From positions 1 to 64,000 of the forward strand of contig NZ_FOFV01000016.1 of the NCBI RefSeq assembly GCF_900111005.1: a stretch of 64,000 nucleotides of DNA, in the 5' to 3' direction. This document shows, one piece after another, positions 1-64,000 of this stretch. A model generated the notes under the pieces. That model made no database searches. It worked only from the letters and a program-made list of their open reading frames with translations, and was not told the DNA's origin. Position 1 is the stretch's first letter; the number at the start of each line of letters is the position of its first letter. The translations under genes were made by a program, and so were the position numbers. The DNA is from Lentzea albida (GTDB lineage Bacteria > Actinomycetota > Actinomycetes > Mycobacteriales > Pseudonocardiaceae).

Positions 1-129
1 CGTTCCAAGATGAGGTATCCCACCCTTTGTGGGTTAAGGCCCCCAGCTAGACCACTGGGTTGATAGGCCAGAGGTGGAAGACCGGTAACGGTTGGAGCTG
101 ACTGGTACTAATAGGCCGAGGACTTGTTA
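1..129 (+). rRNA. rrl: 23S ribosomal RNA, 3' end (partial)
   Basis: The first bases match the conserved 3' end of bacterial large-subunit rRNA, including GACTGGTACTAATAGGCCGA at 99-118. The gene starts upstream of the window. The exact 3' end is estimated, because the terminal stem partner lies outside. It is followed after about 90 bases by 5S rRNA, so this is the tail of an rRNA operon. Confidence 0.93.
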
Positions 130-221
130 CAAAGACGCTACGCATCCACTGTGCGGTTCTGGAAGAACAACCAGAACCGATCGAACCCGCAGGATCGGGG
201 TTCTAGGTTGTAATTTCATAG

Positions 222-338
222 TGTTTCGGTGGTTATAGCGTTGGGGAAACACCCGGTCCCATTCCGAACCCGGTAGTTAAGCCCTTCTGCGCCGATGGTA
301 CTGCACTGGTTACGGTGTGGGAGAGTAGGTCGCCGCCG
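222..338 (+). rRNA. rrf: 5S ribosomal RNA
   Basis: About 117 bases with hallmark 5S elements: GGTGGTTATAGCG near the 5' end, CCCATTCCGAACCCGG in loop B/C, GATGGTACTGC, and GGGAGAGTAGGTCGCCGCC near the 3' end. The 5' and 3' ends can pair to form helix I. It lies directly downstream of the 23S gene, so it is the last RNA of the operon. No tRNA follows it. Confidence 0.95.
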
Positions 339-348
339 AACTTAATTT

Positions 349-393
349 GCCCTGCGGGTCGAACGCCACAAGCGCTCCCCGCAGGGCTTTTTT
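349..393 (+). terminator. Rho-independent terminator of the rRNA operon
   Basis: A perfect 10-bp stem (GCCCTGCGGG at 349-358 with CCCGCAGGGC at 378-387) encloses a 19-base loop and is followed by six T (388-393). It lies ten bases after 5S rRNA and just before the end of the convergent ATPase gene, so it should end rRNA transcription. Confidence 0.92.
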
Positions 394-398
394 CGTGC

Positions 399-2558
399 TC
401 AGAACAGCCTGTCGGCGAGCCTCGCCACCGCCGAGGCGTCGCAGTCCAGCAGCAGCTTCCGCAGGTTGGCTGCGGCACCGCGGTCGCCATAACCGAACCC
501 GAGCTTGGCGATCTGCGTTCCCCAGCCGACGTCATCGCGCGCCGAGTCGGCCAGGCCCTTCCAACCACCGCGGAGCCGATGCAGGTAGGCGGGCCACCTC
601 GTCGCGATCTCGGCGATGACCACCAGGTGAGCCGCTTCGTCCACGTCGACCGTTCCCAGAACACGCAGGTAGAACTGCCAGACGTTGAGCAGTCGCTTCT
701 CCTCGCGCACCGACTGTTCCGGCTGGGCCCGCAGCCGGTGCCGTAGGACCTTCCGCACCTCCGCGTGCCGTTCGATGGCGATGATCTCCTGCTCGTTCGG
801 CGGCAGGGGCTCGGACGGGCCGGCCGCGTCGGAGCCGTTCGACACGGGCTCCGGCTCGGACGGCAACGGCCGGTCCTCGTGCACTGAGCCGAGCTGAGCC
901 AACAGGACGTCGTCGACGTTGTCCACCGTGGTGCGGGGCATCCGCACCGGGAGCTGCACGAGCTTGCGCAGGAACGTCCACCCCGGACTCGGATCGTCGG
1001 GGTGCGTCACGATGTCGGCGTCGGCGAGTTCCTTGTAGGCGTGGTCCACGTGCGATGCGACCACTGTCGTGTTGAGCCCCAGCACGAACCTCGTCGCGGG
1101 GAAGTCGTCGGACAGGAACACGTTGACCGCCTCGAACACCTGCGCCGTCGTGCGGGGTGTGCAGCGGTCGAGGTCGTCGATCAGCAGAACCAGCTGGTGC
1201 CCGTGTGCCCTCAGGTCCTCCAGCAACACCTGGACGTCGTGCTGGACGAGGTAGAGGTACCCGGCCCGTGCGTTGTAGTAGGGGTCCCGGATCAACGGAT
1301 CCGTTGTGGTGCCGGAGAACGCGTTGCTCAGGACGGGCCGGGCGAACAGCTCCCCCGGCAGGAACGCGGACGCCCTGGCGAACAAGTACCTCCACCCCGT
1401 GTGCAGCACCCCGGCCGCGGCGAGACCGACGGTCACCCACCACGCCCATCCCAGCTTCAGGTTGGCCAGGGCGTTCAGCACTGTGAGCCCGAAGCCCAGC
1501 CCCGCCAACGACAGCAGCGGTGAGACGATTCGCTTCCACAGTTGGCGCTGCAGGTGCCTGCGGTCGACGCGCTCGGCGTTGCGGGTGAACCAGTACCGCT
1601 CCCGCATGTTCCGGTCCGGCATGATCGCCGCCTCCACCGCCTCGGTGACGGTCTTCGCGAGCCCGGCCCACACCTGCTCGCTCGACTGGTGACGCCAAGG
1701 GTTGAACGACACCACCAACGGCTTCGTCGTCGGCACCACCTCCGTCGGCCTGGGCTTGCGCGCCCCTTGCCTCCACAGCCCGCGGTCGGCGGCGAACACC
1801 GTGAGCCGCCGGCCGCGCGGAGCCTCCGCGGGCGGCACGGCCAACTGCTCCTTCACGAGCTCCAGCAACGTGCTCTTGCCCGAACCCCACGCCCCTTCGA
1901 CGGTGATGACGGTCGGCGGGTCGTCCTCGCGCGGATCGAGCATGTCCCGCAGCGCGCGCACCAGCGCACCGCGGCCGAGCAGGTCCAGGCGTGCCACGCG
2001 GTCGCTGAACCCGCGCGTCGACACCACGCCGGTGCGCGGCGGCGCGGGTAGGCGGGGATCCCAGATGCGCAGCCTGCCGGTCTTCCCGCCGGACACGACG
2101 CGGGTCCTGCCGTCGACTCCGGTGAACGTGGCCAGCGTCGTGACGCGAGTCGCGCTGCTCTGGCCCACCTGGCGGCCGGTGCGCGGATCCCAGATCCGGA
2201 CCGACCCGTCCTCGCTGCCGGAGACCAGCAGCGGACCTCCCACGGCCGGGAGCACCGCGAGCGCCGTGACCGGCGTCCGGTGCCCTTTCAACGTCGCGAG
2301 CACGTGGTCTTCCTCGAGCACCGTGATGGTGACGTCCTCCGCCCAGATCGTCAGGTCCTCGATCTGCACCGTTCGGGTCGGCCGCTGCTCCCGCACCCTG
2401 GTCCTGAGGCTCGGGGAGTGGCCACCGGTGCGCGGGTTCACGAGCTCGGGAGGACGCTCCGGCTCGTCGAAGCTGACCACGAGCCGTGGATCAGGAGGGT
2501 CGACCACCGCGATGCCGATGATCGGAGCCCTGAGCTGGATGGTGCGTTCGAGTTCCAT
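399..2558 (-). CDS. KAP family P-loop ATPase with N-terminal WD40 repeats
   Basis: A 719-residue predicted membrane-anchored ATPase. About two WD40-type repeats (residues ~86-168, with SGSEDGSVRIWD and SGGKTGRLRIWD) come first. A KAP NTPase domain follows: Walker A GAWGSGKST at 222-230, FNPWRH at 285-290, two membrane helices at ~346-392 inserted between the Walker motifs, and Walker B LVLLIDDLDR at 456-465. This layout is typical of KAP NTPases, whose known members include membrane-associated signalling proteins and candidates in bacterial conflict systems. The substrate is unknown. The frame stays open to 2690, but the Met at 2558 is preferred because an earlier start would overlap the divergent gene. 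Two repeats cannot form a full propeller alone, so oligomerisation or degeneration is possible. It stands alone, without an operon partner. Confidence 0.85.
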   Translation of the reverse strand: MELERTIQLRAPIIGIAVVDPPDPRLVVSFDEPERPPELVNPRTGGHSPSLRTRVREQRPTRTVQIEDLTIWAEDVTITVLEEDHVLATLKGHRTPVTALAVLPAVGGPLLVSGSEDGSVRIWDPRTGRQVGQSSATRVTTLATFTGVDGRTRVVSGGKTGRLRIWDPRLPAPPRTGVVSTRGFSDRVARLDLLGRGALVRALRDMLDPREDDPPTVITVEGAWGSGKSTLLELVKEQLAVPPAEAPRGRRLTVFAADRGLWRQGARKPRPTEVVPTTKPLVVSFNPWRHQSSEQVWAGLAKTVTEAVEAAIMPDRNMRERYWFTRNAERVDRRHLQRQLWKRIVSPLLSLAGLGFGLTVLNALANLKLGWAWWVTVGLAAAGVLHTGWRYLFARASAFLPGELFARPVLSNAFSGTTTDPLIRDPYYNARAGYLYLVQHDVQVLLEDLRAHGHQLVLLIDDLDRCTPRTTAQVFEAVNVFLSDDFPATRFVLGLNTTVVASHVDHAYKELADADIVTHPDDPSPGWTFLRKLVQLPVRMPRTTVDNVDDVLLAQLGSVHEDRPLPSEPEPVSNGSDAAGPSEPLPPNEQEIIAIERHAEVRKVLRHRLRAQPEQSVREEKRLLNVWQFYLRVLGTVDVDEAAHLVVIAEIATRWPAYLHRLRGGWKGLADSARDDVGWGTQIAKLGFGYGDRGAAANLRKLLLDCDASAVARLADRLF

Positions 2559-2672
2559 GCCAGGCGGCTCGGCTGAGGTCACGCCTCCAAGGTCGGGAAA
2601 GGGACGGGTTTCGTTTCCGGGAAGTTTCTTGTCCGGTCGGACTAGTGCGCAATCGCCGCAGGTGGGGTGAAG

Positions 2673-4313
2673 ATGTGGACCATGGAACACCGAGCCCGCA
2701 CCTCAGGACTGCGCCGCAGCCGCACGGTCACCGCGCCGAGGCTCGGTGAGCTGTTCAACGGCTATCTGAATCCCGCACGGCCGCATGCCGGCGCCTACGA
2801 CGAGATGTTCTCCACGGACAGCGGGGTGCGCTCGGCGTATCGCGCGCTGTACGACTCGGTGGCTCCGTCGCAGGTCAACGACCTTAACGCGCGCAGTGAG
2901 GCGCTCGGTCGCGCCTTCGTGGACCAGGGGATCACGTTCTCGCTGAGCGGGCAGGAGCGGCCGTTCCCGCTGGACCTGATCCCGCGCATCATCACCGCGA
3001 GCGAGTGGTCGAAGCTCGAAAAGGGGATCGTGCAACGGGTTCGGGCGTTGGAGATGTTCCTCGCGGACATCTACGGCGACGCCCAGATCGTTCGGGATGG
3101 AGTGTTGCCGAGGCGTCTCATTACGTCGTGCGAACATTTCCACCGCGAGGCGGCCGGCATCAGTCCGCCCAACGGTGTGCGCATCCACGTGTCGGGTGTG
3201 GACCTCGTGCGGGACGAGCAGGGGACGTTCCGGGTGCTCGAGGACAATCTCCGGTGTCCTTCCGGCGTCTCGTACGTCATGGAGAACCGGCGGACGATGG
3301 CGCGCGTGTTCCCCGATCTGTTCGCACGGCATCGCGTGCGCGCGGTGGGTGACTACGCGGTGCATCTGCTCAGGGCGTTGAGGAATGCTGCCGCGCCCAA
3401 CGCGGCCGATCCGAACGTCGTCGTGCTCACGCCCGGGCTGGGGAACTCCGCCTACTTCGAGCACTCGTTGCTGGCGAGGCAGATGGGTGTGGAGTTGGTG
3501 GAGGGGCGGGACCTGTTCTGCCGCGACAACTTCGTGTACCTGCGGACCACCGAGGGCGAGCGGCAGGTCGACGTCATCTACCGGCGCATCGACGACGACT
3601 ACCTCGACCCGGTGCACTTCCGGCCCGACTCGGTGCTGGGCATCGCCGGGCTGGTGAACGCGGCGCGGGCCGGCAACGTCGTGGTGGCCAACGCCATCGG
3701 CAACGGGGTGGCGGACGACAAGCTCGTCTACACCTACCTGCCGGAGATCGTGCAGTACTACCTCGGCGAGAAGCTGTTGCTGCCCAACGTGGACACGTTC
3801 CGGTGCTGGCTGCCGGACGAGCGGGCGCACGTGTTCGACAGGATCGACGAGCTCGTCGTGAAGCCCGTCGAGGGGTCCGGCGGCTACGGGATCGTGTTCG
3901 GGCCGGACGCGACCACGAAGCAGCTCAACTCGTTGCGCAAGCGGATCAAGACCAACCCGCGCGGGTGGATCGCGCAGCCCGTCGTGCAGCTCAGCACGGT
4001 GCCCACCAAGGTCGGCGACAAGCTGGTGCCGCGGCACGTGGACCTGCGGCCGTTCGCGGTCAACGACGGCAACTTCATCTTCGTGCTGCCCGGCGGGCTG
4101 ACGCGCGTCGCGTTGCCGGAGGGCAGCCTCGTCGTCAACTCCTCGCAGGGCGGCGGGTCGAAGGACACGTGGGTGCTCGCGGCGAAGTCGTCCACGCAGG
4201 AACGGGAACTGGCCGAGCCCGGGCTCGCCGGACCGTCCGACATGGAGTCGACCGCGGCCGAGCAGGGGCCCGAGCTGACCACTTCCCAGCAACAGCAACA
4301 ACAGCAGCAGTAG
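2673..4313 (+). CDS. Circularly permuted ATP-grasp type 2 family protein
   Basis: About 546 residues, full length for the DUF404/DUF407 circularly permuted ATP-grasp family. Visible family blocks include VLEDNLRCPSGVSYVMENR and, later, VVKPVEGSGGYGIVFGPDA. Members are predicted amide or peptide ligases that activate a carboxylate with ATP; the substrate is not known. The gene is followed after 9 bases by an alpha-E protein and then a transglutaminase-like protein, the classic three-gene neighbourhood of this family. Possible starts are GTG 2667, ATG 2673 and ATG 2682; GGTGGGG at 2661-2667 best serves 2673. The C-terminus is odd: a low-complexity tail ends in eight glutamines. Confidence 0.88.
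   Translation: MWTMEHRARTSGLRRSRTVTAPRLGELFNGYLNPARPHAGAYDEMFSTDSGVRSAYRALYDSVAPSQVNDLNARSEALGRAFVDQGITFSLSGQERPFPLDLIPRIITASEWSKLEKGIVQRVRALEMFLADIYGDAQIVRDGVLPRRLITSCEHFHREAAGISPPNGVRIHVSGVDLVRDEQGTFRVLEDNLRCPSGVSYVMENRRTMARVFPDLFARHRVRAVGDYAVHLLRALRNAAAPNAADPNVVVLTPGLGNSAYFEHSLLARQMGVELVEGRDLFCRDNFVYLRTTEGERQVDVIYRRIDDDYLDPVHFRPDSVLGIAGLVNAARAGNVVVANAIGNGVADDKLVYTYLPEIVQYYLGEKLLLPNVDTFRCWLPDERAHVFDRIDELVVKPVEGSGGYGIVFGPDATTKQLNSLRKRIKTNPRGWIAQPVVQLSTVPTKVGDKLVPRHVDLRPFAVNDGNFIFVLPGGLTRVALPEGSLVVNSSQGGGSKDTWVLAAKSSTQERELAEPGLAGPSDMESTAAEQGPELTTSQQQQQQQQ
4287..4310 (+). repeat. Polyglutamine (CAR)8 tract at the end of the ATP-grasp gene
   Basis: Eight consecutive Gln codons in mixed CAG/CAA order lie immediately before the TAG stop of the ATP-grasp protein. 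Mixed codons argue against very recent pure slippage. The tail is probably disordered. Confidence 0.95.
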
Positions 4314-4322
4314 GGAGGCGAA

Positions 4323-5270
4323 GTGCTCGCACGCAACGCGGAGTCGCTGTACTGGATCGGCCGCTACGTCGAACGGGCCGACGACACCTCGCGCATCCTG
4401 GACGTCTCGGTCCACCAGTTGCTGGAGGACGCGACCGTCGACCCGGACGCCGCGTCCCGGCGGTTGCTGACGGTCCTGGGGATCAAGCCCCCGGACGGGG
4501 CCGACCAGTTCGACGTGTGGTCGCTGACGGAACTGGTGGCGTACAACAAGGACAACCCCAGCTCCATCGTGTCGTCGGTCAACAGCGCGCGCGAGAACAC
4601 CCGTGGTGCGCGCGAGGTCGTGTCGACCGAGATGTGGGAGTGCCTCAACGCGATGTGGAACGCCGTCGCGGAACGGCAGACCTACGCGCGCACGATGGGT
4701 CCGCACGCGTTCTTCAGCTTCGTCGAGGAACGGGCGGCGATGTTCGCGGGCCTCGCGGACTCCACGATGTCGCGAGACGACGGGTGGCGCTACCTCGTGC
4801 TGGGACGGTCGGTCGAGCGCGTCGACATGATCGTGCGGCTGCTGCTCGCGCACGTCGGTGACAAGGCGTCGTCTCCCGGCTGGGTCACGGTTCTCCGTTC
4901 CGCCGGTGCGCACGACACGTACTTAAGGACGTACCGCGGTGCGTTGGACGCGTCGAGAGTGGTGCAGTTCCTGTTGTTGGACAGGCTGTTCCCGCGGTCG
5001 GTGTTCCACGCGCTGAGGCAGGCCGAGTCGTGCCTGGAACAGCTGGAGAACCAACCGTCCGTGCGCGTCGGTGCGCGCGCGGAGGCGTTGCGGTTGCTCG
5101 GCCAGGCGCGCAGCGAGCTGGAGTTCCTGCGGCCGCACGACTTGCTTCCGGACCTGCCGAAACGCCTTGCCGCACTGCAACAAACGGTGCGTGACGTCGG
5201 TGAAGCGGTGTCGCTCCAGTACTTCCACACGGCGCAGTGGGTCGCCTGGACGAACACCGAGGTGGGCTGA
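4323..5270 (+). CDS. Alpha-E domain protein (DUF403)
   Basis: A 315-residue, largely alpha-helical protein opening with MLARNAESLYWIGRYVERAD, the hallmark start of the alpha-E family. The family regularly accompanies circularly permuted ATP-grasp and transglutaminase-like genes and is thought to support peptide-bond chemistry; its biochemical role is unproved. The GTG start is backed by the strong Shine-Dalgarno AGGGAGG at 4312-4318. It lies 9 bases after the ATP-grasp stop and ends 2 bases before the transglutaminase start, so the three genes are almost certainly one transcript. Confidence 0.9.
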   Translation: MLARNAESLYWIGRYVERADDTSRILDVSVHQLLEDATVDPDAASRRLLTVLGIKPPDGADQFDVWSLTELVAYNKDNPSSIVSSVNSARENTRGAREVVSTEMWECLNAMWNAVAERQTYARTMGPHAFFSFVEERAAMFAGLADSTMSRDDGWRYLVLGRSVERVDMIVRLLLAHVGDKASSPGWVTVLRSAGAHDTYLRTYRGALDASRVVQFLLLDRLFPRSVFHALRQAESCLEQLENQPSVRVGARAEALRLLGQARSELEFLRPHDLLPDLPKRLAALQQTVRDVGEAVSLQYFHTAQWVAWTNTEVG

Positions 5271-5272
5271 CC

Positions 5273-6115
5273 ATGAGCTGGCGAGTGCGTGTCGTGCACA
5301 CGACGGGTTACGTCTACGAGGCACCGGTCGTGCAGTCGTACAACGAGGCACGGCTGACACCACGTGGTGACCGCAAGCAGAACGTGGTCGTGTCACGCGT
5401 CGAGACGACGCCTGCGACCCGTGCGTACCGGTACACCGACTACTGGGGCACGGAGGTCACGTCGTTCGACCTCCACGCGCCGCACAAGGAACTGCAGGTA
5501 GTCGCGTCGTCCGTGGTGGAGACGAGCGCGGAGATCGAGCCGGTGACGACCGGAACGTGGGCGGACCTGAAGGAAGACGACCTAGTCGATCGCTACACGG
5601 AGTTCCTGGAACCCACGCTCTACACGCCGCGCGATCGCGAACTGCTGGCGAAGGCCCGCGAACTCAAGAAGGGCAGGACGCCGTCCGAGGCCGTGCTGGC
5701 CGCCTCGCAGTGGGTGTGGGAGCAGCTGACGTACCAGCCGGGGTCGACGGGCGTGCACAGCTCCGCGGTCGACGCGTGGCACGAACGCAAGGGCGTCTGC
5801 CAGGACTTCGCGCACCTGACGCTGGTGTCGTTGCGCGGCATGGGAATCCCGTCGCGGTACGTCTCCGGCTACCTCCACACCAAGGAGAACGGGCCGTTGC
5901 GGGAGACCGTGCGCGGCGAGTCGCACGCGTGGATCGAGGCGTGGACCGGCGGGTGGTGGGGGTACGACCCCACGAACGCGATTCCGGTCGGGCCCCGGCA
6001 CATCTGGGTCGCGCTCGGCCGCGACTACGCGGACGTGGCGCCGTTGAAGGGGATCTATTCGGGTGGGGCGGCTACCGCCCTCGAGGTCACCGTGGACATC
6101 ACACGGCTTGCGTAG
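5273..6115 (+). CDS. Transglutaminase-like family protein with N-terminal beta domain
   Basis: A 280-residue cytoplasmic protein with an N-terminal bacterial transglutaminase-associated beta domain (residues ~1-110) and a papain-like transglutaminase core (~150-260). The catalytic triad is visible: Cys in KGVCQDFAHL, His in GESHAWIEAW and Asp in YDPTNAI. Such proteins may be cysteine peptidases, amidases or crosslinkers; sequence alone does not decide. The ATG at 5273 follows the alpha-E stop directly. It is the last gene of the three-gene operon with the ATP-grasp and alpha-E proteins, which suggests making and trimming or transferring an amide-linked product. Confidence 0.9.
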   Translation: MSWRVRVVHTTGYVYEAPVVQSYNEARLTPRGDRKQNVVVSRVETTPATRAYRYTDYWGTEVTSFDLHAPHKELQVVASSVVETSAEIEPVTTGTWADLKEDDLVDRYTEFLEPTLYTPRDRELLAKARELKKGRTPSEAVLAASQWVWEQLTYQPGSTGVHSSAVDAWHERKGVCQDFAHLTLVSLRGMGIPSRYVSGYLHTKENGPLRETVRGESHAWIEAWTGGWWGYDPTNAIPVGPRHIWVALGRDYADVAPLKGIYSGGAATALEVTVDITRLA

Positions 6116-6144
6116 GGGCCTTTGTTTTCACCCGAATGAGCCCC

Positions 6145-6180
6145 TTCATTGGACCGACTGCAATCCCTAGCGTCGGCCCT
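6145..6180 (+). promoter_or_regulatory. Putative promoter giving a leaderless XRE transcript
   Basis: TTCATT (6145-6150) and TAGCGT (6168-6173) are spaced by 17 bases. The -10 ends seven bases before the ATG at 6181, so the mRNA may begin at the start codon. No Shine-Dalgarno is visible. An inverted repeat AATGA-N6-TCATT (6135-6150) overlaps the -35 and could be an autoregulatory operator. Confidence 0.4.
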
Positions 6181-7026
6181 ATGAGTGTGATCACATCGAC
6201 GGCGTGCAGCAGGGCTTTGGGAGACGAGCTGCGCCGGCTCCGGGAGTCCTGCACCGACCTGGGCGGTGCCCACATGGCCCTGCGGCTGGGCTGGCACCCG
6301 AGCAAGGTGACCAACATAGAGAAGGGCAAGGCGCGCGCCAGCGAGATCGACCTGGTGCAGTTCCTGACGGCGTGCGGCAAGGACATCGACTTCTTCGAGG
6401 ACTTCCGCAGGCGCTACAGGCACGCCTTCGACGAGTACGTGGTGCAGGTGAACGAAGAACTGCGCACGGTCGCTTTCGCCGAGTCGACGGCGGTGACGCT
6501 CACCAGCTACTCCGCGCGGGGCATACCGGGCCTGACGCAGACACCGGAGTACGCGGACGCCCTGTACCGGCTGGGCGGGTTCGTCGCGGAGGAGCGGATC
6601 CCGAACCTCGTGCGGTTCCGGATCGAGCGGCAGGCGATCCTGCGGCGGCACGACCGGCCGACCTGCGTGTTCTTCGTGCACGAGCTCGCGCTCCGGCAGA
6701 AGGTCGGAGACGACCAGGTCATGGAGGACCAGTACGCCAAGCTGCTCTTCAGCGGGTTGGACATCCGGATCGTGCCCGCGGACGTCGTGGTGCCCTCGTC
6801 GGGCTGCGTCCTGTGGTCGTACGAGAAGGCGGCATCGGTCGTCTACTGCGAGGCGGACCTCGTGAACGTGTTCGTGCAGGACCCGGGAGCCATCGCGCGG
6901 ACCAGGCTGCTCTTCGATCACCTGGAGCGAGTCGCGTTGGATGCGGGACAATCGCGGACGAAGCTGGCGGAGTACGTCAGCCCACCGCGAGAGGAATTCG
7001 ATGGCCGGGGACCGCGTCTGGCGTAA
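6181..7026 (+). CDS. XRE-family helix-turn-helix regulator with DUF5753 domain
   Basis: A 281-residue regulator. An N-terminal HTH (residues ~10-65; LRRLRESCTDLGGAHMALRL then KVTNIEKGKA) is followed by a DUF5753 ligand-type domain (~100-275) containing YSARGIPGLTQTPEYADALY and CVFFVHELALRQ. This BldB/WhiJ-like architecture is abundant in filamentous actinomycetes, where it pairs with a small DUF397 protein and affects development and antibiotic production. The DUF397 gene overlaps its 3' end by 26 bases. The probable target is its own promoter or a distant one. Confidence 0.93.
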   Translation: MSVITSTACSRALGDELRRLRESCTDLGGAHMALRLGWHPSKVTNIEKGKARASEIDLVQFLTACGKDIDFFEDFRRRYRHAFDEYVVQVNEELRTVAFAESTAVTLTSYSARGIPGLTQTPEYADALYRLGGFVAEERIPNLVRFRIERQAILRRHDRPTCVFFVHELALRQKVGDDQVMEDQYAKLLFSGLDIRIVPADVVVPSSGCVLWSYEKAASVVYCEADLVNVFVQDPGAIARTRLLFDHLERVALDAGQSRTKLAEYVSPPREEFDGRGPRLA

Positions 7027-7177
7027 GAGCAGCTACAGCGGAGCGACCGAGGGCGGCGAGTGCGTCGAGGTGTCGATCGCTCGCGACGTCCTGGTGCGTG
7101 ATTCCAAGAACGCCGGCGCGGGCACGCTGAGGTTCAGCGCACCCGCGTGGCGTGCGTTCGTTCAGCGCCAGCCGTGA
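7001..7177 (+). CDS. DUF397 domain small protein
   Basis: A 58-residue DUF397 protein. [21 protein letters not shown] and [10 protein letters not shown]...[12 protein letters not shown] are the family signature. DUF397 proteins are the partners of XRE-DUF5753 regulators and behave like WhiJ-associated modulators, sometimes likened to toxin-antitoxin pairs. The start ATG 7001 has a Shine-Dalgarno (GAGAGGAA, ~6990) inside the upstream regulator gene. The 26-base overlap implies coupled translation. The 3' end overlaps the convergent PemK-like gene by 16 bases. Confidence 0.92.
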
Positions 7178-7590
7178 CGTTCGCGTAGGGCGTCGACGAC
7201 CTCACCGAACGCGGCGGGGGCGAGCACGGCGCCCTCGCGGCGGATGTCGTCGTCCGAGGCGAGGGCGAAGACGCGGTCGAGGCGCAGGTACGAGGGCCTG
7301 CCCTCGCGGTCCCAGGCGCCCGCGCCCAGTTCGAGGAAGTCGTCGCGCGGCTCCTTCGAGGAGAGCATCAGCGCGACCAGGTCGCCGTCGGCGTGGCCCA
7401 CGACGAGCAGCGGGCGGTCCTTGCCGCGGTTGGCGTCCTCTTCAAAGGGAACCCAGGCCCAGACGACCTCGCCGGGGTCGGCGTCGCCGTCCATGGTGGG
7501 GGAGTAGTCGAGCTTCGCGGCCCTCGCCGCGTCGAAGATTTCGCGTACCGCGCCCTTGGCCGGGCGGGGGTCCTCACCGTTCATCAGCAC
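7162..7590 (-). CDS. PemK/MazF-like toxin-family protein
   Basis: A 140-142-residue protein with the PemK-like core [13 protein letters not shown]...[21 protein letters not shown] (residues ~40-80). The family fold is that of MazF endoribonucleases, but this longer actinobacterial form, usually found next to lepA, has unproved RNase activity. Starts at 7590 and 7584 are both possible. No antitoxin-like gene lies upstream: the next gene, lepA, is divergent. It may be a domesticated family member rather than an addiction module. Confidence 0.75.
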
Positions 7591-7673
7591 GAACGCACCC
7601 TAGTGGTGCAGAGCACGCCGGCCACTATGGGACCATAAGGGGACACCCGTCCGATTTCCTGTTGAGGACTGCC

Positions 7674-9509
7674 TTGACCACGTTCGCCGACACGACCTTC
7701 ACGCCTCCGGAGCTCATCCGGAACTTCTGCATCATCGCGCACATCGACCACGGCAAGTCGACGCTGGCCGACCGCATGCTGCAGCTCACCGGCGTGGTCG
7801 AAGCGCGGGCGATGCGCGCTCAGTACCTCGACCGCATGGACATCGAACGTGAGCGCGGCATCACCATCAAGGCGCAGAACGTGCGCCTCCCGTGGCAGGT
7901 CAACGGGCAGGACCACGTCCTGCACATGATCGACACACCCGGCCACGTCGACTTCACCTACGAGGTCTCGCGCGCGCTGGAGGCCTGTGAGGGCGCGATC
8001 CTGCTGGTCGACGCCGCGCAGGGCATCGAGGCGCAGACGCTCGCGAACCTGTACCTGGCGATGGAGAACGACCTCACCATCATCCCGGTGCTGAACAAGA
8101 TCGACCTGCCGGCCGCCGACCCCGACAAGTACGCGAAGGAGATCGCGCACATCGTCGGCTGCGAGCCGGATGACGTGCTGCGGGTCTCCGCGAAGACCGG
8201 TCTGGGCGTCGAGGCGCTGCTCGACGAGGTCGTGAAGCTCGTCCCGCCGCCCGTCGGCGAGGCCGACGCCCCGGCCCGCGCGATGATCTTCGACTCGGTC
8301 TACGACACGTACCGCGGCGTCGTCACGTACATCCGCGTGGTGGACGGCAAGATCACGCCGCGCGAGCGCATCAAGATGATGTCGACGGGTGCCACGCACG
8401 AGATCCTCGAGGTCGGCATCGTCTCGCCCGAGCCGAAGCCGTCGCGCGGTCTCGGCGTCGGCGAGGTCGGTTACCTGATCACCGGCGTGAAGGACGTGCG
8501 CCAGTCGAAGGTCGGCGACACGGTGACGTCCGAGAAGAAGGGCGCCACCACCCCGCTCGCCGGCTACCGCGAGCCGCGGCCGATGGTCTACTCGGGCCTG
8601 TACCCGGTCGACGGCTCCGACTACCCGGAGCTCCGCGAGGCGCTGGAGAAGCTGCAGCTCAACGACGCCGCGCTGACGTTCGAGCCGGAGACCTCGGCCG
8701 CGCTGGGCTTCGGTTTCCGCTGCGGCTTCCTCGGCCTGCTGCACCTCGAGATCACGCGCGACCGCCTCGAGCGCGAGTACGGCCTGGACCTGATCTCCAC
8801 GGCTCCGAACGTCGTGTACCGCGTGGTGATGGAGGACGGCACCGAGCACGTCGTGACGAACCCGTCCGACTGGCCCGAGGGCAAGCGCGCCGAGGTGTAC
8901 GAGCCCGTCACCAAGTGCACGATCATCGCGCCGTCGGACTACATCGGCGCGATCATGGAGCTCTGCCAGGCCAAGCGCGGCCAGCTCGGCGGCATGGACT
9001 ACCTGTCCGAGGACCGAGTCGAGCTGCGCTACACGATGCCGCTCGGCGAGATCATCTTCGACTTCTTCGACTCGCTGAAGTCGCGCACCCGCGGTTACGC
9101 CTCCCTCGACTACGAAGAGTCGGGCGAGCAGGACGCGGAGCTCGTCAAGGTCGACATCCTGCTGCAGGGCGAGGCCGTGGACGCGTTCTCGGCGATCGTG
9201 CACAAGGACCACGCGTACGGCTACGGCACGCGCATGGCCACGAAGCTGCGCGAGCTCATCCCGAGGCAGCAGTTCGAGGTGCCGATCCAGGCCGCGATCG
9301 GCTCGCGCGTGATCGCCCGCGAGACGATCCGCGCGATCCGCAAGGACGTGCTCGCGAAGTGCTACGGCGGTGACATCACCCGCAAGCGCAAGCTGCTCGA
9401 GAAGCAGAAGGAAGGCAAGAAGCGCATGAAGATGGTCGGCCGGGTCGAGGTGCCGCAGGAGGCCTTCGTCGCCGCGCTGTCCACGGAGGAGCCGAAGGGC
9501 AAGAAGTAG
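7674..9509 (+). CDS. lepA: Elongation factor 4 (LepA) GTPase
   Basis: About 611 residues, standard for LepA/EF4, a ribosome-associated translational GTPase implicated in back-translocation and 30S biogenesis. Motifs: G1 [10 protein letters not shown]2 region [12 protein letters not shown]3 DTPGHVDF, G4 NKIDLP, and the LepA-specific C-terminus ending [20 protein letters not shown]...[13 protein letters not shown]. The start is taken as TTG 7674, with GAGGA about five bases upstream and the conserved [20 protein letters not shown] region beginning shortly after. The frame stays open far upstream but without a conserved sequence there. Transcribed divergently from the PemK-like gene. Confidence 0.97.
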
Positions 9510-9524
9510 GTTCAGCTGTTCGTG

Positions 9525-9566
9525 CGACTGCCGACGTTGAGCCATGTTGCCTAACGTCGACAGTCG
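9525..9566 (+). promoter_or_regulatory. Hairpin between lepA and the EF-hand gene, touching its GTG start
   Basis: CGACTG-cc-GACGTT (9525-9538) pairs with AACGTC-ga-CAGTCG (9553-9566), giving two 6-bp helices around a 2x2 internal loop. There is no T-run. It may terminate lepA transcription. TAACGT (9552-9557) is also a plausible -10 for a leaderless EF-hand transcript starting near the GTG at 9566. Confidence 0.45.
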
Positions 9567-10102
9567 TGACCTCTGCTTTGAGCCATGAGAACGACGTCCG
9601 CCGCTTCCAGAAGTGGGACGCCGACAACGACGGTGTGATCGACCGCAGCGACTACGAGGCCGAGGCGCGGCGGATCGTCGCGGCGTTCGGTGAGAGCCTG
9701 AACAGCGGCCGCGGTCGTGCCGTCATGGAGGCGTTGATCGATCTCCACTGGCGTCAGGCTGAGGCCGCCGGGGTGGGGCCCGGCGGTGTGATGAACCAGG
9801 AGCAGTACCTGGCGGCCAACCAGGAGTTGATGTTCGGCCGCGGTGACGAGGGATTCGACTCGTTGCTGCGGCCGGCCATCGCGGCGATCGCCGACCTGTG
9901 CGACACCGACCGCGACGGGCTGGTGAGCCGGGTGGAGCTGCGCCGCTGGCTCGGGTCGGCGGTGGGGTTGAGCGACGCCGACTCGGATGCCGCCTTCGAC
10001 CGGATCGACCTCGACGGTGATGGCGCTTTGACGGTGGACGAGCTCGTGATCGCGGTGCGCGAGTTCCACTACGGGCGGCTGGACATCCCGTTGCTGGGCT
10101 GA
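9566..10102 (+). CDS. EF-hand calcium-binding protein (calerythrin-like)
   Basis: A 178-residue soluble protein with three clear canonical EF-hand loops: DADNDGVIDRSD (~residue 18), DTDRDGLVSRVE (~113) and DLDGDGALTVDE (~151). A degenerate fourth region lies around residues 60-80. The layout resembles calerythrin-type sarcoplasmic calcium-binding proteins of actinomycetes, which buffer or sense cytosolic Ca2+. No signal peptide. The GTG start sits at the foot of a hairpin and just after a -10-like element. A monocistronic gene. Confidence 0.9.
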   Translation: MTSALSHENDVRRFQKWDADNDGVIDRSDYEAEARRIVAAFGESLNSGRGRAVMEALIDLHWRQAEAAGVGPGGVMNQEQYLAANQELMFGRGDEGFDSLLRPAIAAIADLCDTDRDGLVSRVELRRWLGSAVGLSDADSDAAFDRIDLDGDGALTVDELVIAVREFHYGRLDIPLLG

Positions 10103-10173
10103 GCGCTCGTCATTTCTGGCGAGTGCGGTGACCGCCGAGGGCTACTTCGGTTTCGGCGACGGAGCCGGGGTGC

Positions 10174-10359
10174 TCAGGCGACTGCGATGAGGGCGACGAC
10201 CCGTTCCTCGTCGCGGCCGTAAGGCGCCCCGATGTACTTGATGTGGTCGCCGTGCGTGCCGATCCACAGCGGCACCGAGTGCGGTGCGCCGTCGGGCAGG
10301 AGCGTGGCCAGGTGGGCGATCGGGGTGCCGTCGAGCACCTCGCGCAGTTCCGCGTTCAT
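10174..10359 (-). pseudogene. Truncated PPOX-class (F420/FMN) oxidoreductase remnant
   Basis: A 61-codon frame beginning like pyridoxamine-5'-phosphate-oxidase-fold proteins (LDGTPIAHLATLLPDGAPHSVPLW) and then losing family similarity after about 40 residues. Full-length members have roughly 130 residues, so the C-terminal half of the flavin-binding barrel is missing. It overlaps the upstream reductase gene by 4 bases (ATGA), so it is still co-transcribed. Probably an internal deletion; a functional micro-protein is unlikely. Confidence 0.6.
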
Positions 10360-10946
10360 CGCTGCACCTCGTAACGCAGGTGCGTGACGCCAGGGGCGGG
10401 GACGGCTTCGACCAACTGGAGCCGCACGTGCTGCGGTAGTTCCTGGAAGAACGGGCGGCCTGCGCCGAGCAGCACGGGCACCTGGTGCAGCACGATCTCG
10501 TCGACGAGCCCGGCCTCGAGTGCCGACGCCAGGACTCCGCCGCCCATCAGGCCCACGTCGCGGCCGTCGGCCAGGTCGCGGGCCGCGGTGATGGCGGATT
10601 CGACGGTGGTGGCCGGGGTCTGCTGGTCGCTCAGCGACGGCACCGGGGTGTGGCTGAGGACCACGACGCGGGTGTTCGGGACCGGGCTGCCGCCACCGAA
10701 GCGTTCGGAGTCCTCGTAGGTCTTGCGGCCGGCGACCAGAGCGCCCACCCGTGCGGCGAGGGCGTCGAAGAGCGGTGCGCTGGCCTCGCTCAACTTGAAG
10801 CCGTCGAAGACGGTGCTGGGGACGGTGCCGTCGAAGTACCAGTCGAACAGCGTGCCGCCGTCACCGAGGCCGTGACCTGGGCGGGCGTCGCGGCCGGTGA
10901 TGTAGCCGTCGACCGACACCGCGTGGGCGCTGATCACCTTGCTCAT
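10356..10946 (-). CDS. Dihydrofolate reductase family protein (RibD C-terminal-like)
   Basis: A 196-residue NAD(P)H-dependent reductase-fold protein. MSKVISAHAVSVDGYITG and the downstream VGALVAGRKTYEDSERFGGG, DVGLMGGGVLASALEAGLVDE and VPVLLGAGRPFF blocks define the RibD_C/YyaP-YwjB family. These are related to, but distinct from, housekeeping DHFR; substrates are mostly unknown. It is divergent from an HxlR regulator with a palindrome in the shared promoter, which suggests redox or electrophile-responsive control. The downstream PPOX remnant overlaps it by ATGA. Confidence 0.88.
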   Translation of the reverse strand: MSKVISAHAVSVDGYITGRDARPGHGLGDGGTLFDWYFDGTVPSTVFDGFKLSEASAPLFDALAARVGALVAGRKTYEDSERFGGGSPVPNTRVVVLSHTPVPSLSDQQTPATTVESAITAARDLADGRDVGLMGGGVLASALEAGLVDEIVLHQVPVLLGAGRPFFQELPQHVRLQLVEAVPAPGVTHLRYEVQR

Positions 10947-11001
10947 CGCTCACTCCTCGTTGGGGTTCCTTGAAGAGACTTCGTGACCGTAGCAGGTTGA
11001 A

Positions 11002-11016
11002 GTTCCTTTAGGGAAC
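11002..11016. promoter_or_regulatory. Candidate HxlR operator
   Basis: GTTCC-TTTAG-GGAAC is a 15-bp inverted repeat in the 92-bp gap between the divergent reductase and HxlR genes, 22 bases before the HxlR start. A further half-site-like GGTTCC lies near the reductase start (~10965). Its place fits control of both promoters by the neighbouring regulator. Confidence 0.5.
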
Positions 11017-11038
11017 CCCGAGTTGGTAGGCTCGAGCC

Positions 11039-11500
11039 ATGCAGCGGACCAGTTTCAGTGGGATGGCGTGTTCGATCGCGCGCACGCTCGACGTCGTCGG
11101 GGAGCCGTGGACGCCGCTGATCCTGCGGGACGTGTGGGTCGGGATGAACCGGTTCGAGCAGCTCCAGGCCGATCTCGGGATCTCGCGCAAGGTGCTCACC
11201 GAGCGGCTGAACCACCTGGTGGAGCAGGGGGTTCTGGACAAGAGGCCGTACGACCAGCGGCCGCGGTACGAGTACGTGCTCACCGCGAAGGGCACCGAGT
11301 TGATCGACCTGCTCATGGTGATGAAGGGCTGGGGCGACCGGTGGCTCGCGGGGGAGGCGGGGCCGCCGGTGCTCTACCGGCACCACGCCTGCGGGGAGAT
11401 CTCGGACGTCGAACTGCGGTGCGACCACTGCGGGGAGTCGATGCGCGCGGGGGACGTCGACCTGCTGCCCGGTCCTGGTGTTGCTGGTTCGGCAACGTAG
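11039..11500 (+). CDS. HxlR-family winged-helix transcriptional regulator
   Basis: A 153-residue MarR-like regulator of the HxlR group: CSIARTLDVVGEPWTPLILRD with Cys at residue 11, a winged helix (GISRKVLTERLNHLVEQGVL), and a C-terminal Cys-rich segment (HHACGEISDVELRCDHCGES) that looks like a small metal-binding knuckle. Family members often sense electrophiles or redox change through the N-terminal Cys. It is divergent from the reductase gene, its probable target. The ATG start has no strong Shine-Dalgarno. Confidence 0.9.
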   Translation: MQRTSFSGMACSIARTLDVVGEPWTPLILRDVWVGMNRFEQLQADLGISRKVLTERLNHLVEQGVLDKRPYDQRPRYEYVLTAKGTELIDLLMVMKGWGDRWLAGEAGPPVLYRHHACGEISDVELRCDHCGESMRAGDVDLLPGPGVAGSAT

Positions 11501-11537
11501 TTTGCCGATCCGGCACGAGAAGAGGCACCTTGAAGTC

Positions 11538-12149
11538 ATGACGACTGCGCAGGAGTTCTGGGAGACCTTCTACTCGGAGCGGGACCAGGTGTGGTCCGGC
11601 AACCCGAATCCGTTGCTGGTGCGGGAGGTCGAACGGCTCGCGCCCGGCAGCGCGCTCGACGTCGGGTGCGCGGAGGGCGGGGACGCCGTGTGGCTCGCGA
11701 AGCGCGGGTGGCGGGTGCTGGGGGTCGACGTGTCGCAGGTGGCGCTGGATCGGGCGCTCAAGCACGCGCACGACGCCGGCGTCGAGATCTCCGTGGAGCG
11801 GCACGACCTCAAGGTGACGTTCCCCGACGGGTTGTACGACCTGGTGAGCGCGCAGTTCCTGCACTCGCCGGTCGAGGAGGACGGGGAGCGCAACAGCATC
11901 CTCAAGAGGGCCTCGCAGGCCGTGGCTCCCGGTGGGCACCTGGTCATCGGCGGGCACGCCGGGGCGCCGTCGTGGTCCGAGCACCAGGACTACTACTTCC
12001 CGACGACCAAGGACGTGCTCGACCACCTCCAGCTCAAGGACAACTGGATCATCGTCACCGACGAGGTGGTGGAACGGCCGCTGACGGGGCCGGAGGGGCA
12101 GCAGGAGATGCGCAAGGACAACGTCCTGACGCTCAAGAGGTTGTTCTAG
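11538..12149 (+). CDS. SAM-dependent class I methyltransferase
   Basis: A 203-residue soluble methyltransferase. Motif I is ALDVGCAEGGDAVWLAKRGW (~residue 38) and the post-I acid is GVDVSQVALDRA. The beta-4 region is YDLVSAQFLHSP and motif III is GGHLVIGGHAG. The N-terminal FWETFYSERDQVWSGNPNP motif is shared with TehB/thiopurine-type methyltransferases that act on small molecules; the substrate is not predictable. ATG 11538 is chosen because the family motif starts right after it. It lies just downstream of the HxlR gene and may share its transcript. Confidence 0.88.
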   Translation: MTTAQEFWETFYSERDQVWSGNPNPLLVREVERLAPGSALDVGCAEGGDAVWLAKRGWRVLGVDVSQVALDRALKHAHDAGVEISVERHDLKVTFPDGLYDLVSAQFLHSPVEEDGERNSILKRASQAVAPGGHLVIGGHAGAPSWSEHQDYYFPTTKDVLDHLQLKDNWIIVTDEVVERPLTGPEGQQEMRKDNVLTLKRLF

Positions 12150-12159
12150 AAACGCAGAA

Positions 12160-12190
12160 GGCCACCCTCGGCGGCATTGCCGGGGTGGCC
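12160..12190. terminator. Bidirectional hairpin between convergent genes
   Basis: GGCCACCC (12160-12167) pairs with GGGTGGCC (12183-12190) around a 15-base loop. There is no strong T-run in either direction, which is common in high-GC actinomycetes. It separates the methyltransferase from the convergent 75-aa gene. Confidence 0.6.
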
Positions 12191-12202
12191 TCAGGATGTT
12201 CG

Positions 12203-12430
12203 TCAGGCGGTGCGCATCAAGCGGTCCATCGCCTGGCGGTTGATGATCGAACGGATCTCGCCGGTCTCCTCCGCGCTGTGGCGGGAGAGGATGGCGTCCA
12301 GCTCGAGTCGGTCGCTCTCCGTGGTGTAGCTGGCCAACTGCCGCTCCAGGCTCTGACGCTTCACCCGAGCCGCGCGGCGCGTGGCAAGGCTTGAACGCAG
12401 GGACTTCACGGACAGGTCGTGGCGGGTCAT
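12203..12430 (-). CDS. Conserved small basic/acidic helical protein, unknown function
   Basis: A 75-residue protein rich in Arg, Ser and Glu, predicted to be almost entirely helical (VKSLRSSLATRRAARVKRQSLERQLASY then DRLELDAILSRHSAEETGEIRSIINRQ). The coding sense is supported by an excellent Shine-Dalgarno (GGAAGGA on the minus strand) before ATG 12430 and by TATTAT, a -10-like box, about 35 bases upstream. I do not recognise a family; similar small proteins occur in actinomycetes. No signal or membrane segment. Confidence 0.7.
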   Translation of the reverse strand: MTRHDLSVKSLRSSLATRRAARVKRQSLERQLASYTTESDRLELDAILSRHSAEETGEIRSIINRQAMDRLMRTA

Positions 12431-12504
12431 CGTGTCCTTCCAATCCTGGTTACGTTTCGATAATACACCCTGTTCAAGCGACCTGTACCGATGAAGAAGG
12501 CGAG

Positions 12505-12942
12505 TTACCTCACGTAGGAGGCGAGCAACCCGAGCGCGCGGGCGTACTTGGCCTTCAGGCGCTCCTGCGTCTCCTCGTCCAACCGGGCCATGCGGGTGGG
12601 GGAGAGGTTGTCGCCGATGTCGGCGTGCTTCACGGAGAGTGCCAGCGGGTTCGCGGCCACGCGGCGCAGGTAGTCCTCCTGCGGCTCGTCCGGGAGGTGC
12701 GACAACGCCACCACCGCGTCGACGACGACCGGCGGGCAGTCGCGGGCGAGGAGGTCGTCCGCCGTCACCGCCGTGTCCTCGATGACGTCGTGCAGGACGG
12801 CGGCCATCTTCTCGTGCTCTCCCGTCACGGAGGCCATGACCCGCAACGGATGTCCGATGTACGGCCGGCCCGACTTGTCGACCTGCCCGTCGTGCGCGGA
12901 GGTGGCGATCGCGATGGCGTCTTCGAGGGTGAACACGGGCAT
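12505..12942 (-). CDS. HD-domain phosphohydrolase (RelA/SpoT-hydrolase-like, MESH1-type)
   Basis: A 145-residue single-domain HD hydrolase. HDGQVDKSGRPYIGHPLRVM carries the first His, LHDVIEDTAVTADDLL the HD dyad, and SVKHADIGDNLSP a distal Asp region. The pattern matches the ppGpp-hydrolase domain of RelA/SpoT proteins and MESH1-like stand-alone enzymes, which cleave the 3'-pyrophosphate of (p)ppGpp or act on NADPH. Activity here is inferred. ATG 12942 is preferred over a TTG eight codons upstream. Divergent from the chitinase gene. Confidence 0.82.
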   Translation of the reverse strand: MPVFTLEDAIAIATSAHDGQVDKSGRPYIGHPLRVMASVTGEHEKMAAVLHDVIEDTAVTADDLLARDCPPVVVDAVVALSHLPDEPQEDYLRRVAANPLALSVKHADIGDNLSPTRMARLDEETQERLKAKYARALGLLASYVR

Positions 12943-12970
12943 CAAGCTAAACCAGGACTTGACCAAGTGC

Positions 12971-12995
12971 AGTGGTCTAGTCCATTTTTAGTCCA
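12971..12995 (+). promoter_or_regulatory. DasR-responsive element (dre-like) upstream of the chitinase
   Basis: AGTGGTCTAGTCCATT (12971-12986) matches the DasR consensus AGTGGTCTAGACCACT at 14 of 16 positions. A direct repeat TAGTCCA occurs at 12978-12984 and 12989-12995, spaced 11 bases, about one helical turn. DasR is the GntR-family N-acetylglucosamine regulator that represses chitinase genes in Streptomyces. The site lies ~40 bases before the chitinase start codon. Confidence 0.7.
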
Positions 12996-13034
12996 CTCAC
13001 AACATGGCCGCCGCATGATGTGTGGAGGTGGACC

Positions 13035-14507
13035 ATGTCCAAGACCAGACGAGCAGCGATAGCGCTGCTCGCCGCGCTCTTCTCGTGCGCCGGTCTGGTG
13101 TTGGTGATCAACGGCAGCGCCGCCGCCGCGAACCTCGCGGCCAACAGCGGCTTCGAGGCCGGCAACCTCAGCGGCTGGACCTGCACCGAGGGCACGAGCG
13201 TCACCAACAGCACCAAGCGCACCGGCACGTACGCGCTGCAGGGCGCCCCCGTCGGCCAGAGCAACGCGCGGTGCCAGCAGACCGTTCCGGTGCAACCGAA
13301 CACGGCCTACAAGCTGTCCGCGTGGGTGCAGGGCAGCTACGTCTACCTCGGCGTCACCGGTGGCGTGGAGAAGAACACCTGGACGCCCGGATCGAGCGGC
13401 TTCAGCCAGCTGAGCCTCGACTTCAACTCCGGCGGTGCCAGCAGCGTCACGATCTACCTGCACGGCTGGTACGGGCAGCCCGCGTACTTCGCCGACGACG
13501 TGAACCTCGACGGCCCCGGCACACCGCCGACGACCACGAGCACCACGACGTCGACCACCACCACTACGACGACCACGACGACCACCACCACGACGACGAG
13601 CAACCCGCCGAACACCGGTCTGCCCAAGCACGTGCTGACGGGCTACTGGCAGAACTTCTACAACGGTGCGCGCGCTCTGAAGCTCGCCGACGTCCCCACC
13701 ACCTACGACATCATCGCGGTGTCGTTCGCCGACGCCACGGCGGTGCAGGGCCAGGTCGCGTTCAACCTCGACCCCGGCCTGAGCAGCCAGCTCGGCGGCT
13801 ACACCGACGCGCAGTTCCGCGCCGACATCCGGACGGTCCAGAACCGCGGCCAGAAGGTGATCATCTCCGTCGGCGGTGAGAAGGGCACGATCAGCGTCGG
13901 CAACTCCACGGCGGCCACGAACTTCGCCAACAGCGTCAAGGGCCTCATCTCGTCCTACGGCTTCGACGGCGTCGACATCGACCTGGAGAACGGCGTCAAC
14001 GCCCAGTACATGGGCCAGGCGCTGCGCGACATCCACGCCGGCGGCGGCAAGGTCATCACGATGGCGCCGCAGACGATCGACATGCAGAACGTCAACGCCG
14101 AGTACTTCAAGCTGGCGCTGGCGACCAAGGACATCCTGACGATCGTCAACATGCAGTACTACAACTCCGGTTCGATGCTCGGCTGCGACCAGCAGGTCTA
14201 CAGCCAGGGCACGGTCAACTTCCTGACCGCGCTCGCGTGCATCCAGTTGCAGTCCGGCCTGCGCGCCGACCAGGTCGGCCTCGGCCTGCCCGCGTCGCCG
14301 TCCGGTGCCGGTGGCGGTTACCAGTCGCCGTCCAACGTCAACAACGCGCTCAGCTGCCTCGCCCGCGGCACGAACTGCGGGACGTTCAAGCCGAGCACGA
14401 CCTGGCCGTCCATCCGCGGCGCCATGACGTGGTCGATCAACTGGGACGCCTCCAACAACTGGCAGTTCGCGAACACCGTCGCCCCTCATCTGGACTCCCT
14501 GCCCTAG
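13035..14507 (+). CDS. Secreted GH18 chitinase with N-terminal carbohydrate-binding domain
   Basis: A 490-residue exported enzyme that hydrolyses beta-1,4-GlcNAc links in chitin. A signal peptide (residues 1-~32, ending AAAA) is followed by a jelly-roll carbohydrate-binding domain (~33-160; NLAANSGFEAGNLSGW), a Thr-rich linker (~165-188) and a GH18 barrel (~197-490). The catalytic motif DGVDIDLE is at 311-318, with Glu 318 as the acid. The ATG start has the Shine-Dalgarno GGAGGTGG. A DasR-like element precedes it, so induction by chitin breakdown products is likely. The gene is followed by a strong hairpin. Confidence 0.96.
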   Translation: MSKTRRAAIALLAALFSCAGLVLVINGSAAAANLAANSGFEAGNLSGWTCTEGTSVTNSTKRTGTYALQGAPVGQSNARCQQTVPVQPNTAYKLSAWVQGSYVYLGVTGGVEKNTWTPGSSGFSQLSLDFNSGGASSVTIYLHGWYGQPAYFADDVNLDGPGTPPTTTSTTTSTTTTTTTTTTTTTTTSNPPNTGLPKHVLTGYWQNFYNGARALKLADVPTTYDIIAVSFADATAVQGQVAFNLDPGLSSQLGGYTDAQFRADIRTVQNRGQKVIISVGGEKGTISVGNSTAATNFANSVKGLISSYGFDGVDIDLENGVNAQYMGQALRDIHAGGGKVITMAPQTIDMQNVNAEYFKLALATKDILTIVNMQYYNSGSMLGCDQQVYSQGTVNFLTALACIQLQSGLRADQVGLGLPASPSGAGGGYQSPSNVNNALSCLARGTNCGTFKPSTTWPSIRGAMTWSINWDASNNWQFANTVAPHLDSLP

Positions 14508-14520
14508 ATGATGGAACGGT

Positions 14521-14551
14521 CGGCGCCACGTCCACTGTGGACGTGGCGCCG
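14521..14551 (+). terminator. Strong hairpin after the chitinase gene
   Basis: A 14-bp perfect stem (14521-14534 with 14538-14551, core GGCGCCACGTCCA) with a 3-base loop starts 13 bases after the stop codon. It lacks a clear T-run, as is usual in this GC range. Confidence 0.8.
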
Positions 14552-14623
14552 TCGTGTTCCCGAGTCGGCAACGACACACGCTTCCACCAGGCATTCCACG
14601 CCGGATCGCACTAGGTTGTCCTC

Positions 14624-15670
14624 ATGTTCCACACGCTGGCCGTGCCCGTCATCGCCGCGCCCATGGCAGGTGGCCCCTCCACCCCCGAGCTGGTCGCCGC
14701 GGTGAACGAGGCGGGCGGGTTCGGGTTCCTCGCGGCGGGGTACATCACCGTCGAGCAGCTCGCCGAGAAGATCGTGCGCACGAGCGAGCTGACCAGCAAG
14801 CCGTTCGGGGTCAACCTGTTCGTGCCCGGCACACGCTCGACAGCGGACCTCACGTCGTACGTGCAGCGGGTCGCGTCCTACGCCGAGAAGGTCGGCACGG
14901 CGCCCGGTGACCCGCGCTGGGACGACGACAACTACGCGGCGAAGCTCGAACTCGTGCTGGCGCTGCGGGTGCCCGTGGTGTCGTTCACCTTCGGCCTGCC
15001 CGACGTGGACGACGTCCAGCGGCTCAGGGCGGCCGGTTCCACGATCGTCGTGACGGTCACCACCCCGGCCGAGGCGCGGCAGGCGCAGCAGATCGGCGCG
15101 GACGTCGTGTGCGTGCAGGGGTCGGACGCGGGCGGTCACCGCGGCACGTTCGCCGACGACGGCGTCTCGCCCGGCGGCGGCGAGCTCTACGGCACCCTCG
15201 CGGCGATCCGGCTCGTGCAGAGCGCGGTCGACCTGCCGGTGATCGCGACCGGTGGTCTCGTGACGGGCGCCGACGTCGCGGCCGTGCTGGCGGCGGGGGC
15301 CGTGGCGGCGCAGCTCGGCACCGCGTTCCTCGGCTGCCCGGAGGCGGGAACCAATGCGGCCCAACGGGAAGCGCTCGCCGAGGGAGTCCGGCGCACGGCG
15401 CTCACGCGGGCGTTCAGCGGCAGGCCGGCGCGGGGGCTCGTCAACAGGTTCCTGATCGAGCAGGGGCCGCACGCCCCCGCCGCGTACCCGAACGTGCACC
15501 ACCTCACGAAGCCCGTGCGGGCGTCCGGCGAGGTGGAGGTCATGTCGTTGTGGGCGGGCACCACGTACCCGATCGCCACGGCCGAACCGGCGGGCGCGAT
15601 CGTGGAGCGCATCGGGGCCGAGCTGACGGAAACGATCAATTCCTTGGCAGAGCGGTTCCGGCGCGGCTAA
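14624..15670 (+). CDS. Nitronate monooxygenase / 2-nitropropane dioxygenase family
   Basis: A 348-residue FMN-dependent TIM-barrel enzyme that oxidises alkyl nitronates, or detoxifies propionate-3-nitronate-like compounds. Family motifs: VIAAPMAGGPSTPELVAAVNEAGGFGFLAAGY at the N-terminus, CVQGSDAGGHRG containing the catalytic His region, and the phosphate-binding VIATGGLVTGADVAAVLAAGAVAAQLGTAFL. Full length and soluble. It sits 10 bases ahead of the first DUF885 gene and may be co-transcribed with it. Confidence 0.92.
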   Translation: MFHTLAVPVIAAPMAGGPSTPELVAAVNEAGGFGFLAAGYITVEQLAEKIVRTSELTSKPFGVNLFVPGTRSTADLTSYVQRVASYAEKVGTAPGDPRWDDDNYAAKLELVLALRVPVVSFTFGLPDVDDVQRLRAAGSTIVVTVTTPAEARQAQQIGADVVCVQGSDAGGHRGTFADDGVSPGGGELYGTLAAIRLVQSAVDLPVIATGGLVTGADVAAVLAAGAVAAQLGTAFLGCPEAGTNAAQREALAEGVRRTALTRAFSGRPARGLVNRFLIEQGPHAPAAYPNVHHLTKPVRASGEVEVMSLWAGTTYPIATAEPAGAIVERIGAELTETINSLAERFRRG

Positions 15671-15680
15671 GAAGGAGGGC

Positions 15681-17204
15681 GTGACCTCGCTCTCCGATGA
15701 GATGTTCCAGGCGATGATGGACTGGAACCCGCTGTTCGCCACGCTCGTCGGAGTCCCCGGCTGGGACGACCGGCTCGACGACGTCAGCGTCGACGGTCAC
15801 CAGGCGTTGCGGCGGCGGCTGACCGGGATCCTCGACCGCCTCGACGGCAGCGACGAGGACCGGGTGTCGCGGGACGTGATCCGGCACCAGGCCGAGTCGA
15901 TCATCACGTTCATCGACGCGCGGCTGGTCGAGCACTCGGTGTCCAGGGGCACGAACGCGCCGGTCGCGAGCATGCTCAGGGCCACCTCGCAGATCGACTT
16001 CTCCCGGCGGCGGCACCTCGTGCCGCGGCTGCTGGAGCAGGCCGGGCGGAGGCTGGTCGAGACCGACCGCAGGCCGTTGCGCCGGCACGTGGACAACGGC
16101 GCCGCGTACGTCGAGCGGTTCCTCGCCTCGCCGCGGCAGGAGTGGGAGGGCGAGGAGGACCTGCGTCCGGCGTTCGCCCGGTACCGCGAGGTCCTGCTGG
16201 GGCTGCCCGGTCGTGACGACGAGCAGGCCGGTCTGTGCTGGCTGCCCGACGGCGAGGAGAACTACCGCAAGCTCGTCCGCGACTACACGACCGCGTCCTA
16301 CAGCCCGTCCGAGCTGCACCGGCTCGGGCTCGACCTGATCGCCGGGCTGCACGAGGAGTACACGGAGATCGGATCACGGGTCTGGGGCGTCAGCGACGTC
16401 CACGAGATCTTCCGGCGGCTGCGCACGGACCTGTTGTGGGACAACGAGGACGACATGCTCGTCCACGCGGTCGAGGCCGTCGCGCGGGCCGAGGCCGAGG
16501 CGCCGAACTGGTTCGGGCGGCTGCCGAAGGCGCGGTGCGAGGTCCGTTTCGTGCCGGAGGTCGACCGCCACAACGCCGCGTTCGCCTACTACGAGGACGC
16601 CGCCCTGGACGGGTCGCGTCCCGGCACGTACTTCGTGAACCCCTTGAACGCCACCGGCCGCAGCCGCACCGTCGCCGAGGTGACGGCGTTCCACGAGGCC
16701 GTGCCCGGACACCACTTCCAGCTCTCGATCGCCGCCGAGACCGAGCTGTCGAACCTGCGCAAGTTCGCGTTCATCGACTCCTACCTGGAGGGCTGGGGCC
16801 TCTACACCGAGCGCCTGGCCGACGAGATGGGCCTCTACTCGTCCGACGAGGCACGCCTGGGCATGCTGGGGCTCGACGCGATGCGCGCCGGGCGGCTGGT
16901 GGTCGACACGGGCCTGCACGCGCTCGGGTGGCCCCGGCAGCAGGCCGTCGACTACCTGCGCGAGAACACCGCCATGGACGACGCGGAGATCGGTTCCGAG
17001 GTCGACCGGTACATCGAGGCGCCGGGGCAGGCGCTCGCGTACATGGTGGGGCGCCTGGAGATCCAGCGCGTGCGCGAACAGGCCCGGTCCGCGATGGGCG
17101 ACCGGTTCGACGTCAAGGCTTTCCACGACCTGGTGCTGGAGAACGGCGTCGTGCCGTTGCCCACGCTCGGCTCACTCGTTTCCGACTGGTCCGGGAGGGC
17201 CTGA
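15681..17204 (+). CDS. DUF885 family metallopeptidase-like protein, copy A
   Basis: A 507-residue soluble protein of the DUF885 family, predicted zinc-dependent and thermolysin-like. The motif EVTAFHEAVPGHHFQ (~residues 333-347) has the HExxxGHH arrangement, and an acidic helix LEGWGLYTERLADEMGLY lies ~35 residues downstream. The GTG start has a good Shine-Dalgarno (GAAGGAGG). Its stop overlaps the start of copy B (TGATG), so translation is coupled. No signal peptide. Peptidase activity is a family-level prediction. Confidence 0.88.
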   Translation: MTSLSDEMFQAMMDWNPLFATLVGVPGWDDRLDDVSVDGHQALRRRLTGILDRLDGSDEDRVSRDVIRHQAESIITFIDARLVEHSVSRGTNAPVASMLRATSQIDFSRRRHLVPRLLEQAGRRLVETDRRPLRRHVDNGAAYVERFLASPRQEWEGEEDLRPAFARYREVLLGLPGRDDEQAGLCWLPDGEENYRKLVRDYTTASYSPSELHRLGLDLIAGLHEEYTEIGSRVWGVSDVHEIFRRLRTDLLWDNEDDMLVHAVEAVARAEAEAPNWFGRLPKARCEVRFVPEVDRHNAAFAYYEDAALDGSRPGTYFVNPLNATGRSRTVAEVTAFHEAVPGHHFQLSIAAETELSNLRKFAFIDSYLEGWGLYTERLADEMGLYSSDEARLGMLGLDAMRAGRLVVDTGLHALGWPRQQAVDYLRENTAMDDAEIGSEVDRYIEAPGQALAYMVGRLEIQRVREQARSAMGDRFDVKAFHDLVLENGVVPLPTLGSLVSDWSGRA

Positions 17205-18733
17205 TGTCACTCGCTGACGACATGTTCCAAGCACTCATGGACCACTCGCCGCTGCAGGCGGCGATGCTGGGCGTGCCGGGGTGGGAGGACGGGCTCGGTG
17301 ACCTGAGCCCCGAGGGGCAGAAGGCCGACCGGGACCGGATCGCCGCGCTCCTGGAGAGGGCCGAGACGGACGACACCGAGGACGCCGTCACGCTCGCGGT
17401 GATCAAGCAGCAGGGACGGGCGGTCGTCGACCGCATCGACGCGAGGCTCGTCGAACACAGCGTCGCGACCATGAGCTCGCCGGTGAACAGCCTGCTCCTG
17501 ATCGCGTCGAAGCTCGACGTGTCGCAGCGCCTCGGCGAGTTCCCGCGCTACGTCGAGCAGGCCGCCGCACGGGTCCGCGACTCCGACCGGCGCCCGTTGA
17601 GCCGGCACCTGGAGACCGGTGTGCAGCGGATGGACGCGTTCCTCGCGTTGCCGGCGCAGGAGTGGGAGGGCACGCACTCCGACGGCATCCGCACCGCCGT
17701 CGCCGGGTTCCGCGACGTGCTGGCATCCGTCGAGGACGGGCGCGGCGACGACAAGGCCGGTCTGTGCTGGCTGCCCGAGGGCGAGCGGAACTACGCGAAC
17801 CTGGTCCGCAACTACACCACGACCTCCCGCACACCCGACGAGCTGCACCGGCTGGGGTTCGACGTCATCGCGTCGCTGCGCGAGGAGTACGCGGAGATCG
17901 GGTCGCGGGTCTGGGGCGTCTCGGACGTGCCCGAGATCTTCCGGCGGCTGCGCACGGAACTGTTGTGGGACAACGAAGAGCAGATGCTCGAGAGTGCCGT
18001 CGAGGCGATCGCCCGCGCCGAGGCCGAGGCGCCGAAGTGGTTCGGGCGCATGCCCGGCGTCGGCTGCCAGGTGCGTCTCGTGCCGCAGGAGGAGCAGCGC
18101 ACGTCGGCGATCGCGTTCTACCAGCCCGCGTCGGCCGATCGTTCACGCCCCGGCACGTACTGGCTGAACCCGTTGGGCGCCACCGAACGCAGCCGCACGC
18201 TGTCCGAGGTGACGGCGTTCCACGAGGCCGTTCCGGGCCACCACTACCAGTTCACGATCTCGTCCGAGACCGAGCTGCACAACGTGCGCAAGTACGCGTT
18301 CATCGAGGCGTACCTGGAGGGCTGGGGCCTCTACACCGAGCGGCTCGCGGACGAGATGGGGCTGTACTCGTCCGACGAGCAGCGCCTCGGCATGCTGGGT
18401 CTCGACGCGATGCGCGCCGGGCGGCTCGTGGTCGACACCGGCATCCACGCGTTCGGCTGGTCGCGGCAGCAGGCCGTCGACTACCTGCGCGACAACACGG
18501 TCATGACCGAGCCCGAGATCCACAGCGAGATCGACCGGTACATCGAGACGCCCGGCCAGGCCCTCGCGTACATGGTGGGGCGCCTGGAGATCCAGCGCAT
18601 CCGCGGCGAGGCCGAGACGAAGCTGGGCGACCGGTTCGACGTGCGCGCGTTCCACGACCTGGTGGTGGGGAGCGGCGCGGTGCCGCTCTCCACCCTCGAC
18701 CAGATCGTCACCTCGTGGACCGACGCTCCATGA
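17204..18733 (+). CDS. DUF885 family metallopeptidase-like protein, copy B
   Basis: A 509-residue tandem paralogue of the preceding gene, very similar along its whole length: same HEAVPGHHYQ motif, same LEGWGLYTERLADEMGLYSSDE block, same RLEIQRIRxEA tail. Divergence is greatest in the N-terminal 150 residues. ATG 17204 overlaps the stop of copy A. The last 26 bases overlap the convergent amino-acid permease gene. Retention of two full copies suggests different substrates or a heterodimer. Confidence 0.88.
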   Translation: MSLADDMFQALMDHSPLQAAMLGVPGWEDGLGDLSPEGQKADRDRIAALLERAETDDTEDAVTLAVIKQQGRAVVDRIDARLVEHSVATMSSPVNSLLLIASKLDVSQRLGEFPRYVEQAAARVRDSDRRPLSRHLETGVQRMDAFLALPAQEWEGTHSDGIRTAVAGFRDVLASVEDGRGDDKAGLCWLPEGERNYANLVRNYTTTSRTPDELHRLGFDVIASLREEYAEIGSRVWGVSDVPEIFRRLRTELLWDNEEQMLESAVEAIARAEAEAPKWFGRMPGVGCQVRLVPQEEQRTSAIAFYQPASADRSRPGTYWLNPLGATERSRTLSEVTAFHEAVPGHHYQFTISSETELHNVRKYAFIEAYLEGWGLYTERLADEMGLYSSDEQRLGMLGLDAMRAGRLVVDTGIHAFGWSRQQAVDYLRDNTVMTEPEIHSEIDRYIETPGQALAYMVGRLEIQRIRGEAETKLGDRFDVRAFHDLVVGSGAVPLSTLDQIVTSWTDAP

Positions 18734-20126
18734 CGGAGTGCCGCTTCGAGTAGGCGAAGTAGATGATCAGGCCGATCACGAACCAGGCCGCGAACCGCAG
18801 CCAGGTCTCCGGGTTGAGGAACGTGATCAGCCAGATCGAGAAGATGATGCCGATGACCGGCACCACGGGCATGCCCGGCGTCCTGAACGTGCGGGGCAGG
18901 TCGGGCTGCTTGTAGCGCAACACGATCACGGCGACGCACACGACGACGAACGCCAGCAGGATGCCGATGTTGGTGAGTTCGGCGGCCTCCGCGATCGGCA
19001 GGAAACCGGCGATGACCGCGGAGGCGATGCCGAGCACCCAGGTGATGCGCGACGGCACGTGCTTCACCGGGTGCGTCTTCGCGAACCACGGGGGCAGCAG
19101 GCCGTCGCGGCTCATCGAGAAGCCGACGCGGGCCGCGCCCAGCAGGAACGTGAAGAGCACCGTCGTGATGCCGAGGATGGCACCGACGCTGATGATGATG
19201 CCCAGGGCCGGCAGGCCGATGTCGGCGAACGCCGTGGCGAACGCGGACTCCGAGTCGACGTCCTTGTAGTTGACCATGCCCGTGAGCACGAGGCAGGCCA
19301 GCACGTACAGGACCATCGACACGGCGAGCGAGTAGATGATCGCCTTCGGCATGTGCTTCTGGGAGTCCTTCGACTCCTCGGCCGCTGTCGACATGGCGTC
19401 GTAGCCGAACACCGCGAAGAACACCGTCGCCGCACCCGTGAGCGCACCCGAGATGCCGAACGGGAAGAACGGGTTGTAGTTGTCGGTGTTGATGTGGAAC
19501 GCGCCGACGACGATGACGAGTGCCACGACCGCGATCTTCAGGTACACCAACGTGGTCTCGAAGCGTGCGGCGTTCTTCATGCCCATGTTCAGCACGAACG
19601 CGATGAGCAGGCACAGCAGCACGGCGAACAGGTTCACCTTGTACGTGCCCGCGGCGACGTCACCGGTTTCTGTTCCTGGAGCGCCCAGCATCCACTGCGG
19701 TAGGTGGATGTCGAGCAGGCTGAGCAGCTCGGTGAAGTAGCCCGAGATGCCGATCGCGACCACCGCCACGATCGCGGTGTACTCGAGCAGCAGGTCCCAG
19801 CCGATGAACCAGCCGACGATCTCGCCCAGCACCGCGTAGCCGTAGGTGTAGGCGCTGCCCGCCTTGGGGATCAGGCCCGCGAACTCCGCGTACGAGAACG
19901 CCGCCGCCGCGCTCGCGACACCGGCGATGAGGAACGAGACCAGCACCGCCGGGCCCGCCGTCTTGTTCGCGACGGCGCCGGCCAGCGAGAAGATGCCGGC
20001 GCCGATGATGCCACCGATTCCGATGGCCGTCAGTTGCCACAGGCCCAACGTCCTGGTGAGCCCGTCGCCGTTGTCCTCAGCGATCTGATCTATGGGCTTG
20101 CGCCTGAAAACGCCCTGCGTGGTCAT
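18708..20126 (-). CDS. APC-superfamily amino acid permease
   Basis: A 472-residue inner-membrane transporter with about 12 hydrophobic helices. The first helix has the signature IGIGGIIGAGIFSLAG, and FSYAEFAGLIPKAGSAYTYGYAVLGE and FFAVFGYDAMSTAAEESKD are typical of cationic amino-acid transporters of the APC family. Substrate is probably a basic or neutral amino acid taken up with protons. ATG 20126 is chosen because the family sequence FRRKPIDQI starts just after it; the frame is open to 20192 but would abut the upstream gene. The 3' end overlaps DUF885 copy B. Confidence 0.92.
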   Translation of the reverse strand: MTTQGVFRRKPIDQIAEDNGDGLTRTLGLWQLTAIGIGGIIGAGIFSLAGAVANKTAGPAVLVSFLIAGVASAAAAFSYAEFAGLIPKAGSAYTYGYAVLGEIVGWFIGWDLLLEYTAIVAVVAIGISGYFTELLSLLDIHLPQWMLGAPGTETGDVAAGTYKVNLFAVLLCLLIAFVLNMGMKNAARFETTLVYLKIAVVALVIVVGAFHINTDNYNPFFPFGISGALTGAATVFFAVFGYDAMSTAAEESKDSQKHMPKAIIYSLAVSMVLYVLACLVLTGMVNYKDVDSESAFATAFADIGLPALGIIISVGAILGITTVLFTFLLGAARVGFSMSRDGLLPPWFAKTHPVKHVPSRITWVLGIASAVIAGFLPIAEAAELTNIGILLAFVVVCVAVIVLRYKQPDLPRTFRTPGMPVVPVIGIIFSIWLITFLNPETWLRFAAWFVIGLIIYFAYSKRHSVMERRSTR

Positions 20127-20191
20127 GCGGACCACTGTCACGCGGTTCGGCGGGAGCCGCTCGGCAGAAGGGCGTTTTGCGCGCTTTGCCA

Positions 20192-21157
20192 CTAGCGGCT
20201 GAGGACGATCTTGCCCGCCGTCTCGCCGTCCAGCATCGCCTTGAGGCCCTGCTCGGCGTCCTCGAACCTCAGCTCGGCACCGATCTGCGGCTTCAGGTCG
20301 TTCAGGGCGCAGAACTGGATCAGGTCGCCCAGCTCCTCCCGCGTGCCCATGGTCGAGCCGACCACGCGCAGCTGCAGGAAGAAGAGCCGCTGGAGCTCGG
20401 CCGCGGTGGCGTCACCGGACGTCGCGCCCGAGATGACGACGATGCCACCGGGCTTGAGCGACTTCATCGAGTGCGACCAGGTGGCCTTGCCGACGGTCTC
20501 GAACACCGCGTCGACCCGTTCGGGCAGCCGGGCGCCGGACTCGAACGTCTCGTGGGCACCGAGGCTCTGGGCGAGCGCGCGCTTCTCCTCCGTGCGGCCC
20601 GTGACCCACACGCGGAACCCGGCGGCACGGCCGAGCTGCACGAGCGCCGTCGACACACCGCCCGACGCGCCCTGCACGAGCATCGTCTGGCCGGGGCGCA
20701 GACCGGACTTCACGAACAGCATCCGGTACGCCGTGAGCCACGCCGTGCCCATGCAGGCGGCCTCGGCGAACGACAGGCCGGCGGGCTTGGGCAGCGCGTT
20801 GCGGGCCGGAACCACGACGTAGTCCGCGAACGTGCCCTGGTGCTTCTCGGTGAGCAGCGTGCGCTTGGGGTCGAGCGTCTCGTCACCGGACCAGTCCGGG
20901 TCGCCGATGACGGAGTGCAGCACCACCTCGGTGCCGTCGTCGAGCACGCCCGCGCCGTCGCAGCCGAGGATCATCGGGAACTGCTCGGCCTTGATGCCGA
21001 CCCCGCGCAACGTCCACAGGTCGTGCATGTTGAGGCTGGCCGCCCTGACCGCGACGCGCACCCACCCGGCCGGGACCTCGGGATCGGGGCGCTCCCCGAC
21101 GCGGAGCGAGGCCAGCGGGTTCTCGGGACCGGGTTCTGCTGCGTAGACGGCGAACAT
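20192..21157 (-). CDS. Zinc-type alcohol dehydrogenase / quinone reductase-like oxidoreductase
   Basis: A 321-residue MDR-superfamily NAD(P)-dependent oxidoreductase. GroES-like N-terminal part with SLNMHDLWTLRGVG and MILGCDGAGVLDDGTEV, then a Rossmann domain with the AGFRVWVTGRTEEKRALAQS region after QGASGGVSTALVQLGRAAG. Catalytic-zinc ligands are not all evident, so a quinone-reductase-like enzyme is as likely as a true zinc alcohol dehydrogenase. ATG 21157 fits the family start (MFAVYAAEPG). Upstream in-frame starts at 21169 and 21202 are possible but add non-conserved residues. Confidence 0.88.
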   Translation of the reverse strand: MFAVYAAEPGPENPLASLRVGERPDPEVPAGWVRVAVRAASLNMHDLWTLRGVGIKAEQFPMILGCDGAGVLDDGTEVVLHSVIGDPDWSGDETLDPKRTLLTEKHQGTFADYVVVPARNALPKPAGLSFAEAACMGTAWLTAYRMLFVKSGLRPGQTMLVQGASGGVSTALVQLGRAAGFRVWVTGRTEEKRALAQSLGAHETFESGARLPERVDAVFETVGKATWSHSMKSLKPGGIVVISGATSGDATAAELQRLFFLQLRVVGSTMGTREELGDLIQFCALNDLKPQIGAELRFEDAEQGLKAMLDGETAGKIVLSR

Positions 21158-21227
21158 GGTTCGCAACATACCCACCTGGATCGTGGCCGAATGCCGTGAC
21201 ACGGGTCACGCGACTACTCTCGGGGTC

Positions 21228-21446
21228 GTGGACTGGCTGGTGCAGTGGTGGGACGGGGTCGAGCTGTGGGTCGTGCAGCTGCCCGTCGCCGTGCAGTTCC
21301 CCGTCGTGATGATCGTGGTGTTGCCCCTCTGCCTGGGCGTGGCGCGGCTGATCGACAGGGTCGCTGACTGGGGTGCGAACAACCCGGCGTCGGTCGGCGC
21401 TCCCGAGCCCGACCCGGAGCCCGAGACGGAGAAGGTCGCCGCGTGA
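21228..21446 (+). CDS. Small membrane protein, unknown function
   Basis: A 72-residue protein with one central hydrophobic helix (LPVAVQFPVVMIVVLPLCLGVA, residues ~17-38) and an acidic Pro-rich tail. The GTG start at 21228 is inferred from the hydrophobic layout (VVDWLVQWWDGVELWV). Its stop overlaps the GTG of the RNase gene (GTGA), so the two are coupled. No known domain. Confidence 0.6.
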   Translation: MDWLVQWWDGVELWVVQLPVAVQFPVVMIVVLPLCLGVARLIDRVADWGANNPASVGAPEPDPEPETEKVAA

Positions 21447-21919
21447 GTCCTGGTCGTCGCCTGACCGTCGCACTGGTCGGGCTCATCGCTCTGGTCGTGA
21501 TCGGGTGGTTCGTCAAGGACACCACCGCCTCGGACCCCGTGCCGCCGTCCTCGTCCTCCTCGCCGTCGGCGACTGCCGCGTCTTCCGGGTCTTCCGGGTC
21601 GCAGGCGGGCGCCGTGCCCGGAGCGTCGTCCGGCATGGACGTGCAGGCGCTGTCGAAGCTGCCCGCCGAGGCCGCGAAGACGTGGAAGCTGATCGAGGCC
21701 AACGGGCCGTTCCCGTACCCGCGCAACGACGGCGTGACGTTCCAGAACCGGGAGAAGCGGCTGCCCGCCAAGAACTCCGGGTACTACAAGGAGTACACGG
21801 TGCCGACGCCGGGCAGTCCGGACCGAGGTGCGCGGCGGATCGTCACCGGGTCGGAAAAGGAAGTCTTCTACACCGGCGACCACTATTCGTCGTTCGTCGT
21901 CGTGGACGTGAAGAAATGA
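21443..21919 (+). CDS. Secreted or membrane-tethered guanyl-specific ribonuclease (RNase Sa/barnase family)
   Basis: A 158-residue protein with an N-terminal signal-anchor (residues ~8-24), a Ser-rich linker (~32-60) and a microbial-ribonuclease domain (~68-157). Family marks: LPAEAAKTWKLIEANGPFPY, NREKRLPAKNSGYYKEYTV with the catalytic Glu, RGARRIVTG with the catalytic Arg, and FYTGDHYSSFVVV with the catalytic His. It should cleave RNA after guanosine outside the cell. The next gene encodes its barstar, overlapping by 4 bases, so the producer is protected. GTG start. Confidence 0.94.
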   Translation: MSPGRRLTVALVGLIALVVIGWFVKDTTASDPVPPSSSSSPSATAASSGSSGSQAGAVPGASSGMDVQALSKLPAEAAKTWKLIEANGPFPYPRNDGVTFQNREKRLPAKNSGYYKEYTVPTPGSPDRGARRIVTGSEKEVFYTGDHYSSFVVVDVKK

Positions 21920-22179
21920 AACGGCACATTCTCGTTTCGGAGAAGTCGGCCGCGATCTCGGCCATTGCCGCCGCGCTCGACTTCCCGTCGTGGTTCGGGC
22001 AGAACCTCGACGCGCTCTACGACAGCCTGACCGATCTCTCGTGGCTTCCCGCAGGTGAGTACGTGCTGGTCGTGCCGGTGGACCTGGACCGGTCGGTGCT
22101 GGAGGTGCTGCGGGACGCAGTGGAGCAGACCGCCGAGTCCGGTGACCGGAAAGTGCGCGTGATTCGCACGGAAAGGTGA
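21916..22179 (+). CDS. Barstar-family ribonuclease inhibitor
   Basis: An 87-residue cytoplasmic barstar-like protein. FPSWFGQNLDALYDSLTDLSWL is the inhibitory helix region with the conserved Trp, Asn-Leu-Asp-Ala and Asp that plug the RNase active site. The ATG overlaps the RNase stop (ATGA), which secures co-translation with the toxin. Function: blocks RNase activity in the cytosol before export. Confidence 0.93.
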   Translation: MKRHILVSEKSAAISAIAAALDFPSWFGQNLDALYDSLTDLSWLPAGEYVLVVPVDLDRSVLEVLRDAVEQTAESGDRKVRVIRTER

Positions 22180-22222
22180 TCCGGGCTGCGGATTCGTCGT
22201 CCGGAGTGGACAGTGCCGTTCC

Positions 22223-22639
22223 ATGGAGACGCAATTCCGCCGTGTGAGCTGTGTGCTCGGCGCTGCCGTGGTTCTCGGACTGCTGTGCCCCACCGCGTCG
22301 TTCGCCGGTGATCCGGACTGCTCGCAGGAGAAGCCTTTCTCGCCGTTCGAGACGCTCGACGGCGACAACCCCGTGACGATGCCGAACGGCCGTGTGATCG
22401 AACTGCGGGCGTCGAACACGTCCAAGTGCGCGTGGGGGCGCATCTCGCACGGCACGCCCGGCGAGGAGATCTGGACCGACCGCAAGGAGCCCTCGGCGAA
22501 CGGGCACGAGGGCTTCCTCGGGTACACCAGGATCGACTCGGGTTCGGCGAAGTACACCGACGCGTTCAAGAACGACGGCAAGCTGATGCGGGCCTGCGGG
22601 TCGTCGCAGGGCCGCATCGAGTGCACCGGCTGGTTCTAG
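22223..22639 (+). CDS. Secreted DUF2690 (YjfA-like) protein
   Basis: A 138-residue exported protein. The signal peptide (residues 1-~28, ending SFAG) precedes a DUF2690 domain: CAWGRISHGTPGEEIWTDRK, GYTRIDSGSAKYTDAF and MRACGSSQGRIECTGWF, with four Cys likely forming disulfides. Function is unknown. It lies 43 bases after the barstar gene in the same direction, so it may share that transcript and surface role. Confidence 0.85.
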   Translation: METQFRRVSCVLGAAVVLGLLCPTASFAGDPDCSQEKPFSPFETLDGDNPVTMPNGRVIELRASNTSKCAWGRISHGTPGEEIWTDRKEPSANGHEGFLGYTRIDSGSAKYTDAFKNDGKLMRACGSSQGRIECTGWF

Positions 22640-22651
22640 CCTTCCGCCGGA

Positions 22652-23422
22652 TCAGTCTTCGGCGGGCACCCAGGACGGCTTGCGCTTCTCCCGGAACGCC
22701 GTGATGCCCTCCTGGCCCTCCGGGCCGCCGAAGTGCCGCGCGGACAGCTCGAGCATGTCCGCGAAGACCTCGCCGAGGTTCGTGGACCGCTCCTGCTGGA
22801 GCATCTCCTTGGTGGCGGCCAGGGCGGTGGGGGCGCCGAGCGCGAGCATGTCCGTGTAGCGGCGGACCTCGGCCTCGACGTCGTCCGTGGCGGCGTTGAG
22901 CAGGCCGATCTCCTTGGCGCGCTGCGCGTCGAACGTCTCGCCGGTGAGGAACAGCTCGTGGGCCTGGCGGGGGAGCAGCCGCGGCAGCACCGTCACCGAG
23001 ATGACGGCCGGCACGACGCCGATGCGGACCTCGCTGAACGCGAACGTCGCCTTGGCGTCCGCGACGGCGATGTCGCACGCCGCCACGATGCCGACACCAC
23101 CCGCGCGCGCCGGGCCGTTGAGGGCGGCGACGACGGGCTTCGGGCTGGTCCAGAGCTGTTCGAGGATCGCGGGGAACTCGTTGACGCCCTGGTCGCCCGC
23201 ACTCGCGCCGGCGGCCTCCTTGAGGTCCATGCCGGAGCAGAACACCGGGCCCGTGTGGGTCAGCACGACCACGCGCACGCCGTCGTCCTTCGCCGCCGTG
23301 GTCAGGTGTTCCCCGAGCTCCCGGCGCAGCTGCGACGACAGCGCGTTGCGGTTGTGGGGGGAGTCCAGCGTGATCGTCGCGATGCCACGCCGCACCTCGT
23401 AGTGGACCAGCTCTTCTGCCAT
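22652..23422 (-). CDS. Enoyl-CoA hydratase/isomerase family protein
   Basis: A 256-residue crotonase-fold protein. VRRGIATITLDSPHNRNALSSQL, the oxyanion-hole segment CSGMDLKEAAGAS and NGPARAGGVGIVAACDIAVADAKATFAFSEVRIGV are conserved. It probably hydrates or isomerises an acyl-CoA in fatty-acid or branched-chain catabolism. ATG 23422 is preferred. It is divergent from DJ-1/PfpI, and the shared promoter carries two palindromes, so the neighbouring MarR protein may regulate it too. Confidence 0.92.
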   Translation of the reverse strand: MAEELVHYEVRRGIATITLDSPHNRNALSSQLRRELGEHLTTAAKDDGVRVVVLTHTGPVFCSGMDLKEAAGASAGDQGVNEFPAILEQLWTSPKPVVAALNGPARAGGVGIVAACDIAVADAKATFAFSEVRIGVVPAVISVTVLPRLLPRQAHELFLTGETFDAQRAKEIGLLNAATDDVEAEVRRYTDMLALGAPTALAATKEMLQQERSTNLGEVFADMLELSARHFGGPEGQEGITAFREKRKPSWVPAED

Positions 23423-23448
23423 GTGGCTGACCTTAGCTCCCGGGTTGG

Positions 23449-23485
23449 TTGACAGCATGCTGTCAAATATGACAGTCTGCTGTCA
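23449..23485. promoter_or_regulatory. Two palindromic operators between enoyl-CoA hydratase and DJ-1 genes
   Basis: TTGACAGCATGCTGTCAA (23449-23466) is a perfect 18-bp palindrome. TGACAG-TCTG-CTGTCA (23470-23485) is a second copy of the same TGACAG half-site pair. Centre-to-centre spacing is 20 bases, about two helical turns. The second reaches the DJ-1 ATG (23485). MarR proteins bind such sites, and a MarR gene lies just downstream. Confidence 0.75.
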
Positions 23486-24099
23486 TGACACAGACGGTGT
23501 ACCTCGTTCTGTCCGACGGCATGGCGGACTGGGAGTACGGCCACGTGGCCGCGCAGGTGAGCCTGCAGCAGTTCCAGCAGCAGGCGGGGCGGTACGAGAT
23601 CCGGACGGTCGGCTTGACGCTCGACCCGGTCCGCACTCTCGGCGGGGTGCGGATGTTGCCGGACGTGGCCGTGGAGGACGTGTCCGTGGAGGGCGCGGCG
23701 ATGCTCGTGATGCCCGGCGGCGACGGGTGGGAGACCGGTGCGCTGGCGGTGTTCGGGAAGCTCGCGCGGACCTTCCGCGAGGCGGGCAAGCCGATCGCGG
23801 CGATCTGCGGCGCGACGGTCGCGCTGGCGGCCGAGGGGCTGCTCGACGACGTACCGCACACGTCGAACTTCCTGGAGGGGCTTGGTTCTTACGGGGGCGC
23901 GGCGTTCTACCGCGACGAACGGGTCGTGCGCGCTGATGGCGTGATCACGGCGGGCGGTGCTTCGTCGCTGGAGTTCGCGCGAGAGGTGCTGGCGGAGCTG
24001 GAGACGTTCTCTCCCGCGACTTTGGACGCTTGGTACGAGTTCAACCGGGTGGATTCGGTCGAGGCGTTCGGGAAGCTGGTGGCGAGTGTCCAGGAGTGA
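23485..24099 (+). CDS. DJ-1/PfpI family protein
   Basis: A 204-residue protein of the DJ-1/PfpI/glutamine-amidotransferase-like superfamily. The nucleophile elbow is AAICGATVALA (Cys ~111), with the acid in LSDGMADWEYGH (~residue 14) and AMLVMPGGDGWE before the elbow. Members act as glyoxalase III, deglycase or chaperone, or as stress-response enzymes. The start codon abuts the second operator and there is no room for a Shine-Dalgarno, so the mRNA may be nearly leaderless and tightly repressed by MarR. Confidence 0.9.
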   Translation: MTQTVYLVLSDGMADWEYGHVAAQVSLQQFQQQAGRYEIRTVGLTLDPVRTLGGVRMLPDVAVEDVSVEGAAMLVMPGGDGWETGALAVFGKLARTFREAGKPIAAICGATVALAAEGLLDDVPHTSNFLEGLGSYGGAAFYRDERVVRADGVITAGGASSLEFAREVLAELETFSPATLDAWYEFNRVDSVEAFGKLVASVQE

Positions 24100-24109
24100 G
24101 TCGGGTGAC

Positions 24110-24520
24110 GTGCTGACCGACGTCGTGATGAGGACGTTCCGCCTGTACGGGGCGTTCCTCGACGCGGCCGAGGTGATGACGAAGCCGGTCGGCCTGACCG
24201 CGGCGTGGTGGCAGGTGCTCGGCGCCGTGCTGCGCGAGCCGTTGTCGGTGTCGGGCGTGGCGCGGGAGATGGGCCTGGCCCGCCAGTCCGTGCAGCGGAT
24301 CGCGGACCTGTTGGTGGACAAGGGTTTGGCGGAGTACCTGCCGAACCCGGCACACGCCCGCGCGAAGCTGATCCGGCCCACTGCAGAGGGATACGCGGCT
24401 GTCGAGCGGCTGCGGGAGGCGCAGCACGAGTGGGCGAACCGCGTCAGTGCGCAGGTCTCCTTGGAAGACCTGCGCACGACGCTCGCGACTATGACCAAGC
24501 TGGTCGCGGCTACCTCCTGA
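24110..24520 (+). CDS. MarR-family transcriptional regulator
   Basis: About 136 residues. Winged helix-turn-helix: AAWWQVLGAVLREPLSVSGVAREMGLARQSVQRIADLLVDKGL, then a wing with NPAHARAKLIRPTAEG and a helical dimerisation tail. GTG 24110 is chosen, with AGGAG at 24092-24096; GTG 24086 is an alternative overlapping DJ-1. It is probably co-transcribed with DJ-1 and autoregulates through the palindromes at 23449-23485. The ligand is unknown; such pairs often respond to reactive aldehydes or phenolics. Confidence 0.88.
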   Translation: MLTDVVMRTFRLYGAFLDAAEVMTKPVGLTAAWWQVLGAVLREPLSVSGVAREMGLARQSVQRIADLLVDKGLAEYLPNPAHARAKLIRPTAEGYAAVERLREAQHEWANRVSAQVSLEDLRTTLATMTKLVAATS

Positions 24521-24548
24521 TGCCCGGCAGGGGTGGGGGCGTCAGGTT

Positions 24549-25163
24549 CTAGCCGATCGTGGTCGTGGTCAGCACGGGGTTCGGGTCCGGGTAGCCCTTC
24601 GCGGCCGCGTCGACCGGGAACCCGAACACCGTCACGACGGCGGTGAAGGTGAGGCCGGGGACGTCGTAGCTGGTGCCGCCCAGCTTCGTGTCGATGGACC
24701 CGGCCGCACCCGCCGTCAGGTTGATCGTGACGGTCGGCAGCTCGAAGTTCGCGCCACCCTTGATCGGCCCGGGCACGCTCAGCACGACGTCGTTGCCCTG
24801 CAAGCCGATCGTCGGCGTGCCACCGAGCCCGGACCCGCCCGCGAGGCTCGCCGAGGCGAACGTCGAGTTGGCGGGTACCGGCAGCTTCAGCGCGAGCCCC
24901 TTGATCTCCCGCACCTGCCGGCCACCGGCCTCGGACGGGATGGTGTTGGGCGTGGGGTCGATGGTGACCGCGAGGCTGCTACCGGGCGCGGTGGTGGCGG
25001 GCGCCGACGCGTCGACGCCCTGGTCGAGCGTGAAGTCCGACGACTGCCCGGCGGCACTGGCGCGGAGCTTGTAGGTGATGGTCTGCGGCGCCTCAGCTGA
25101 CGCGGTGGTGGCGAACACCAGCATGGGCACGAGTGCGGCTGCTGCGATTGCGGCTAGCTTCAT
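24549..25163 (-). CDS. Secreted beta-rich protein of unknown function
   Basis: A 204-residue exported protein with a clear signal peptide (residues 1-~23, ending ASA). The mature part alternates short hydrophobic and polar stretches, suggesting a beta-sandwich (QTITYKLRASAAGQ...IKGLALKLPVPANSTFASA...LTFTAVVTVFGFPVD). There are no Cys and no catalytic motif that I recognise; it resembles secreted actinobacterial proteins of uncharacterised families. A perfect palindrome lies 57 bases upstream of the start, implying dedicated control. Confidence 0.7.
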   Translation of the reverse strand: MKLAAIAAAALVPMLVFATTASAEAPQTITYKLRASAAGQSSDFTLDQGVDASAPATTAPGSSLAVTIDPTPNTIPSEAGGRQVREIKGLALKLPVPANSTFASASLAGGSGLGGTPTIGLQGNDVVLSVPGPIKGGANFELPTVTINLTAGAAGSIDTKLGGTSYDVPGLTFTAVVTVFGFPVDAAAKGYPDPNPVLTTTTIG

Positions 25164-25219
25164 GACCTCTCCCCGATGAGTGGACGAGGGACACTTCCAG
25201 CACGCGGCGTAATCACTTG

Positions 25220-25235
25220 CCTACTCATGAGTAGG
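25220..25235. promoter_or_regulatory. Perfect 16-bp palindrome, TetR-type operator candidate
   Basis: CCTACTCATGAGTAGG lies 57 bases upstream of the secreted-protein gene on the minus strand. The perfect dyad and the ACTCATGAGT core are typical of TetR-family sites. No TetR gene is adjacent; the nearest is at 40077. Confidence 0.55.
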
Positions 25236-25353
25236 TTTCACGTCAACGGTTCACAGTTCACATGGGCCGAACGGCGCTGCCTGTTCGATCTTGTGGCGGC
25301 GTCCGGAAGTGGCGTGGTGCAGCGGTTGGGGTCAAATGTGCTAGGCTGTGCGC

Positions 25354-25430
25354 ATAGCCTCTGCCACTAGGTGGAGGAAGTGAGCCCAGGTGCGCTTCCG
25401 GACGGTTGCTGCCTGGGCTTCGCGCTTTTC
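25354..25430 (+). ncRNA. Candidate small structured RNA or attenuator
   Basis: Two consecutive hairpins: CCAC-TAG-GTGG, flanked by CCT/AGG (~25358-25377), and AGCCCAGG (25383-25390) pairing with CCTGGGCT (25412-25419), followed by TTTT at 25426-25429. A -10-like TAGGCT (25342-25347) would start transcription near 25354. No good open frame covers it, and the next gene on the right is convergent, so this would be a free small RNA ending in a terminator. I could not match it to a known riboswitch. Confidence 0.35.
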
Positions 25431-25935
25431 AGGGTTGGATGCGGGTCACCACAGGACTGATCCGCCGCGCCCAGTCACCACCGGCCCCCAGACACCAGGC
25501 GACGGCGTCGCTCACCCACAGTGCAGGGTCGGCGGACGACTGGATGTGCTCGTAGACGATGCCTGCGTCGCGGGCCTTCGTACGCGCGAGAACCACGCGA
25601 TCACGGCCGTTGCCGGCGTGGTCGCGTGAATCGAGGACGAGCCTGCTCACCCCTCTCCCGACTGCTTCGGCCACCAGCCGCTCCAGGAGAACCGCTCGCG
25701 CGGAATCGCCCTTCTCGCAGCTGGACACCACGACCACGTCGAATGCTCGCTCAACGATCCGCGAGACGATGAACTTGCGACGGCTGTCCTTCTCCGACTT
25801 GAAGTGCACCCGGCGTTCGCCGGGCAGGAGCAGGCTCCGCATCAATGAGCGGGTCGAGTGCAGTGCGGCGGGGGCGACGAGCGTCGCGGCTAGGAGGTGA
25901 CCGCCGCGCTCGGTCTCGTCGACGAACATATGCAT
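25429..25935 (-). CDS. DUF3800-like protein, putative RNase H-fold nuclease relative
   Basis: A 168-residue protein beginning MHMFVDETERGGHLLAATLV, close to the (Y/F)xDESG start of DUF3800 proteins. A conserved-looking VSRLVLDSRDHAGNGRDRVVL and the end SDAVAWCLGAGGDWARRI supply further acidic residues. DUF3800 members are predicted RNase H-like nucleases and sometimes occur in defence islands, but this one is isolated. Activity is unproved. Starts at 25935 and 25929 are both possible. Confidence 0.6.
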   Translation of the reverse strand: MHMFVDETERGGHLLAATLVAPAALHSTRSLMRSLLLPGERRVHFKSEKDSRRKFIVSRIVERAFDVVVVSSCEKGDSARAVLLERLVAEAVGRGVSRLVLDSRDHAGNGRDRVVLARTKARDAGIVYEHIQSSADPALWVSDAVAWCLGAGGDWARRISPVVTRIQP

Positions 25936-26014
25936 CCAAACAGGATCGCAGGTCGGACCGTCAATCCCCGCTCGGGTGCATGTACGTCAATCAAGGACTT
26001 GCTTGCGCCACAAG

Positions 26015-26710
26015 CTAAGCGGCCACCGTCTGCCGTGCCAGCGCGGAGTCGTAGCGGTCCAGCACCAACTGCGCGACCTCCACGTCGTCCCCCAACGGCC
26101 GAGCCACCACGGCATCGCCCGCCAGCGAGACGACCTTGTCCGGCAACAACCCGGGCGCCAGGAACCACGACGCCACGGCGATCCGCGAGGCCCCCCGAGC
26201 CCGCAACCGCTCCACGGCCTCGGGCACGGTCGGCGAGGCGATCGACGCGAACGCCGGCTCCACCCCCGCCCACCCCGACTCACGAGCCCACCGCCGGGCC
26301 ACCCGCGCCACGGCCTCGTTGGCGGGCGCGTGCGACGACCCGGCGCCGGCCAGCACGACGCCCAGAGACCGGTCGCCGAAGGAGGCCCCGGCCTCGGACA
26401 GCCGCCGCAACGCCGCCGACTCGAGCCGCGGGTCCGGCCCGAGCACGGGTGTCACCACAGCGGGCACCCGTGACTCGGCGACGGCGGCCGGGACGTCGAC
26501 ACGGGCGTGATAAGCCTTGCCCAGCAACAAAGGTACGACGACGGAAGGCTCGCGCAGCACGTCGTGCAAACGGGGTGCGCACAGGTCCAGGAAGCAGCCG
26601 CGCACGTCCAGTTCGGGCCGCAGCGAGCGCACCACGTCCAGCAGGGCGTGGATCGAGGCGGCCGAGCGGGGGTCGCGGCTGCCGTGGGCCACGGCGATCA
26701 GGGGGATCAC
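26015..26710 (-). CDS. Sirohydrochlorin chelatase (CbiX/SirB-like)
   Basis: A 231-residue class II chelatase-like protein with two half-domains. IPLIAVAHGSRDPRSAASI carries the metal-binding His, and LLLGKAYHARVDVPAAV the second His. It inserts Fe2+ into sirohydrochlorin to make siroheme, the cofactor of the sulfite reductase encoded at the head of this operon. The GTG start at 26710 overlaps the permease stop by 4 bases. Last gene of the sulfur operon. A cobalt chelatase role is the alternative, but the context favours iron. Confidence 0.85.
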   Translation of the reverse strand: MIPLIAVAHGSRDPRSAASIHALLDVVRSLRPELDVRGCFLDLCAPRLHDVLREPSVVVPLLLGKAYHARVDVPAAVAESRVPAVVTPVLGPDPRLESAALRRLSEAGASFGDRSLGVVLAGAGSSHAPANEAVARVARRWARESGWAGVEPAFASIASPTVPEAVERLRARGASRIAVASWFLAPGLLPDKVVSLAGDAVVARPLGDDVEVAQLVLDRYDSALARQTVAA

Positions 26711-27579
26711 AGCGCCCCCGTCAGGCCGCGGGCCCGCAGCACGGCGCGCTCCAGGGGGCGGAACAGCAGCAGTTCGATGCCGATGCCGACCAGGAGGATC
26801 AGGAAGATCGCGGCGATCACCATGTTGATGTCGTTCAGCGACGAGCCGTTGTGCAGGTACTGGCCGAGGCCGGTGCCGAGCTGCGGGGAGGTCGCGATGA
26901 TCTCCGCCGCCATCAGCGAGCGCCACGAGAACGCCCAGCCCTGCTTCAGGCCGGCGAGGTAGCCGGGCAGCGCGGCCGGCAGCAGGATGTGGCGTGCCGA
27001 GGCGAAGCGGCCGGCGCCCAGGGCTCGGCCCACGCGGGGGAGCAGCGGCGGGATCTGGTCGATGCCGGCCACGAGGCCGTTCGCGATGGACGGGACGGAG
27101 CCCATCAGCACCACGAAGTAGATCGTGGACGGGGTGACGCCGAACCACAGGATCGCGGCCGGGACCCACGCCACGGAGGGCAGCGACTGCAGGCCGGTCA
27201 GCAGCGAGCCGATCGCCGCGCGCACCACGCGCACCTTGGCTATCAGCAGGCCCAGCGGTGTCGCGATGAGCACCGCCGCGAGGAAGCCGAGAACCGCGCG
27301 GTGCAGGGACGTCCACAGGATGCCGAACGCCTCGCCCGAGGAGACCGACCGGACGAGCTCGTTCCACACGTTGACCGGAGCCGGCAGCTGGAACTCGGGC
27401 AGTAGGGCCGAAGCCCACAACGCCTGCCACACGCCCAGGAGCAGCGCGAAGGCGATGAGCGGTGGCACGCCCGTCTTCAGGAAACGGCGCCAGAACGGCG
27501 GCTTGTGCGCCTCGGTGGGCACATCGAGCGCGTCGAGGCCGGCGCCGACCTTGTCGAGCGTGTCAGGAGGCGTGGCCAC
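26707..27579 (-). CDS. ssuC: ABC transporter permease, SsuC/TauC family
   Basis: A 290-residue inner-membrane permease with about six helices (from residue ~37). The conserved cytoplasmic EAA-like loop is AGRFASARHILLPAALPGYLAGLKQGWAFSWRSLMAAE. The family imports aliphatic sulfonates, taurine or nitrate. Co-location with sulfur genes argues for sulfonate or another organosulfur compound. GTG start; it overlaps the ATPase gene by 17 bases and the chelatase by 4. Confidence 0.88.
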   Translation of the reverse strand: MATPPDTLDKVGAGLDALDVPTEAHKPPFWRRFLKTGVPPLIAFALLLGVWQALWASALLPEFQLPAPVNVWNELVRSVSSGEAFGILWTSLHRAVLGFLAAVLIATPLGLLIAKVRVVRAAIGSLLTGLQSLPSVAWVPAAILWFGVTPSTIYFVVLMGSVPSIANGLVAGIDQIPPLLPRVGRALGAGRFASARHILLPAALPGYLAGLKQGWAFSWRSLMAAEIIATSPQLGTGLGQYLHNGSSLNDINMVIAAIFLILLVGIGIELLLFRPLERAVLRARGLTGAL

Positions 27580-28339
27580 TGATGACCTCTCGAAGATGGG
27601 TGTTGATCTCGCCGAGGACCTCGTCCGAGGAGTCGCGCACGTCCCACTCGCGCACGACGCGGCCGGGACGGGAGGACAGCAGCACGACGCGCTGACCGAG
27701 GCGCACGGCCTCGCGCACGTCGTGCGTCACGAAGATGATCGCGGTGTTGGTGGTCTCCCACACGCGCAGCAGTTCGCTCTGCAGCACGTCCCGCGTGATG
27801 GCGTCGAGCGCCGCGAACGGCTCGTCCATCAGCAGCAGGGCCGGGGAACCGTCGGCGGACACGGTGGTGGACGCCAATGCGCGGGCCAGGGCCACGCGCT
27901 GGCGCATGCCACCGGAGAGCTCGTGCGGACGCTTGTCCGCGACGTCACCCAGCCGCACCAGTTCCAGCAGCTCCAGCGCGCGACGCTTGCGGGCCAGGCG
28001 GCCGACGCCGGCGAAGCGCAGCGCCAGTTCGACGTTGCGGGCCGCGGTGAGCCACGGCATCAGCGCGGGCTCCTGGAACATCACGGCCGGGCGCGACGTG
28101 TTGATCTGCAGGTCACCGGACGTCGCGCCGTCGAGGCCCGCGACGATGTTGAGCAGCGTGCTCTTGCCGCAGCCGGACGCGCCGAGAAGACACACGAACT
28201 CGCCGGGCTTGACCTTGAGGTCCACCCCGTCGAGCGCCACCACGGCCGAACTGCCGTGGCCGAAGACCTTGCGGACGCCGGACAGTTCGACGGCGGTGTC
28301 CGAAGTGGACAGAAGAGCGGTTTCGAGCGTGGCGGTCAT
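27563..28339 (-). CDS. ssuB: ABC transporter ATP-binding protein, SsuB/TauB family
   Basis: A 258-residue ATPase. Walker A LLGASGCGKSTLLNIV (~residue 52), signature LSGGMRQRVALARAL, Walker B ALLLMDEPFAALD and switch-loop His VTHDVREAV are all intact. It energises the permease encoded downstream. It starts 27 bases after the binding-protein gene and overlaps the permease, so it belongs to the same transcript. Confidence 0.92.
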   Translation of the reverse strand: MTATLETALLSTSDTAVELSGVRKVFGHGSSAVVALDGVDLKVKPGEFVCLLGASGCGKSTLLNIVAGLDGATSGDLQINTSRPAVMFQEPALMPWLTAARNVELALRFAGVGRLARKRRALELLELVRLGDVADKRPHELSGGMRQRVALARALASTTVSADGSPALLLMDEPFAALDAITRDVLQSELLRVWETTNTAIIFVTHDVREAVRLGQRVVLLSSRPGRVVREWDVRDSSDEVLGEINTHLREVISGHAS

Positions 28340-28366
28340 GGTGTGCCTTCCCTCGCGTCAGAAGTG

Positions 28367-29416
28367 CTACTTCTCGTCCAGGCCCGCTGCTTGGACCTGC
28401 GGCTTGCCCTGCGCCTGCAGGACCTTGTTCAGCAGCGTGAAGTCGGCGTACCCGGCGACGTTCGCGGCCTCCTTGGCCACCCCGGCGGTCACGGCGTCCT
28501 TTGCGAGCTGCGGGAAGTGCCTGGCCTGCGCGTCGGTGGTGAGCTCGATGTTGTCCCACGCGGCGTCGAGGATCTTGTCGCCGAGCTTCTTGGACGTGAG
28601 CTTCTCCAGGTGCGCGTTGGCGGTCTTCTTCGCCTCGTCCTTGTTCGCCTTCGCCCAGTCGATCGCGGCCACGTGACCCTTCAGCACGGCCTCGACGGTC
28701 TCCGGGTGCTCCTGCAGGAACTTCGTCCGCACGATCACGACGGTGGTCGGGAACGCCCCGCCCTCCCACAGCGTCTTCTCGTCGAGCAGCACCTTGCCGC
28801 CACCCTCGTCGACGATGCGCGCCGCCCACGGCTGCGGCGCCCACGCGGCCTGGATGTCGCCCTTCTTGAACAGGTCGAGCGACGCGGCGTTCTCCACGTT
28901 CTGCACGGTGACCTGGCCGGTGAGGTTCTTCTCCGCCAGGTACTTCTTCAGCGACACGTCCTGCGTGTTCGCGAGCTGCGGAGTGGCGATGACCTTGCCC
29001 TTGAGGTCCTCGATCGAGTTGATCTCGGGCTTCACCACGAGCTGCGCACCGCCCGAGGTGGCGCCCGCGATGAGCTTCACGGCCTCGCCCTTGGACTTCG
29101 AGTAGGCGTTGATCGCCGGGCCGGAGCCGATGTAGGCGATGTCGAGGGACTCGCCCAGCAGCGCGTTCACCTCGTCCGGGCCCGCGTTGAACGTCTGCGT
29201 CGTCAGCTTGGTGGTGCCGAGTTCCTTCGCGTACAGACCCTTTTCGACGCCGATCAGCGCGGCGGCGTGGGTGATGTTCGGGAAGTACCCGAGGCGAACC
29301 TCGGTCGCGGCACCCTTGGACTGGGCCACTGGTGCTTCATCGGTGCCGCGGCGGCTGCAACCGGACAGTGCTGTCAGAGCGATCAACGCGATGGCGACTG
29401 CTGGCTTGAGGTTCAC
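28367..29416 (-). CDS. ssuA: Sulfonate-type ABC transporter substrate-binding lipoprotein
   Basis: A 349-residue lipoprotein. The lipobox ALSGC (Cys ~20) ends a short signal sequence; the rest is an NMT1/SsuA-like two-lobe binding protein (EVRLGYFPNITHAAALIGVE..., IAYIGSGPAINAYSKSKG, AWAPQPWAARIVDEGG). It is tethered outside the membrane and captures the substrate for the importer. Located between cysN and the ATPase gene, it is part of the sulfur operon. The exact ligand is not predictable. Confidence 0.88.
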   Translation of the reverse strand: MNLKPAVAIALIALTALSGCSRRGTDEAPVAQSKGAATEVRLGYFPNITHAAALIGVEKGLYAKELGTTKLTTQTFNAGPDEVNALLGESLDIAYIGSGPAINAYSKSKGEAVKLIAGATSGGAQLVVKPEINSIEDLKGKVIATPQLANTQDVSLKKYLAEKNLTGQVTVQNVENAASLDLFKKGDIQAAWAPQPWAARIVDEGGGKVLLDEKTLWEGGAFPTTVVIVRTKFLQEHPETVEAVLKGHVAAIDWAKANKDEAKKTANAHLEKLTSKKLGDKILDAAWDNIELTTDAQARHFPQLAKDAVTAGVAKEAANVAGYADFTLLNKVLQAQGKPQVQAAGLDEK

Positions 29417-29430
29417 GGGGAGGAGGCCTT

Positions 29431-30774
29431 TCAGGGACCGGGGGAGACGAGGGCGTGGTCGTCAGGGGTAGCGGTGCTACCCCCGGTACAGCTCTCCACG
29501 CCGTTCTCGAGCAGCGGCAGCGGAGCCCCGACCAGCCCAGCCGCGAGCGTGGAACCGTCACTCGCGTCGATCACCAGAAACGACCCGGTGCGCCGGCTGA
29601 AGCTGTAGTCGTCCAGCGGTACGGGCTCTGCGAGACGCAGAGCAACTCGGCCGATCTCGTTGAGCTCCAGCGAGCTGGGACCGTCCACACTGGACAGCGT
29701 CTGCTCGTCGAAGCGGTCGCGCAGGTCGGTGACCATCGCCTGCACGGTGCGCGTTCCGTGCTTGACGAGGACTCGGGCACCGGCTCGCAGCGGCTTCTCC
29801 GCGAGCCAGCAGAGGGTGGCGTCCAGTTCGTCGGTGACCGTGGGCTCGTTGCCCGCCACCGAGATCAGGTCGCCGCGGGAGATGTCGATCTCGTCCGCCA
29901 GCAGCAGCGTGACGGACTGGCCGGCCGCCGCTTCGGCCAGTTCACCATCTGCCGTGTCGATCTTCGTCACCGTCGAGCGCCGCCCCGACGGCAGCACCAC
30001 GACCTCGTCACCGGGCTTGACCGTGCCGGCCGCGATGAGACCGGCGTAGCCCCGGTAGTCGAGGTGCTCGGCCGTGCGCGGGCGGATCACGTACTGCACC
30101 GGGAAGCGGAACGGGGCGTCGTGCGGGTCGGGCTCGACCGGCACGTTCTCCAGGTGCTCCAGCAGGGTGGGGCCGGAGTACCAGGGCGTGTTCGCCGACT
30201 TCTCCACGACGTTGTCACCGGCCAGCGCCGACACCGGGATCTCGACGACCGAGTCCTCGGTGTAGCCCAGTGCGGTGGCGTGTGCGGTGAACTCCTTGGC
30301 GATGCGGGAGAACGTCACCTCGTCGTAGTCCACGAGGTCGATCTTGTTGACCGCCAGGACGAGCCGCGGCACGCCGAGCAGCGCGAGAACCGCCGCGTGG
30401 CGCCGGGTCTGCTCGATGACGCCCTTGCGCGCGTCGACCAGCAGGACCGCGAGCTGCGCGGTGGACGCGCCCGTGACGGTGTTGCGCGTGTACTGCACGT
30501 GGCCCGGGGTGTCGGCGAGCACGAACGACCGCTTCGGCGTCGCGAAGTACCGGTACGCCACGTCGATCGTGATGCCCTGCTCGCGTTCCGAACGCAGGCC
30601 GTCGACCAGCAACGACAGGTCCGGGGTCGCGAGGCCGCGGTCGGCGCTCGCGCGGTGCACGGCGTCGAGGGTGTCCGCGAGAACGGACTTGGTGTCGTAG
30701 AGCAACCTGCCGACGAGCGTGGACTTCCCATCGTCCACGCTGCCCGCGGTGGCCAGCCTCAACAGGTCGCTCAT
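29431..30774 (-). CDS. cysN: Sulfate adenylyltransferase, GTPase subunit (CysN)
   Basis: A 447-residue EF-Tu-like GTPase that, with CysD, makes APS from sulfate and ATP. G1 TAGSVDDGKSTLVGRLL (~residue 8), effector region EREQGITIDVAYRYF, G3 ADTPGHVQYTRN, G4 AVNKIDLVDYD, followed by two beta-barrel domains. There is no C-terminal APS-kinase extension, consistent with the APS reductase route through CysH. It abuts cysD directly. Confidence 0.96.
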   Translation of the reverse strand: MSDLLRLATAGSVDDGKSTLVGRLLYDTKSVLADTLDAVHRASADRGLATPDLSLLVDGLRSEREQGITIDVAYRYFATPKRSFVLADTPGHVQYTRNTVTGASTAQLAVLLVDARKGVIEQTRRHAAVLALLGVPRLVLAVNKIDLVDYDEVTFSRIAKEFTAHATALGYTEDSVVEIPVSALAGDNVVEKSANTPWYSGPTLLEHLENVPVEPDPHDAPFRFPVQYVIRPRTAEHLDYRGYAGLIAAGTVKPGDEVVVLPSGRRSTVTKIDTADGELAEAAAGQSVTLLLADEIDISRGDLISVAGNEPTVTDELDATLCWLAEKPLRAGARVLVKHGTRTVQAMVTDLRDRFDEQTLSSVDGPSSLELNEIGRVALRLAEPVPLDDYSFSRRTGSFLVIDASDGSTLAAGLVGAPLPLLENGVESCTGGSTATPDDHALVSPGP

Positions 30775-31677
30775 TTAGAAGTAGCCCTCCCGCTTGCGGT
30801 CTTCCATGGCGGCCTCGGACAGCCGGTCGTCGGCCCGCGTGGCGCCGCGCTCGGTCAGCCGGGACGCGGCGACCTCGGCGATCACCGCGTGGATGTCGGC
30901 GGCGTCGGACTCGACGGCGCCCGTGCAGGACCCGTCACCGACCGTGCGGTAGCGAACCACCTTGCGCTGCAACGTTTCGCCGTCGCGCGCCTTGCCCCAC
31001 GGACCCTCCGCGAGCCACATGCCGTCGCGCAGGAACACCTCGCGCTCGTGCGAGTAGTAGATGTCCGGCAGCTCGATGCCCTCGCGCTCGATGTAGTTCC
31101 ACACGTCGAGTTCGGTCCAGTTGGACAGCGGGAACACGCGGACGTGCTCACCGGCGCGGTGCCGGCCGTTGTAGAGGTTCCACAGCTCCGGGCGCTGGCG
31201 CTTCGGGTCCCACTGGCCGAACGCCGTGCGCAGGCTGAAGATCCGCTCCTTGGCGCGGGCGCGTTCCTCGTCCCGGCGGCCACCGCCGAAGACCGCGTCG
31301 AACTTGTGCTGCGTGATGGAGTCCAGCAGCGGCACGGTCTGCAACGGGTTGCGCGTGCCGTCCGGGCGCTCTTCGAGGCGGCCGTCGTCGATCCAGTCCT
31401 GGACCTTCGCGACCTCGAGGCGCAGCCCGTGCTGCGCGACGACGCGGTCGCGGAACTCGATGACCTCGTCGAAGTTGTGCCCGGTGTCGACGTGCAGCAA
31501 CGGGAACGGCACCGGAGCCGGGTAGAACGCCTTGATCGCGAGGTGCAGCAGCAGCGTCGAGTCCTTGCCGCCGGAGAAGAGGATCACCGGCCGGTCGAAC
31601 TCGCCCGCGACCTCGCGGAAGATGTGGATCGCCTCCGATTCGAGGCGTCCCAGGGTGTCGAGCGTGGCTGTGGTCAT
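30775..31677 (-). CDS. cysD: Sulfate adenylyltransferase, catalytic subunit (CysD)
   Basis: A 300-residue PP-loop enzyme. The SGGKDS motif (FSGGKDSTLLLHLAIKAFYP) binds ATP; DTGHNFDEVIEFRD and RRDEERARAKERIFS are CysD signatures. With CysN it activates sulfate to adenosine 5'-phosphosulfate. ATG 31677 overlaps the cysH stop (ATGA). Upstream in-frame sequence is not conserved. Confidence 0.96.
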   Translation of the reverse strand: MTTATLDTLGRLESEAIHIFREVAGEFDRPVILFSGGKDSTLLLHLAIKAFYPAPVPFPLLHVDTGHNFDEVIEFRDRVVAQHGLRLEVAKVQDWIDDGRLEERPDGTRNPLQTVPLLDSITQHKFDAVFGGGRRDEERARAKERIFSLRTAFGQWDPKRQRPELWNLYNGRHRAGEHVRVFPLSNWTELDVWNYIEREGIELPDIYYSHEREVFLRDGMWLAEGPWGKARDGETLQRKVVRYRTVGDGSCTGAVESDAADIHAVIAEVAASRLTERGATRADDRLSEAAMEDRKREGYF

Positions 31678-32369
31678 CCGTGCAACCCGCATTCCGTCTT
31701 CGACTGACCGGCCCAGCGACCGCTGCGCGCGTCCTGGCCCGGCAGTGGCTTCGAGGTGCAGGGCAGGCAGCCGATGGAGGGATAACCCTCCTGCACCAAC
31801 AGGTTCTCGAGGATGCCCTTCTCGTGGATGTAGGCGTTGAACTCGTCGTCCGACCACGGCGCGATCGGGTTGATCTTCACCAGGCCGTTGCGGTCGTCCC
31901 ACTGCACGATCGGCGTGTTCGCCCTGGTCGGGGCGTCCACGCGGCGCACACCGGTGACCCACGCGTCGTACTTCGCGAGCTCGCGGCGCAGCGGCACGAC
32001 CTTGCGCAGGTTGCAGCACGTGGCCGGGTCCGACTGGTAGAGCAGGCCGAACTCGCGTTCCTGGTCCTCGACCGACTGCTCGGCCGCGGCGTTCACGATG
32101 CGCACCCCGGGGTAGACGACCCCGACGGCATCACGCACGCCGATCGTCTCCGGGAAGTGGTACCCCGTCTCCAGGAACAGCACGTCGAAGTCCGGCTTCA
32201 CCTTCGCGGCGAGGTCGATCAGCACGGCGTCCTGCATGTTGGAGGCGACGATGTAGCTGTCGCCGAACGTCCGCGCGACCCACTCCAGCGCCTCGATCGC
32301 GCCGGCGTCCTTCAACTCCTGCTCGGCGGCCTCGGCGACGATCTTGAGGTCTTCCTTGAGATCGCTCAC
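31674..32369 (-). CDS. cysH: APS reductase, [4Fe-4S] type (CysH)
   Basis: A 231-residue PP-loop reductase that converts APS to sulfite and AMP using thioredoxin. The iron-sulfur Cys pairs are present, CC in ATCCNLRKV and CxxC in GCLPCTSKPL, so it is the APS (not PAPS) type. The C-terminal ECGLHG carries the catalytic Cys. GTG 32369 overlaps the zinc-ribbon stop. The partner cysDN lacks APS kinase, which agrees. Confidence 0.95.
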   Translation of the reverse strand: MSDLKEDLKIVAEAAEQELKDAGAIEALEWVARTFGDSYIVASNMQDAVLIDLAAKVKPDFDVLFLETGYHFPETIGVRDAVGVVYPGVRIVNAAAEQSVEDQEREFGLLYQSDPATCCNLRKVVPLRRELAKYDAWVTGVRRVDAPTRANTPIVQWDDRNGLVKINPIAPWSDDEFNAYIHEKGILENLLVQEGYPSIGCLPCTSKPLPGQDARSGRWAGQSKTECGLHG

Positions 32370-32524
32370 TTCTTCACCTCCTGCGGCAGGTTGAGCCCGA
32401 CGAACGAGACCTTGAAGACGCGGCGGCACCCGGTGCACAGCCACGCGTAGCTCGGCTCCTCCTGCGGGCGGAGGTCCTCGTCGCCGCAGTAGGGGCAGTA
32501 GAACGGCGTCGCGCGTTCGCTCAT
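32366..32524 (-). CDS. Small zinc-ribbon protein in the sulfur operon
   Basis: A 52-residue protein with two CxxC knuckles (YCPYCGDE near residue 9, LCTGCRRVF near residue 29), predicted to bind one Zn or Fe. It overlaps both neighbours by 4 bases (ATGA), so translation is coupled between sulfite reductase and APS reductase. A homologue-like small gene is often found at this place in actinobacteria. It may help electron delivery or act as a regulator; function is unknown. Confidence 0.8.
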   Translation of the reverse strand: MSERATPFYCPYCGDEDLRPQEEPSYAWLCTGCRRVFKVSFVGLNLPQEVKK

Positions 32525-34200
32525 CGCAGCGAGCCCTCCTCGGCGCGGGCGACCCACTGAGCGAACCGCTCGTCGGTCTCGCGCTGCGCCACGAAGTTCC
32601 GCACCACGCGCTCGACGTACTCGGGCAGTTCGGCCGCGGTGACCTTGTGGCCGCGCAGCTTCCGGCCGAAGCCCGCGTCGAGGCCGAGGCCGCCGCCGAG
32701 GTGGACCTGGAAGCCCTCGACCTGGTTGCCGCTCGCGTCCGTGACGATCTGGCCCTTGAGCCCGATGTCCGCGGTCTGGATGCGGGCGCAGGAGTTGGGG
32801 CAGCCGTTGATGTGCACGGTGATCGGCGCCGTGACGCCGTCGACGACGTCCTTGAGGTTGGCTTCGAGCTGCGTGACGAGGTCCTGTGCGCGGGCCTTGG
32901 TCTCGACGATCGCGAGCTTGCAGAACTCGATGCCGGTGCAGGCCATGATCCCGCGGCGCCACGGCGACGGGTCGACCTGCAGGCCCAGCTTCGCGAGGTC
33001 GCTCTTGAGGGTCGGGACCTCGGCCTCGGGCACGTCCAGCACGATGATCTTCTGCTGGGGCGTGAAGCGGACGCGGTTCGACCCGGCCCGTTCCGCGAAC
33101 TTCGCGACCTCGACGAGGATCGAGCCCGACACGCGGCCCGCGATCGGCGCGGCGCCGACGTAGAACAGGCCGTCCTTCTGCCTGTTCACGCCGATGTGGT
33201 CGAGCGGCCGGTCGAGCTGCTCGGGCGCGGGGCCGTCGATCATCTTGCGCTTGAGGTACTCGTCCTCGACGACCTGGCGGAACTTCTCCGGGCCCCAGTC
33301 GGCGACGAGGAACTTGATGCGCGCGCGGTGGCGCAGGCGGCGGTAGCCGTAGTCGCGGAAGACGGAGATGACCGCCTCCCAGACGTCCGGGACCTCGTCG
33401 AGCGGCACCCAGGCGCCCAACCGCTTGCCCAGCATGGGGTTCGTGGACAGGCCGCCACCGACCCAGAGGTCGAAGCCCGGCCCGTGCTCGGGGTGGTTCA
33501 CGCCGACGAACGCGATGTCGTGGATCTCGTGCGCGACGTCCTGCAGACCGGAGATGGCGGTCTTGAACTTGCGCGGCAGGTTGGAGAAGCGCGGGTCACC
33601 GATGTAGCGCTCGAGGATCGTGTCGATGGCCGGCTGACCGTTGATGACCTCGTCCTCGGAGATGCCCGCGACCGGCGAGCCGAGGATGACGCGCGGGCTG
33701 TCGCCGCACGCCTCCATCGTCGTGAGGCCGACGGCTTCGAGCTTCTGCCAGATCGTGGGGACGTCCTCGACGCGGATCCAGTGGTACTGGATGTTCTGCC
33801 GGTCGGTGATGTCCGCGGTGTCGCGCGCGTAGGTCTGCGAGATCTCGCCGAGGACCGTGAGCTGCTCCGTGGTGAGCGCGCCGCCGTCGCTGCGCACGCG
33901 CATCATGAAGAACTCGTCGTCCAGCTCCTCCGGCTCCAGCGTGGCCGTGCGGCCGCCGTCGATGCCGGGCTTGCGCTGCGTGTAGAGGCCGTACCAGCGG
34001 AAACGTCCGCGCAGGTCGGCCGGGTCGATCGAGTCGAAACCGCCGTGGGCGTAGATGTTCTCGATGCGGGCGCGGACGTTGAGCGGGTTGTCGTCCTTCT
34101 TGCTCCGCTCGTTGGGGTTCAGCGGCTCTCGGTACCCGAGTGCCCACTGCCCCTCGCCGCGACGCTGCTTGGCGCGCGGTGACGTCTGCGGCGTGGCCAT
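32521..34200 (-). CDS. sir: Ferredoxin-type sulfite reductase (siroheme, NirA/Sir)
   Basis: A 559-residue enzyme that reduces sulfite to sulfide by six electrons. Two NiR/SiR half-domains; the [4Fe-4S]-siroheme Cys are in ACTGIEFCKLAIVE and NGCPNSCARIQ. Nitrite reduction is possible in this family, but cysH/D/N and chelatase neighbours point to sulfite. Of two in-frame ATGs (34206, 34200) the second is chosen because GGAGG ends directly at the first. That Shine-Dalgarno lies in a hairpin, and a leader peptide precedes the gene, so expression is probably attenuated by sulfur status. Confidence 0.94.
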   Translation of the reverse strand: MATPQTSPRAKQRRGEGQWALGYREPLNPNERSKKDDNPLNVRARIENIYAHGGFDSIDPADLRGRFRWYGLYTQRKPGIDGGRTATLEPEELDDEFFMMRVRSDGGALTTEQLTVLGEISQTYARDTADITDRQNIQYHWIRVEDVPTIWQKLEAVGLTTMEACGDSPRVILGSPVAGISEDEVINGQPAIDTILERYIGDPRFSNLPRKFKTAISGLQDVAHEIHDIAFVGVNHPEHGPGFDLWVGGGLSTNPMLGKRLGAWVPLDEVPDVWEAVISVFRDYGYRRLRHRARIKFLVADWGPEKFRQVVEDEYLKRKMIDGPAPEQLDRPLDHIGVNRQKDGLFYVGAAPIAGRVSGSILVEVAKFAERAGSNRVRFTPQQKIIVLDVPEAEVPTLKSDLAKLGLQVDPSPWRRGIMACTGIEFCKLAIVETKARAQDLVTQLEANLKDVVDGVTAPITVHINGCPNSCARIQTADIGLKGQIVTDASGNQVEGFQVHLGGGLGLDAGFGRKLRGHKVTAAELPEYVERVVRNFVAQRETDERFAQWVARAEEGSLR

Positions 34201-34206
34201 CGCCAT

Positions 34207-34250
34207 CCTCCGGGGTTTCGAGGCGCTCGGTGCGCGTGCGAGCCCGGAGG
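34207..34250 (-). promoter_or_regulatory. RBS-sequestering hairpin before sulfite reductase
   Basis: On the minus strand CCTCCGGG (34250-34243) is perfectly complementary to CCCGGAGG (34214-34207), which holds the sulfite reductase Shine-Dalgarno GGAGG. The loop is 28 bases. An upstream GCCCGG (34284-34279) could pair instead with CCGGGC (34247-34242), freeing the ribosome site. This is the geometry of a translational attenuator. Confidence 0.65.
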
Positions 34251-34310
34251 TGCTTGTGGTGGGGGCGTCGTCAGCGCGCCGGGCGCCGACGGGAACAAAT
34301 CAGCGCGCGG

Positions 34311-34397
34311 TCATGCCGAACGACGGCACATCGCGCTGGAGACACGACGGAAGTCGACGTGGCGGCGGGCCACGAGGCGGACTCCAGTCGAATGCAT
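34311..34397 (-). CDS. Sulfur-operon leader peptide (28 aa)
   Basis: A 28-codon frame starting MHSTGVRLVARRH and ending VDFRRVSSAMCRRSA. It matches the actinobacterial leader-peptide pattern RxHxDxxRVxSAxC that I know from upstream of sulfur and cysteine genes. A Cys codon sits four codons before the stop, so ribosome pausing there could report Cys-tRNA supply. It ends 110 bases before the sulfite reductase start; an RBS-masking hairpin lies between. GAGG is only two bases from the ATG, and a -10-like box ends six bases before it, so it may be leaderless. Confidence 0.78.
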   Translation of the reverse strand: MHSTGVRLVARRHVDFRRVSSAMCRRSA

Positions 34398-34403
34398 GAC
34401 CTC

Positions 34404-34432
34404 AGTGTGCCTGCCGTCCAGAGCGTGGTCCA
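34404..34432 (-). promoter_or_regulatory. Putative promoter of the sulfur operon
   Basis: On the minus strand TGGACC (34432-34427) and CACACT (34409-34404) are spaced by 17 bases. Transcription would begin near 34397, the A of the leader-peptide ATG. The boxes match the consensus only moderately, so this rests mainly on position. Confidence 0.35.
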
Positions 34433-34500
34433 CCGCCAACCGAATGCTGAGATTGACGAGGAGGAGTTGACATCCTAGGCTGGTTTCACTCCGTAGTATT

Positions 34501-34515
34501 TCTGTCACCGACAGA
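34501..34515. promoter_or_regulatory. Inverted repeat in the hemW/sulfur-operon divergent promoter
   Basis: TCTGTC-ACC-GACAGA is a perfect 6-bp dyad with 3-base spacer, 52 bases before the hemW start. A TTGACA box (34467-34472) and TAGTAT (34494-34499) lie just upstream, though 21 bases apart. A regulator site for hemW or the sulfur operon is possible. The rest of 34251-34566 outside the leader region shows no gene. Confidence 0.4.
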
Positions 34516-34566
34516 TACATCCGCTGGCTGTGCACCGCCGATCGGGCTGTAGTGGACACTGGTGAC

Positions 34567-35775
34567 ATGCCCTCCGCACTGCCCGAAGGCGAGCCCGCGC
34601 CCGCCGACGGTTCGCTTCCCGCGTCTTCCCTCGCCGGTGTCGGCTCCCGCCCGTTCGGCGTCTACGTGCACGTGCCGTTCTGCGCGACCCGCTGCGGCTA
34701 CTGCGACTTCAACACCTACACGCCCGGCGAACTCGGCACCTCCGCCTCGCCCGAGTCGTGGCTGGAGGGCCTGCGCCGCGAACTGGACCTGGCCGCGTCC
34801 GTCCTCGGGACCGCACCGCCGGCCGAAACCGTGTTCGTGGGCGGCGGAACGCCCTCCCTGCTGGGCGCCTCGGGTCTGTCCGACGTGCTCGACGCCGTGC
34901 GCCGGTCGTTCGGCCTGGCCCCCGGCGCCGAGGTGACGACGGAGTCGAACCCGGAGTCGACGTCCCCGTCGTTCTTCGAGGGGATCCGTGCGGCGGGCTA
35001 CACGCGCGTGTCGCTGGGCATGCAGTCGGCCGCGCGGCACGTGCTGGCCGTGCTGGACCGCAAGCACACGCCCGGCCGTCCGGGAGAAGCCGCCCGCGAG
35101 GCCCGTGCGGCCGGCTTCGACCACGTGAACCTGGACCTGATCTACGGCACGCCGGGGGAGCGCCCCTCCGACCTGGCCGCGTCCCTGGACGCGGTGCTGG
35201 ACGCGGGCGTCGACCACGTGTCCGCCTACGCGCTGATCGTGGAGGACGGCACCGGCCTGGCCCGCCGCATCCGCCGCGGCGACCTGCCGATGCCCGACGA
35301 CGACGTGCTCGCCTCGTCGTACGAGATGGTCGACTCGGTTTTGAGCGGTGCCGGCTTCTCCTGGTACGAGGTGTCGAACTGGGCGACCTCCGCCGAAGCG
35401 CAGTGCCGCCACAACGTCCTGTACTGGCAGGGCGCCGACTGGTGGGGCTTCGGCCCCGGCGCGCACAGCCACGTCGGGGGCGTGCGCTTCTGGAACGTGA
35501 AGCACCCGGCCCGCTACTCGTCCCTGCTCGCCTCCGGCCAGTCGCCCGCGGCCGGTCGTGAGGTGCTGACCGCGGAGGACCAGCGCGTCGAGCGGGTGCT
35601 GCTGGAACTCCGGCTCGCGTCGGGGTTGCCGATGGACGTGCTCGACCCCGCCGGCCGCGACGAGGCCAAGCAGGCGATCGCCGACGGGCTGCTGGAGCCG
35701 TACGACGACCGCTGCGTGCTGACCGACCGGGGCCGCCTGCTGGCCGACGCCGTCGTGCGGCGCCTGCTGCCCTGA
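34567..35775 (+). CDS. hemW: Radical SAM heme chaperone HemW
   Basis: A 402-residue radical-SAM protein, formerly annotated as oxygen-independent coproporphyrinogen oxidase. The cluster motif CATRCGYC (Cys 39, 43, 46) and GGGTPSLL (SAM-binding) are intact, and the C-terminal HemN-like domain is present. HemW binds heme and delivers it to respiratory enzymes. Its place upstream of hrcA-dnaJ is conserved in actinobacteria. ATG 34567 is chosen over an in-frame ATG five codons earlier. Confidence 0.93.
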   Translation: MPSALPEGEPAPADGSLPASSLAGVGSRPFGVYVHVPFCATRCGYCDFNTYTPGELGTSASPESWLEGLRRELDLAASVLGTAPPAETVFVGGGTPSLLGASGLSDVLDAVRRSFGLAPGAEVTTESNPESTSPSFFEGIRAAGYTRVSLGMQSAARHVLAVLDRKHTPGRPGEAAREARAAGFDHVNLDLIYGTPGERPSDLAASLDAVLDAGVDHVSAYALIVEDGTGLARRIRRGDLPMPDDDVLASSYEMVDSVLSGAGFSWYEVSNWATSAEAQCRHNVLYWQGADWWGFGPGAHSHVGGVRFWNVKHPARYSSLLASGQSPAAGREVLTAEDQRVERVLLELRLASGLPMDVLDPAGRDEAKQAIADGLLEPYDDRCVLTDRGRLLADAVVRRLLP

Positions 35776-35776
35776 G

Positions 35777-35992
35777 TCAGCGGGCGCGCAGGTCGTGCTG
35801 GCTGTGCACCTCGGTGACCTGCTCCCCGCGCTTGCGGTAGGTCGCGGTGCCCCACCACAACCCGTCCTGCCTGCGCGCCTCCTCCCAGACGACGGTGCCC
35901 TCCCACCACTCGTCCTCGCTGTGGACCAGACACGGTCTCCCCGGTGCGGGACCTTCCTCATCAGGTGGCCTGAGCCACACCACGTTGCCCAC
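35777..35992 (-). CDS. Small conserved protein, unknown function
   Basis: A 71-residue Trp-rich protein (MGNVVWLRPPDEEGPAPGRP, EWWEGTVVWEEARRQDGLWW), probably a small beta-barrel. Its convergent position directly after hemW (one-base gap) and clean codon bias support coding. I do not recognise a named family; similar short proteins accompany hemW in related actinomycetes. No signal or membrane segment. Confidence 0.65.
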   Translation of the reverse strand: MGNVVWLRPPDEEGPAPGRPCLVHSEDEWWEGTVVWEEARRQDGLWWGTATYRKRGEQVTEVHSQHDLRAR

Positions 35993-36117
35993 GTTTGGAC
36001 CCTAGCGAGCGGCACCGACAAAAACAGGGCCCTGGTGGAGCACGACTTCAGAGGGGGCACGGTGTCCCCGAAGGTCTAGGTAAACTCGGGGAACGGGGAC
36101 ACGGGAGGTGAACAGCG

Positions 36118-37140
36118 GTGAACGCCGATGAGCGTCGGTTCGAGGTGCTGCGCGCCATCGTCGCCGACTACGTGTCCAACCAGGAGCCCGTCGGCTCGAA
36201 GGCCCTGGTCGAGCGGCACAACCTGGGCGTCTCGAGCGCGACCGTGCGCAACGACATGGCCGCGCTGGAGGACGACGGGTACATCGCCCAGCCGCACACC
36301 AGTGCCGGGCGCGTGCCCACGGACAAGGGCTACCGGCTCTTCGTGGACAAGCTGAGCGAGATCAAGCCGCTCTCGCAGGCCGAGAAGCGGGCGATCCGCA
36401 GCTTCCTCGACGGGGCGATCGACCTCGACGACGTCATGCGCCGCAGCGTGCGGTTGCTCGCGCAGCTCACGCGGCAGGTGGCGGTGATCCAGGTGCCGAC
36501 GTTGTCGCGCGCCGCGGTGCGCCACCTGGAGGTGCTGCCGATCACGCCGTCCCGGCTCATGCTGGTGCTGATCACCGACACGGGCCGGGTGGACCAGCGG
36601 ATCGTCGAGCTCGGGGACGTCATCAGCGAGGAGCACACGGCCCAGCTGCGCGGTGTGCTGAACCAGGCGATGGCGGGGCAGCGGCTGGCCGAGGCCAGTG
36701 CCAAGGTCGCCGAACTGCCCGACGAGGTTCCGTCGAACCTCCGCGACCCGATGCTGCGAGTCGCTACTGTGCTCATCGAGACGCTGGTGGAGCACCCCGA
36801 GGAACGGCTGGTGCTCGGCGGTACCGCGAACCTCACGCGCAACATCACCGACTTCCCGGGCTCGCTGCGGCAGGTGCTCGAGGCGTTGGAGGAGCAGGTC
36901 GTCGTGCTCAAGCTGCTGGCCGCCTCCCGCGACCCCGGTCGCGTGCTGGTGCGCATCGGCGAGGAGAACGAGGCCGCGGAGATGCGCAGCACGTCCGTGG
37001 TGTCCATCGGCTACGGCAGCCGGGACAACCCGCTCGGCGGCCTCGGCGTCGTCGGGCCCACGCGGATGGACTACCCGGGGACCATGGCGGCCGTGCGCGC
37101 GGTTGCCAACTACGTCGGTGAGATCCTGACCGGTCGTTGA
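36118..37140 (+). CDS. hrcA: Heat-inducible transcription repressor HrcA
   Basis: A 340-residue repressor. N-terminal winged helix ([72 protein letters not shown], quoted in parts: the key blocks are [15 protein letters not shown] and [11 protein letters not shown]), then a GAF-like dimer domain. It represses groEL/dnaK-type genes at CIRCE elements and needs GroEL for folding. GTG start with GGGAGG at 36103-36108. No CIRCE copy was seen in its own promoter. Followed by dnaJ after 43 bases. Confidence 0.96.
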
Positions 37141-37183
37141 TCAGAAACTTCTTGCACTTGAGATGAACATGAAAGCGAACAAG

Positions 37184-38332
37184 GTGGCCAGGGATTACTA
37201 CGGCATCCTCGGTGTCTCGCAGAACGCGACACAGGATGAGATCAAGCGCGCCTACCGCAAGCTCGCCAGGCAGCTGCACCCGGACGTCAATCCCAACGAG
37301 GAGGCCCGCTTCAAGGAGGTGACGGCCGCCTACGAGGTGTTGTCGAACCCCGAGAAGCGCCGCGTCGTCGACCTGGGTGGCGACCCGCTCGACTCGGGCG
37401 GCGGTGGCCGCGGTGGCGGTGACCCGTTCGCGGGCTTCGGCGGGCTCGGCGACATCATGGACGCCTTCTTCGGCGCCTCGTCCGGTGGTCGCGGGCCCCG
37501 CAGCCGCGTGCAGCCCGGTTCCGACGCGCTCATCCGGCTCGACATGACGCTGGAGGAGTGCGCCGCCGGTGCCACGCGCGAGCTGACCGTCGACACGGCG
37601 ATCCTGTGCGACCGCTGCCACGGCGCGGGCACCCAGAACAACTCCAAGCCCGTCCAGTGCGACACCTGCCACGGCCGCGGCGAGGTCCAGTCCGTGCAGC
37701 GCTCGTTCCTCGGCCAGGTCGTGACGTCCCGCCCGTGCCCGGTGTGCCGCGGCTACGGCGAGGTCATCCCCGACCCGTGCCAGCAGTGCGCCGGTGACGG
37801 CCGCACGCGGTCGCGCCGCACGATCTCCGTCAACATCCCCGCCGGTGTCGCCGAGGGCATGCGCGTGCGCCTCGCGGGCCAGGGCGAGGTCGGCCCCGGC
37901 GGTGGCCCGGCCGGCGACCTCTACGTCGAGGTCGAGGAGCACCCGCACGAGATCTTCGAACGCGACGGCGCCGACCTGCACTGCATCGTGCAGATCCCGA
38001 TGACGACGGCCGCCCTGGGCGCCACGCTGCCGCTCAAGACGCTGGACGGCGAGGAAGAGCTGCAGATCGACCCCGGCACGCAGCCCGGCACGCAGCTCGT
38101 CATGAGCGGTCGCGGCATGCCGAAGCTGCGGTCCACCGGCCGCGTCGACGGCCGCGGCGACCTGCACGTGCACCTCGAGGTCGTCGTGCCGACCAAGCTC
38201 GACGCCGCCCAGTCCGCGCTGCTGCGCGACCTGGCCGAGATGCGCGGCGAGAGCGAGCCGTCGTTGTCGCACAACGGCAAGGGCGGCGGGGGACTGTTCT
38301 CCCGTCTGCGTGCCTCGCGCGGCAACCGGTGA
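37184..38332 (+). CDS. dnaJ: Chaperone protein DnaJ (DnaJ2)
   Basis: About 382 residues, type I DnaJ: J-domain with LHPDVN (residues ~1-68), Gly-rich segment (~70-95), and four CxxCxGxG zinc repeats ([32 protein letters not shown]) before the C-terminal substrate domain. It stimulates DnaK. GTG 37184 fits the usual (M)[10 protein letters not shown] start; in-frame ATGs at 37163 and 37169 would add seven or five residues. The hrcA-dnaJ2 pair is the standard actinobacterial arrangement. Confidence 0.95.
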
Positions 38333-39060
38333 CCCTGCCGGTCTTCCTCGTCGAGGCGCTGCCCTCGGGTGAGGAGTTCGTGCTCGACGGGCCGGAAGGC
38401 CGCCACGCCGCCACGGTCAAGCGCCTGCGCGTGGGCGAGGAACTCGTGCTGTCGGACGGTTCCGGTGCCCAGGTGCGGTGCTCCGTGGTGGCGGTCGAGC
38501 GCGACGCCCTGTCGTTGCGCGTCGTCGAGCGCTGGGTGGAGCCCGAACCGGCGCCGCGCGTGGTGCTCGCCCAGGCCCTGGTGAAGGGCGACCGGGGCGA
38601 GCTCGCCGTCGAACTGGCCACCGAGGCCGGAGTGGACGGTGTCGTGCCGTGGCGCGCCGCCCGGTGCATCACCAAGTGGGAGGACGGGCCGCGCGGCGCG
38701 AAAGCGTTGGGGCGCTGGCGTTCCACCGTCCGCGAGGCCGCCAAGCAGGCCCGTCGTTCCCGCGTGCCGCACGTCGACGAACCCGTGAGCACGACCCAGC
38801 TCTCCCATCGCGTGTCGTCGTCGGCGCTCACCCTCGTGTTGCACGAGAGCGCCACGGAACGGCTGGCCGACGTCCCGCTGCCGGAGTCCGGAGACGTGCT
38901 GCTCGTGGTCGGTCCCGAAGGCGGGATCACGCCCGAGGAGCTCGACACCTTGCGATCATCGGGTGCACGGATCGTCCGATTGGGCCCAACCGTTCTGCGT
39001 GCATCCACCGCCGCCGCGGTTGCTCTTGGTGCGCTCGGGGTGCTCACCACCCGGTGGTGA
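38329..39060 (+). CDS. rsmE: 16S rRNA m3U1498 methyltransferase RsmE
   Basis: A 243-residue SPOUT methyltransferase. N-terminal PUA-like RNA-binding part ([20 protein letters not shown]) and a trefoil-knot C-terminus with [18 protein letters not shown] and [18 protein letters not shown]. It methylates U1498 of 16S rRNA. The GTG start overlaps the dnaJ stop (GTGA). Last gene of the hemW-hrcA-dnaJ-rsmE run before a double hairpin. Confidence 0.95.
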
Positions 39061-39077
39061 CCCCGATCACTCGGAAG

Positions 39078-39191
39078 ATGAACATCGAATGGATTGGCTT
39101 GACGGAAGTTGTAGCGAATCGCAGGCCGATGGGGTTACCCTGGTTTGCGGAGGGGCTGATTGGTCTATCCGGAAACGGAGTAGACGAATAG
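39078..39191 (+). CDS. Possible 37-aa micro-protein after rsmE
   Basis: A short frame (MNIEWIGLTEVVANRRPMGL ... GLSGNGVDE) between rsmE and a double hairpin. GGAAG abuts the ATG, which is too close for normal initiation. Base composition is lower in GC than the neighbours. It has no recognised domain, though LTEVVANRR faintly recalls AlpA-like helix-turn-helix ends. It may be a remnant or a real micro-protein. Confidence 0.25.
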   Translation: MNIEWIGLTEVVANRRPMGLPWFAEGLIGLSGNGVDE

Positions 39192-39211
39192 GCTCTTCCG
39201 ACCAAAGGACT

Positions 39212-39295
39212 CGCCGGACACCTCCCCCCTCGGTCCGGCGTCGGCGCCTCGCGGCGAAGCGACCCCCAGGCTTCGGACCGCGAGGCGCCCCTTTT
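39212..39295 (+). terminator. Double hairpin terminating the hrcA-dnaJ-rsmE transcript
   Basis: First stem CGCCGGAC (39212-39219) with GTCCGGCG (39233-39240). Second, a perfect 12-bp stem GGCGCCTCGCGG (39243-39254) with CCGCGAGGCGCC (39278-39289), followed by CCTTTT. The remaining gap to 39410 holds nothing else that I can recognise. Confidence 0.85.
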
Positions 39296-39410
39296 GGTTT
39301 CGAGGCCTGTTTCGCAGTTCTCGGCAGGCGGTCTGGCCTGGGACTTCGTCCTCTTCTGCCGAACCAGCGCGCTTACTGGCGAATTGTCGCCGATCACGTA
39401 AGTTCTGCGT

Positions 39411-40067
39411 GTGCAGCGAATTGCTTACGGTGACCATCCAAGCCAGTTCGGTGAGCTTTACCTTCCCGATGGCGTAGCGCAGGGTGCTGTTGTCGTCATT
39501 CACGGTGGTTTTTGGCACCAGCGCTACGGCTTGGAACTCGGACGGCCTCTCGCGGACGTCCTCGTCGCTGACGGATTCGCCGTCTGGAACATCGAGTACC
39601 GGCGGGTGGGCGGTGGCGGTGGCTGGCCGCAGACGGGCCAGGACGTGCTCGCCGCCCTCGACGCCGTCGACCTCGGACCCGTCGTCACGCTCGGGCACAG
39701 CGCCGGCGGGCACCTCGCGGTGTGGGCCGCCAAGCGCAGTGCCCGCGTGGCCGGAGCCGTCGCCCAGGCTGCGGTGCTGGACTTCACGAAGCACATCACG
39801 CCGCGGGCGTTGGAGCTGTGCAGCGAAGAGCAGTTCGCGGACGCGTCGCCCGCCGCGCTGGTGCCCATCGGGAAGCCGGTGATCTGCGTGCACGGCGACC
39901 GGGACGAGGACGTTCCCGTCGAGCAGTCGATCGGGTTCTGCGCGGCCGAGCCCCAGGCGGAGCTCGTGGTCGTGGAGGGAGCCGGGCACATGGACGTGAT
40001 CACGCCGGGCACCGAGGCCTGGGAGCGGTGCCAGACGGCTGTCCGCACCCTTGCGCGCGGCTGCTAG
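39411..40067 (+). CDS. Alpha/beta hydrolase fold protein
   Basis: A 218-residue hydrolase similar to BD-FAE/kynurenine formamidase-type esterases. VVVIHGGFWHQRYG provides the HGG(F/W) oxyanion motif, TLGHSAGGHLAVW the nucleophile Ser, HGDRDEDVP the Asp and GAGHMDV the His. Soluble. The GTG start has no Shine-Dalgarno, and a leaderless mRNA is possible. It is followed after 9 bases by a TetR gene, so a small catabolic or detoxifying unit is likely. Confidence 0.88.
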   Translation: MQRIAYGDHPSQFGELYLPDGVAQGAVVVIHGGFWHQRYGLELGRPLADVLVADGFAVWNIEYRRVGGGGGWPQTGQDVLAALDAVDLGPVVTLGHSAGGHLAVWAAKRSARVAGAVAQAAVLDFTKHITPRALELCSEEQFADASPAALVPIGKPVICVHGDRDEDVPVEQSIGFCAAEPQAELVVVEGAGHMDVITPGTEAWERCQTAVRTLARGC

Positions 40068-40076
40068 AAAGGGCCG

Positions 40077-40667
40077 GTGCCGAAGGTTGTCGACCACGAG
40101 GAACGCCGCCGCGAGCTAGCCGAGGCGGTGTGGCGGATCGTGCAGCGGGACGGGATAGACCACGCGTCCGTCCGCGCCGTCGCCGCCGAGTCCGGGTGGT
40201 CGAGCGGGTCGCTGCGCCACTACTTCCCGACGCAGGACGCCCTGCTGGGGTTCGCGATGGAGCTGGCGTACCGGCGGTTCATCACGCGGCTGGAGAAGAT
40301 CGACACCACCGCCGGCAGCCGCGAGGTGCTGCGGTCGTTCGCGCACGAGATGCTGGCGGTGGACGAGGACCGCAGGATCGAGGCCGCGGTGCTGCTGTCG
40401 TTCCTGCCGCGGGCCATGGTCGAGCCGTCGCTGCACGACCTGGAGCGCTTCGGCACGCGCGTGCTCTACGACGAGGTCGCCCGCGTCCTCGTGGCCGCGG
40501 AGGAGGCCGGTGAGCTGCGGGACGGCGTCGCGCCGATGAAGGCCGCGCGGCGGTTAATCGCGCTGATCGACGGCCTCAACATCCACCACGGGCTCGGTCC
40601 CGACGAGCTCACCGCCGCCGACATGGTCGAGGCCGTCGACCAGCAGCTGGACGCGCTCTTTGTTTAG
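40077..40667 (+). CDS. TetR/AcrR family transcriptional regulator
   Basis: A 196-residue regulator with the TetR helix-turn-helix (residues ~10-55; REL..AVWRIVQRDGIDHASVRAVAAESGWSSGSLRHYF, motif SVRAVAAESGWSSGSLRHYF) and a helical ligand domain. The gene contains a rare TTA leucine codon at 40554-40556, so translation may depend on the bldA-type tRNA and developmental stage. It follows the hydrolase gene, its likely target. GTG start. Confidence 0.9.
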   Translation: MPKVVDHEERRRELAEAVWRIVQRDGIDHASVRAVAAESGWSSGSLRHYFPTQDALLGFAMELAYRRFITRLEKIDTTAGSREVLRSFAHEMLAVDEDRRIEAAVLLSFLPRAMVEPSLHDLERFGTRVLYDEVARVLVAAEEAGELRDGVAPMKAARRLIALIDGLNIHHGLGPDELTAADMVEAVDQQLDALFV

Positions 40668-40675
40668 CTTGGGAC

Positions 40676-40993
40676 ATGTCCTGCCTGTTCTGCCGGATCG
40701 TCGACGGTGAGATCCCCGCGACGATCGTCCACGAGACCGAGACGACGCTCGCGTTCCGCGACATCCAGCCCAAGGCGCGCGTGCACGTGCTGCTCATCCC
40801 GCGCGGGCACGTGCCGAACGCCGTCGACCTGAACGGCGACCAGCTCGGCGACCTCTTCGCCGCCGCGAAGGAGGTCGCCGACGCCGAGGGCGTGGCCGAG
40901 ACGGGCTACCGACTGCTGTTCAACACCGGACCGGACAGCGGGCAGGAGGTCTTCCACGCCCACCTGCACCTTCTCGGTGGTGAGAGGCTCTAA
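40676..40993 (+). CDS. HIT domain nucleotide hydrolase (HinT-like)
   Basis: A 105-residue histidine-triad protein. CLFCRIVDGEIPATIVHETE at the N-terminus and the triad VFHAHLHLLGG near residue 95 are intact. HinT-like enzymes hydrolyse aminoacyl- or lysyl-AMP and other AMP-amidates. The gene lies upstream of phoH-ybeY in many actinobacteria; here two acetyltransferases are inserted between. Confidence 0.93.
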   Translation: MSCLFCRIVDGEIPATIVHETETTLAFRDIQPKARVHVLLIPRGHVPNAVDLNGDQLGDLFAAAKEVADAEGVAETGYRLLFNTGPDSGQEVFHAHLHLLGGERL

Positions 40994-41003
40994 CCCCTCA
41001 TCC

Positions 41004-41786
41004 CTAGCCCAGTGCCTGCAGCAGGGGAGCGCGGTACCGGGCGCGGTCACCGGGCAGTGCGTCGGCGCCCCGGACCATCCACGTGGGCGTGCCCCACGAC
41101 TCCATGCCGTTCGCGCGGACGAACGCGACCACCTCCGGGTCGTGCACGTCGACGCGGACGCTGGGGACACCGGCCGCGCAGTCGGCGATGAGCGCGCACG
41201 CGTCGGCGGGGGTGTCGGCGATGATCGGGCCGATGAGCATCCGCTGGTCCCGGACCTGCCACGTGCCCGCGACGCCGTGGCCGGAGATCCGGATGCTCCC
41301 GTTGGCGAGCAGGAACTCCCACAGGTACGGCCGCGTGATGCCGGTGACCTTCGTGTCGAGCGCGACGACGTCGTCGAGGTCGGCGGCGGTCGCGATATGC
41401 GATATATCAGCCGCCTGCCCCGTGAACGTGCCCGCGTGGATGTCGGTGAACCCGACGGCGTGGAACCCCAGCTGCTCGTAGAGCGGGCGGCCCATGTCCG
41501 TCGCGAACAACGTCGAGACACCCGTATCCAGCACGTGGGACACCAGCCGGCGGGCGTGCCCCTGACGCGCGGCGCGTTCGGCGACCAGCACCATGCTGAT
41601 CGACGCCAGCTCCGGGTAGCGCGTCACGATCGTCGTGCCGACAAGGCCTTCCGAGTCGAACAGGCCCCAGCCCTCGCCGTGCGCGAGGAGGAACTCCCAC
41701 TTCTTCTCCTCCCTCGGCCACGACCGGCTTTCCGCCAGGTCGGAGCACGCGGGGAGGTCGCCCAGTTCCAGTCGTCGCAGTTCCAC
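41004..41786 (-). CDS. GNAT-family acetyltransferase, copy 1
   Basis: A 260-residue protein with an N-terminal GNAT domain (ELRRLELGDLPACSDLAESR; acetyl-CoA loop VAERAARQGHARRLVSH, residues ~70-85) and a second, degenerate domain (~130-258). Substrate unknown. It is a paralogue of the gene upstream, 15 bases away, so the pair is one operon from tandem duplication. An AT-rich repeat (41392-41410) encodes the ADISH segment, where copy 2 reads GVSRE. GTG start. Confidence 0.8.
   Translation of the reverse strand: MELRRLELGDLPACSDLAESRSWPREEKKWEFLLAHGEGWGLFDSEGLVGTTIVTRYPELASISMVLVAERAARQGHARRLVSHVLDTGVSTLFATDMGRPLYEQLGFHAVGFTDIHAGTFTGQAADISHIATAADLDDVVALDTKVTGITRPYLWEFLLANGSIRISGHGVAGTWQVRDQRMLIGPIIADTPADACALIADCAAGVPSVRVDVHDPEVVAFVRANGMESWGTPTWMVRGADALPGDRARYRAPLLQALG
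41392..41410. repeat. AT-rich repeat copy inside GNAT copy 1
   Basis: GCGATATGCGATATATCAG differs by one base from each 19-bp arm of the large palindrome at 58634-58674. It includes the GATATATC octamer (41401-41408). It sits in frame in the acetyltransferase gene in otherwise very GC-rich sequence. Confidence 0.8.
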
Positions 41787-41801
41787 AGCAGGTTCCCCCA
41801 G

Positions 41802-42593
41802 TCATCCGAGTGCGTGCGAGGCGGGCGCGAAGTAGCGCGACCGGTCACCCGGCACGCCCTCGGCCCCCCGCACCATCAACTTGCAGCCACCGCTGCGCTT
41901 CTCGAAACCCCGCCGCAGCAGGAACGCCGCCACGTCGGCGTTGTCGGTGTCGACCCGGACCTCGCCGGCGCCGGCCGCCACGTCCGCGACCAACGCGCAC
42001 GCGGCCTCGGCGGTGGGGGCGATCAGCGGGCCGATCGTCACCCCCGCGGGGTTCGGCCGGGTCGCGACGACGCCGTCGTCCGACATCAGCACGGCGTACG
42101 GCGACGTCGGGTCGAGCAACCGGTCCCACAACGCGGGCCGGGTGTAGCCGCTGACCTCCCGGTCGAGCTCCGCGAGTGCCGGCGCGTCGGCGGGGGTGGC
42201 CTCCCGGGACACGCCGGGGGCGTCGCCGGTCAACACGCCGTGGAAGTCGGCGGTCTCCCCGACGGGGTGAAAGCCGAGCCGCGCGTAGAGCGGCTCACCC
42301 ATCGCCGTCGCGTACAGGACCGACGGACTGATATCCAATATGCTGGACATCAGCCGCGTCCCGATCCCGCGGCGCCCCGCCCAGGACGCGACCAACACCC
42401 CGCTGATCGCCTGCATCTCGGGATAAGGCGTCGTCAGCGCCGTGCCGAGCAGTCCGGACGAGTCGAACGCGCCGTACCCCGGGCCGAGGGCGAGCATCAT
42501 CTCCCACTGCGCGGGCGTCCACGCCCAGCCGCGGTCCGTGATGAGCTTCATGCACTCGGGTACGTCTTCAACACCAAGCCTGCGGATCTCCAC
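41802..42593 (-). CDS. GNAT-family acetyltransferase, copy 2
   Basis: A 263-residue paralogue of copy 1 with the same two-domain plan: EIRRLGVEDVPECMKLITDR, acetyl-CoA loop VASWAGRRGIGTRLMSS and the shared C-terminal GxxxxxxGDRxRYxAP ending. Substrate unknown. The GTG start is 103 bases from the divergent phoH. It also carries a partial AT-rich dyad (CTGATATCC...GGACATCAG, 42328-42353), less conserved than the repeat in copy 1. Confidence 0.8.
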   Translation of the reverse strand: MEIRRLGVEDVPECMKLITDRGWAWTPAQWEMMLALGPGYGAFDSSGLLGTALTTPYPEMQAISGVLVASWAGRRGIGTRLMSSILDISPSVLYATAMGEPLYARLGFHPVGETADFHGVLTGDAPGVSREATPADAPALAELDREVSGYTRPALWDRLLDPTSPYAVLMSDDGVVATRPNPAGVTIGPLIAPTAEAACALVADVAAGAGEVRVDTDNADVAAFLLRRGFEKRSGGCKLMVRGAEGVPGDRSRYFAPASHALG

Positions 42594-42696
42594 GGTTCAC
42601 GAGCACACACGGTGAGCAATCCGGTAGCCACCCATTTTCGGCCGGACTAGCATCGACGGCACCAGATCCGAGCGACAGGAAGCAGGCCGGGGCCAC

Positions 42697-43746
42697 GTGG
42701 CCGACGAAACACAGCAGAGCAACAAGGAAGGTCAGTCCCGGTTCGCCGTGCCGGAAGGTGCGGTGCTCACGCTGCTCGGGTCGCGTGACGAGAACCTCCG
42801 GCTCGCGGAGGAGCTCCTCGAGGCGGACGTGCACGTGCGCGGGAACGAGATCACCTTGTCCGGCGACCCCGCCGACGTGGCCTTCGCCGAGCGCGTCTTC
42901 TCGGAGCTCATCACCCTCGCCGGCCGCGGCCAGCCGATCGACCAGAACAGCGTCCGCCGCATCATCGCGATGCTCAGCGAGACCGACGTCGAGTCGCCCG
43001 CCGAGGTGCTGAGCCTCGACATCGTGAGCCGCCGCGGCCGCACCATCAGGCCGAAGACGCTGAACCAGAAGCACTACGTCGACGCGATCGACAAGAACAC
43101 CATCGTGTTCGGCATCGGTCCCGCCGGCACCGGCAAGACCTACCTCGCCATGGCCAAGGCCGTGCAGGCGCTGCAGTCCAAGCAGGTCAACCGCATCATC
43201 CTCACCCGCCCGGCCGTCGAGGCGGGCGAGCGGCTCGGGTACCTGCCGGGCACGCTGTACGAGAAGATCGACCCGTACCTGCGCCCGCTCTACGACGCGC
43301 TGCACGACATGGTCGACCCGGAGTCGATCCCGCGCCTCACGCAGGCGGGCACGATCGAGGTCGCGCCGCTGGCGTTCATGCGCGGCCGGTCGTTGAACGA
43401 CGCGTTCATCATCCTCGACGAGGCGCAGAACACGACGCCCGAGCAGATGAAGATGTTCCTCACCCGGCTGGGCTTCGGCTCCAAGATGGTGGTGACGGGC
43501 GACACGACCCAGGTCGACCTCCCGGGCGGTCAGCGCAGCGGCCTGCGGGTCGTGCGGGACATCCTCGACGGCGTGGAGGACGTGCACTTCTCGGAGCTGA
43601 CCAGCCAGGACGTGGTGCGCCACCGCCTGGTCGGCGACATCGTCGACGCGTACGACAAGTGGCAGGTCCAGCAGGACGCGATCGACCAGAACGGGCAGCA
43701 CCACGGACCCGGTGCGCGCAGGGGAAACCAGCGGCGGGGACGATAG
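42697..43746 (+). CDS. PhoH family P-loop protein
   Basis: A 349-residue cytosolic ATPase. N-terminal KH-like region (~20-90), Walker [16 protein letters not shown] (~145), [23 protein letters not shown] Walker B and [12 protein letters not shown] motif III. It is linked to RNA metabolism; the gene next to ybeY is conserved widely and the two proteins probably cooperate in rRNA maturation. GTG start. The C-terminal tail is Gln/Gly/Arg-rich. Confidence 0.95.
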
Positions 43747-43751
43747 ACGCC

Positions 43752-44297
43752 GTGAGCATCGAGATCGCCAACGAGTCGGGTGTCGGAGTCGACGAGGGTT
43801 CCATCGTCTCCGCCGCCCGCTTCGCGCTGGACCGCATGGGCGTGAGCCCGCTGGCCGAGCTGTCCGTCCTGCTCGTGGAGCTGGACGTGATGGCGGACCT
43901 GCACGAGCGCTGGATGGACCTGCCGGGTCCGACGGACGTCATGGCCTTCCCCATGGACGAGCTGGACTCCGCGCGCCGTCCCGACGCGGCGGGGCTCGGG
44001 CCCGCGCTGCTCGGGGACATCGTGCTGTGCCCCGCGTTCGCCAAGGACCAGGCCAAGAAGGCGGGCCACAGCCTGCTGGACGAGCTGCACCTGCTGACCG
44101 TGCACGGCGTGCTGCACCTGCTGGGCTACGACCACGCGGAGCCCGCCGAGGAACGTGAGATGTTCACGTTGCAGAACCGCATCCTCGCCGACTTCCGCAC
44201 CGCGCGGGACGAGGCCGAGCGGGCCGCTCACCAGCGCAGCACCGACGACAAGGTGCTCGGCGCGGTCGGCCTGGACGAGAAGAACGAAGAAGCCTGA
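43752..44297 (+). CDS. ybeY: Endoribonuclease YbeY
   Basis: A 181-residue zinc metalloprotein for 16S rRNA 3' maturation and ribosome quality control. The motif [11 protein letters not shown] provides the three His ligands. [12 protein letters not shown] is also conserved. The C-terminal ~20 residues are an extra charged tail. The GTG start is 5 bases after phoH, and the corC-like gene follows 5 bases later. Confidence 0.95.
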
Positions 44298-44302
44298 CGC
44301 CG

Positions 44303-45592
44303 ATGAGCGCGAACCCTGCCAGTGTGATCGTGCTGGCCGTTGTGCTCGTGCTTGCCGCCGGCCTGTTCGCGTGTGTGGATGCCGCTCTCGGCACCGTGTC
44401 ACGCGCACGGGTGGAGTCCCTGCAACGGCAGGGGCGCTGGGGCACCGGGCAGTTGCTGCAGGTCCTCAACGACCGGCCGCGGCACGTCAACCTGTTGCTG
44501 CTGCTGCGCCTCGCGTGCGAGATGTCGGCGGCGGTGCTGGTCACGACGGTGTTCCTGGACTACGTGGAGCAGGACTGGGTCGCCGTCCTGTACTCGTGCC
44601 TGAGCATGCTCGTCGTGTCGTATGTCCTCGTCGGCGTCGGACCGCGCACCCTCGGCCGTCAGCACCCGTACGCCGTGAGCCTGCTCGCCGCGGGCACGGT
44701 CCGGCAGCTCGGGCGGGTGCTCGGGCCGTTGAGCAAGCTGCTGATCCTCGTCGGCAACGCCATCACGCCCGGCAAGGGCTTCCGCGAGGGTCCGTTCAGC
44801 TCCGAGGTCGAGCTGCGCGAGCTGGTCGACATGGCGCAGGAACGCGGCGTCGTGGACGAGGGCGAGCGGGAGATGATCCACTCGGTCTTCGAGCTGGGCG
44901 ACACGATCACGCGCGAGATCATGGTGCCGCGCACCGAGATCGTGTGGATCGAGCAGTCGAAGTCGCTGCGGCAGGCGCTCGCGCTGTCGTTGCGCACGGG
45001 CTACACGCGCGTGCCGGTGATCGGCGAGAGCGTGGACGACGTGCTCGGCGTGGTGAACCTCAAGGACATGATGCGGGCCACGCTCGCCGAGGACGAGGAC
45101 CCGAAGACCGTCTCCGAGCTGATGCGGCCGATGAGCTTCATCCCGGACTCGAAGCCCATCGCGGACCTGCTGCGCGAGATGCAGGTGTCGCGCCGGCACA
45201 TGGCGATCGTCGTGGACGAGTACGGCGGCACCGCGGGCCTGCTGACCATCGAGGACATCCTCGAGGAGATCGTCGGCGAGATCACCGACGAGTCCGACAC
45301 CGACGACCGCCCGCCGGTCGAACATCTGGACGACGGCGCGGTGCGGGTCAGCGCGCGCCTGCCGGTGGACGACCTGGACGCGTTGTTCGGCACCGAGCTC
45401 GACGACCACGAGGTGGAGACCGTCGGCGGCCTGCTCGCGCAACGGCTCGGGCGCGTCCCGCTGCCCGGCACCGAGGCCGAGATCGCGGGCCTGCGCATGC
45501 GGGCGGAGGGCGGCAAGGACGAGCGCGGCCGCATCCGCGTGACGACCGTGCTCGTGCGTCCCGTGCAGAAGGAGACAGAAGAAGATGACTGA
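44303..45592 (+). CDS. Hemolysin C/CorC family membrane protein (DUF21-CBS)
   Basis: A 429-residue membrane protein: DUF21 domain with three to four helices (residues ~1-150), paired CBS domains (~205-325; EIMVPRTEIVWI and MAIVVDEYGGTAGLLTIEDILEEIVGEI) and a C-terminal CorC/HlyC transporter-associated domain (~340-420). The family takes part in Mg2+/Co2+ handling. It overlaps the next gene by 8 bases. Confidence 0.93.
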   Translation: MSANPASVIVLAVVLVLAAGLFACVDAALGTVSRARVESLQRQGRWGTGQLLQVLNDRPRHVNLLLLLRLACEMSAAVLVTTVFLDYVEQDWVAVLYSCLSMLVVSYVLVGVGPRTLGRQHPYAVSLLAAGTVRQLGRVLGPLSKLLILVGNAITPGKGFREGPFSSEVELRELVDMAQERGVVDEGEREMIHSVFELGDTITREIMVPRTEIVWIEQSKSLRQALALSLRTGYTRVPVIGESVDDVLGVVNLKDMMRATLAEDEDPKTVSELMRPMSFIPDSKPIADLLREMQVSRRHMAIVVDEYGGTAGLLTIEDILEEIVGEITDESDTDDRPPVEHLDDGAVRVSARLPVDDLDALFGTELDDHEVETVGGLLAQRLGRVPLPGTEAEIAGLRMRAEGGKDERGRIRVTTVLVRPVQKETEEDD

Positions 45593-45917
45593 CATCGATC
45601 CCGAGGACGCCAAGCTCGTGACGCTCGCACGGTCCGTGCGCGCGCGTAACGGCGCCGCGGAGGGTGCGGCCGTGCGCGACCTCGACGGCCGCACGTACAA
45701 CGCGTCCACGGTCGCGTTGCCCTCGTTGAAGCTGACGGCGCTGCAGGCCGCGGTGGCCGCGGCGGTGTCGAGCGGCGCCGAGGGCCTGGAGGCGGCGGTG
45801 GTCGTCACCGAGGCGAACCTGGTGGACGCGGAGTCGCTGGCGGCCGTGCGGGACCTCACGGCGACCGGCCCGGTGCACCTCGCGAACACCGCGGGTGAGG
45901 TTCGCGAGCAGCTCTGA
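45585..45917 (+). CDS. Cytidine deaminase-like protein lacking zinc ligands
   Basis: A 110-residue protein aligned by its start (DAKLVTLARSVRARNGAAEGAAVRDLDGRTY) with cytidine deaminases and found at the usual cdd place before era. The catalytic HAE motif is replaced by LKLTALQAAV, and the PCxxC motif is absent. It is therefore probably not a deaminase but a structural or regulatory derivative. ATG 45585 lies inside the upstream gene. Confidence 0.8.
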   Translation: MTDIDPEDAKLVTLARSVRARNGAAEGAAVRDLDGRTYNASTVALPSLKLTALQAAVAAAVSSGAEGLEAAVVVTEANLVDAESLAAVRDLTATGPVHLANTAGEVREQL

Positions 45918-45960
45918 GGGCCCCCGAACGGCCAAAACCGGCTAGAGGGACAATGGACTG

Positions 45961-46857
45961 ATGGATGGTTACCGCTCCGGGTTCGCGTGCTTCGTCGGCC
46001 GCCCGAACGCAGGGAAGTCGACGCTGACGAACGCTCTGGTGGGCACGAAGGTCGCCATCACGTCCAGCAAGCCGCAGACCACCCGCCACACGATCCGCGG
46101 CATCGTGCACCGCGAGGACGGCCAGCTCGTGCTGGTCGACACGCCCGGTCTGCACCGGCCGCGCACGCTGCTCGGCCAGCGCCTGAACGACCTGGTGCGC
46201 GAGACGTGGTCGGAGGTCGACGTCGTCGGGTTCTGCGTGCCCGCGGACCAGAAGGTCGGCCCCGGTGACAAGTTCATCGCCGCCGAACTGGAGAAGGTCG
46301 CCAAGCGCACGCCCGTGATCGGCATCGTCACCAAGACGGACCTGGTGTCGCAGCAGCAGGTGATGGAGCAGCTGCTCGCGTTGCAGAAGGTCATGGAGTT
46401 CGCGGAGATCATCCCGGTCTCCGCGGTCGACGGGTTCCAGGTCGACAAGCTGAGCGACCTGCTGCTGCAGAAGCTCCCCGAGGGCCCGCAGCTGTTCCCG
46501 GACGGCGACCTGACCGACGAGCCCGAGCAGACGCTGGTCGCCGAGCTCATCCGCGAGGCCGCGCTGGAAGGCGTGCGCGACGAGTTGCCGCACTCCATCG
46601 CCGTGGTGGTGGAGGAGATGGCACCGCGCGAGGGCCGTGACGACCTGATCGACATCCACGCGTTCGTGTTCGTGGAGCGGCCGTCGCAGAAGGCGATCAT
46701 CCTGGGCCACCGGGGTGAGCGGCTCAAGCAGGTCGGCATGGCGGCGCGCAAGCAGATCGAGCGGCTGCTGGGCAGCAGGGTCTACCTGGACCTGCACATC
46801 AAGATCGCCAAGGACTGGCAGCGCGACCCGAAGCAGCTGCGCCGCCTGGGGTTCTAG
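45961..46857 (+). CDS. era: GTPase Era
   Basis: A 298-residue ribosome-assembly GTPase: G1 GRPNAGKSTLTNAL, G3 DTPGLHRPRT, G4 TKTDLV, and a C-terminal KH domain with IDIHAFVFVERPSQKAIILGHRGERLKQVG. It binds the 3' end of 16S rRNA. It lies between the cdd-like gene and recO, the conserved order. Confidence 0.97.
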   Translation: MDGYRSGFACFVGRPNAGKSTLTNALVGTKVAITSSKPQTTRHTIRGIVHREDGQLVLVDTPGLHRPRTLLGQRLNDLVRETWSEVDVVGFCVPADQKVGPGDKFIAAELEKVAKRTPVIGIVTKTDLVSQQQVMEQLLALQKVMEFAEIIPVSAVDGFQVDKLSDLLLQKLPEGPQLFPDGDLTDEPEQTLVAELIREAALEGVRDELPHSIAVVVEEMAPREGRDDLIDIHAFVFVERPSQKAIILGHRGERLKQVGMAARKQIERLLGSRVYLDLHIKIAKDWQRDPKQLRRLGF

Positions 46858-46871
46858 ATGGCGGCACTCTG

Positions 46872-47624
46872 ATGGCGAACCTGTACCGCGACACCGGGGT
46901 CGTGCTCCGCGTGCAGAAGCTCGGTGAAGCGGACCGGATCATCACCTTCCTGACGCAACGGCACGGCAAGCTCCGCGCCGTGGCCAAGGGCGTGCGCAAG
47001 ACGACGTCGAAGTTCGGCGCCCGGCTCGAGCCGTTCTGCCACGTCGACGTGCAGTTCTACCCCGGCCGGACGCTCGACATCATCACGCAGGTGCAGACGC
47101 TGGACGCGTTCGGCGTGGGGATCGTGAACGACTACCAGCGGTACACGGCGGCGTGTGCGATCGCCGAGACCGCGGACCGGCTCACGGCCGAAGAGGGCGA
47201 ACCGGTCCTGCGGCTCTACATGCTCGTGGCCGGGGCGTTGAAGGCGTTGTCGACGGGGGAGCGCGACCCGTCGCTGCTGCTCGACGCGTTCCTCATGCGT
47301 GCGATGGCGTTCGCCGGGTGGGCGCCCGCGGTGAACGAGTGCGCGAAGTGCGGTGACCCCGGTCCGCACCGGGCGTTCAGCATCCAGGCGGGGGGCTCGT
47401 GCTGCCCGAACTGCCGTCCCGCCGGGTCGTCGTCGCCGTCGCAGGACACGCTGACGTTGCTCTCGGCGTTGCTGCACGGGCAGTGGACCGTGGTGGACGA
47501 GATCCCGCACATCGCCCGCCGGGACGCGAGTGGCCTGGTCGCGGCGCATCTGCAGTGGCACCTCGAACGGCAGCTGCGTTCGTTGCCGTTGGTCGAGCGA
47601 AAGGCGCAGCCGGCGGACGGCTAA
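46872..47624 (+). CDS. recO: DNA repair protein RecO
   Basis: A 250-residue recombination mediator with an N-terminal OB fold ([23 protein letters not shown]) and a zinc finger (CAKCG...CCPNC, residues ~157-178). It helps RecR load RecA on SSB-coated single strands. The stop overlaps the first possible ATG of uppS (TAATG). Confidence 0.95.
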
Positions 47625-48499
47625 TGTGGCGTCCACCCGACAACGGTTTTCGCCCCGAGAGGATGCCTGGTCCCATGCTGCGTCGCCGCCGCTCTGAGCG
47701 TGAGAAGCGCGTTCCGCGCCCGCCGGAGCCGCACCCGTCCGGTGCGACGCCCCCGGACATCCCGGCCGACCTGGTGCCCCAGCACATCGCGATCGTGATG
47801 GACGGCAACGGCCGTTGGGCGAACCAGCGCGGGCTGTCGCGGGTCGAGGGCCACAAGCGCGGTGAGCAGGTCGTGCTCGACGTCGCGAAGGGCTCCATCG
47901 AGCTGGGCGTGAAGTGGTTGTCCCTCTACGCCTTCTCCACGGAGAACTGGAAGCGCAGCCCCGAAGAGGTCCGCTTCCTGATGAACTTCAACCGCGACGT
48001 GATCGCGCGCCGCACCGACGAGCTCGACGAGATGGGCGTCCGCATCCACTGGGCCGGCCGTTCGCCGAAGCTCTGGGGCAGCGTCATCAAGCAGCTGCAG
48101 GAGGCCGAGGTCCGCACGGCGGAGAACGACGTGCTGAACCTCGTCATGTGCGTGAACTACGGCGGCCGCGCGGAGATCGGTGACGCCGCCCGCGAGGTCG
48201 CGCGCCTGGTCGCCGCCGGGAAGATCAACCCGGACAAGGTCGACGAGCGCACGCTGGCGAAGCACATGTACAAGCCGGAGATGCCCGACGTCGACCTGTT
48301 CATCAGGCCGTCCGGTGAGCAGCGGATCTCGAACTTCCTGCTGTGGCAGTCCGCGTACGCCGAGATGGTCTACCAGGACATCCTGTGGCCCGACTTCGAC
48401 CGCCGCGACCTGTGGCGCGCCTGCGAGAAGTTCGCGGGCCGCGACCGGCGTTTCGGTGGCGCCGTCGACAAGCCCGGTGAGGAGGTGGTGTCGTCGTGA
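47624..48499 (+). CDS. uppS: Isoprenyl transferase (cis-prenyl diphosphate synthase, UppS)
   Basis: A 291-residue cis-prenyltransferase that makes the polyprenyl-diphosphate carrier for peptidoglycan. Motifs: [52 protein letters not shown], and the terminal [13 protein letters not shown] 47624 gives the longest form; 47663 and 47675 are alternatives, and GAGAGG at 47657 suits 47675 best. The N-terminal ~45 residues are basic and not conserved. Confidence 0.93.
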
Positions 48500-48897
48500 A
48501 CGCGAGCGGTGAGGCCCTGGAGGCCGCGCGCAAGGCGTTGGAGCTGTTCCACGACGTGTCCGTGGACGACGACGGCGCGCTGAGCTTCCGCCACGGCGAC
48601 GTGCCGTGCGCGGTGCAGGGCATGGAGCTGGCCGAAGGGCTGACCGTGCTCTCGCTGACCGTCGTGGTCGCGTGGGACCTGCCCGGCGACGCGGCCGTGT
48701 GGGTCGCCGAACGCGCCGGTCAGGGCCTGTTCGGCACGCTCGGCGTCATCGCGAGCGAACGCGGTGGCACGGACGTGATGCTGCGCTACGCGTTCCCGGC
48801 GGACGGCCTCAAGCCCGAACCCCTGAGCACGCTGCTCATGTTGGTCGTCTCGACCGCGTCGCAGGTGCGCGGCGAGCTCCTCTCCCGCTTTTCTTGA
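48496..48897 (+). CDS. YbjN-like small protein, function unknown
   Basis: A 133-residue protein with the alternating beta/alpha pattern of YbjN or type III-chaperone-like folds ([31 protein letters not shown] ... [17 protein letters not shown], in part). No catalytic motif. The GTG overlaps the uppS stop (GTGA). It may act as a peptide-binding chaperone; this is inferred from the fold only. Confidence 0.55.
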
Positions 48898-48911
48898 GAA
48901 AGGACCCCTCG

Positions 48912-49355
48912 ATGGGTGGCGTGATCATTTACGAGCCGGAAGAGGACGCGGACGTCAACGAGTTCCCCTGGACCGTCACGTTCGAGCCCTCGGGCGGCGA
49001 CGACTGGGATTCGTTCATCTGCGGCCCGTACGAGCGCGACCACGCCGTGGCGCTGGCCGAGGCCGTGGCGCTCGACGACGCCGAGGGCGGTGTGCTGGCC
49101 ATCGTGAAGCCGATGCTGCCGGCGCTGTCGGCCGAGGACGTCTCCGCCACCATCGAGGAGCTCCGCGAGGCCGCCCTCGAGGAGGAGGCCGAGGCCGAAG
49201 AGGGCGTCAACGGCACGCCCGTCGACTTCGACGACGAGGACGACCTCGAAGAGGAAGAGGCCGAGTTCGAGGAGCCGCCGTCTCCCGAGGAGATCCGCGA
49301 GGGCATGGCGCGCCAGTACCGCCGCCTGCTGGACCTGGACGCGGACGCGGAATGA
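48912..49355 (+). CDS. Acidic protein of unknown function
   Basis: A 147-residue protein. The N-terminal ~80 residues are compact (MGGVIIYEPEEDADVNEFPW; YERDHAVALAEAVALDD) and the rest is a very acidic, probably disordered segment rich in Glu and Asp (~residues 90-125). Shine-Dalgarno GAAAGGA upstream. It overlaps the permease start by 4 bases (ATGA), so it may be linked to the metal-transport genes that follow. Acidic stretches could bind metal ions. Confidence 0.6.
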   Translation: MGGVIIYEPEEDADVNEFPWTVTFEPSGGDDWDSFICGPYERDHAVALAEAVALDDAEGGVLAIVKPMLPALSAEDVSATIEELREAALEEEAEAEEGVNGTPVDFDDEDDLEEEEAEFEEPPSPEEIREGMARQYRRLLDLDADAE

Positions 49356-50362
49356 CGATCACCGGCGAGATCCGCTCGCCGAAGCGGCGCTCCGGCCCGC
49401 CTCGGCTGAAGATCACGTCGTTGGAGGTGCTGTGCGGGATCCTCGTTCTCGCACTGCTCTTCCAATCGAGGCTCGTCGAGCTGCTCGACGTGCCCAAGCT
49501 GCGCACGGCCTCGACGGTGTTCGTGGCGATCTGCGTGCAGGCGATGCCGTTCCTGGTGCTCGGCGTGCTGATCTCGGGCGCCATCGCGGCGTTCGTGCCG
49601 GCGTCGGCCCTGCGCAGGCTGCTGCCGTCGAAGACCGCGCTGGCCGTGCCCGTGGCCGGAGTCGCGGGTGTGGCCCTGCCGGGCTGTGAGTGCGCCTCGG
49701 TGCCGGTCGCGCGGCGGCTGATGCAGCAGGGCGTCGCCCCGGCCGTGGCGCTGACGTTCCTGCTGGCTGCTCCCGCCGTGAACCCGATCGTGCTGGTGTC
49801 GACCGCGGTGGCGTTCAACGACACCCCGATGATGGTCGTCGCCCGGTTCGTCGGCTCGCTGCTGACCGCGATGGTCATGGGCTGGCTGTGGGTGCGCTTC
49901 GGCAAGATGGAGTGGATCGCCGAACGCGCGCTGGCGCGCATGGGCGACCACTCCGGGCAGAACAAATGGGCCGTGTTCGCCGAAAGCGCGCGGCACGACC
50001 TCGTCGACGCCGGCGGGTTCCTGGTGCTGGGCGGGCTGTTCGCGGCCGCGTTCAAGACGTTCGTGCCGGTCGCGTGGATGCAGACGCTCGGCGGCCAGAT
50101 CGTCCTCGGCGTGATCGTGATGGCGTTCCTCGCGGTGATCCTCGCGCTGTGCTCGGAGGCCGACGCGTTCGTCGCGGTGGCGTTCTCCGCGCTGCCCCTG
50201 TTGCCGCGCCTGGTGTTCCTGGTCGTCGGCCCGGCCGTCGACGTGAAGCTGATCGCGCTGCAGGCCGGTGCGTTCGGCAAGTCCTTCGCCTTCCGCTTCG
50301 CACCCGCTACGTTCGTGGTGGCGATCCTGTGCGCCGTCGTGTCGGGAGTGGTGCTGTTGTGA
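49352..50362 (+). CDS. Permease of the DUF318/ArsP-like family
   Basis: A 336-residue membrane protein with about eight helices. Family marks: FVAICVQAMPFLVLGVLISGAIA, a Cys-containing loop VALPGCECASVPVARRLMQQG, FLLAAPAVNPIV and LCSEADAFVAVAF. Relatives export organoarsenicals or are of unknown substrate. Here the downstream partner is TIGR03943-like and the convergent genes are Zur and SmtB-like, so a zinc-related role is likely. ATG overlaps the acidic-protein stop. Confidence 0.85.
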   Translation: MTITGEIRSPKRRSGPPRLKITSLEVLCGILVLALLFQSRLVELLDVPKLRTASTVFVAICVQAMPFLVLGVLISGAIAAFVPASALRRLLPSKTALAVPVAGVAGVALPGCECASVPVARRLMQQGVAPAVALTFLLAAPAVNPIVLVSTAVAFNDTPMMVVARFVGSLLTAMVMGWLWVRFGKMEWIAERALARMGDHSGQNKWAVFAESARHDLVDAGGFLVLGGLFAAAFKTFVPVAWMQTLGGQIVLGVIVMAFLAVILALCSEADAFVAVAFSALPLLPRLVFLVVGPAVDVKLIALQAGAFGKSFAFRFAPATFVVAILCAVVSGVVLL

Positions 50363-51063
50363 GACGGGAAACCCAGAACATCCTGCTGGTCCTGCTCGGC
50401 GGCGCGCTGCTGAAGATCAGCTTCTCCGGGCTGTACCTGCGGTACGTCCAGAAGTCGCTGCTGCCGCTGCTGATCGCGGCCGGCGTGGTCATGATCGGCC
50501 TCGCGCTGTTCGCGATCATCCGGGACATCCGCCGCGGCAAGGCCGTCGACGACGACGAGCACGGCCACTCGCACTCCTCGCGCTCGACGTGGCTGATGCT
50601 GTTGCCGGTGCTGGCGGTGTTCCTGATCTCGCCGCCCGCGCTCGGCGGCGACGTCGTGAACTCGGCCGCCGACACGAACCAGACGCAGCGCTCCCGCAAC
50701 CTGCTGGGCGAGCTGCCCTCCGGTGACGTCATCCCGTTGTCCATGACGGAGTTCGTCACGCGCACGGCGTGGGACGAGTCGGGGACGCTGGACGGCCGCC
50801 GTGTTCGGTTGACGGGGTTCCTGCTGCGCGCGGAGGGGGAGACGTACGTCGCGCGGCTCGCGATCTCGTGCTGCGCCGCCGACGCCCGGCCGTTGAAGGT
50901 CCGGGTGACCGGGGACGTGCCGTCGCTGCCGGACGAGCAGTGGGTCGAGGTGACCGGTCAGGTCGTGCCGAAGTCCGCGAACGAGAAGAACTCGTGGGTG
51001 CCGAGCTTCACCGTGGAGTCGTTCACGCCCGTGGCCGAGCCCGTCGAGCCCTACGAGAGCTAG
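50359..51063 (+). CDS. TIGR03943-like membrane protein, permease partner
   Basis: A 234-residue protein with two N-terminal helices (LVLLGGALLKISFSGLYLRYV; LLPLLIAAGVVMIGLALFAI), a His/Asp loop (DDDEHGHSHSSR), a third helix, and an extracytoplasmic beta-rich domain with ISCCAADARPLKVRV and EWVEVTGQVV-like strands. Such proteins always pair with DUF318 permeases and are often under Zur control. The His-rich loop may bind zinc. The GTG overlaps the permease stop. Confidence 0.82.
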   Translation: MRRETQNILLVLLGGALLKISFSGLYLRYVQKSLLPLLIAAGVVMIGLALFAIIRDIRRGKAVDDDEHGHSHSSRSTWLMLLPVLAVFLISPPALGGDVVNSAADTNQTQRSRNLLGELPSGDVIPLSMTEFVTRTAWDESGTLDGRRVRLTGFLLRAEGETYVARLAISCCAADARPLKVRVTGDVPSLPDEQWVEVTGQVVPKSANEKNSWVPSFTVESFTPVAEPVEPYES

Positions 51064-51193
51064 GCGGGTCCGCGCAGGGCCGAGGCAAGGCCCCGGACTG
51101 CCGATCGAACCCGCCAGGACGACGGTGCCGTGGTCACCGACGCTGTTCGTGCACCGTCGGGTCGTCGCTGCCGGGACCGTTGGTGACGAGTGC

Positions 51194-51592
51194 CTACCGT
51201 AGGCCCTTCGCGGTGCACTCCGCGCAGGTCCCGAAGATCTCCACGGTGTGGCTGACCTGCGAGAACCCGTTCTCGGCGGCGACGCGGTCCGCCCACTTCT
51301 CGACGGCGGGACCCTCCACCTCGACCGTGCGCCCGCAGTGGCGGCACACGAGGTGATGGTGGTGGTGCGCCGAGCAACGGCGGTAGATCGCCTCGCCCGA
51401 GTCGGTGCGCAGCACGTCGACCTGGCCCGCGTCCGCGAGGGACTGCAGGGTGCGGTAGACCGTGGTCAGGCCGATGCCCTCGCCGCGGCGGCGCAGCTCC
51501 TCGTGCAGTTCCTGGGCGCTGCGGAAGTCGTCGAGCTGGTCGAGCAGGTTCGACACCGCGGTGCGCTGCTTGGTGGACCTCAGACCGGTCAC
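51194..51592 (-). CDS. zur: Fur-family zinc uptake regulator (Zur)
   Basis: A 132-residue Fur-family repressor. Winged helix (RSTKQRTAVSNLLDQLDDFRSAQELHEELRRRG, motif GIGLTTVYRTLQSLADAGQV), a His-rich regulatory site SAHHHHHLVC, and two structural CxxC pairs (CRHCG and CAEC). With Zn2+ it represses uptake genes. It is encoded after the SmtB-type gene with a 4-base overlap, so low- and high-zinc sensors are co-expressed. 51064-51193 holds only an imperfect GGCGGGT/ACCCGCC hairpin after the permease partner. Confidence 0.9.
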   Translation of the reverse strand: MTGLRSTKQRTAVSNLLDQLDDFRSAQELHEELRRRGEGIGLTTVYRTLQSLADAGQVDVLRTDSGEAIYRRCSAHHHHHLVCRHCGRTVEVEGPAVEKWADRVAAENGFSQVSHTVEIFGTCAECTAKGLR

Positions 51593-51939
51593 AACTTCTC
51601 CTCGACGTGCGTCACAGCGTCCACCACGATGTGCGCCAGATGTTCGTCCACCAGCCGGTACACGACCTCACGGCCGTGCCTCTCGCCGTGCACCACGCCC
51701 GCCGACTTGAGCACCCGCAGGTGCTGGCTGATCAGCGGCTGCGCGACCCCCAGCGCCTCGACGAGCTCGTGCACGCAGCGGTCGTGCTCTTGCAGCTGCA
51801 GCACGATGGCGATGCGGACCGGCGCGGCCAGCGCGCGCAGCAGGTCGCCCGCCTCGGCGAGGGTGTGCGCGGAGCGGGGAGGCGCGGGCGCGGGAGCCGC
51901 GCGTTCGGGGGAGTGCTCGCCGTGCAACTGGACGGTCAT
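51589..51939 (-). CDS. ArsR/SmtB-family zinc-responsive repressor
   Basis: A 116-residue regulator: winged helix (ALGVAQPLISQHLRVLKSAG) and a C-terminal helix DEHLAHIVVDAVTHVEE whose Asp, His, His and Glu have exactly the DxH-x10-HxxE spacing of the SmtB alpha-5 zinc site. It should derepress export or storage genes at high zinc. ATG 51939 has GAGGTG eight bases upstream. It is in operon with Zur. Confidence 0.92.
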   Translation of the reverse strand: MTVQLHGEHSPERAAPAPAPPRSAHTLAEAGDLLRALAAPVRIAIVLQLQEHDRCVHELVEALGVAQPLISQHLRVLKSAGVVHGERHGREVVYRLVDEHLAHIVVDAVTHVEEKL

Positions 51940-51950
51940 GGCGGCGCACC

Positions 51951-52229
51951 TCACCTGGTAGGGATTTTCAGAACCAATTCTACGGTGATGACGAGCAGTA
52001 CCAGCAGGACCACCACGCGCAATGTGCGATGACCTGGGGAAAGAACCTTCCAGGTGGCCGCGAGCAGCACCGCCGCGCCCACGAGGAGCACACCGAGCAG
52101 CACCGCGCCGAGGGTGCCGCCCACGAGCACGCCGGTGATGAAGAGACCGAGAACGAGCACGAACGCCACGGCGGGACGCACACGCGCGAGCGGGCCGTCG
52201 CCGGGCAGGAGAGGGCGCTTGGAGGTCAC
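51951..52229 (-). CDS. Small membrane protein, unknown function
   Basis: A 92-residue protein with three hydrophobic helices (VAFVLVLGLFITGVLVG; LGAVLLGVLLVGAAVLLAA; RVVVLLVLLVITVELVL). It ends 11 bases before the SmtB-type gene, so it heads the arsR-zur operon. GTG start. No family recognised. Confidence 0.65.
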   Translation of the reverse strand: MTSKRPLLPGDGPLARVRPAVAFVLVLGLFITGVLVGGTLGAVLLGVLLVGAAVLLAATWKVLSPGHRTLRVVVLLVLLVITVELVLKIPTR

Positions 52230-52246
52230 CGTGCCATCCTTGCACC

Positions 52247-52639
52247 GTGCTGCTGGTGTGCCGCTTCCGCGTGTCCGACCCCGAGACGTTCACCTCGCGC
52301 GCCGAGCAGGCCCTGGCGCTGCTCACGGCCCAGCCGGGGTGCCGCCGCGGCACGCTGGCGCGCTCGACCGACGAGGACGACCGCTGGGTGCTCACGGTCG
52401 AGTTCGACTCCGTGGTGGCCTACCGGCGCGCGATGTCGCCGTTCCCCGTGCGCGAACACGTCATCCCGTTGCTGTCCGAGGCGCTCACGGACGAGCCTGC
52501 GATGTACGAACCGACGCTGACCAGCGCCGACGGCCAGGTCGAGACGCACACGAGCGTCCTCGCCGAGGACGCGTTCACCGTGCGCCTCGGTGAAGCCGCG
52601 GGGCCGTCTACCCCTCGGCGATGGCCTCCATCTCCTTGA
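52247..52639 (+). CDS. Antibiotic biosynthesis monooxygenase-like (ABM) protein
   Basis: A 130-residue protein with the ABM ferredoxin-like beta-alpha-beta fold (MLLVCRFRVSDPETFTSRAEQALALLTAQPGCRRGTLARS in parts; key block FRVSDPETFTSRAEQALALL, then WVLTVEFDSVVAYRRAMSPF). Despite the name most members are small haem- or quinol-related proteins of unknown role. The last 32 bases overlap the convergent TPR gene. Confidence 0.72.
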   Translation: MLLVCRFRVSDPETFTSRAEQALALLTAQPGCRRGTLARSTDEDDRWVLTVEFDSVVAYRRAMSPFPVREHVIPLLSEALTDEPAMYEPTLTSADGQVETHTSVLAEDAFTVRLGEAAGPSTPRRWPPSP

Positions 52640-53282
52640 CCCACTCCTCCTGCGAGTCGTGGGGCAGGAGCTCCAGGGCCCTGCGCGCGGCCGCCGCGGC
52701 CTCCTCGGTGCGGCCCAGCGCGTGCAGCGTCTTGGCCTTGCCGCTCTCCGCGTACGCCTCGGGCGTCTTCTCGAACGCCTCCAGCGCCTCGTCGAAGCGG
52801 CCGTTCTCGAAGTAGAACCAGCCGAGGTTGTTGTGCAGCGGGCCGAGCCAGCGCACCAGTTCGGGGTTCGCCACGACGATCTCGAGGCCCTGCCTCGTCC
52901 ACTTCTCCGGGTCGTCGACCAGCGACGCCATGTGCGCGGCGTCGACCGCCAGCGACAGGTCACCGCGGGTCTTGGCCAGGATGAACGCCGCCACGAACAG
53001 CGGCTGCGCGGCCTCGGGGTCGCCGCCGGAGCGGTGCAGCCTGCCGCGTTCGAGCAACGCCCGCACCCGGCCCGTCGAGTCGGGAGCGACCAGCGTCTCC
53101 GCCTCGTCGACGAGACGGTGACCTGCGGCGAAGTCCTCGCGCAGGCCCTGCACGCGAGCGAGCTGGGTCAGCACCTCCGCGCGCTCGTCGTCGGTCTTCA
53201 CGTCCGCCAGGAACGCGCGGAACCTGGCCTCGGTGCCGTCCAGGTCGGCGAAGTCCCACAGCTCTCGCAGCCGGTCTTCCAT
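52608..53282 (-). CDS. Tetratricopeptide-repeat protein
   Basis: A 224-residue helical protein with TPR-like repeats: AEVLTQLARVQGLREDFAAG, GLEIVVANPELVRWLGPLHNNLGWFYFENGRFDEALEAFEKT (core LGWFYFENGRFDEALEAFEK) and ALGRTEEAAAAARRALELLP. Probably a scaffold for protein-protein contact. It is divergent from glyS with an 81-bp gap. No signal peptide. Confidence 0.85.
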   Translation of the reverse strand: MEDRLRELWDFADLDGTEARFRAFLADVKTDDERAEVLTQLARVQGLREDFAAGHRLVDEAETLVAPDSTGRVRALLERGRLHRSGGDPEAAQPLFVAAFILAKTRGDLSLAVDAAHMASLVDDPEKWTRQGLEIVVANPELVRWLGPLHNNLGWFYFENGRFDEALEAFEKTPEAYAESGKAKTLHALGRTEEAAAAARRALELLPHDSQEEWVKEMEAIAEG

Positions 53283-53363
53283 TCGTGCAGGGTAAGGCTC
53301 CGGTCGCCCGTTCGGGGCTCAACGTGACGGGCTAGGCTTGAGCCCCCGATTCGCATTCCCCCG

Positions 53364-54761
53364 ATGGAGTTCCCCTTGCCCGCCGATCGCATCGAGACCG
53401 TTGTCAGCCTCTGCAAGCGCAGGGGGTTCGTCTACCCGTGCGGGGAGATCTACGGCGGTACCCGCTCGGCGTGGGACTACGGCCCTCTCGGCGTCGAGCT
53501 CAAGGACAACATCAAGCGCCAGTGGTGGAACTTCATGGTCCGCGGCCGCGAGGACGTCGTGGGCCTGGACTCGTCGGTCATCCTGCCGCGTGACGTGTGG
53601 GTCGCCTCCGGTCACGTCGAGGCGTTCGTCGACCCGCTCGTCGAGTGCGAGTCGTGCCACAAGCGGTTCCGCGCGGACACGCTGTCGGAGGAGTACGCGG
53701 AGCGCACCGGCAAGGAGGTCGCCGAGGGCGACGTCTCCGACGTGCCGTGCCCCAACTGCGGCGTGCGCGGCTCCTACACCGAGCCGAAGATGTTCAACGG
53801 CCTGCTCAAGACGCACCTCGGTCCGATCGAGACCGAGGAGGGCCTGCACTACCTGCGCCCCGAGACCGCGCAGGGCATCTTCACGAACTTCCTGAACGTG
53901 CAGACGACCTCCCGCAAGAAGCCGCCGTTCGGCATCGGCCAGATCGGCAAGTCGTTCCGCAACGAGATCACGCCGGGCAACTTCATCTTCCGCACCCGCG
54001 AGTTCGAGCAGATGGAGATGGAGTTCTTCGTCGAGCCGGGCACGGACGAGGAATGGCACCAGTACTGGATCGACGAGCGCACCCGCTGGTACACCGACCT
54101 CGGCATCTCCAAGGAGAACCTGCGTCACTACGAGCACCCCAAGGAGAAGCTGTCGCACTACTCGAAGCGGACGGTCGACGTCGAGTACCGCTTCCAGTTC
54201 GGCGGCCAGGAGTGGGGTGAGCTCGAGGGCATCGCGAACCGCACCGACTTCGACCTCACGACGCACTCGAACCACTCGGGTGTCGACCTGTCGTACTTCG
54301 ACCAGGCCACGAACTCGCGCTTCAAGCCGTTCGTCATCGAACCGGCGGCCGGCGTCGGCCGCCCGATGATGGCGTTCCTGCTCGAGGCCTACACCGAGGA
54401 CGAGGCCCCGAACGCCAAGGGCGGCGTGGACAAGCGCGTCGTGCTGAAGCTTGACCGGCGCCTCGCCCCGGTCAAGGTCGCGGTGCTCCCGCTGTCGCGC
54501 AACGCCGACCTCTCGCCCAAGGCCCGCGACCTCGCGACGGCCCTGCGCCGCAACTGGAACGTCGACTTCGACGACGCCGGCGCCATCGGCCGTCGCTACC
54601 GCCGCCAGGACGAGATCGGCACGCCGTTCTGCGTGACGGTCGACTTCGACACGCTCACCGACCACGCCGTGACGGTGCGGGAGCGCGACACGATGTCGCA
54701 GGAGCGCGTGGCGATGGACCAGCTGGAGTCGTACCTGGCCGCGCGCCTGATCGGCTGCTAG
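53364..54761 (+). CDS. glyS: Glycyl-tRNA synthetase (dimeric, class II)
   Basis: A 465-residue single-chain GlyRS. Class II motifs: 2 ([24 protein letters not shown], core [14 protein letters not shown]) and 3 ([16 protein letters not shown]). A zinc-knuckle-like insertion has CESCHK and CPNCGVRG. The C-terminal anticodon-binding domain is present. It charges tRNA-Gly with glycine. Monocistronic, divergent from the TPR gene. Confidence 0.97.
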
Positions 54762-54839
54762 CTCGAACTGCTCCGTTCGGTCGTACCCCTCTGCTACGTT
54801 GTGAAGTCACTTCGTCACAGCGTGCAGGGGGCGGCCAAG

Positions 54840-55538
54840 GTGGTCGAAGACAACCGCAGGTGGGGCTTCGAGGAAGCCGAGGACTGGGAGTACGAGGCCG
54901 GGCGGCGTGCCACACCGCCGCCCGCGCAGCCGCCGCCGGATGACGCGGACGCCTGCATCGGCGTCGACGCGAGTGGTGCGGTCTCGGTGCTCGTCGAGTT
55001 CGACGGCCGGGTGCGTGCCGTCAGGCTGGCCGCCCGGTGGCGCGACAGCATCGACCAGCGCGCGTTGGACGGAGCCGTGCTCGACGCGGCGAACGACGCG
55101 ACCATGCGGGCGTTGTCCCGTTCCGTCGAGACGCAGGGAGATCTTGCGGTCGTCCCGCCCGCACCGAGGAGTGCGCCGGTCGACGAGACGCCGCTCACCC
55201 GTGCCGACGCGGAACGGCTGTTCGCCGCCGTGAACGCCGAGCTCGCCATGTTCACCGCCGGCCTGGACCAGGCGGTGAACGCGCCCGTGCGGGCCGAGAG
55301 CCGCGGTGGTCACGGCGTCCGCGGCATCGCCCAGTCCGGTCAGGTCGTCCGCTTCGAGATCGACCGGTGGGCGCACGCCGCGCCCAATGCCGAGATGGAG
55401 GGCGAACTCGCCGAGGTCCTGCGCGCGTTGCGCGACCGGGGTACTCCCGCCACACGACCGACGGGGTCCGCCATCGCGGAACTCCAGGCGCTGGCGAGCG
55501 ATCCGGCGAAACTGCTGCGGAAGGTGGGGCTGGCATGA
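54840..55538 (+). CDS. YbaB/EbfC-like domain protein of a T7SS-like cluster
   Basis: A 232-residue protein. The N-terminal ~45 residues are acidic and Pro-rich; a YbaB/EbfC-like domain follows (IGVDASGAVSVLVEFDGRVRAVRLAARW...LDAANDATMRAL), then a second charged region. YbaB-like genes often precede WXG/ESX-like genes in actinomycetes. GTG 54840 is chosen: CAGGGGG lies ~8 bases upstream, and TACGTT (54794-54799) looks like a -10 placing transcription after the alternative GTG 54801. It overlaps the next gene by 4 bases. Confidence 0.7.
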   Translation: MVEDNRRWGFEEAEDWEYEAGRRATPPPAQPPPDDADACIGVDASGAVSVLVEFDGRVRAVRLAARWRDSIDQRALDGAVLDAANDATMRALSRSVETQGDLAVVPPAPRSAPVDETPLTRADAERLFAAVNAELAMFTAGLDQAVNAPVRAESRGGHGVRGIAQSGQVVRFEIDRWAHAAPNAEMEGELAEVLRALRDRGTPATRPTGSAIAELQALASDPAKLLRKVGLA

Positions 55539-55858
55539 GCGACGTGGTGCTCGACGCACTGGAGGCGTTGCACGCGGACGCAGGCCTCTGGCTGACGGCC
55601 GCGGACAACGTGCAGGCGCCCCAGCGCGCCCTCGGCGAACTGACGCTGACCGGCCACGACGTGTCCATGTGGGCGGTCGACCGCGGCCTCGACCGCACGT
55701 ACGAGAACGGCCGGGTCGTGCTTGAAGACCTGCTGCGCCAGGCGGTGACGGCGTTCAACGGTCTCGGCGACAGCCTGCTCGCCGCCGCCGACACCTACGC
55801 GCGCGAAGAAGCCGCGAACCTCCACGAGATGAACCGGCTCACGGGGGAGATCAGGTGA
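55535..55858 (+). CDS. WXG100/EspC-like small helical protein
   Basis: A 107-residue all-helical protein (VVLDALEALHADAGLWLTAADNV ... AVTAFNGLGDSLLAAADTYAREEAANL), the size and helix-turn-helix layout of ESX substrates and EspC-like DUF2580 partners. No clear WxG, but an LW and a YxxxE-like motif (YAREE). It overlaps genes on both sides (ATGA and GTGA), so translation is coupled with the larger effector-like protein downstream. Confidence 0.65.
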   Translation: MSDVVLDALEALHADAGLWLTAADNVQAPQRALGELTLTGHDVSMWAVDRGLDRTYENGRVVLEDLLRQAVTAFNGLGDSLLAAADTYAREEAANLHEMNRLTGEIR

Positions 55859-56622
55859 CCAACCCACTGGTGGTGCAGGCCAAGGGCAACGCCGACGAGG
55901 TCGACCGCGCGATCCGCCGGTTCTTCGACGTGGTCAACACGACGCTCAGCTGGGTCCCCGCTCCGTTGAAGTGGGTGATCGAGAAGGTCCAGGACGGCAT
56001 CCGGGTCGTCAACGTGCGGATCGCCGAGTTCTGGGACCGGGTGAACCAGCTCTTCGCACAGCCGGGTGACTCGGACCGTCTCCGGCAGGTCGGCACCGGC
56101 TGGGTCGAGCAGGTCGGCAACAAGCTCGGAGACATCGCCGGCACGATCACGCTTGACAAGATGCGCACGAACGTCGAGTGGGAGGGCAGGGCCGCGCGGG
56201 CCTACTCGGCGACGGTGCCGCCGCAGTCGGCGGGCCTGAACGCGGTGAAGGACGTCGCGAACCAGATGCGCGCGTCCCTCAACAGCCTCGCGAACTCGAT
56301 CGACGCCTTCTGGATCGCGATGGGTGTCGCGCTGGCGACGTTCGTCGTGGCAGCGGTGGGGGCGATCGCGGCGGCCTGCACGGTCGTCGGCACGCCTGCC
56401 GCCGTCGCCGCCATCGCGGGCGGGCTCGCCGCGGCGATCGGCATCATCGGCGCCACGATCGTGGCGCTGGAGTCGCACACCAACACGATCGAGACCGAGC
56501 AGAACGCGATCGTGCAGAAGATCCACGACATCGGCCGTGAGTGGACCATGCCGAACACCGCCGACATGGGCGACGCCAGCGTGACCGACGGCGACGGCTC
56601 GGATTGGAAGATCGACAGTTGA
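55855..56622 (+). CDS. Large WXG-like protein with two membrane helices
   Basis: A 255-residue protein. The N-terminal ~135 residues are amphipathic helices with a WxG-type turn (NVEWEGRAARAYSATVPPQ), and the middle carries two adjacent hydrophobic helices (~157-210; FWIAMGVALATFVVAAVGAI and AVAAIAGGLAAAIGIIGATI). The C-terminal ~40 residues are polar. It looks like a type VII secretion substrate that inserts into a membrane. No enzyme domain. No secretion ATPase is in the window. Confidence 0.65.
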   Translation: MTNPLVVQAKGNADEVDRAIRRFFDVVNTTLSWVPAPLKWVIEKVQDGIRVVNVRIAEFWDRVNQLFAQPGDSDRLRQVGTGWVEQVGNKLGDIAGTITLDKMRTNVEWEGRAARAYSATVPPQSAGLNAVKDVANQMRASLNSLANSIDAFWIAMGVALATFVVAAVGAIAAACTVVGTPAAVAAIAGGLAAAIGIIGATIVALESHTNTIETEQNAIVQKIHDIGREWTMPNTADMGDASVTDGDGSDWKIDS

Positions 56623-57125
56623 TGATCGTGGGCCAGGGGCCGCCGCCGCAGTGGGTGTGGGTGCCCGCCGCGCGCGTCGAACGCGTCCGGACGCGGCTGG
56701 CGCTGACGGGGCTGCCTCTCATCGGCATGGCGCTCGTGTTCGGGATCGTGCTCGTCGCGGTCGGGCTGGACCTGCCGACCGCGCACAGCCCGATCAACGT
56801 GATCGGCGTGGTGATGGCCGGGATCGGCGCCTTCTGGGGAGTCCTGTCCGGCGTGAGCCTCGTGACGGCAAGGTCCTGCGCTCGAGGTGAGTTCGTCGAC
56901 GTGAACGGCGCGCGGCTGGTCCGGCGGCTGCTCGGGGTCTGGTGGGGCGCGGCGATCTTCTGCGCGTTGGTCGCGTGGTTCTGCGAGGTCATGACGTTGA
57001 ACAGCGAGGCTCGGCCGGTGCCGTTCACCGTCGGGTCCGCCGTGTACCTCGCGGTGCTGGGGCTGCTCGTCGTGCTCGGCGGCGTCGCGTTCTTCACCGC
57101 GCGCAGGGTGCTGCGGGTCGGCTGA
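56622..57125 (+). CDS. Four-helix membrane protein of the same cluster
   Basis: A 167-residue protein with four hydrophobic helices (residues ~28-50, ~55-80, ~103-125, ~140-160). The N-terminus is Pro/Gln-rich (GQGPPPQWVWVPAARVER). ATG overlaps the preceding stop (TGATG), so it is the fourth gene in one operon. Family unknown; similar short membrane proteins accompany WXG-like genes. Confidence 0.65.
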   Translation: MIVGQGPPPQWVWVPAARVERVRTRLALTGLPLIGMALVFGIVLVAVGLDLPTAHSPINVIGVVMAGIGAFWGVLSGVSLVTARSCARGEFVDVNGARLVRRLLGVWWGAAIFCALVAWFCEVMTLNSEARPVPFTVGSAVYLAVLGLLVVLGGVAFFTARRVLRVG

Positions 57126-57149
57126 GGCAACATTCCGGCGCGTTCGCGC

Positions 57150-58022
57150 GTGTTGGAGGGTGTGACGGGGGAGCGGTTTCGCAGGCGCGGGGTGACGCAG
57201 GCGGTGGCGGGCCTGGGTCTGCTGGCGTGGGTGGTGGTCGTCGCCGCGGTGGTCGAGACGGGGAATCCGCCCGTGCTCGTGGCCACGGCGGCGAGTGGCG
57301 GGCTGGTGTGCCTGTGCGTGCTGGCGGGTGGGCTGGTGGCGGCGCGGGTCGCCGACGCCGCGGCGGCCGCTCGGGTGCGGCACGTGTTCGTGGTGCTCGA
57401 AGGGACGGCGCTGGCGCTCTTCTTCCCCTTCTACTGGTTCGCGTCCGGGGTCGAGCCGGTGGGGGAGCCCGGCGCGTTCGCGCTGGGGGTGGTGCTGGTG
57501 CTCGCGGTGCCGGTGGTGATCGCGCTGGTGCTCGCACTGCGGAGCAGTCTCGCCGTGCACCGGTTCGTCGTCGGCGAGTTCGGGCCGCTCGTGCCGGACT
57601 CGGCGGCGCCCGCGGTCGTGCCGCGGATCAGGGCGCTGGGGACGCTGCTCGTCGTCGCGGGTGCGGTGCTGTCGGTCGCTGTGGTGGTGCTGGCGCTCGT
57701 GTCGCCGTCGCAGTGGGCGCTGCTCGAGGTGTTCGGGCTGGTGGTGACGTTGACGCCGGTGGTGCTCGGGTTGTCGCTCGTGCGGGTGGAGGACGTCTAC
57801 TCGGCGCGGCGGCGCAACGTCGGCGCGTACGTCGTCGTCCCCGCCGCCGCCGGGTACGCGGCGGCCAAGCTCGCCTCCATCGGCGGTTCCTCGGGGATGT
57901 TGTTCGGGGCGTTGGTCTTCGGGGCGATCGTGCTGCTCGTGGGGGCGAACCTCGTGGTCCGCGAGTTCACGGGCGAGTGGGACCGGTCGTGGCGCGCAGC
58001 TTCGCGAGGGCGGCCGTCGTGA
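57150..58022 (+). CDS. Multi-pass membrane protein, unknown
   Basis: A 290-residue protein with about eight hydrophobic helices starting near residue 15 and a short cytosolic C-terminus (REFTGEWDRSWRAASRGRPS). GTG 57150 is taken; GTG 57162 just after GGAGG is an alternative. It lies 24 bases after the four-helix protein and probably belongs to the same transcript. The last 56 bases overlap the convergent serine hydrolase gene. No known family. Confidence 0.65.
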   Translation: MLEGVTGERFRRRGVTQAVAGLGLLAWVVVVAAVVETGNPPVLVATAASGGLVCLCVLAGGLVAARVADAAAAARVRHVFVVLEGTALALFFPFYWFASGVEPVGEPGAFALGVVLVLAVPVVIALVLALRSSLAVHRFVVGEFGPLVPDSAAPAVVPRIRALGTLLVVAGAVLSVAVVVLALVSPSQWALLEVFGLVVTLTPVVLGLSLVRVEDVYSARRRNVGAYVVVPAAAGYAAAKLASIGGSSGMLFGALVFGAIVLLVGANLVVREFTGEWDRSWRAASRGRPS

Positions 58023-58854
58023 CGGCGTTGATCGACTCCCTGGCCGTGGTCCAGTTGCCGGTCGGGCTCGTCGTGAGGACGGCGACGGCGTAGCGGTCGT
58101 CGACCACGCCCGCGCTGTGCAGGTAGACGTCGCTCGGCAGGTAGTACATCCAGCCCTGCTTGGCGTACGCGCCGGTGACGCCGAGCAGGCCGAACGCCTG
58201 GTCGAAGCCGTCGGCGGCGGTCGCGGTGGCCGACGACAGCATCGCGACGACCTCGTCGCGTTCCGGCGAGGCGAGGATGTGGTCGTAGAGGCGCACCATG
58301 TCGTTCGCGGTGATGACGACCTCTCCCCACTGTGACGGGTCGTCAGGGGCGTGAGTACCTGTAAGCCCCGCTTCGGCGGCGACGCGGCCGATGGCCCCCA
58401 TGCCGTCGAACCGCGTCCACAGCACGTCCATGGCGTTGTCGTCGCTCGCGCTCAGGGCGCGGCGGACGAGGTCCCTGTCCTCGTCGGACGGCTGCTGCCG
58501 CAACGCGTCGACGGCGACGAGCAGCTTCGACAGCGACGCCGAGTAGAACGGCTTGTCGCCCTGCTGCGAGACCACCTGGCCGGTCTGGAGGTCGAAGATC
58601 GCGAGGCCTACGTCGGACGAGCTACCGGCAGCGGCGATATCCGATATATCAGTCGCTGATATATCGGATATCGCGGACGACGAGGCTGTCTCCGACGTGT
58701 CGGGATCGGTATGCGATATATCGGCGTCGTCGGTGTCCACTACATCGGGGCCGCGCGATATATCAGCTGAGCGCTTGCCGTGTGCGAGGCACGGCGATGC
58801 GTCGGGGATGGCGAACACCGCCACCACGAGGAGAACGATCAGAGTCCAACGCAC
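57967..58854 (-). CDS. Serine hydrolase / class A beta-lactamase-like protein with unusual repeat linker
   Basis: A 295-residue exported protein. The signal peptide (1-~25) precedes a linker (~26-80) rich in ADIS/SDIS/TDIS words, encoded by AT-rich palindromes. The penicillin-binding/beta-lactamase fold follows, with SASLSK (nucleophile SxxK), SASDDN (SDN-like) and YAKQGW (KTG-like). It may be a D-Ala peptidase or beta-lactamase relative. The linker composition is unlike the rest of the gene. The 3' end overlaps the upstream membrane protein gene. Confidence 0.85.
   Translation of the reverse strand: MRWTLIVLLVVAVFAIPDASPCLAHGKRSADISRGPDVVDTDDADISHTDPDTSETASSSAISDISATDISDIAAAGSSSDVGLAIFDLQTGQVVSQQGDKPFYSASLSKLLVAVDALRQQPSDEDRDLVRRALSASDDNAMDVLWTRFDGMGAIGRVAAEAGLTGTHAPDDPSQWGEVVITANDMVRLYDHILASPERDEVVAMLSSATATAADGFDQAFGLLGVTGAYAKQGWMYYLPSDVYLHSAGVVDDRYAVAVLTTSPTGNWTTARESINAVTTAALAKLRATTGPTRP
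58634..58674. repeat. 41-bp near-perfect AT-rich palindrome in the serine hydrolase gene
   Basis: The arm GCGATATCCGATATATCAG (58634-58652) is followed after TCG by its exact reverse complement CTGATATATCGGATATCGC (58656-58674). The GATATATC octamer occurs once per arm. On the minus strand it encodes the SDIS...DISD segment of the linker. Confidence 0.95.
58715..58764. repeat. Two further GATATATC elements in the serine hydrolase gene
   Basis: GATATATC occurs at 58715-58722 (in GCGATATATCGGCG) and at 58757-58764 (in GCGATATATCAG). The second repeats the end of the arm of the palindrome at 58634-58652. All copies lie in the linker-coding part. Confidence 0.85.
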
Positions 58855-58870
58855 ACCTCCAAGGTCCGCG

Positions 58871-59602
58871 TCACAGGACTCTGGTGTCGAGCGTTTCCTC
58901 CTGTGCGGTTGCTGAAGAATCGTCCCTGACCACGACGTATGCGCTCGCGCCGGGACGTTCCGTCACCGCCTCGACGAGTTCGGTGCCGCGGTAGAGCAGG
59001 CCGGCGCCGTCGTCGGTGCAGTACGTCTTCGGCAGCACCCCGGAGGCCACGGCCTCGTGGATCTTCGGGCGGCGCTGCTCCTCGGAGTCGTAGTGCACGC
59101 CGTTGCCGTGGGGCAGGAAGCCCAGGCCGTTCGTGACGATGCGGAGGTCCGGGCCGAACGAGTCCGTCGCGCCGCCCGCGTGCCAGCAGATCGAGCCCGC
59201 CGACACACCGCTGAGCACCACGCCCGCCTCCCACGCCTTGCGGAAGACGGCGCCGAGGCCGTGCACCTCCCAGACCGCGAGCAGGTTCGCCACCGATCCG
59301 CCGCCCACCCAGATGACGTCGTGCGAGAGCACGTAGTCCTCCAGGTCGTCGGTCGGCGGCATCGTGAACAGGTTCAGCACCGACACGTCGACGCCCGCGA
59401 CCCTGCCCGCCTCGGTCATGTTCGCGTTCATCGCCCGCTGGTCGCCGCCGGCGGTGCCGACGTGGCACAGGCGCGGTGTGCGGCCGTCCACGCCGGACAG
59501 GTCCAGTGCGAAGTGGATCAGCTTGTCGAACTCGACGAGGGTGCGGTGCCCAGGGCGCAATCCCCCGGAGGTCGCGAGGATGGTGGGCTGCTCAGCAGGC
59601 AT
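58871..59602 (-). CDS. Peptidase E (family S51)-like protein
   Basis: A 243-residue protein of the type 1 glutamine-amidotransferase-like fold. The nucleophile is Ser in GVSAGSICWH, preceded by VIWVGGGSVANLLAVW; the typical start TILATSGGLRPG is present. Family S51 cleaves N-terminal aspartyl dipeptides, or acts as cyanophycinase. ATG 59602. It lies 16 bases upstream of the serine hydrolase on the same strand and may be co-transcribed. Confidence 0.88.
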   Translation of the reverse strand: MPAEQPTILATSGGLRPGHRTLVEFDKLIHFALDLSGVDGRTPRLCHVGTAGGDQRAMNANMTEAGRVAGVDVSVLNLFTMPPTDDLEDYVLSHDVIWVGGGSVANLLAVWEVHGLGAVFRKAWEAGVVLSGVSAGSICWHAGGATDSFGPDLRIVTNGLGFLPHGNGVHYDSEEQRRPKIHEAVASGVLPKTYCTDDGAGLLYRGTELVEAVTERPGASAYVVVRDDSSATAQEETLDTRVL

Positions 59603-59653
59603 GACCTTGATCCTCGCAGGGGCGTCAACGCGACAGGCGCGCGGTCTGGGACC

Positions 59654-60328
59654 ATGCACGGTGTGCGGACCACGCCCCTCAGACCACTCGCCAGGATTCG
59701 CCGGATCGTGTTGCGCCTCGTCTTCGGGGCGCTGGTCGTCGGCGTGCTCGTGGGCGGCGGCACGGCGTTCCGCGTGTGGCAGGTCGCGCGCGTGGACGAC
59801 TGGACGAAAGCCGACATGGCCATCGTGCTCGGTGCCGCGCAGTACAACGGCGTCCCGTCCGACGTGCTCGCGGCCCGCCTGGAGCACGCGCTCGGCCTCT
59901 ACCAGGAAGGCGTCGTCGGCTACATCGCGACGACCGGAGGCCGCCAGCCCGGCGACAACTTCACCGAGGGCCAGGTCGGCAAGCTCTGGCTGGTCAAGCG
60001 CGGTGTGCCCGAGGACAGGGTGCTGCAGGTCGGCGAGGGCGCGGACACGCTCGGCTCGCTGCGGGCCGTCGCGTCGGTCGCGCAGGAGCGGAACCTGAAG
60101 ACCGCCGTGATCGTCAGCGACCCGTGGCACTCGCTGCGCGCCCGCACCATGGCCGAGGACGCCGGTCTGCGGGCGTGGACGTCGCCGACCAGGAGCGGTC
60201 CGAACGTGCAGACGCGCGAAACGCAGTGGTTCTACATCAAGCGCGAAACCGGAGCGTTGCTCTACTACCGCTTGATGAAGGCGCACGCCGGCGTGTTCGA
60301 CGAGCTGAAACTCCCTAAAATCGGGTGA
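59654..60328 (+). CDS. SanA/YdcF-like DUF218 membrane-anchored protein
   Basis: A 224-residue protein with one N-terminal signal-anchor helix (residues ~18-40) and a DUF218 domain outside: [40 protein letters not shown] and [14 protein letters not shown]. Relatives influence envelope barrier function and vancomycin tolerance. The stop overlaps the dgt start (TGATG), and this order is conserved upstream of dgt in some actinomycetes. Confidence 0.88.
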
Positions 60329-61566
60329 TGGGATACACCGGTCACGACGCGGAGCGACTGCTCTCCGAAGAGCCCAAGAGCGCCGCGCTGCCGGGTGCCC
60401 GCATCGAGGAGCGCACGCCGTTCTCCCGTGACCGGGCCCGCGTGCTGCACTCCGCGGCGTTGCGCAGGCTGGCGGGCAAGACCCAGGTCGTCGGTCCCGG
60501 TGAGGGTTCCGAGGTCACCGGTGTGCCGCGCACGCGCCTCACGCACTCGCTGGAGGTCGCGCAGATCGGCCGCGGCATCGGCGAGGAGCTGGGCTGCGAC
60601 CCGGACATCGTCGACACGGCCGGCCTCGCGCACGACATCGGGCATCCGCCGTTCGGGCACAACGGCGAGAGGGCGCTCAACGAGCTCGCCGGTCCGTGCG
60701 GTGGCTTCGAGGGCAACGCGCAGACGTTCCGCATCCTCGCGCGCTTGGAGCCCAAGACGGCGCACGGCCTGAACCTCACGCGCGCGGTGCTCGACGCGTC
60801 GACGAAGTACCCGTGGAAGCGCACGCCGGGCATGGTGAAGTTCGGCGTGTACGACGACGACCTCGAAGTGTTCGAGTGGATGCGTTCGGGCGCGCCGGAA
60901 CGGGAGAGGTGCATCGAGGCGCAGGTGATGGACTGGTCCGACGACGTGGCGTACTCCGTGCACGACGTCGAGGACGGCGTCCTGGCCCACCGCATCAACC
61001 TCGGCGCGCTGGCCAGTGCCGACGAACGCGCCGCCATCGCGTCGCTCGCCGCGAAGACGTTCTCCGACGAGTCCGTCGCGACGCTGGAGGCCACCGCCGA
61101 GGAACTGCTGGACCTCCCGGTGATCGGGTACTGGACCGGCCACGAGTACGACGGCTCGCTCGGCGCCCAGGTGGCGTTGAAGAACCTCACCAGCGAACTG
61201 GTCGGCCGCTTCGCCTCCGCGGCCGTCACCGCGACCCGTGCCGTGCACGGTGACGGCGCTCTGACGAGGTACAACGCGTCGCTGGAGGTCCCGCGGCAGG
61301 TCGCGGCGGAGGTGGCGCTGCTCAAGGCGATGGCCGTCCGGTACGTCATGAGCGACCCGGCGCGCCTCGCCATGCAGGCCGACCAGCGCGACCTGATCAC
61401 GAGCCTCGTCGGCCGCCTGCTGGAGCGCCCGGAGCTGCTCGACCCGGCGTTCCGCCCGGTGTTCGAGGCCGCTTCCTCCTACGCCGCAAGGCTTCGCGTC
61501 GTGATCGACCAGGTCGCGCTGCTCACCGACGCGCAGGCCGTGGCCTGGCACCGCGCATCGGCGTAG
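60328..61566 (+). CDS. dgt: Deoxyguanosinetriphosphate triphosphohydrolase-like protein
   Basis: A 412-residue HD-domain enzyme that removes the triphosphate from dNTPs. [18 protein letters not shown] gives the first His, [15 protein letters not shown] the HD dyad and the second His, and [16 protein letters not shown] the distal Asp region. ATG 60328 overlaps the previous stop. In most actinobacteria dnaG follows; here serpins do. Confidence 0.94.
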
Positions 61567-61603
61567 CTTCGAGGGCGATGGCCGACCAGTCGAGGGAGCT
61601 CTT

Positions 61604-62611
61604 GTGACCGATCAGGCCGACTTCGCCCTGAACCTGCACCGCGTCGCCGTACCTGATCCGTCCACGAACGCGTGCTGGTCGCCGTTCTCGGTGGCGAGCG
61701 CGCTCGCGCTGACCCACGAGGCCGCCCGCGGCGAGACCCGCGCGGAACTCGACGGCCTGCTGAACGGTTTCGACGCCTCGGACGCGCTGGACGTGCCCGA
61801 ACTGGCCGTCGCGAACACGCTGTGGGCCGACGACGACCTGACGCTCGACCTGGGCTTCTCACTCGCCGGCTCGGTGCGCCGCACGGCGTTCTCCGACCCC
61901 GCGACGGTCCGCAAGCTCGTCAACACCGATGTCGCCGAGACCACCCGCGGCCTCATCCCCGAACTGCTCGCCGACGCGCCGCCCGCGGACGCCGCCGCGA
62001 TCATCGTCAACGCCCTGTACCTCAAGGTCGGCTGGCTGAACCCGTTCGCCGCCTGGGACACCGCCGACAAGCCGTTCCACGCGCCCGGCGACGACGTGGA
62101 CGTGCCGACGATGAAGGTGACGGAGAAGTTCCGCTACGCCCGCCACGACGGCTGGCAGACGATCGTGCTGCCCGCGGACTCGGGCGTCGAGACCGTGGTC
62201 CTGCTGCCGGACGAGTCGCTGGACCAGCCGCTGCCCGCCTCCGCGTTCACCGCCCAGGACCTCACGCGGCTCGAGCTCTCACTGCCCAAAGTGGACGTGC
62301 GGGCGAAGTTCAACCTGAAGAACACGTTGCGGCAGCTGGGGGTCGAGCGCATGTTCGCGCGCGACGCCGACTTCTCCGGCCTCTCCCCGGACGAGCGGAT
62401 GTTCGTGGACGACGTGGTGCACGAGGCCGTGCTGCGCCTCGACGAGGAGGGCCTCGAAGGAGCCGCGGCCACCGCCGTCACGTTCCGGACGGTGTCGATC
62501 GAGATCCCGGTGGACCCGGTCGTGGTGACCGTGGACCGGCCGTTCCTGCTCGCGGTGCGGCACGCGCGGTCCGGTGCGATCTACTTCCTCGCGCAGGTCG
62601 CCCGTCCGTGA
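61604..62611 (+). CDS. Serpin, copy 1
   Basis: A 335-residue serine-protease inhibitor. Conserved serpin strands include NACWSPFSVASALALTHEAARG, IIVNALYLKVGWLNPFA, and the C-terminal PFLLAVRHARSGAIYFLAQV. The hinge is EEGLEGAAATAV; counting from it, P1 falls near Val-Ser in TFRTVS, so a chymotrypsin- or elastase-like target fits. No signal peptide, hence cytosolic. GTG start with GAGGGAG upstream. It overlaps copy 2 by 4 bases (GTGA). Confidence 0.93.
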   Translation: MTDQADFALNLHRVAVPDPSTNACWSPFSVASALALTHEAARGETRAELDGLLNGFDASDALDVPELAVANTLWADDDLTLDLGFSLAGSVRRTAFSDPATVRKLVNTDVAETTRGLIPELLADAPPADAAAIIVNALYLKVGWLNPFAAWDTADKPFHAPGDDVDVPTMKVTEKFRYARHDGWQTIVLPADSGVETVVLLPDESLDQPLPASAFTAQDLTRLELSLPKVDVRAKFNLKNTLRQLGVERMFARDADFSGLSPDERMFVDDVVHEAVLRLDEEGLEGAAATAVTFRTVSIEIPVDPVVVTVDRPFLLAVRHARSGAIYFLAQVARP

Positions 62612-63612
62612 CCGACCAGACCGCGTTCGCCCTGACCCTGCACCGAGCCGCCGTACCCGATCCGTCCGTGAACGCGTGCTGGTCGCCGTTCTCGGTGGCC
62701 AGTGCGCTCGCGCTGGTCCACGAGGCCTCCCGGGGGCGGACGCGCGAGGAGCTCGGCCTGCTGATCGGCGGGTTCGACGGCTCGGACGCGCTCGACGTGC
62801 CGGACCTGGCCGTCGCGAACTCGCTGTGGGCGGACGCCGGCCTGCCGCTCGACCCCGCCTTCTCGTTGACGGCCTCCGTGCGGAGGGCGGACTTCGCCGA
62901 GTCCGGGACCGTGCGCGAACTGATCAACGCCGACGTCGCCGAGGCGACCCGCGGCCTCGTCCCCGCACTGCTGCCGCCCCCTTCCACCCCGTACAGCGGG
63001 GCGGTCGTCGTCAACGCCCTCTACCTCAGGACCGGCTGGGAGACCGCGTTCCCGGCGTCCCGGACGACGCCGCGACCGTTCCACGCCCCCGGCGGTGACG
63101 TCGAGGTGCCGACCATGACGGTGACGGCCGAACTGGGCTACGCCAGGACCGGGGGCTGGCAGACCGTCGTGCTGCCGGCGAAGTCGGGGGTGGAGGTGCT
63201 GGTGCTGCTGCCGGACGGGCCGCTGGACCAGCCGCACCCGGCCGCGTTCGACGTGCCCGGCAGCACCGCCGTCGCGCTGTCACTGCCCAAAGTGGACGTC
63301 CGGGAGAAGTTCGAGCTGCGGGAGGCGCTCGAACAGGTGGGTGTGGGCACGATGTTCTCGCCGGACGCCGATCTCAGCGGGCTCTCGCCGAAGCCCCTGT
63401 TCGTCAGCGAGGTCGTGCACGAGGCCGTGCTGCGACTGGACGAGCAGGGCCTGGAAGGTGCGGCCGCGACCGCGGTGATGAAGTCGCGGGGCGCGCGACC
63501 GAGGAAGCCCGCGCACCCGGTCGTCGTGCTCGTCGACCGGCCGTTCCTGCTCGCCGTCCGGCACGCCCGCTCGAAGGCGGTCTACTTCCTCGCGCAGGTC
63601 GCCCGTCCGTGA
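62608..63612 (+). CDS. Serpin, copy 2
   Basis: A 334-residue paralogue of copy 1, alike in framework (NACWSPFSVASALALVHEASRG, VVNALYLRTGWETAF, ALSLPKVDVREKFELREAL, PFLLAVRHARSKAVYFLAQV). The hinge EQGLEGAAATAV is the same, but the exposed loop is basic (MKSRGARPRKPA), so a trypsin- or subtilisin/furin-like target is expected. No signal peptide. Translation is coupled to copy 1 by GTGA. Confidence 0.93.
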   Translation: MTDQTAFALTLHRAAVPDPSVNACWSPFSVASALALVHEASRGRTREELGLLIGGFDGSDALDVPDLAVANSLWADAGLPLDPAFSLTASVRRADFAESGTVRELINADVAEATRGLVPALLPPPSTPYSGAVVVNALYLRTGWETAFPASRTTPRPFHAPGGDVEVPTMTVTAELGYARTGGWQTVVLPAKSGVEVLVLLPDGPLDQPHPAAFDVPGSTAVALSLPKVDVREKFELREALEQVGVGTMFSPDADLSGLSPKPLFVSEVVHEAVLRLDEQGLEGAAATAVMKSRGARPRKPAHPVVVLVDRPFLLAVRHARSKAVYFLAQVARP

Positions 63613-63681
63613 TGGCGTGACGCCCTGTCGGGCGAGCGTTTCGCACGGCGAGATCATGATCATGGGCTTACCGTTCTGCGC

Positions 63682-64000
63682 ATGACCCAGCACGGTGCCG
63701 GCGAGCAGCTCGTCGTGCTCGCCGCGGCGGGCGCCACGCGCATCACCTGCTTCAGCGGCGTCACCATTCCCGTCCTGCTCAGGACCGAGTGCTACGCGAA
63801 GGCGCTGGCCAGGGCGCTGGGGTTCGCGCCGGCGCCCGAACTGCAGCCCGACGGCGTGCTGCCGCAGTGCGTGTTCTTCATCCACGAGTACGCGCTGCGC
63901 ACCGTCGTCGGCGGCGACCGGCTGATGGAGGACCAGGTCCTGCACCTGCTGTTCCACGCGCCGTCGATCCGGATCGTGCCGGCCAGCGCGGGAGGGGCGG
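63682..64000 (+). CDS. DUF5753-like protein without helix-turn-helix (partial, runs off window)
   Basis: Starting at ATG 63682 the frame stays open to the edge. CVFFIHEYALRTVVGGDRLMEDQVLHLL and APSIRIVPASAGG align with the DUF5753 domain of the XRE regulator at 6181 (CVFFVHELALRQ, DDQVMEDQ). No HTH precedes it: only ~60 residues come before, with FSGVTIPVLLRTECYAKAL instead. It is thus an orphan sensor domain. 63613-63681 contains ATCATGAT (63652-63659) but no clear promoter. Confidence 0.7.
   Translation, partial: MTQHGAGEQLVVLAAAGATRITCFSGVTIPVLLRTECYAKALARALGFAPAPELQPDGVLPQCVFFIHEYALRTVVGGDRLMEDQVLHLLFHAPSIRIVPASAGGA

Follow-up and report, generated by a model that had tools for sequence, protein, structure and literature searches.

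How might the ribosome binding site (RBS) of the sulfite reductase gene of Lentzea albida be placed under the control of cysteine supply by a 28-codon frame with one Cys codon? The window (the whole stretch of DNA that was analysed, positions 1 to 64,000 of contig NZ_FOFV01000016.1) carries this frame on the minus strand, and the initial annotation had read it as a probable cysteine-responsive translational attenuator. Judged by its sequence, it is a real and conserved cysteine leader-peptide attenuator. The reading that we favour, with a probability of about 0.68, is that it is a cysteine-responsive leader-peptide attenuator acting on a sulfite reductase-cysHDN operon, and that its homologues in mycobacteria are the leaderless polycysteine upstream open reading frames (uORFs).

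The locus, its promoter and related leaders

The leader frame extends from 34397 to 34311 on the minus strand, with its ATG at 34397-34395 and its stop codon at 34313-34311; 104 nucleotides (nt) separate it from the sulfite reductase gene, counted to the first ATG (34206). It has 28 codons (MHSTGVRLVARRHVDFRRVSSAMCRRSA), including a single Cys codon (TGC, 34328-34326) located 13 positions after the first Arg of an RRHVD core; this Arg is designated R0 below. The frame stays open further 5' (85 amino acids in all), and in several relatives (e.g. L029, L034, L036, L040, L122, and L191) an in-frame stop lies just 5' of the leader start; the conserved start is therefore placed at 34397.

The sulfite reductase (SiR) gene (32521..34206, minus strand) encodes NIR_SIR and NIR_SIR_ferr domains, and its product is 93-98% identical to that of five Lentzea loci. 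Its Shine-Dalgarno (SD) sequence, GGAGG (34211-34207), abuts the ATG at 34206 and has a spacing of 6 to a second ATG at 34200, so the second ATG is the likelier start. Further along the same strand, Pfam and NCBIfam matches identify a PAPS/APS reductase domain (31674-32444), CysD (within the frame 30775-32019), and CysN (29431-30774), in agreement with the sulfur genes that had been placed downstream of the leader. A divergent plus-strand ORF (34552-35775) has a translation that by eye resembles a HemN-type radical SAM coproporphyrinogen oxidase.

The leader had been suspected of having a leaderless promoter, and comparison with relatives strengthens this suspicion. The putative promoter (34404..34433, minus strand) comprises GTGGAC (34433-34428), an 18 nt spacer, and CACACT (34409-34404), followed by 6 nt and the leader ATG, and its layout resembles that seen in relatives. 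Of 177 distinct upstream regions, 175 have a hexamer of the form xAxxxT 6-7 nt 5' of an in-frame start codon (ATG or GTG), compared with 2.8 expected from shuffling, and 139 have CACnnT at the same spacing (0.25 expected). This spacing of a -10-like hexamer supports a probably leaderless leader transcript. No match to the sigma-70 consensus was found in the leader region with a simple scan, so it is from conservation that the promoter is proposed.

Two NCBIfam models align with the leader. NF042934 ("putative leader peptide", cis_reg_atten) gives 30.9 bits against a cut-off of 27 over positions 1-19 of 19; it is a sequence model that implies no mechanism. NF042936 (leader_Ms4527A, a Cys-rich leader) aligns at 20 of 21 positions, and the score of 30.9 bits is below the cut-off of 45, the Cys run being missing. 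The mycobacterial polycysteine leaderless ORFs have the same C-terminal Cys codon or codons before a sulfur operon and are leaderless, as the L. albida leader probably is, and the mycobacterial loci share an RRHVDFKRV core with SiR downstream; the L. albida leader differs from them in having one Cys codon and no run. A structure that sequesters the RBS is a feature of these mycobacterial leaders, and ribosomes stalled on them are said (Canestrari 2020) to block the structures in which the RBS of the downstream gene is hidden. Cys-rich leaderless uORFs have been proposed as attenuators in mycobacteria (Shell 2015, PMC4633059), and a review (PMC9031893), an eLife article (PMC9094748), and a paper from 2026 (PMC13236596) cite Canestrari 2020 for cysteine-dependent regulation, which PMC9031893 and PMC13236596 describe as translation attenuation. 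According to Seliverstov 2005 (PMC1262725), actinobacterial cys operons are preceded by leader peptides with Cys runs and with no conserved hairpin capable of termination; the L. albida type occupies the same place and has no terminator, and differs in its one Cys and its covarying helices. A reannotation of Streptomyces lividans (PMC8079986) gives eight leader peptides, none of them assigned to cysteine, and no description of the single-Cys form or its helices was found in the open-licence passages searched, those of PMC9386245 and PMC11133741 included.

Conservation of the leader peptide

The leader is present in 80 of 81 SiR loci (80 related loci of named organisms and L. albida itself). 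The first search pattern matched 75 of these; among the remaining six, an RLHVD variant is found in five, and the sixth (L070) is covered by only ~140 nt of upstream sequence. Further loci from the same family as L. albida gave 29/29 and 79/80, with L187 as the one miss; 19 of these 108 are identical to a locus of the named set from the core to the gene start. In 155 distinct SiR leaders, R0, D4, and R7 are found in 155 each and C13 in 154 (L217 has Gly), with synonymous variation at all four positions (5, 2, 3, and 2 codons, respectively). These counts arise partly by construction, as the search pattern required D4 and, in one form, R7 and the Cys, although the near-complete recovery of loci limits this bias; the five RLHVD loci are absent from the table of 155 (the pattern demands D4). 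With the match to NF042934, these results bear out the earlier view that the 28-codon frame is a leader peptide, and show it to be widely conserved among relatives. Strong amino-acid conservation would also be expected of a functional small protein that acts in trans, but the frame lies upstream of the operon in nearly all loci and has paralogs before other operons, as cis elements would, and we consider a trans-acting product highly improbable.

A single Cys is present in 110 of the 155 distinct leaders, and two to six Cys in the remaining 45; in the family of L. albida, 95 of 105 leaders have one Cys and the others have two. In mycobacterial loci the same core is followed by Cys runs in the position of the Cys, and the distance from core to Cys is constant in single-Cys leaders, in polycysteine leaders, and in the RLHVD variants. 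The initial annotation had suggested that a single Cys codon would be a distinct sensing style: this stands as a description of most of the leaders, but the core is common to the polycysteine leaders, so the difference looks like variation inside one family that NCBIfam already models. The variant core RLHVDLGR occurs in sulfite reductase leaders of Yinghuangia and Aeromicrobium (L066, L069, L079, L081, and L086).

Constraint is also seen at the level of codons. The Ser at core position 10 (34337-34335 in L. albida) is encoded by AGC or AGT in 147/147 leaders (105/105 in the family subset), whereas in the L016-L055 sulfite reductase genes these two codons account for 157 of 754 Ser codons. The Val two codons before the core (34373-34371 in L. 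albida) is encoded by GTG in 145 of 150. This codon usage points to a constraint at the RNA level. For the Cys, 66 of 154 leaders use TGT (18/105 in the family subset; L. albida itself has TGC). In the sulfite reductase genes themselves (L016-L055), TGT makes up 9 of 210 Cys codons, so the rarer Cys codon is over-used at the presumed stall site compared with these genes.

Classical attenuators require regulatory codons only. One explanation of the conserved core is nascent-chain arrest, which is compatible with translational attenuation: the HVDxxR core would act in the exit tunnel, so that one Cys codon stalls the ribosome or the ribosome senses cysteine itself. R0 and R7 are invariant despite their five and three codons, as is D4 (two codons, but demanded by the pattern), and the spacing between core and Cys is fixed in single-Cys, polycysteine, RLHVD, and other-operon leaders (40 of the last, among the matches listed). 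That the HVDxxR core is conserved, and its distance to the Cys fixed, suggests that the nascent chain helps the ribosome to stall. The core might instead serve RNA-level or initiation roles, however, and the constraint on the Ser10 codon acts on the nucleotide sequence as well; arrest is thus a possibility that we hold only tentatively.

Leaders of this type are not limited to the sulfite reductase operon. The L. albida genome contains three more of the same kind, one of which is above the NF042934 cut-off; they precede, respectively, a gene that we take to be DUF4395-like (NCBIfam gave no match) followed by a rhodanese-type sulfurtransferase, an SsuE-like FMN reductase (158.3 bits, below the cut-off of 164.05), and an OAH/OAS sulfhydrylase. 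Leader matches at E <= 0.01 occur in 114 of the 148 genomes of a class-wide sample, and in 93 of them a match exceeds the family cut-off; one genome has as many as 13, and 14 control genomes have none. When 40 of these class leaders, among the matches listed, were inspected by eye, the D and R of the core were found in 40/40 and the Cys in 39/40; the H can be replaced by A. Nine of the 40 downstream frames were scanned, and these encode luciferase-like monooxygenases (two), solute-binding proteins (three), and one each of a PLP-dependent cysteine synthase type, a cysteine dioxygenase, and a rhodanese, with one frame giving no match; several more of the 40 downstream genes, among the matches listed, are by eye sulfite reductases.

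Three observations on these class leaders are set apart here. At L246, a family leader (LWRRVHMDLVRYAGCVC, about 61-120) precedes the cysteine dioxygenase gene (217-816); this enzyme degrades cysteine, and so the L246 leader would need the opposite response. The leader of L250 (SRRHIDLLRVSSAISLV) has Ser in place of the expected Cys. RLHVDLCRL precedes genes of the cysteine synthase type in 3 of the 40 (L245 by scanning, L255 and L264 by eye).

It is conceivable that [H/A]-[V/I/M]-D-x-x-R-x5-C peptides form a family of arrest sensors throughout the Actinomycetes that act through the nascent chain: with the fixed core in the exit tunnel, one Cys codon would suffice to report on cysteine supply, the readout would be a competing-helix or pseudoknot switch over the SD, and the polycysteine leaders would be one specialised branch. 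We regard this wider proposal as speculative and rather unlikely to hold in full.

RNA structure between the leader and the gene

Structure was analysed in a set of 107 distinct family leaders with a gap of 95-145 nt, short-gap Amycolatopsis-type and long-gap leaders being excluded. The hairpin H1 (described below) could be anchored in 87 of the 107, of which 74 were retained. From the comparisons in general, L096 and L232, which are the L. albida locus itself, were removed, as were L224, L226, L233, and L234, in which the SiR anchor was not found; L043, which has a leader, is missing from the second extraction of leaders owing to a misplaced start anchor. Representatives were chosen at differing identity limits, giving 47, 28, 37, or 29 sequences depending on the test.

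The SD-sequestering helix (34207..34250, minus strand) is formed by an anti-SD arm, CCTCCGGG (34250-34243), that pairs perfectly with CCCGGAGG (34214-34207), the arm that includes the SD. In an unbiased map of 37 representatives across genera, this helix is the top of 855 window pairs (t -4.1), in a map that is noisy (mean 0.26, standard deviation 1.25, 3 pairs below -3 and 21 above +3). The duplex of the SD arm with a stretch whose centre lies 32 nt upstream of the SD end was stronger than in a control of partners re-dealt from distant relatives (t -4.0, 29 of 37 representatives). Away from this register the signal weakens step by step and is near zero at distances of 20 and 56 nt; the representatives in this test were less than 75% identical. 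The hairpin over the SD that the initial annotation had proposed is thus matched by covariation across genera, and the check that it had suggested, for conservation of the peptide and the stems in relatives, came out in its favour. As far as covariation can tell, the RBS of the sulfite reductase gene is sequestered by this RNA helix. The anti-SD arm lies further upstream in L. albida, a system known from sequence alone, than in the mycobacterial polycysteine systems.

Thermodynamic folding gives a less uniform picture. The fold of the intergenic region alone is unremarkable (z -1.15, 24 of 200 shuffles equally good), and the complete leader RNA folds with unusual stability (z -2.89, 1 of 200). 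Among 60 intergenic shuffles, the accessibility of the L. albida SD ranks at 0.02 when the leader is free and at 0.07 when a ribosome occupies the stop codon; in a shuffle test of 71 loci from several families, SD masking is barely above chance (mean rank 0.44). Of the 34 loci listed (a set without shuffle control), 7 have a local hairpin, GGCTCC-loop-GGAGCC, directly upstream of the gene, and four of these 7 are from named mycobacteria; RBS masking may thus be kept while the sequence changes.

H1 (2:3; 34269..34291, minus strand) is a hairpin of the form CGTCGGCGC-CCGGC-GCGCTGACG, located 19 nt past the leader stop. In 29 hand-picked, well-anchored segments it has 24 double-change cells compared with 10.5 in shuffles (0/500) and a covariation score of 0.307 compared with at most 0.141 in slid registers; by the number of pairs with double changes (5 vs 4.0) and of pair types (11 vs 11.0), it is no better than shuffles. 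Re-dealing of whole arms among 60 distinct, partly related segments matched the observed pairing in 0 of 2000 trials, and t was -3.3 on 28 representatives. In the Amycolatopsis-type leaders (L029, L034-L036, L129-L131, L136, L140-L142, and L154), the stop lies just 36 nt before the sulfite reductase start, leaving scant space for H1; these short-gap leaders would have either direct coupling or a different readout.

Two alternative pairings involve the arms of H1. In 1:2 (34283..34306, minus strand), the post-stop segment GCGCTGAT (34306-34299) pairs with the 5' arm of H1 (34290-34283). This pairing is present in minimum-energy folds and gives t -2.6 in the unbiased map and t -2.1 when anchored, which is suggestive only; a value of -6.1 from a column-based map of 47 representatives was discarded, as it fell to -2.1 to -2.6 with better anchoring. 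In 3:4 (34228..34281, minus strand), the loop and 3' arm of H1 (about 34281-34268) pair with 34241-34228, a segment within the SD hairpin loop. A stable 3:4 duplex is predicted in most of the 29 representatives listed, with a peak at its register (t -3.3), and overlapping windows of the unbiased map give t -3.3 and -2.7; with the second window left long, the pairing is not significant (t -0.8). Helix 3:4 is incompatible with H1 and, if folding is nested, with the SD helix as well.

Other pairings fared less well. The competing pairing that had been proposed originally, GCCCGG (34284-34279) with CCGGGC (34247-34242), is complementary as described, but it shows no covariation (t 0.0 and -1.1), and the H1 loop on which it depends is CGGGT in other genera instead of CCGGC. 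Pairing of leader codons with the 3' arm of H1 was rejected as the reason for the conserved AGC: a fraction of 0.44 of recodings paired better, where 0.5 means no preference. RNAalifold, run on a gapped MAFFT alignment, chose other pairings.

Helix 3:4 and the SD helix could also coexist as an H-type pseudoknot, which would reverse the logic of a switch. A related alternative is that H1, 3:4, and the SD helix together form a pseudoknot that binds a sulfur metabolite, i.e. a riboswitch to which the peptide is incidental. The arms of 3:4 and of the SD helix are adjacent in L. albida, as in an H-type pseudoknot, and the two are the best and second-best pairs of the map, the second window also overlapping the 5' arm of H1. 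We nevertheless consider a riboswitch very unlikely: Rfam gave no match to E 5 in 34000-34700, the peptide is conserved better than the RNA, and the seven loci with a local SD hairpin use a different sequence for it.

From the ribosome to the RBS

Translational attenuation is ranked first because the SD helix covaries. In the mechanism that we propose, transcription would start at or next to the leader ATG, as the conserved promoter spacing indicates, and a ribosome would read the nascent leader. By default, the SD of the sulfite reductase gene would be paired with the anti-SD arm, giving low translation. A shortage of Cys-tRNA would make the ribosome pause at the sole conserved Cys codon; under an assumed ribosome footprint, a ribosome paused there would leave the post-stop segment free, and one at the stop codon would cover it. 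Depending on whether this segment is free or covered, the choice would shift between H1 and the combination of 1:2 and 3:4, and 3:4, forming in the loop of the SD hairpin, would displace the anti-SD arm and open the RBS, a last step that folding of the L. albida leader does not reproduce. In translational attenuators of the erm type, stalling on a leader peptide swaps helices and frees the SD; the swap proposed here is similar, with the supply of Cys-tRNA instead of an antibiotic as the likely signal.

The predictions of this model were examined by folding with the ribosome represented as a block of assumed footprint, with the Cys or the stop codon in the A site. The earlier claim that a ribosome at the Cys codon opens the RBS was not reproduced, as the SD of L. 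albida stays closed in every folded state. The mean difference in SD exposure between Cys and stop is 0.001 over 71 loci of several families (above 0.2 in 3 and below -0.2 in 4) and 0.03 in 29 representatives (t 2.1; above 0.1 in 7 and below -0.1 in 0). In the same 29, SD exposure is 0.05 higher when the 5' arm of H1 is taken than when H1 is forced (10 up, 3 down), the SD helix averages 3.0 base pairs (bp) in the former state and 4.9 bp in the latter, and 3:4 climbs from 0.1 to 5.2 bp on taking the 5' arm. When these 29 were folded before the SD is included, 3:4 was dominant at any ribosome position and slightly weaker with the ribosome at Cys than with it at stop (mean change -0.75 bp, t -2.3; up in 0 and down in 6 of the 29), which is against the switch model and lowers our confidence in translational attenuation slightly. 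As no clean switch emerged from equilibrium or pre-SD folding with the ribosome mask, the link from ribosome to RBS is one that we infer.

The same stretch could be read out during transcription. No terminator-like sites (0) were found in 34150-34520, in contrast to what is expected of a classical transcription attenuator, and this lack of an intrinsic terminator in the leader fits Rho-dependent attenuation, in which the stretch between leader and gene would be a Rho loading site and the position of the leader ribosome would decide whether RNA polymerase stops. The stretch is C-rich and G-poor, with C exceeding G in 190 of 193 cases (mean C-G +0.117); in L016-L069, C-G is -0.018 upstream of the promoter (C > G in 17/51) and +0.028 at the gene start (45/51), although these comparisons are with the stretch's own flanks only and not with other 5' leaders of these genomes. 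Rho was proposed for mycobacterial cys leaders in Seliverstov 2005, where the prediction is itself called "rather weak" (PMC1262725). A covarying helix between anti-SD and SD would be needless in a purely transcriptional device, and we consider Rho-dependent attenuation unlikely compared with translational attenuation.

Translational attenuation at this locus would carry this type of cysteine control beyond the mycobacteria into another family, in which sequence evidence exists for the peptide as well as for the helix that masks the RBS. A puzzle comes with it: Cys codons should suffice for such a device, yet the HVDxxR core is conserved at a fixed distance from one Cys. An answer regarding the role of this core would bear on many sulfur operons, given the share of genomes in the class-wide sample that carry leaders of this kind.
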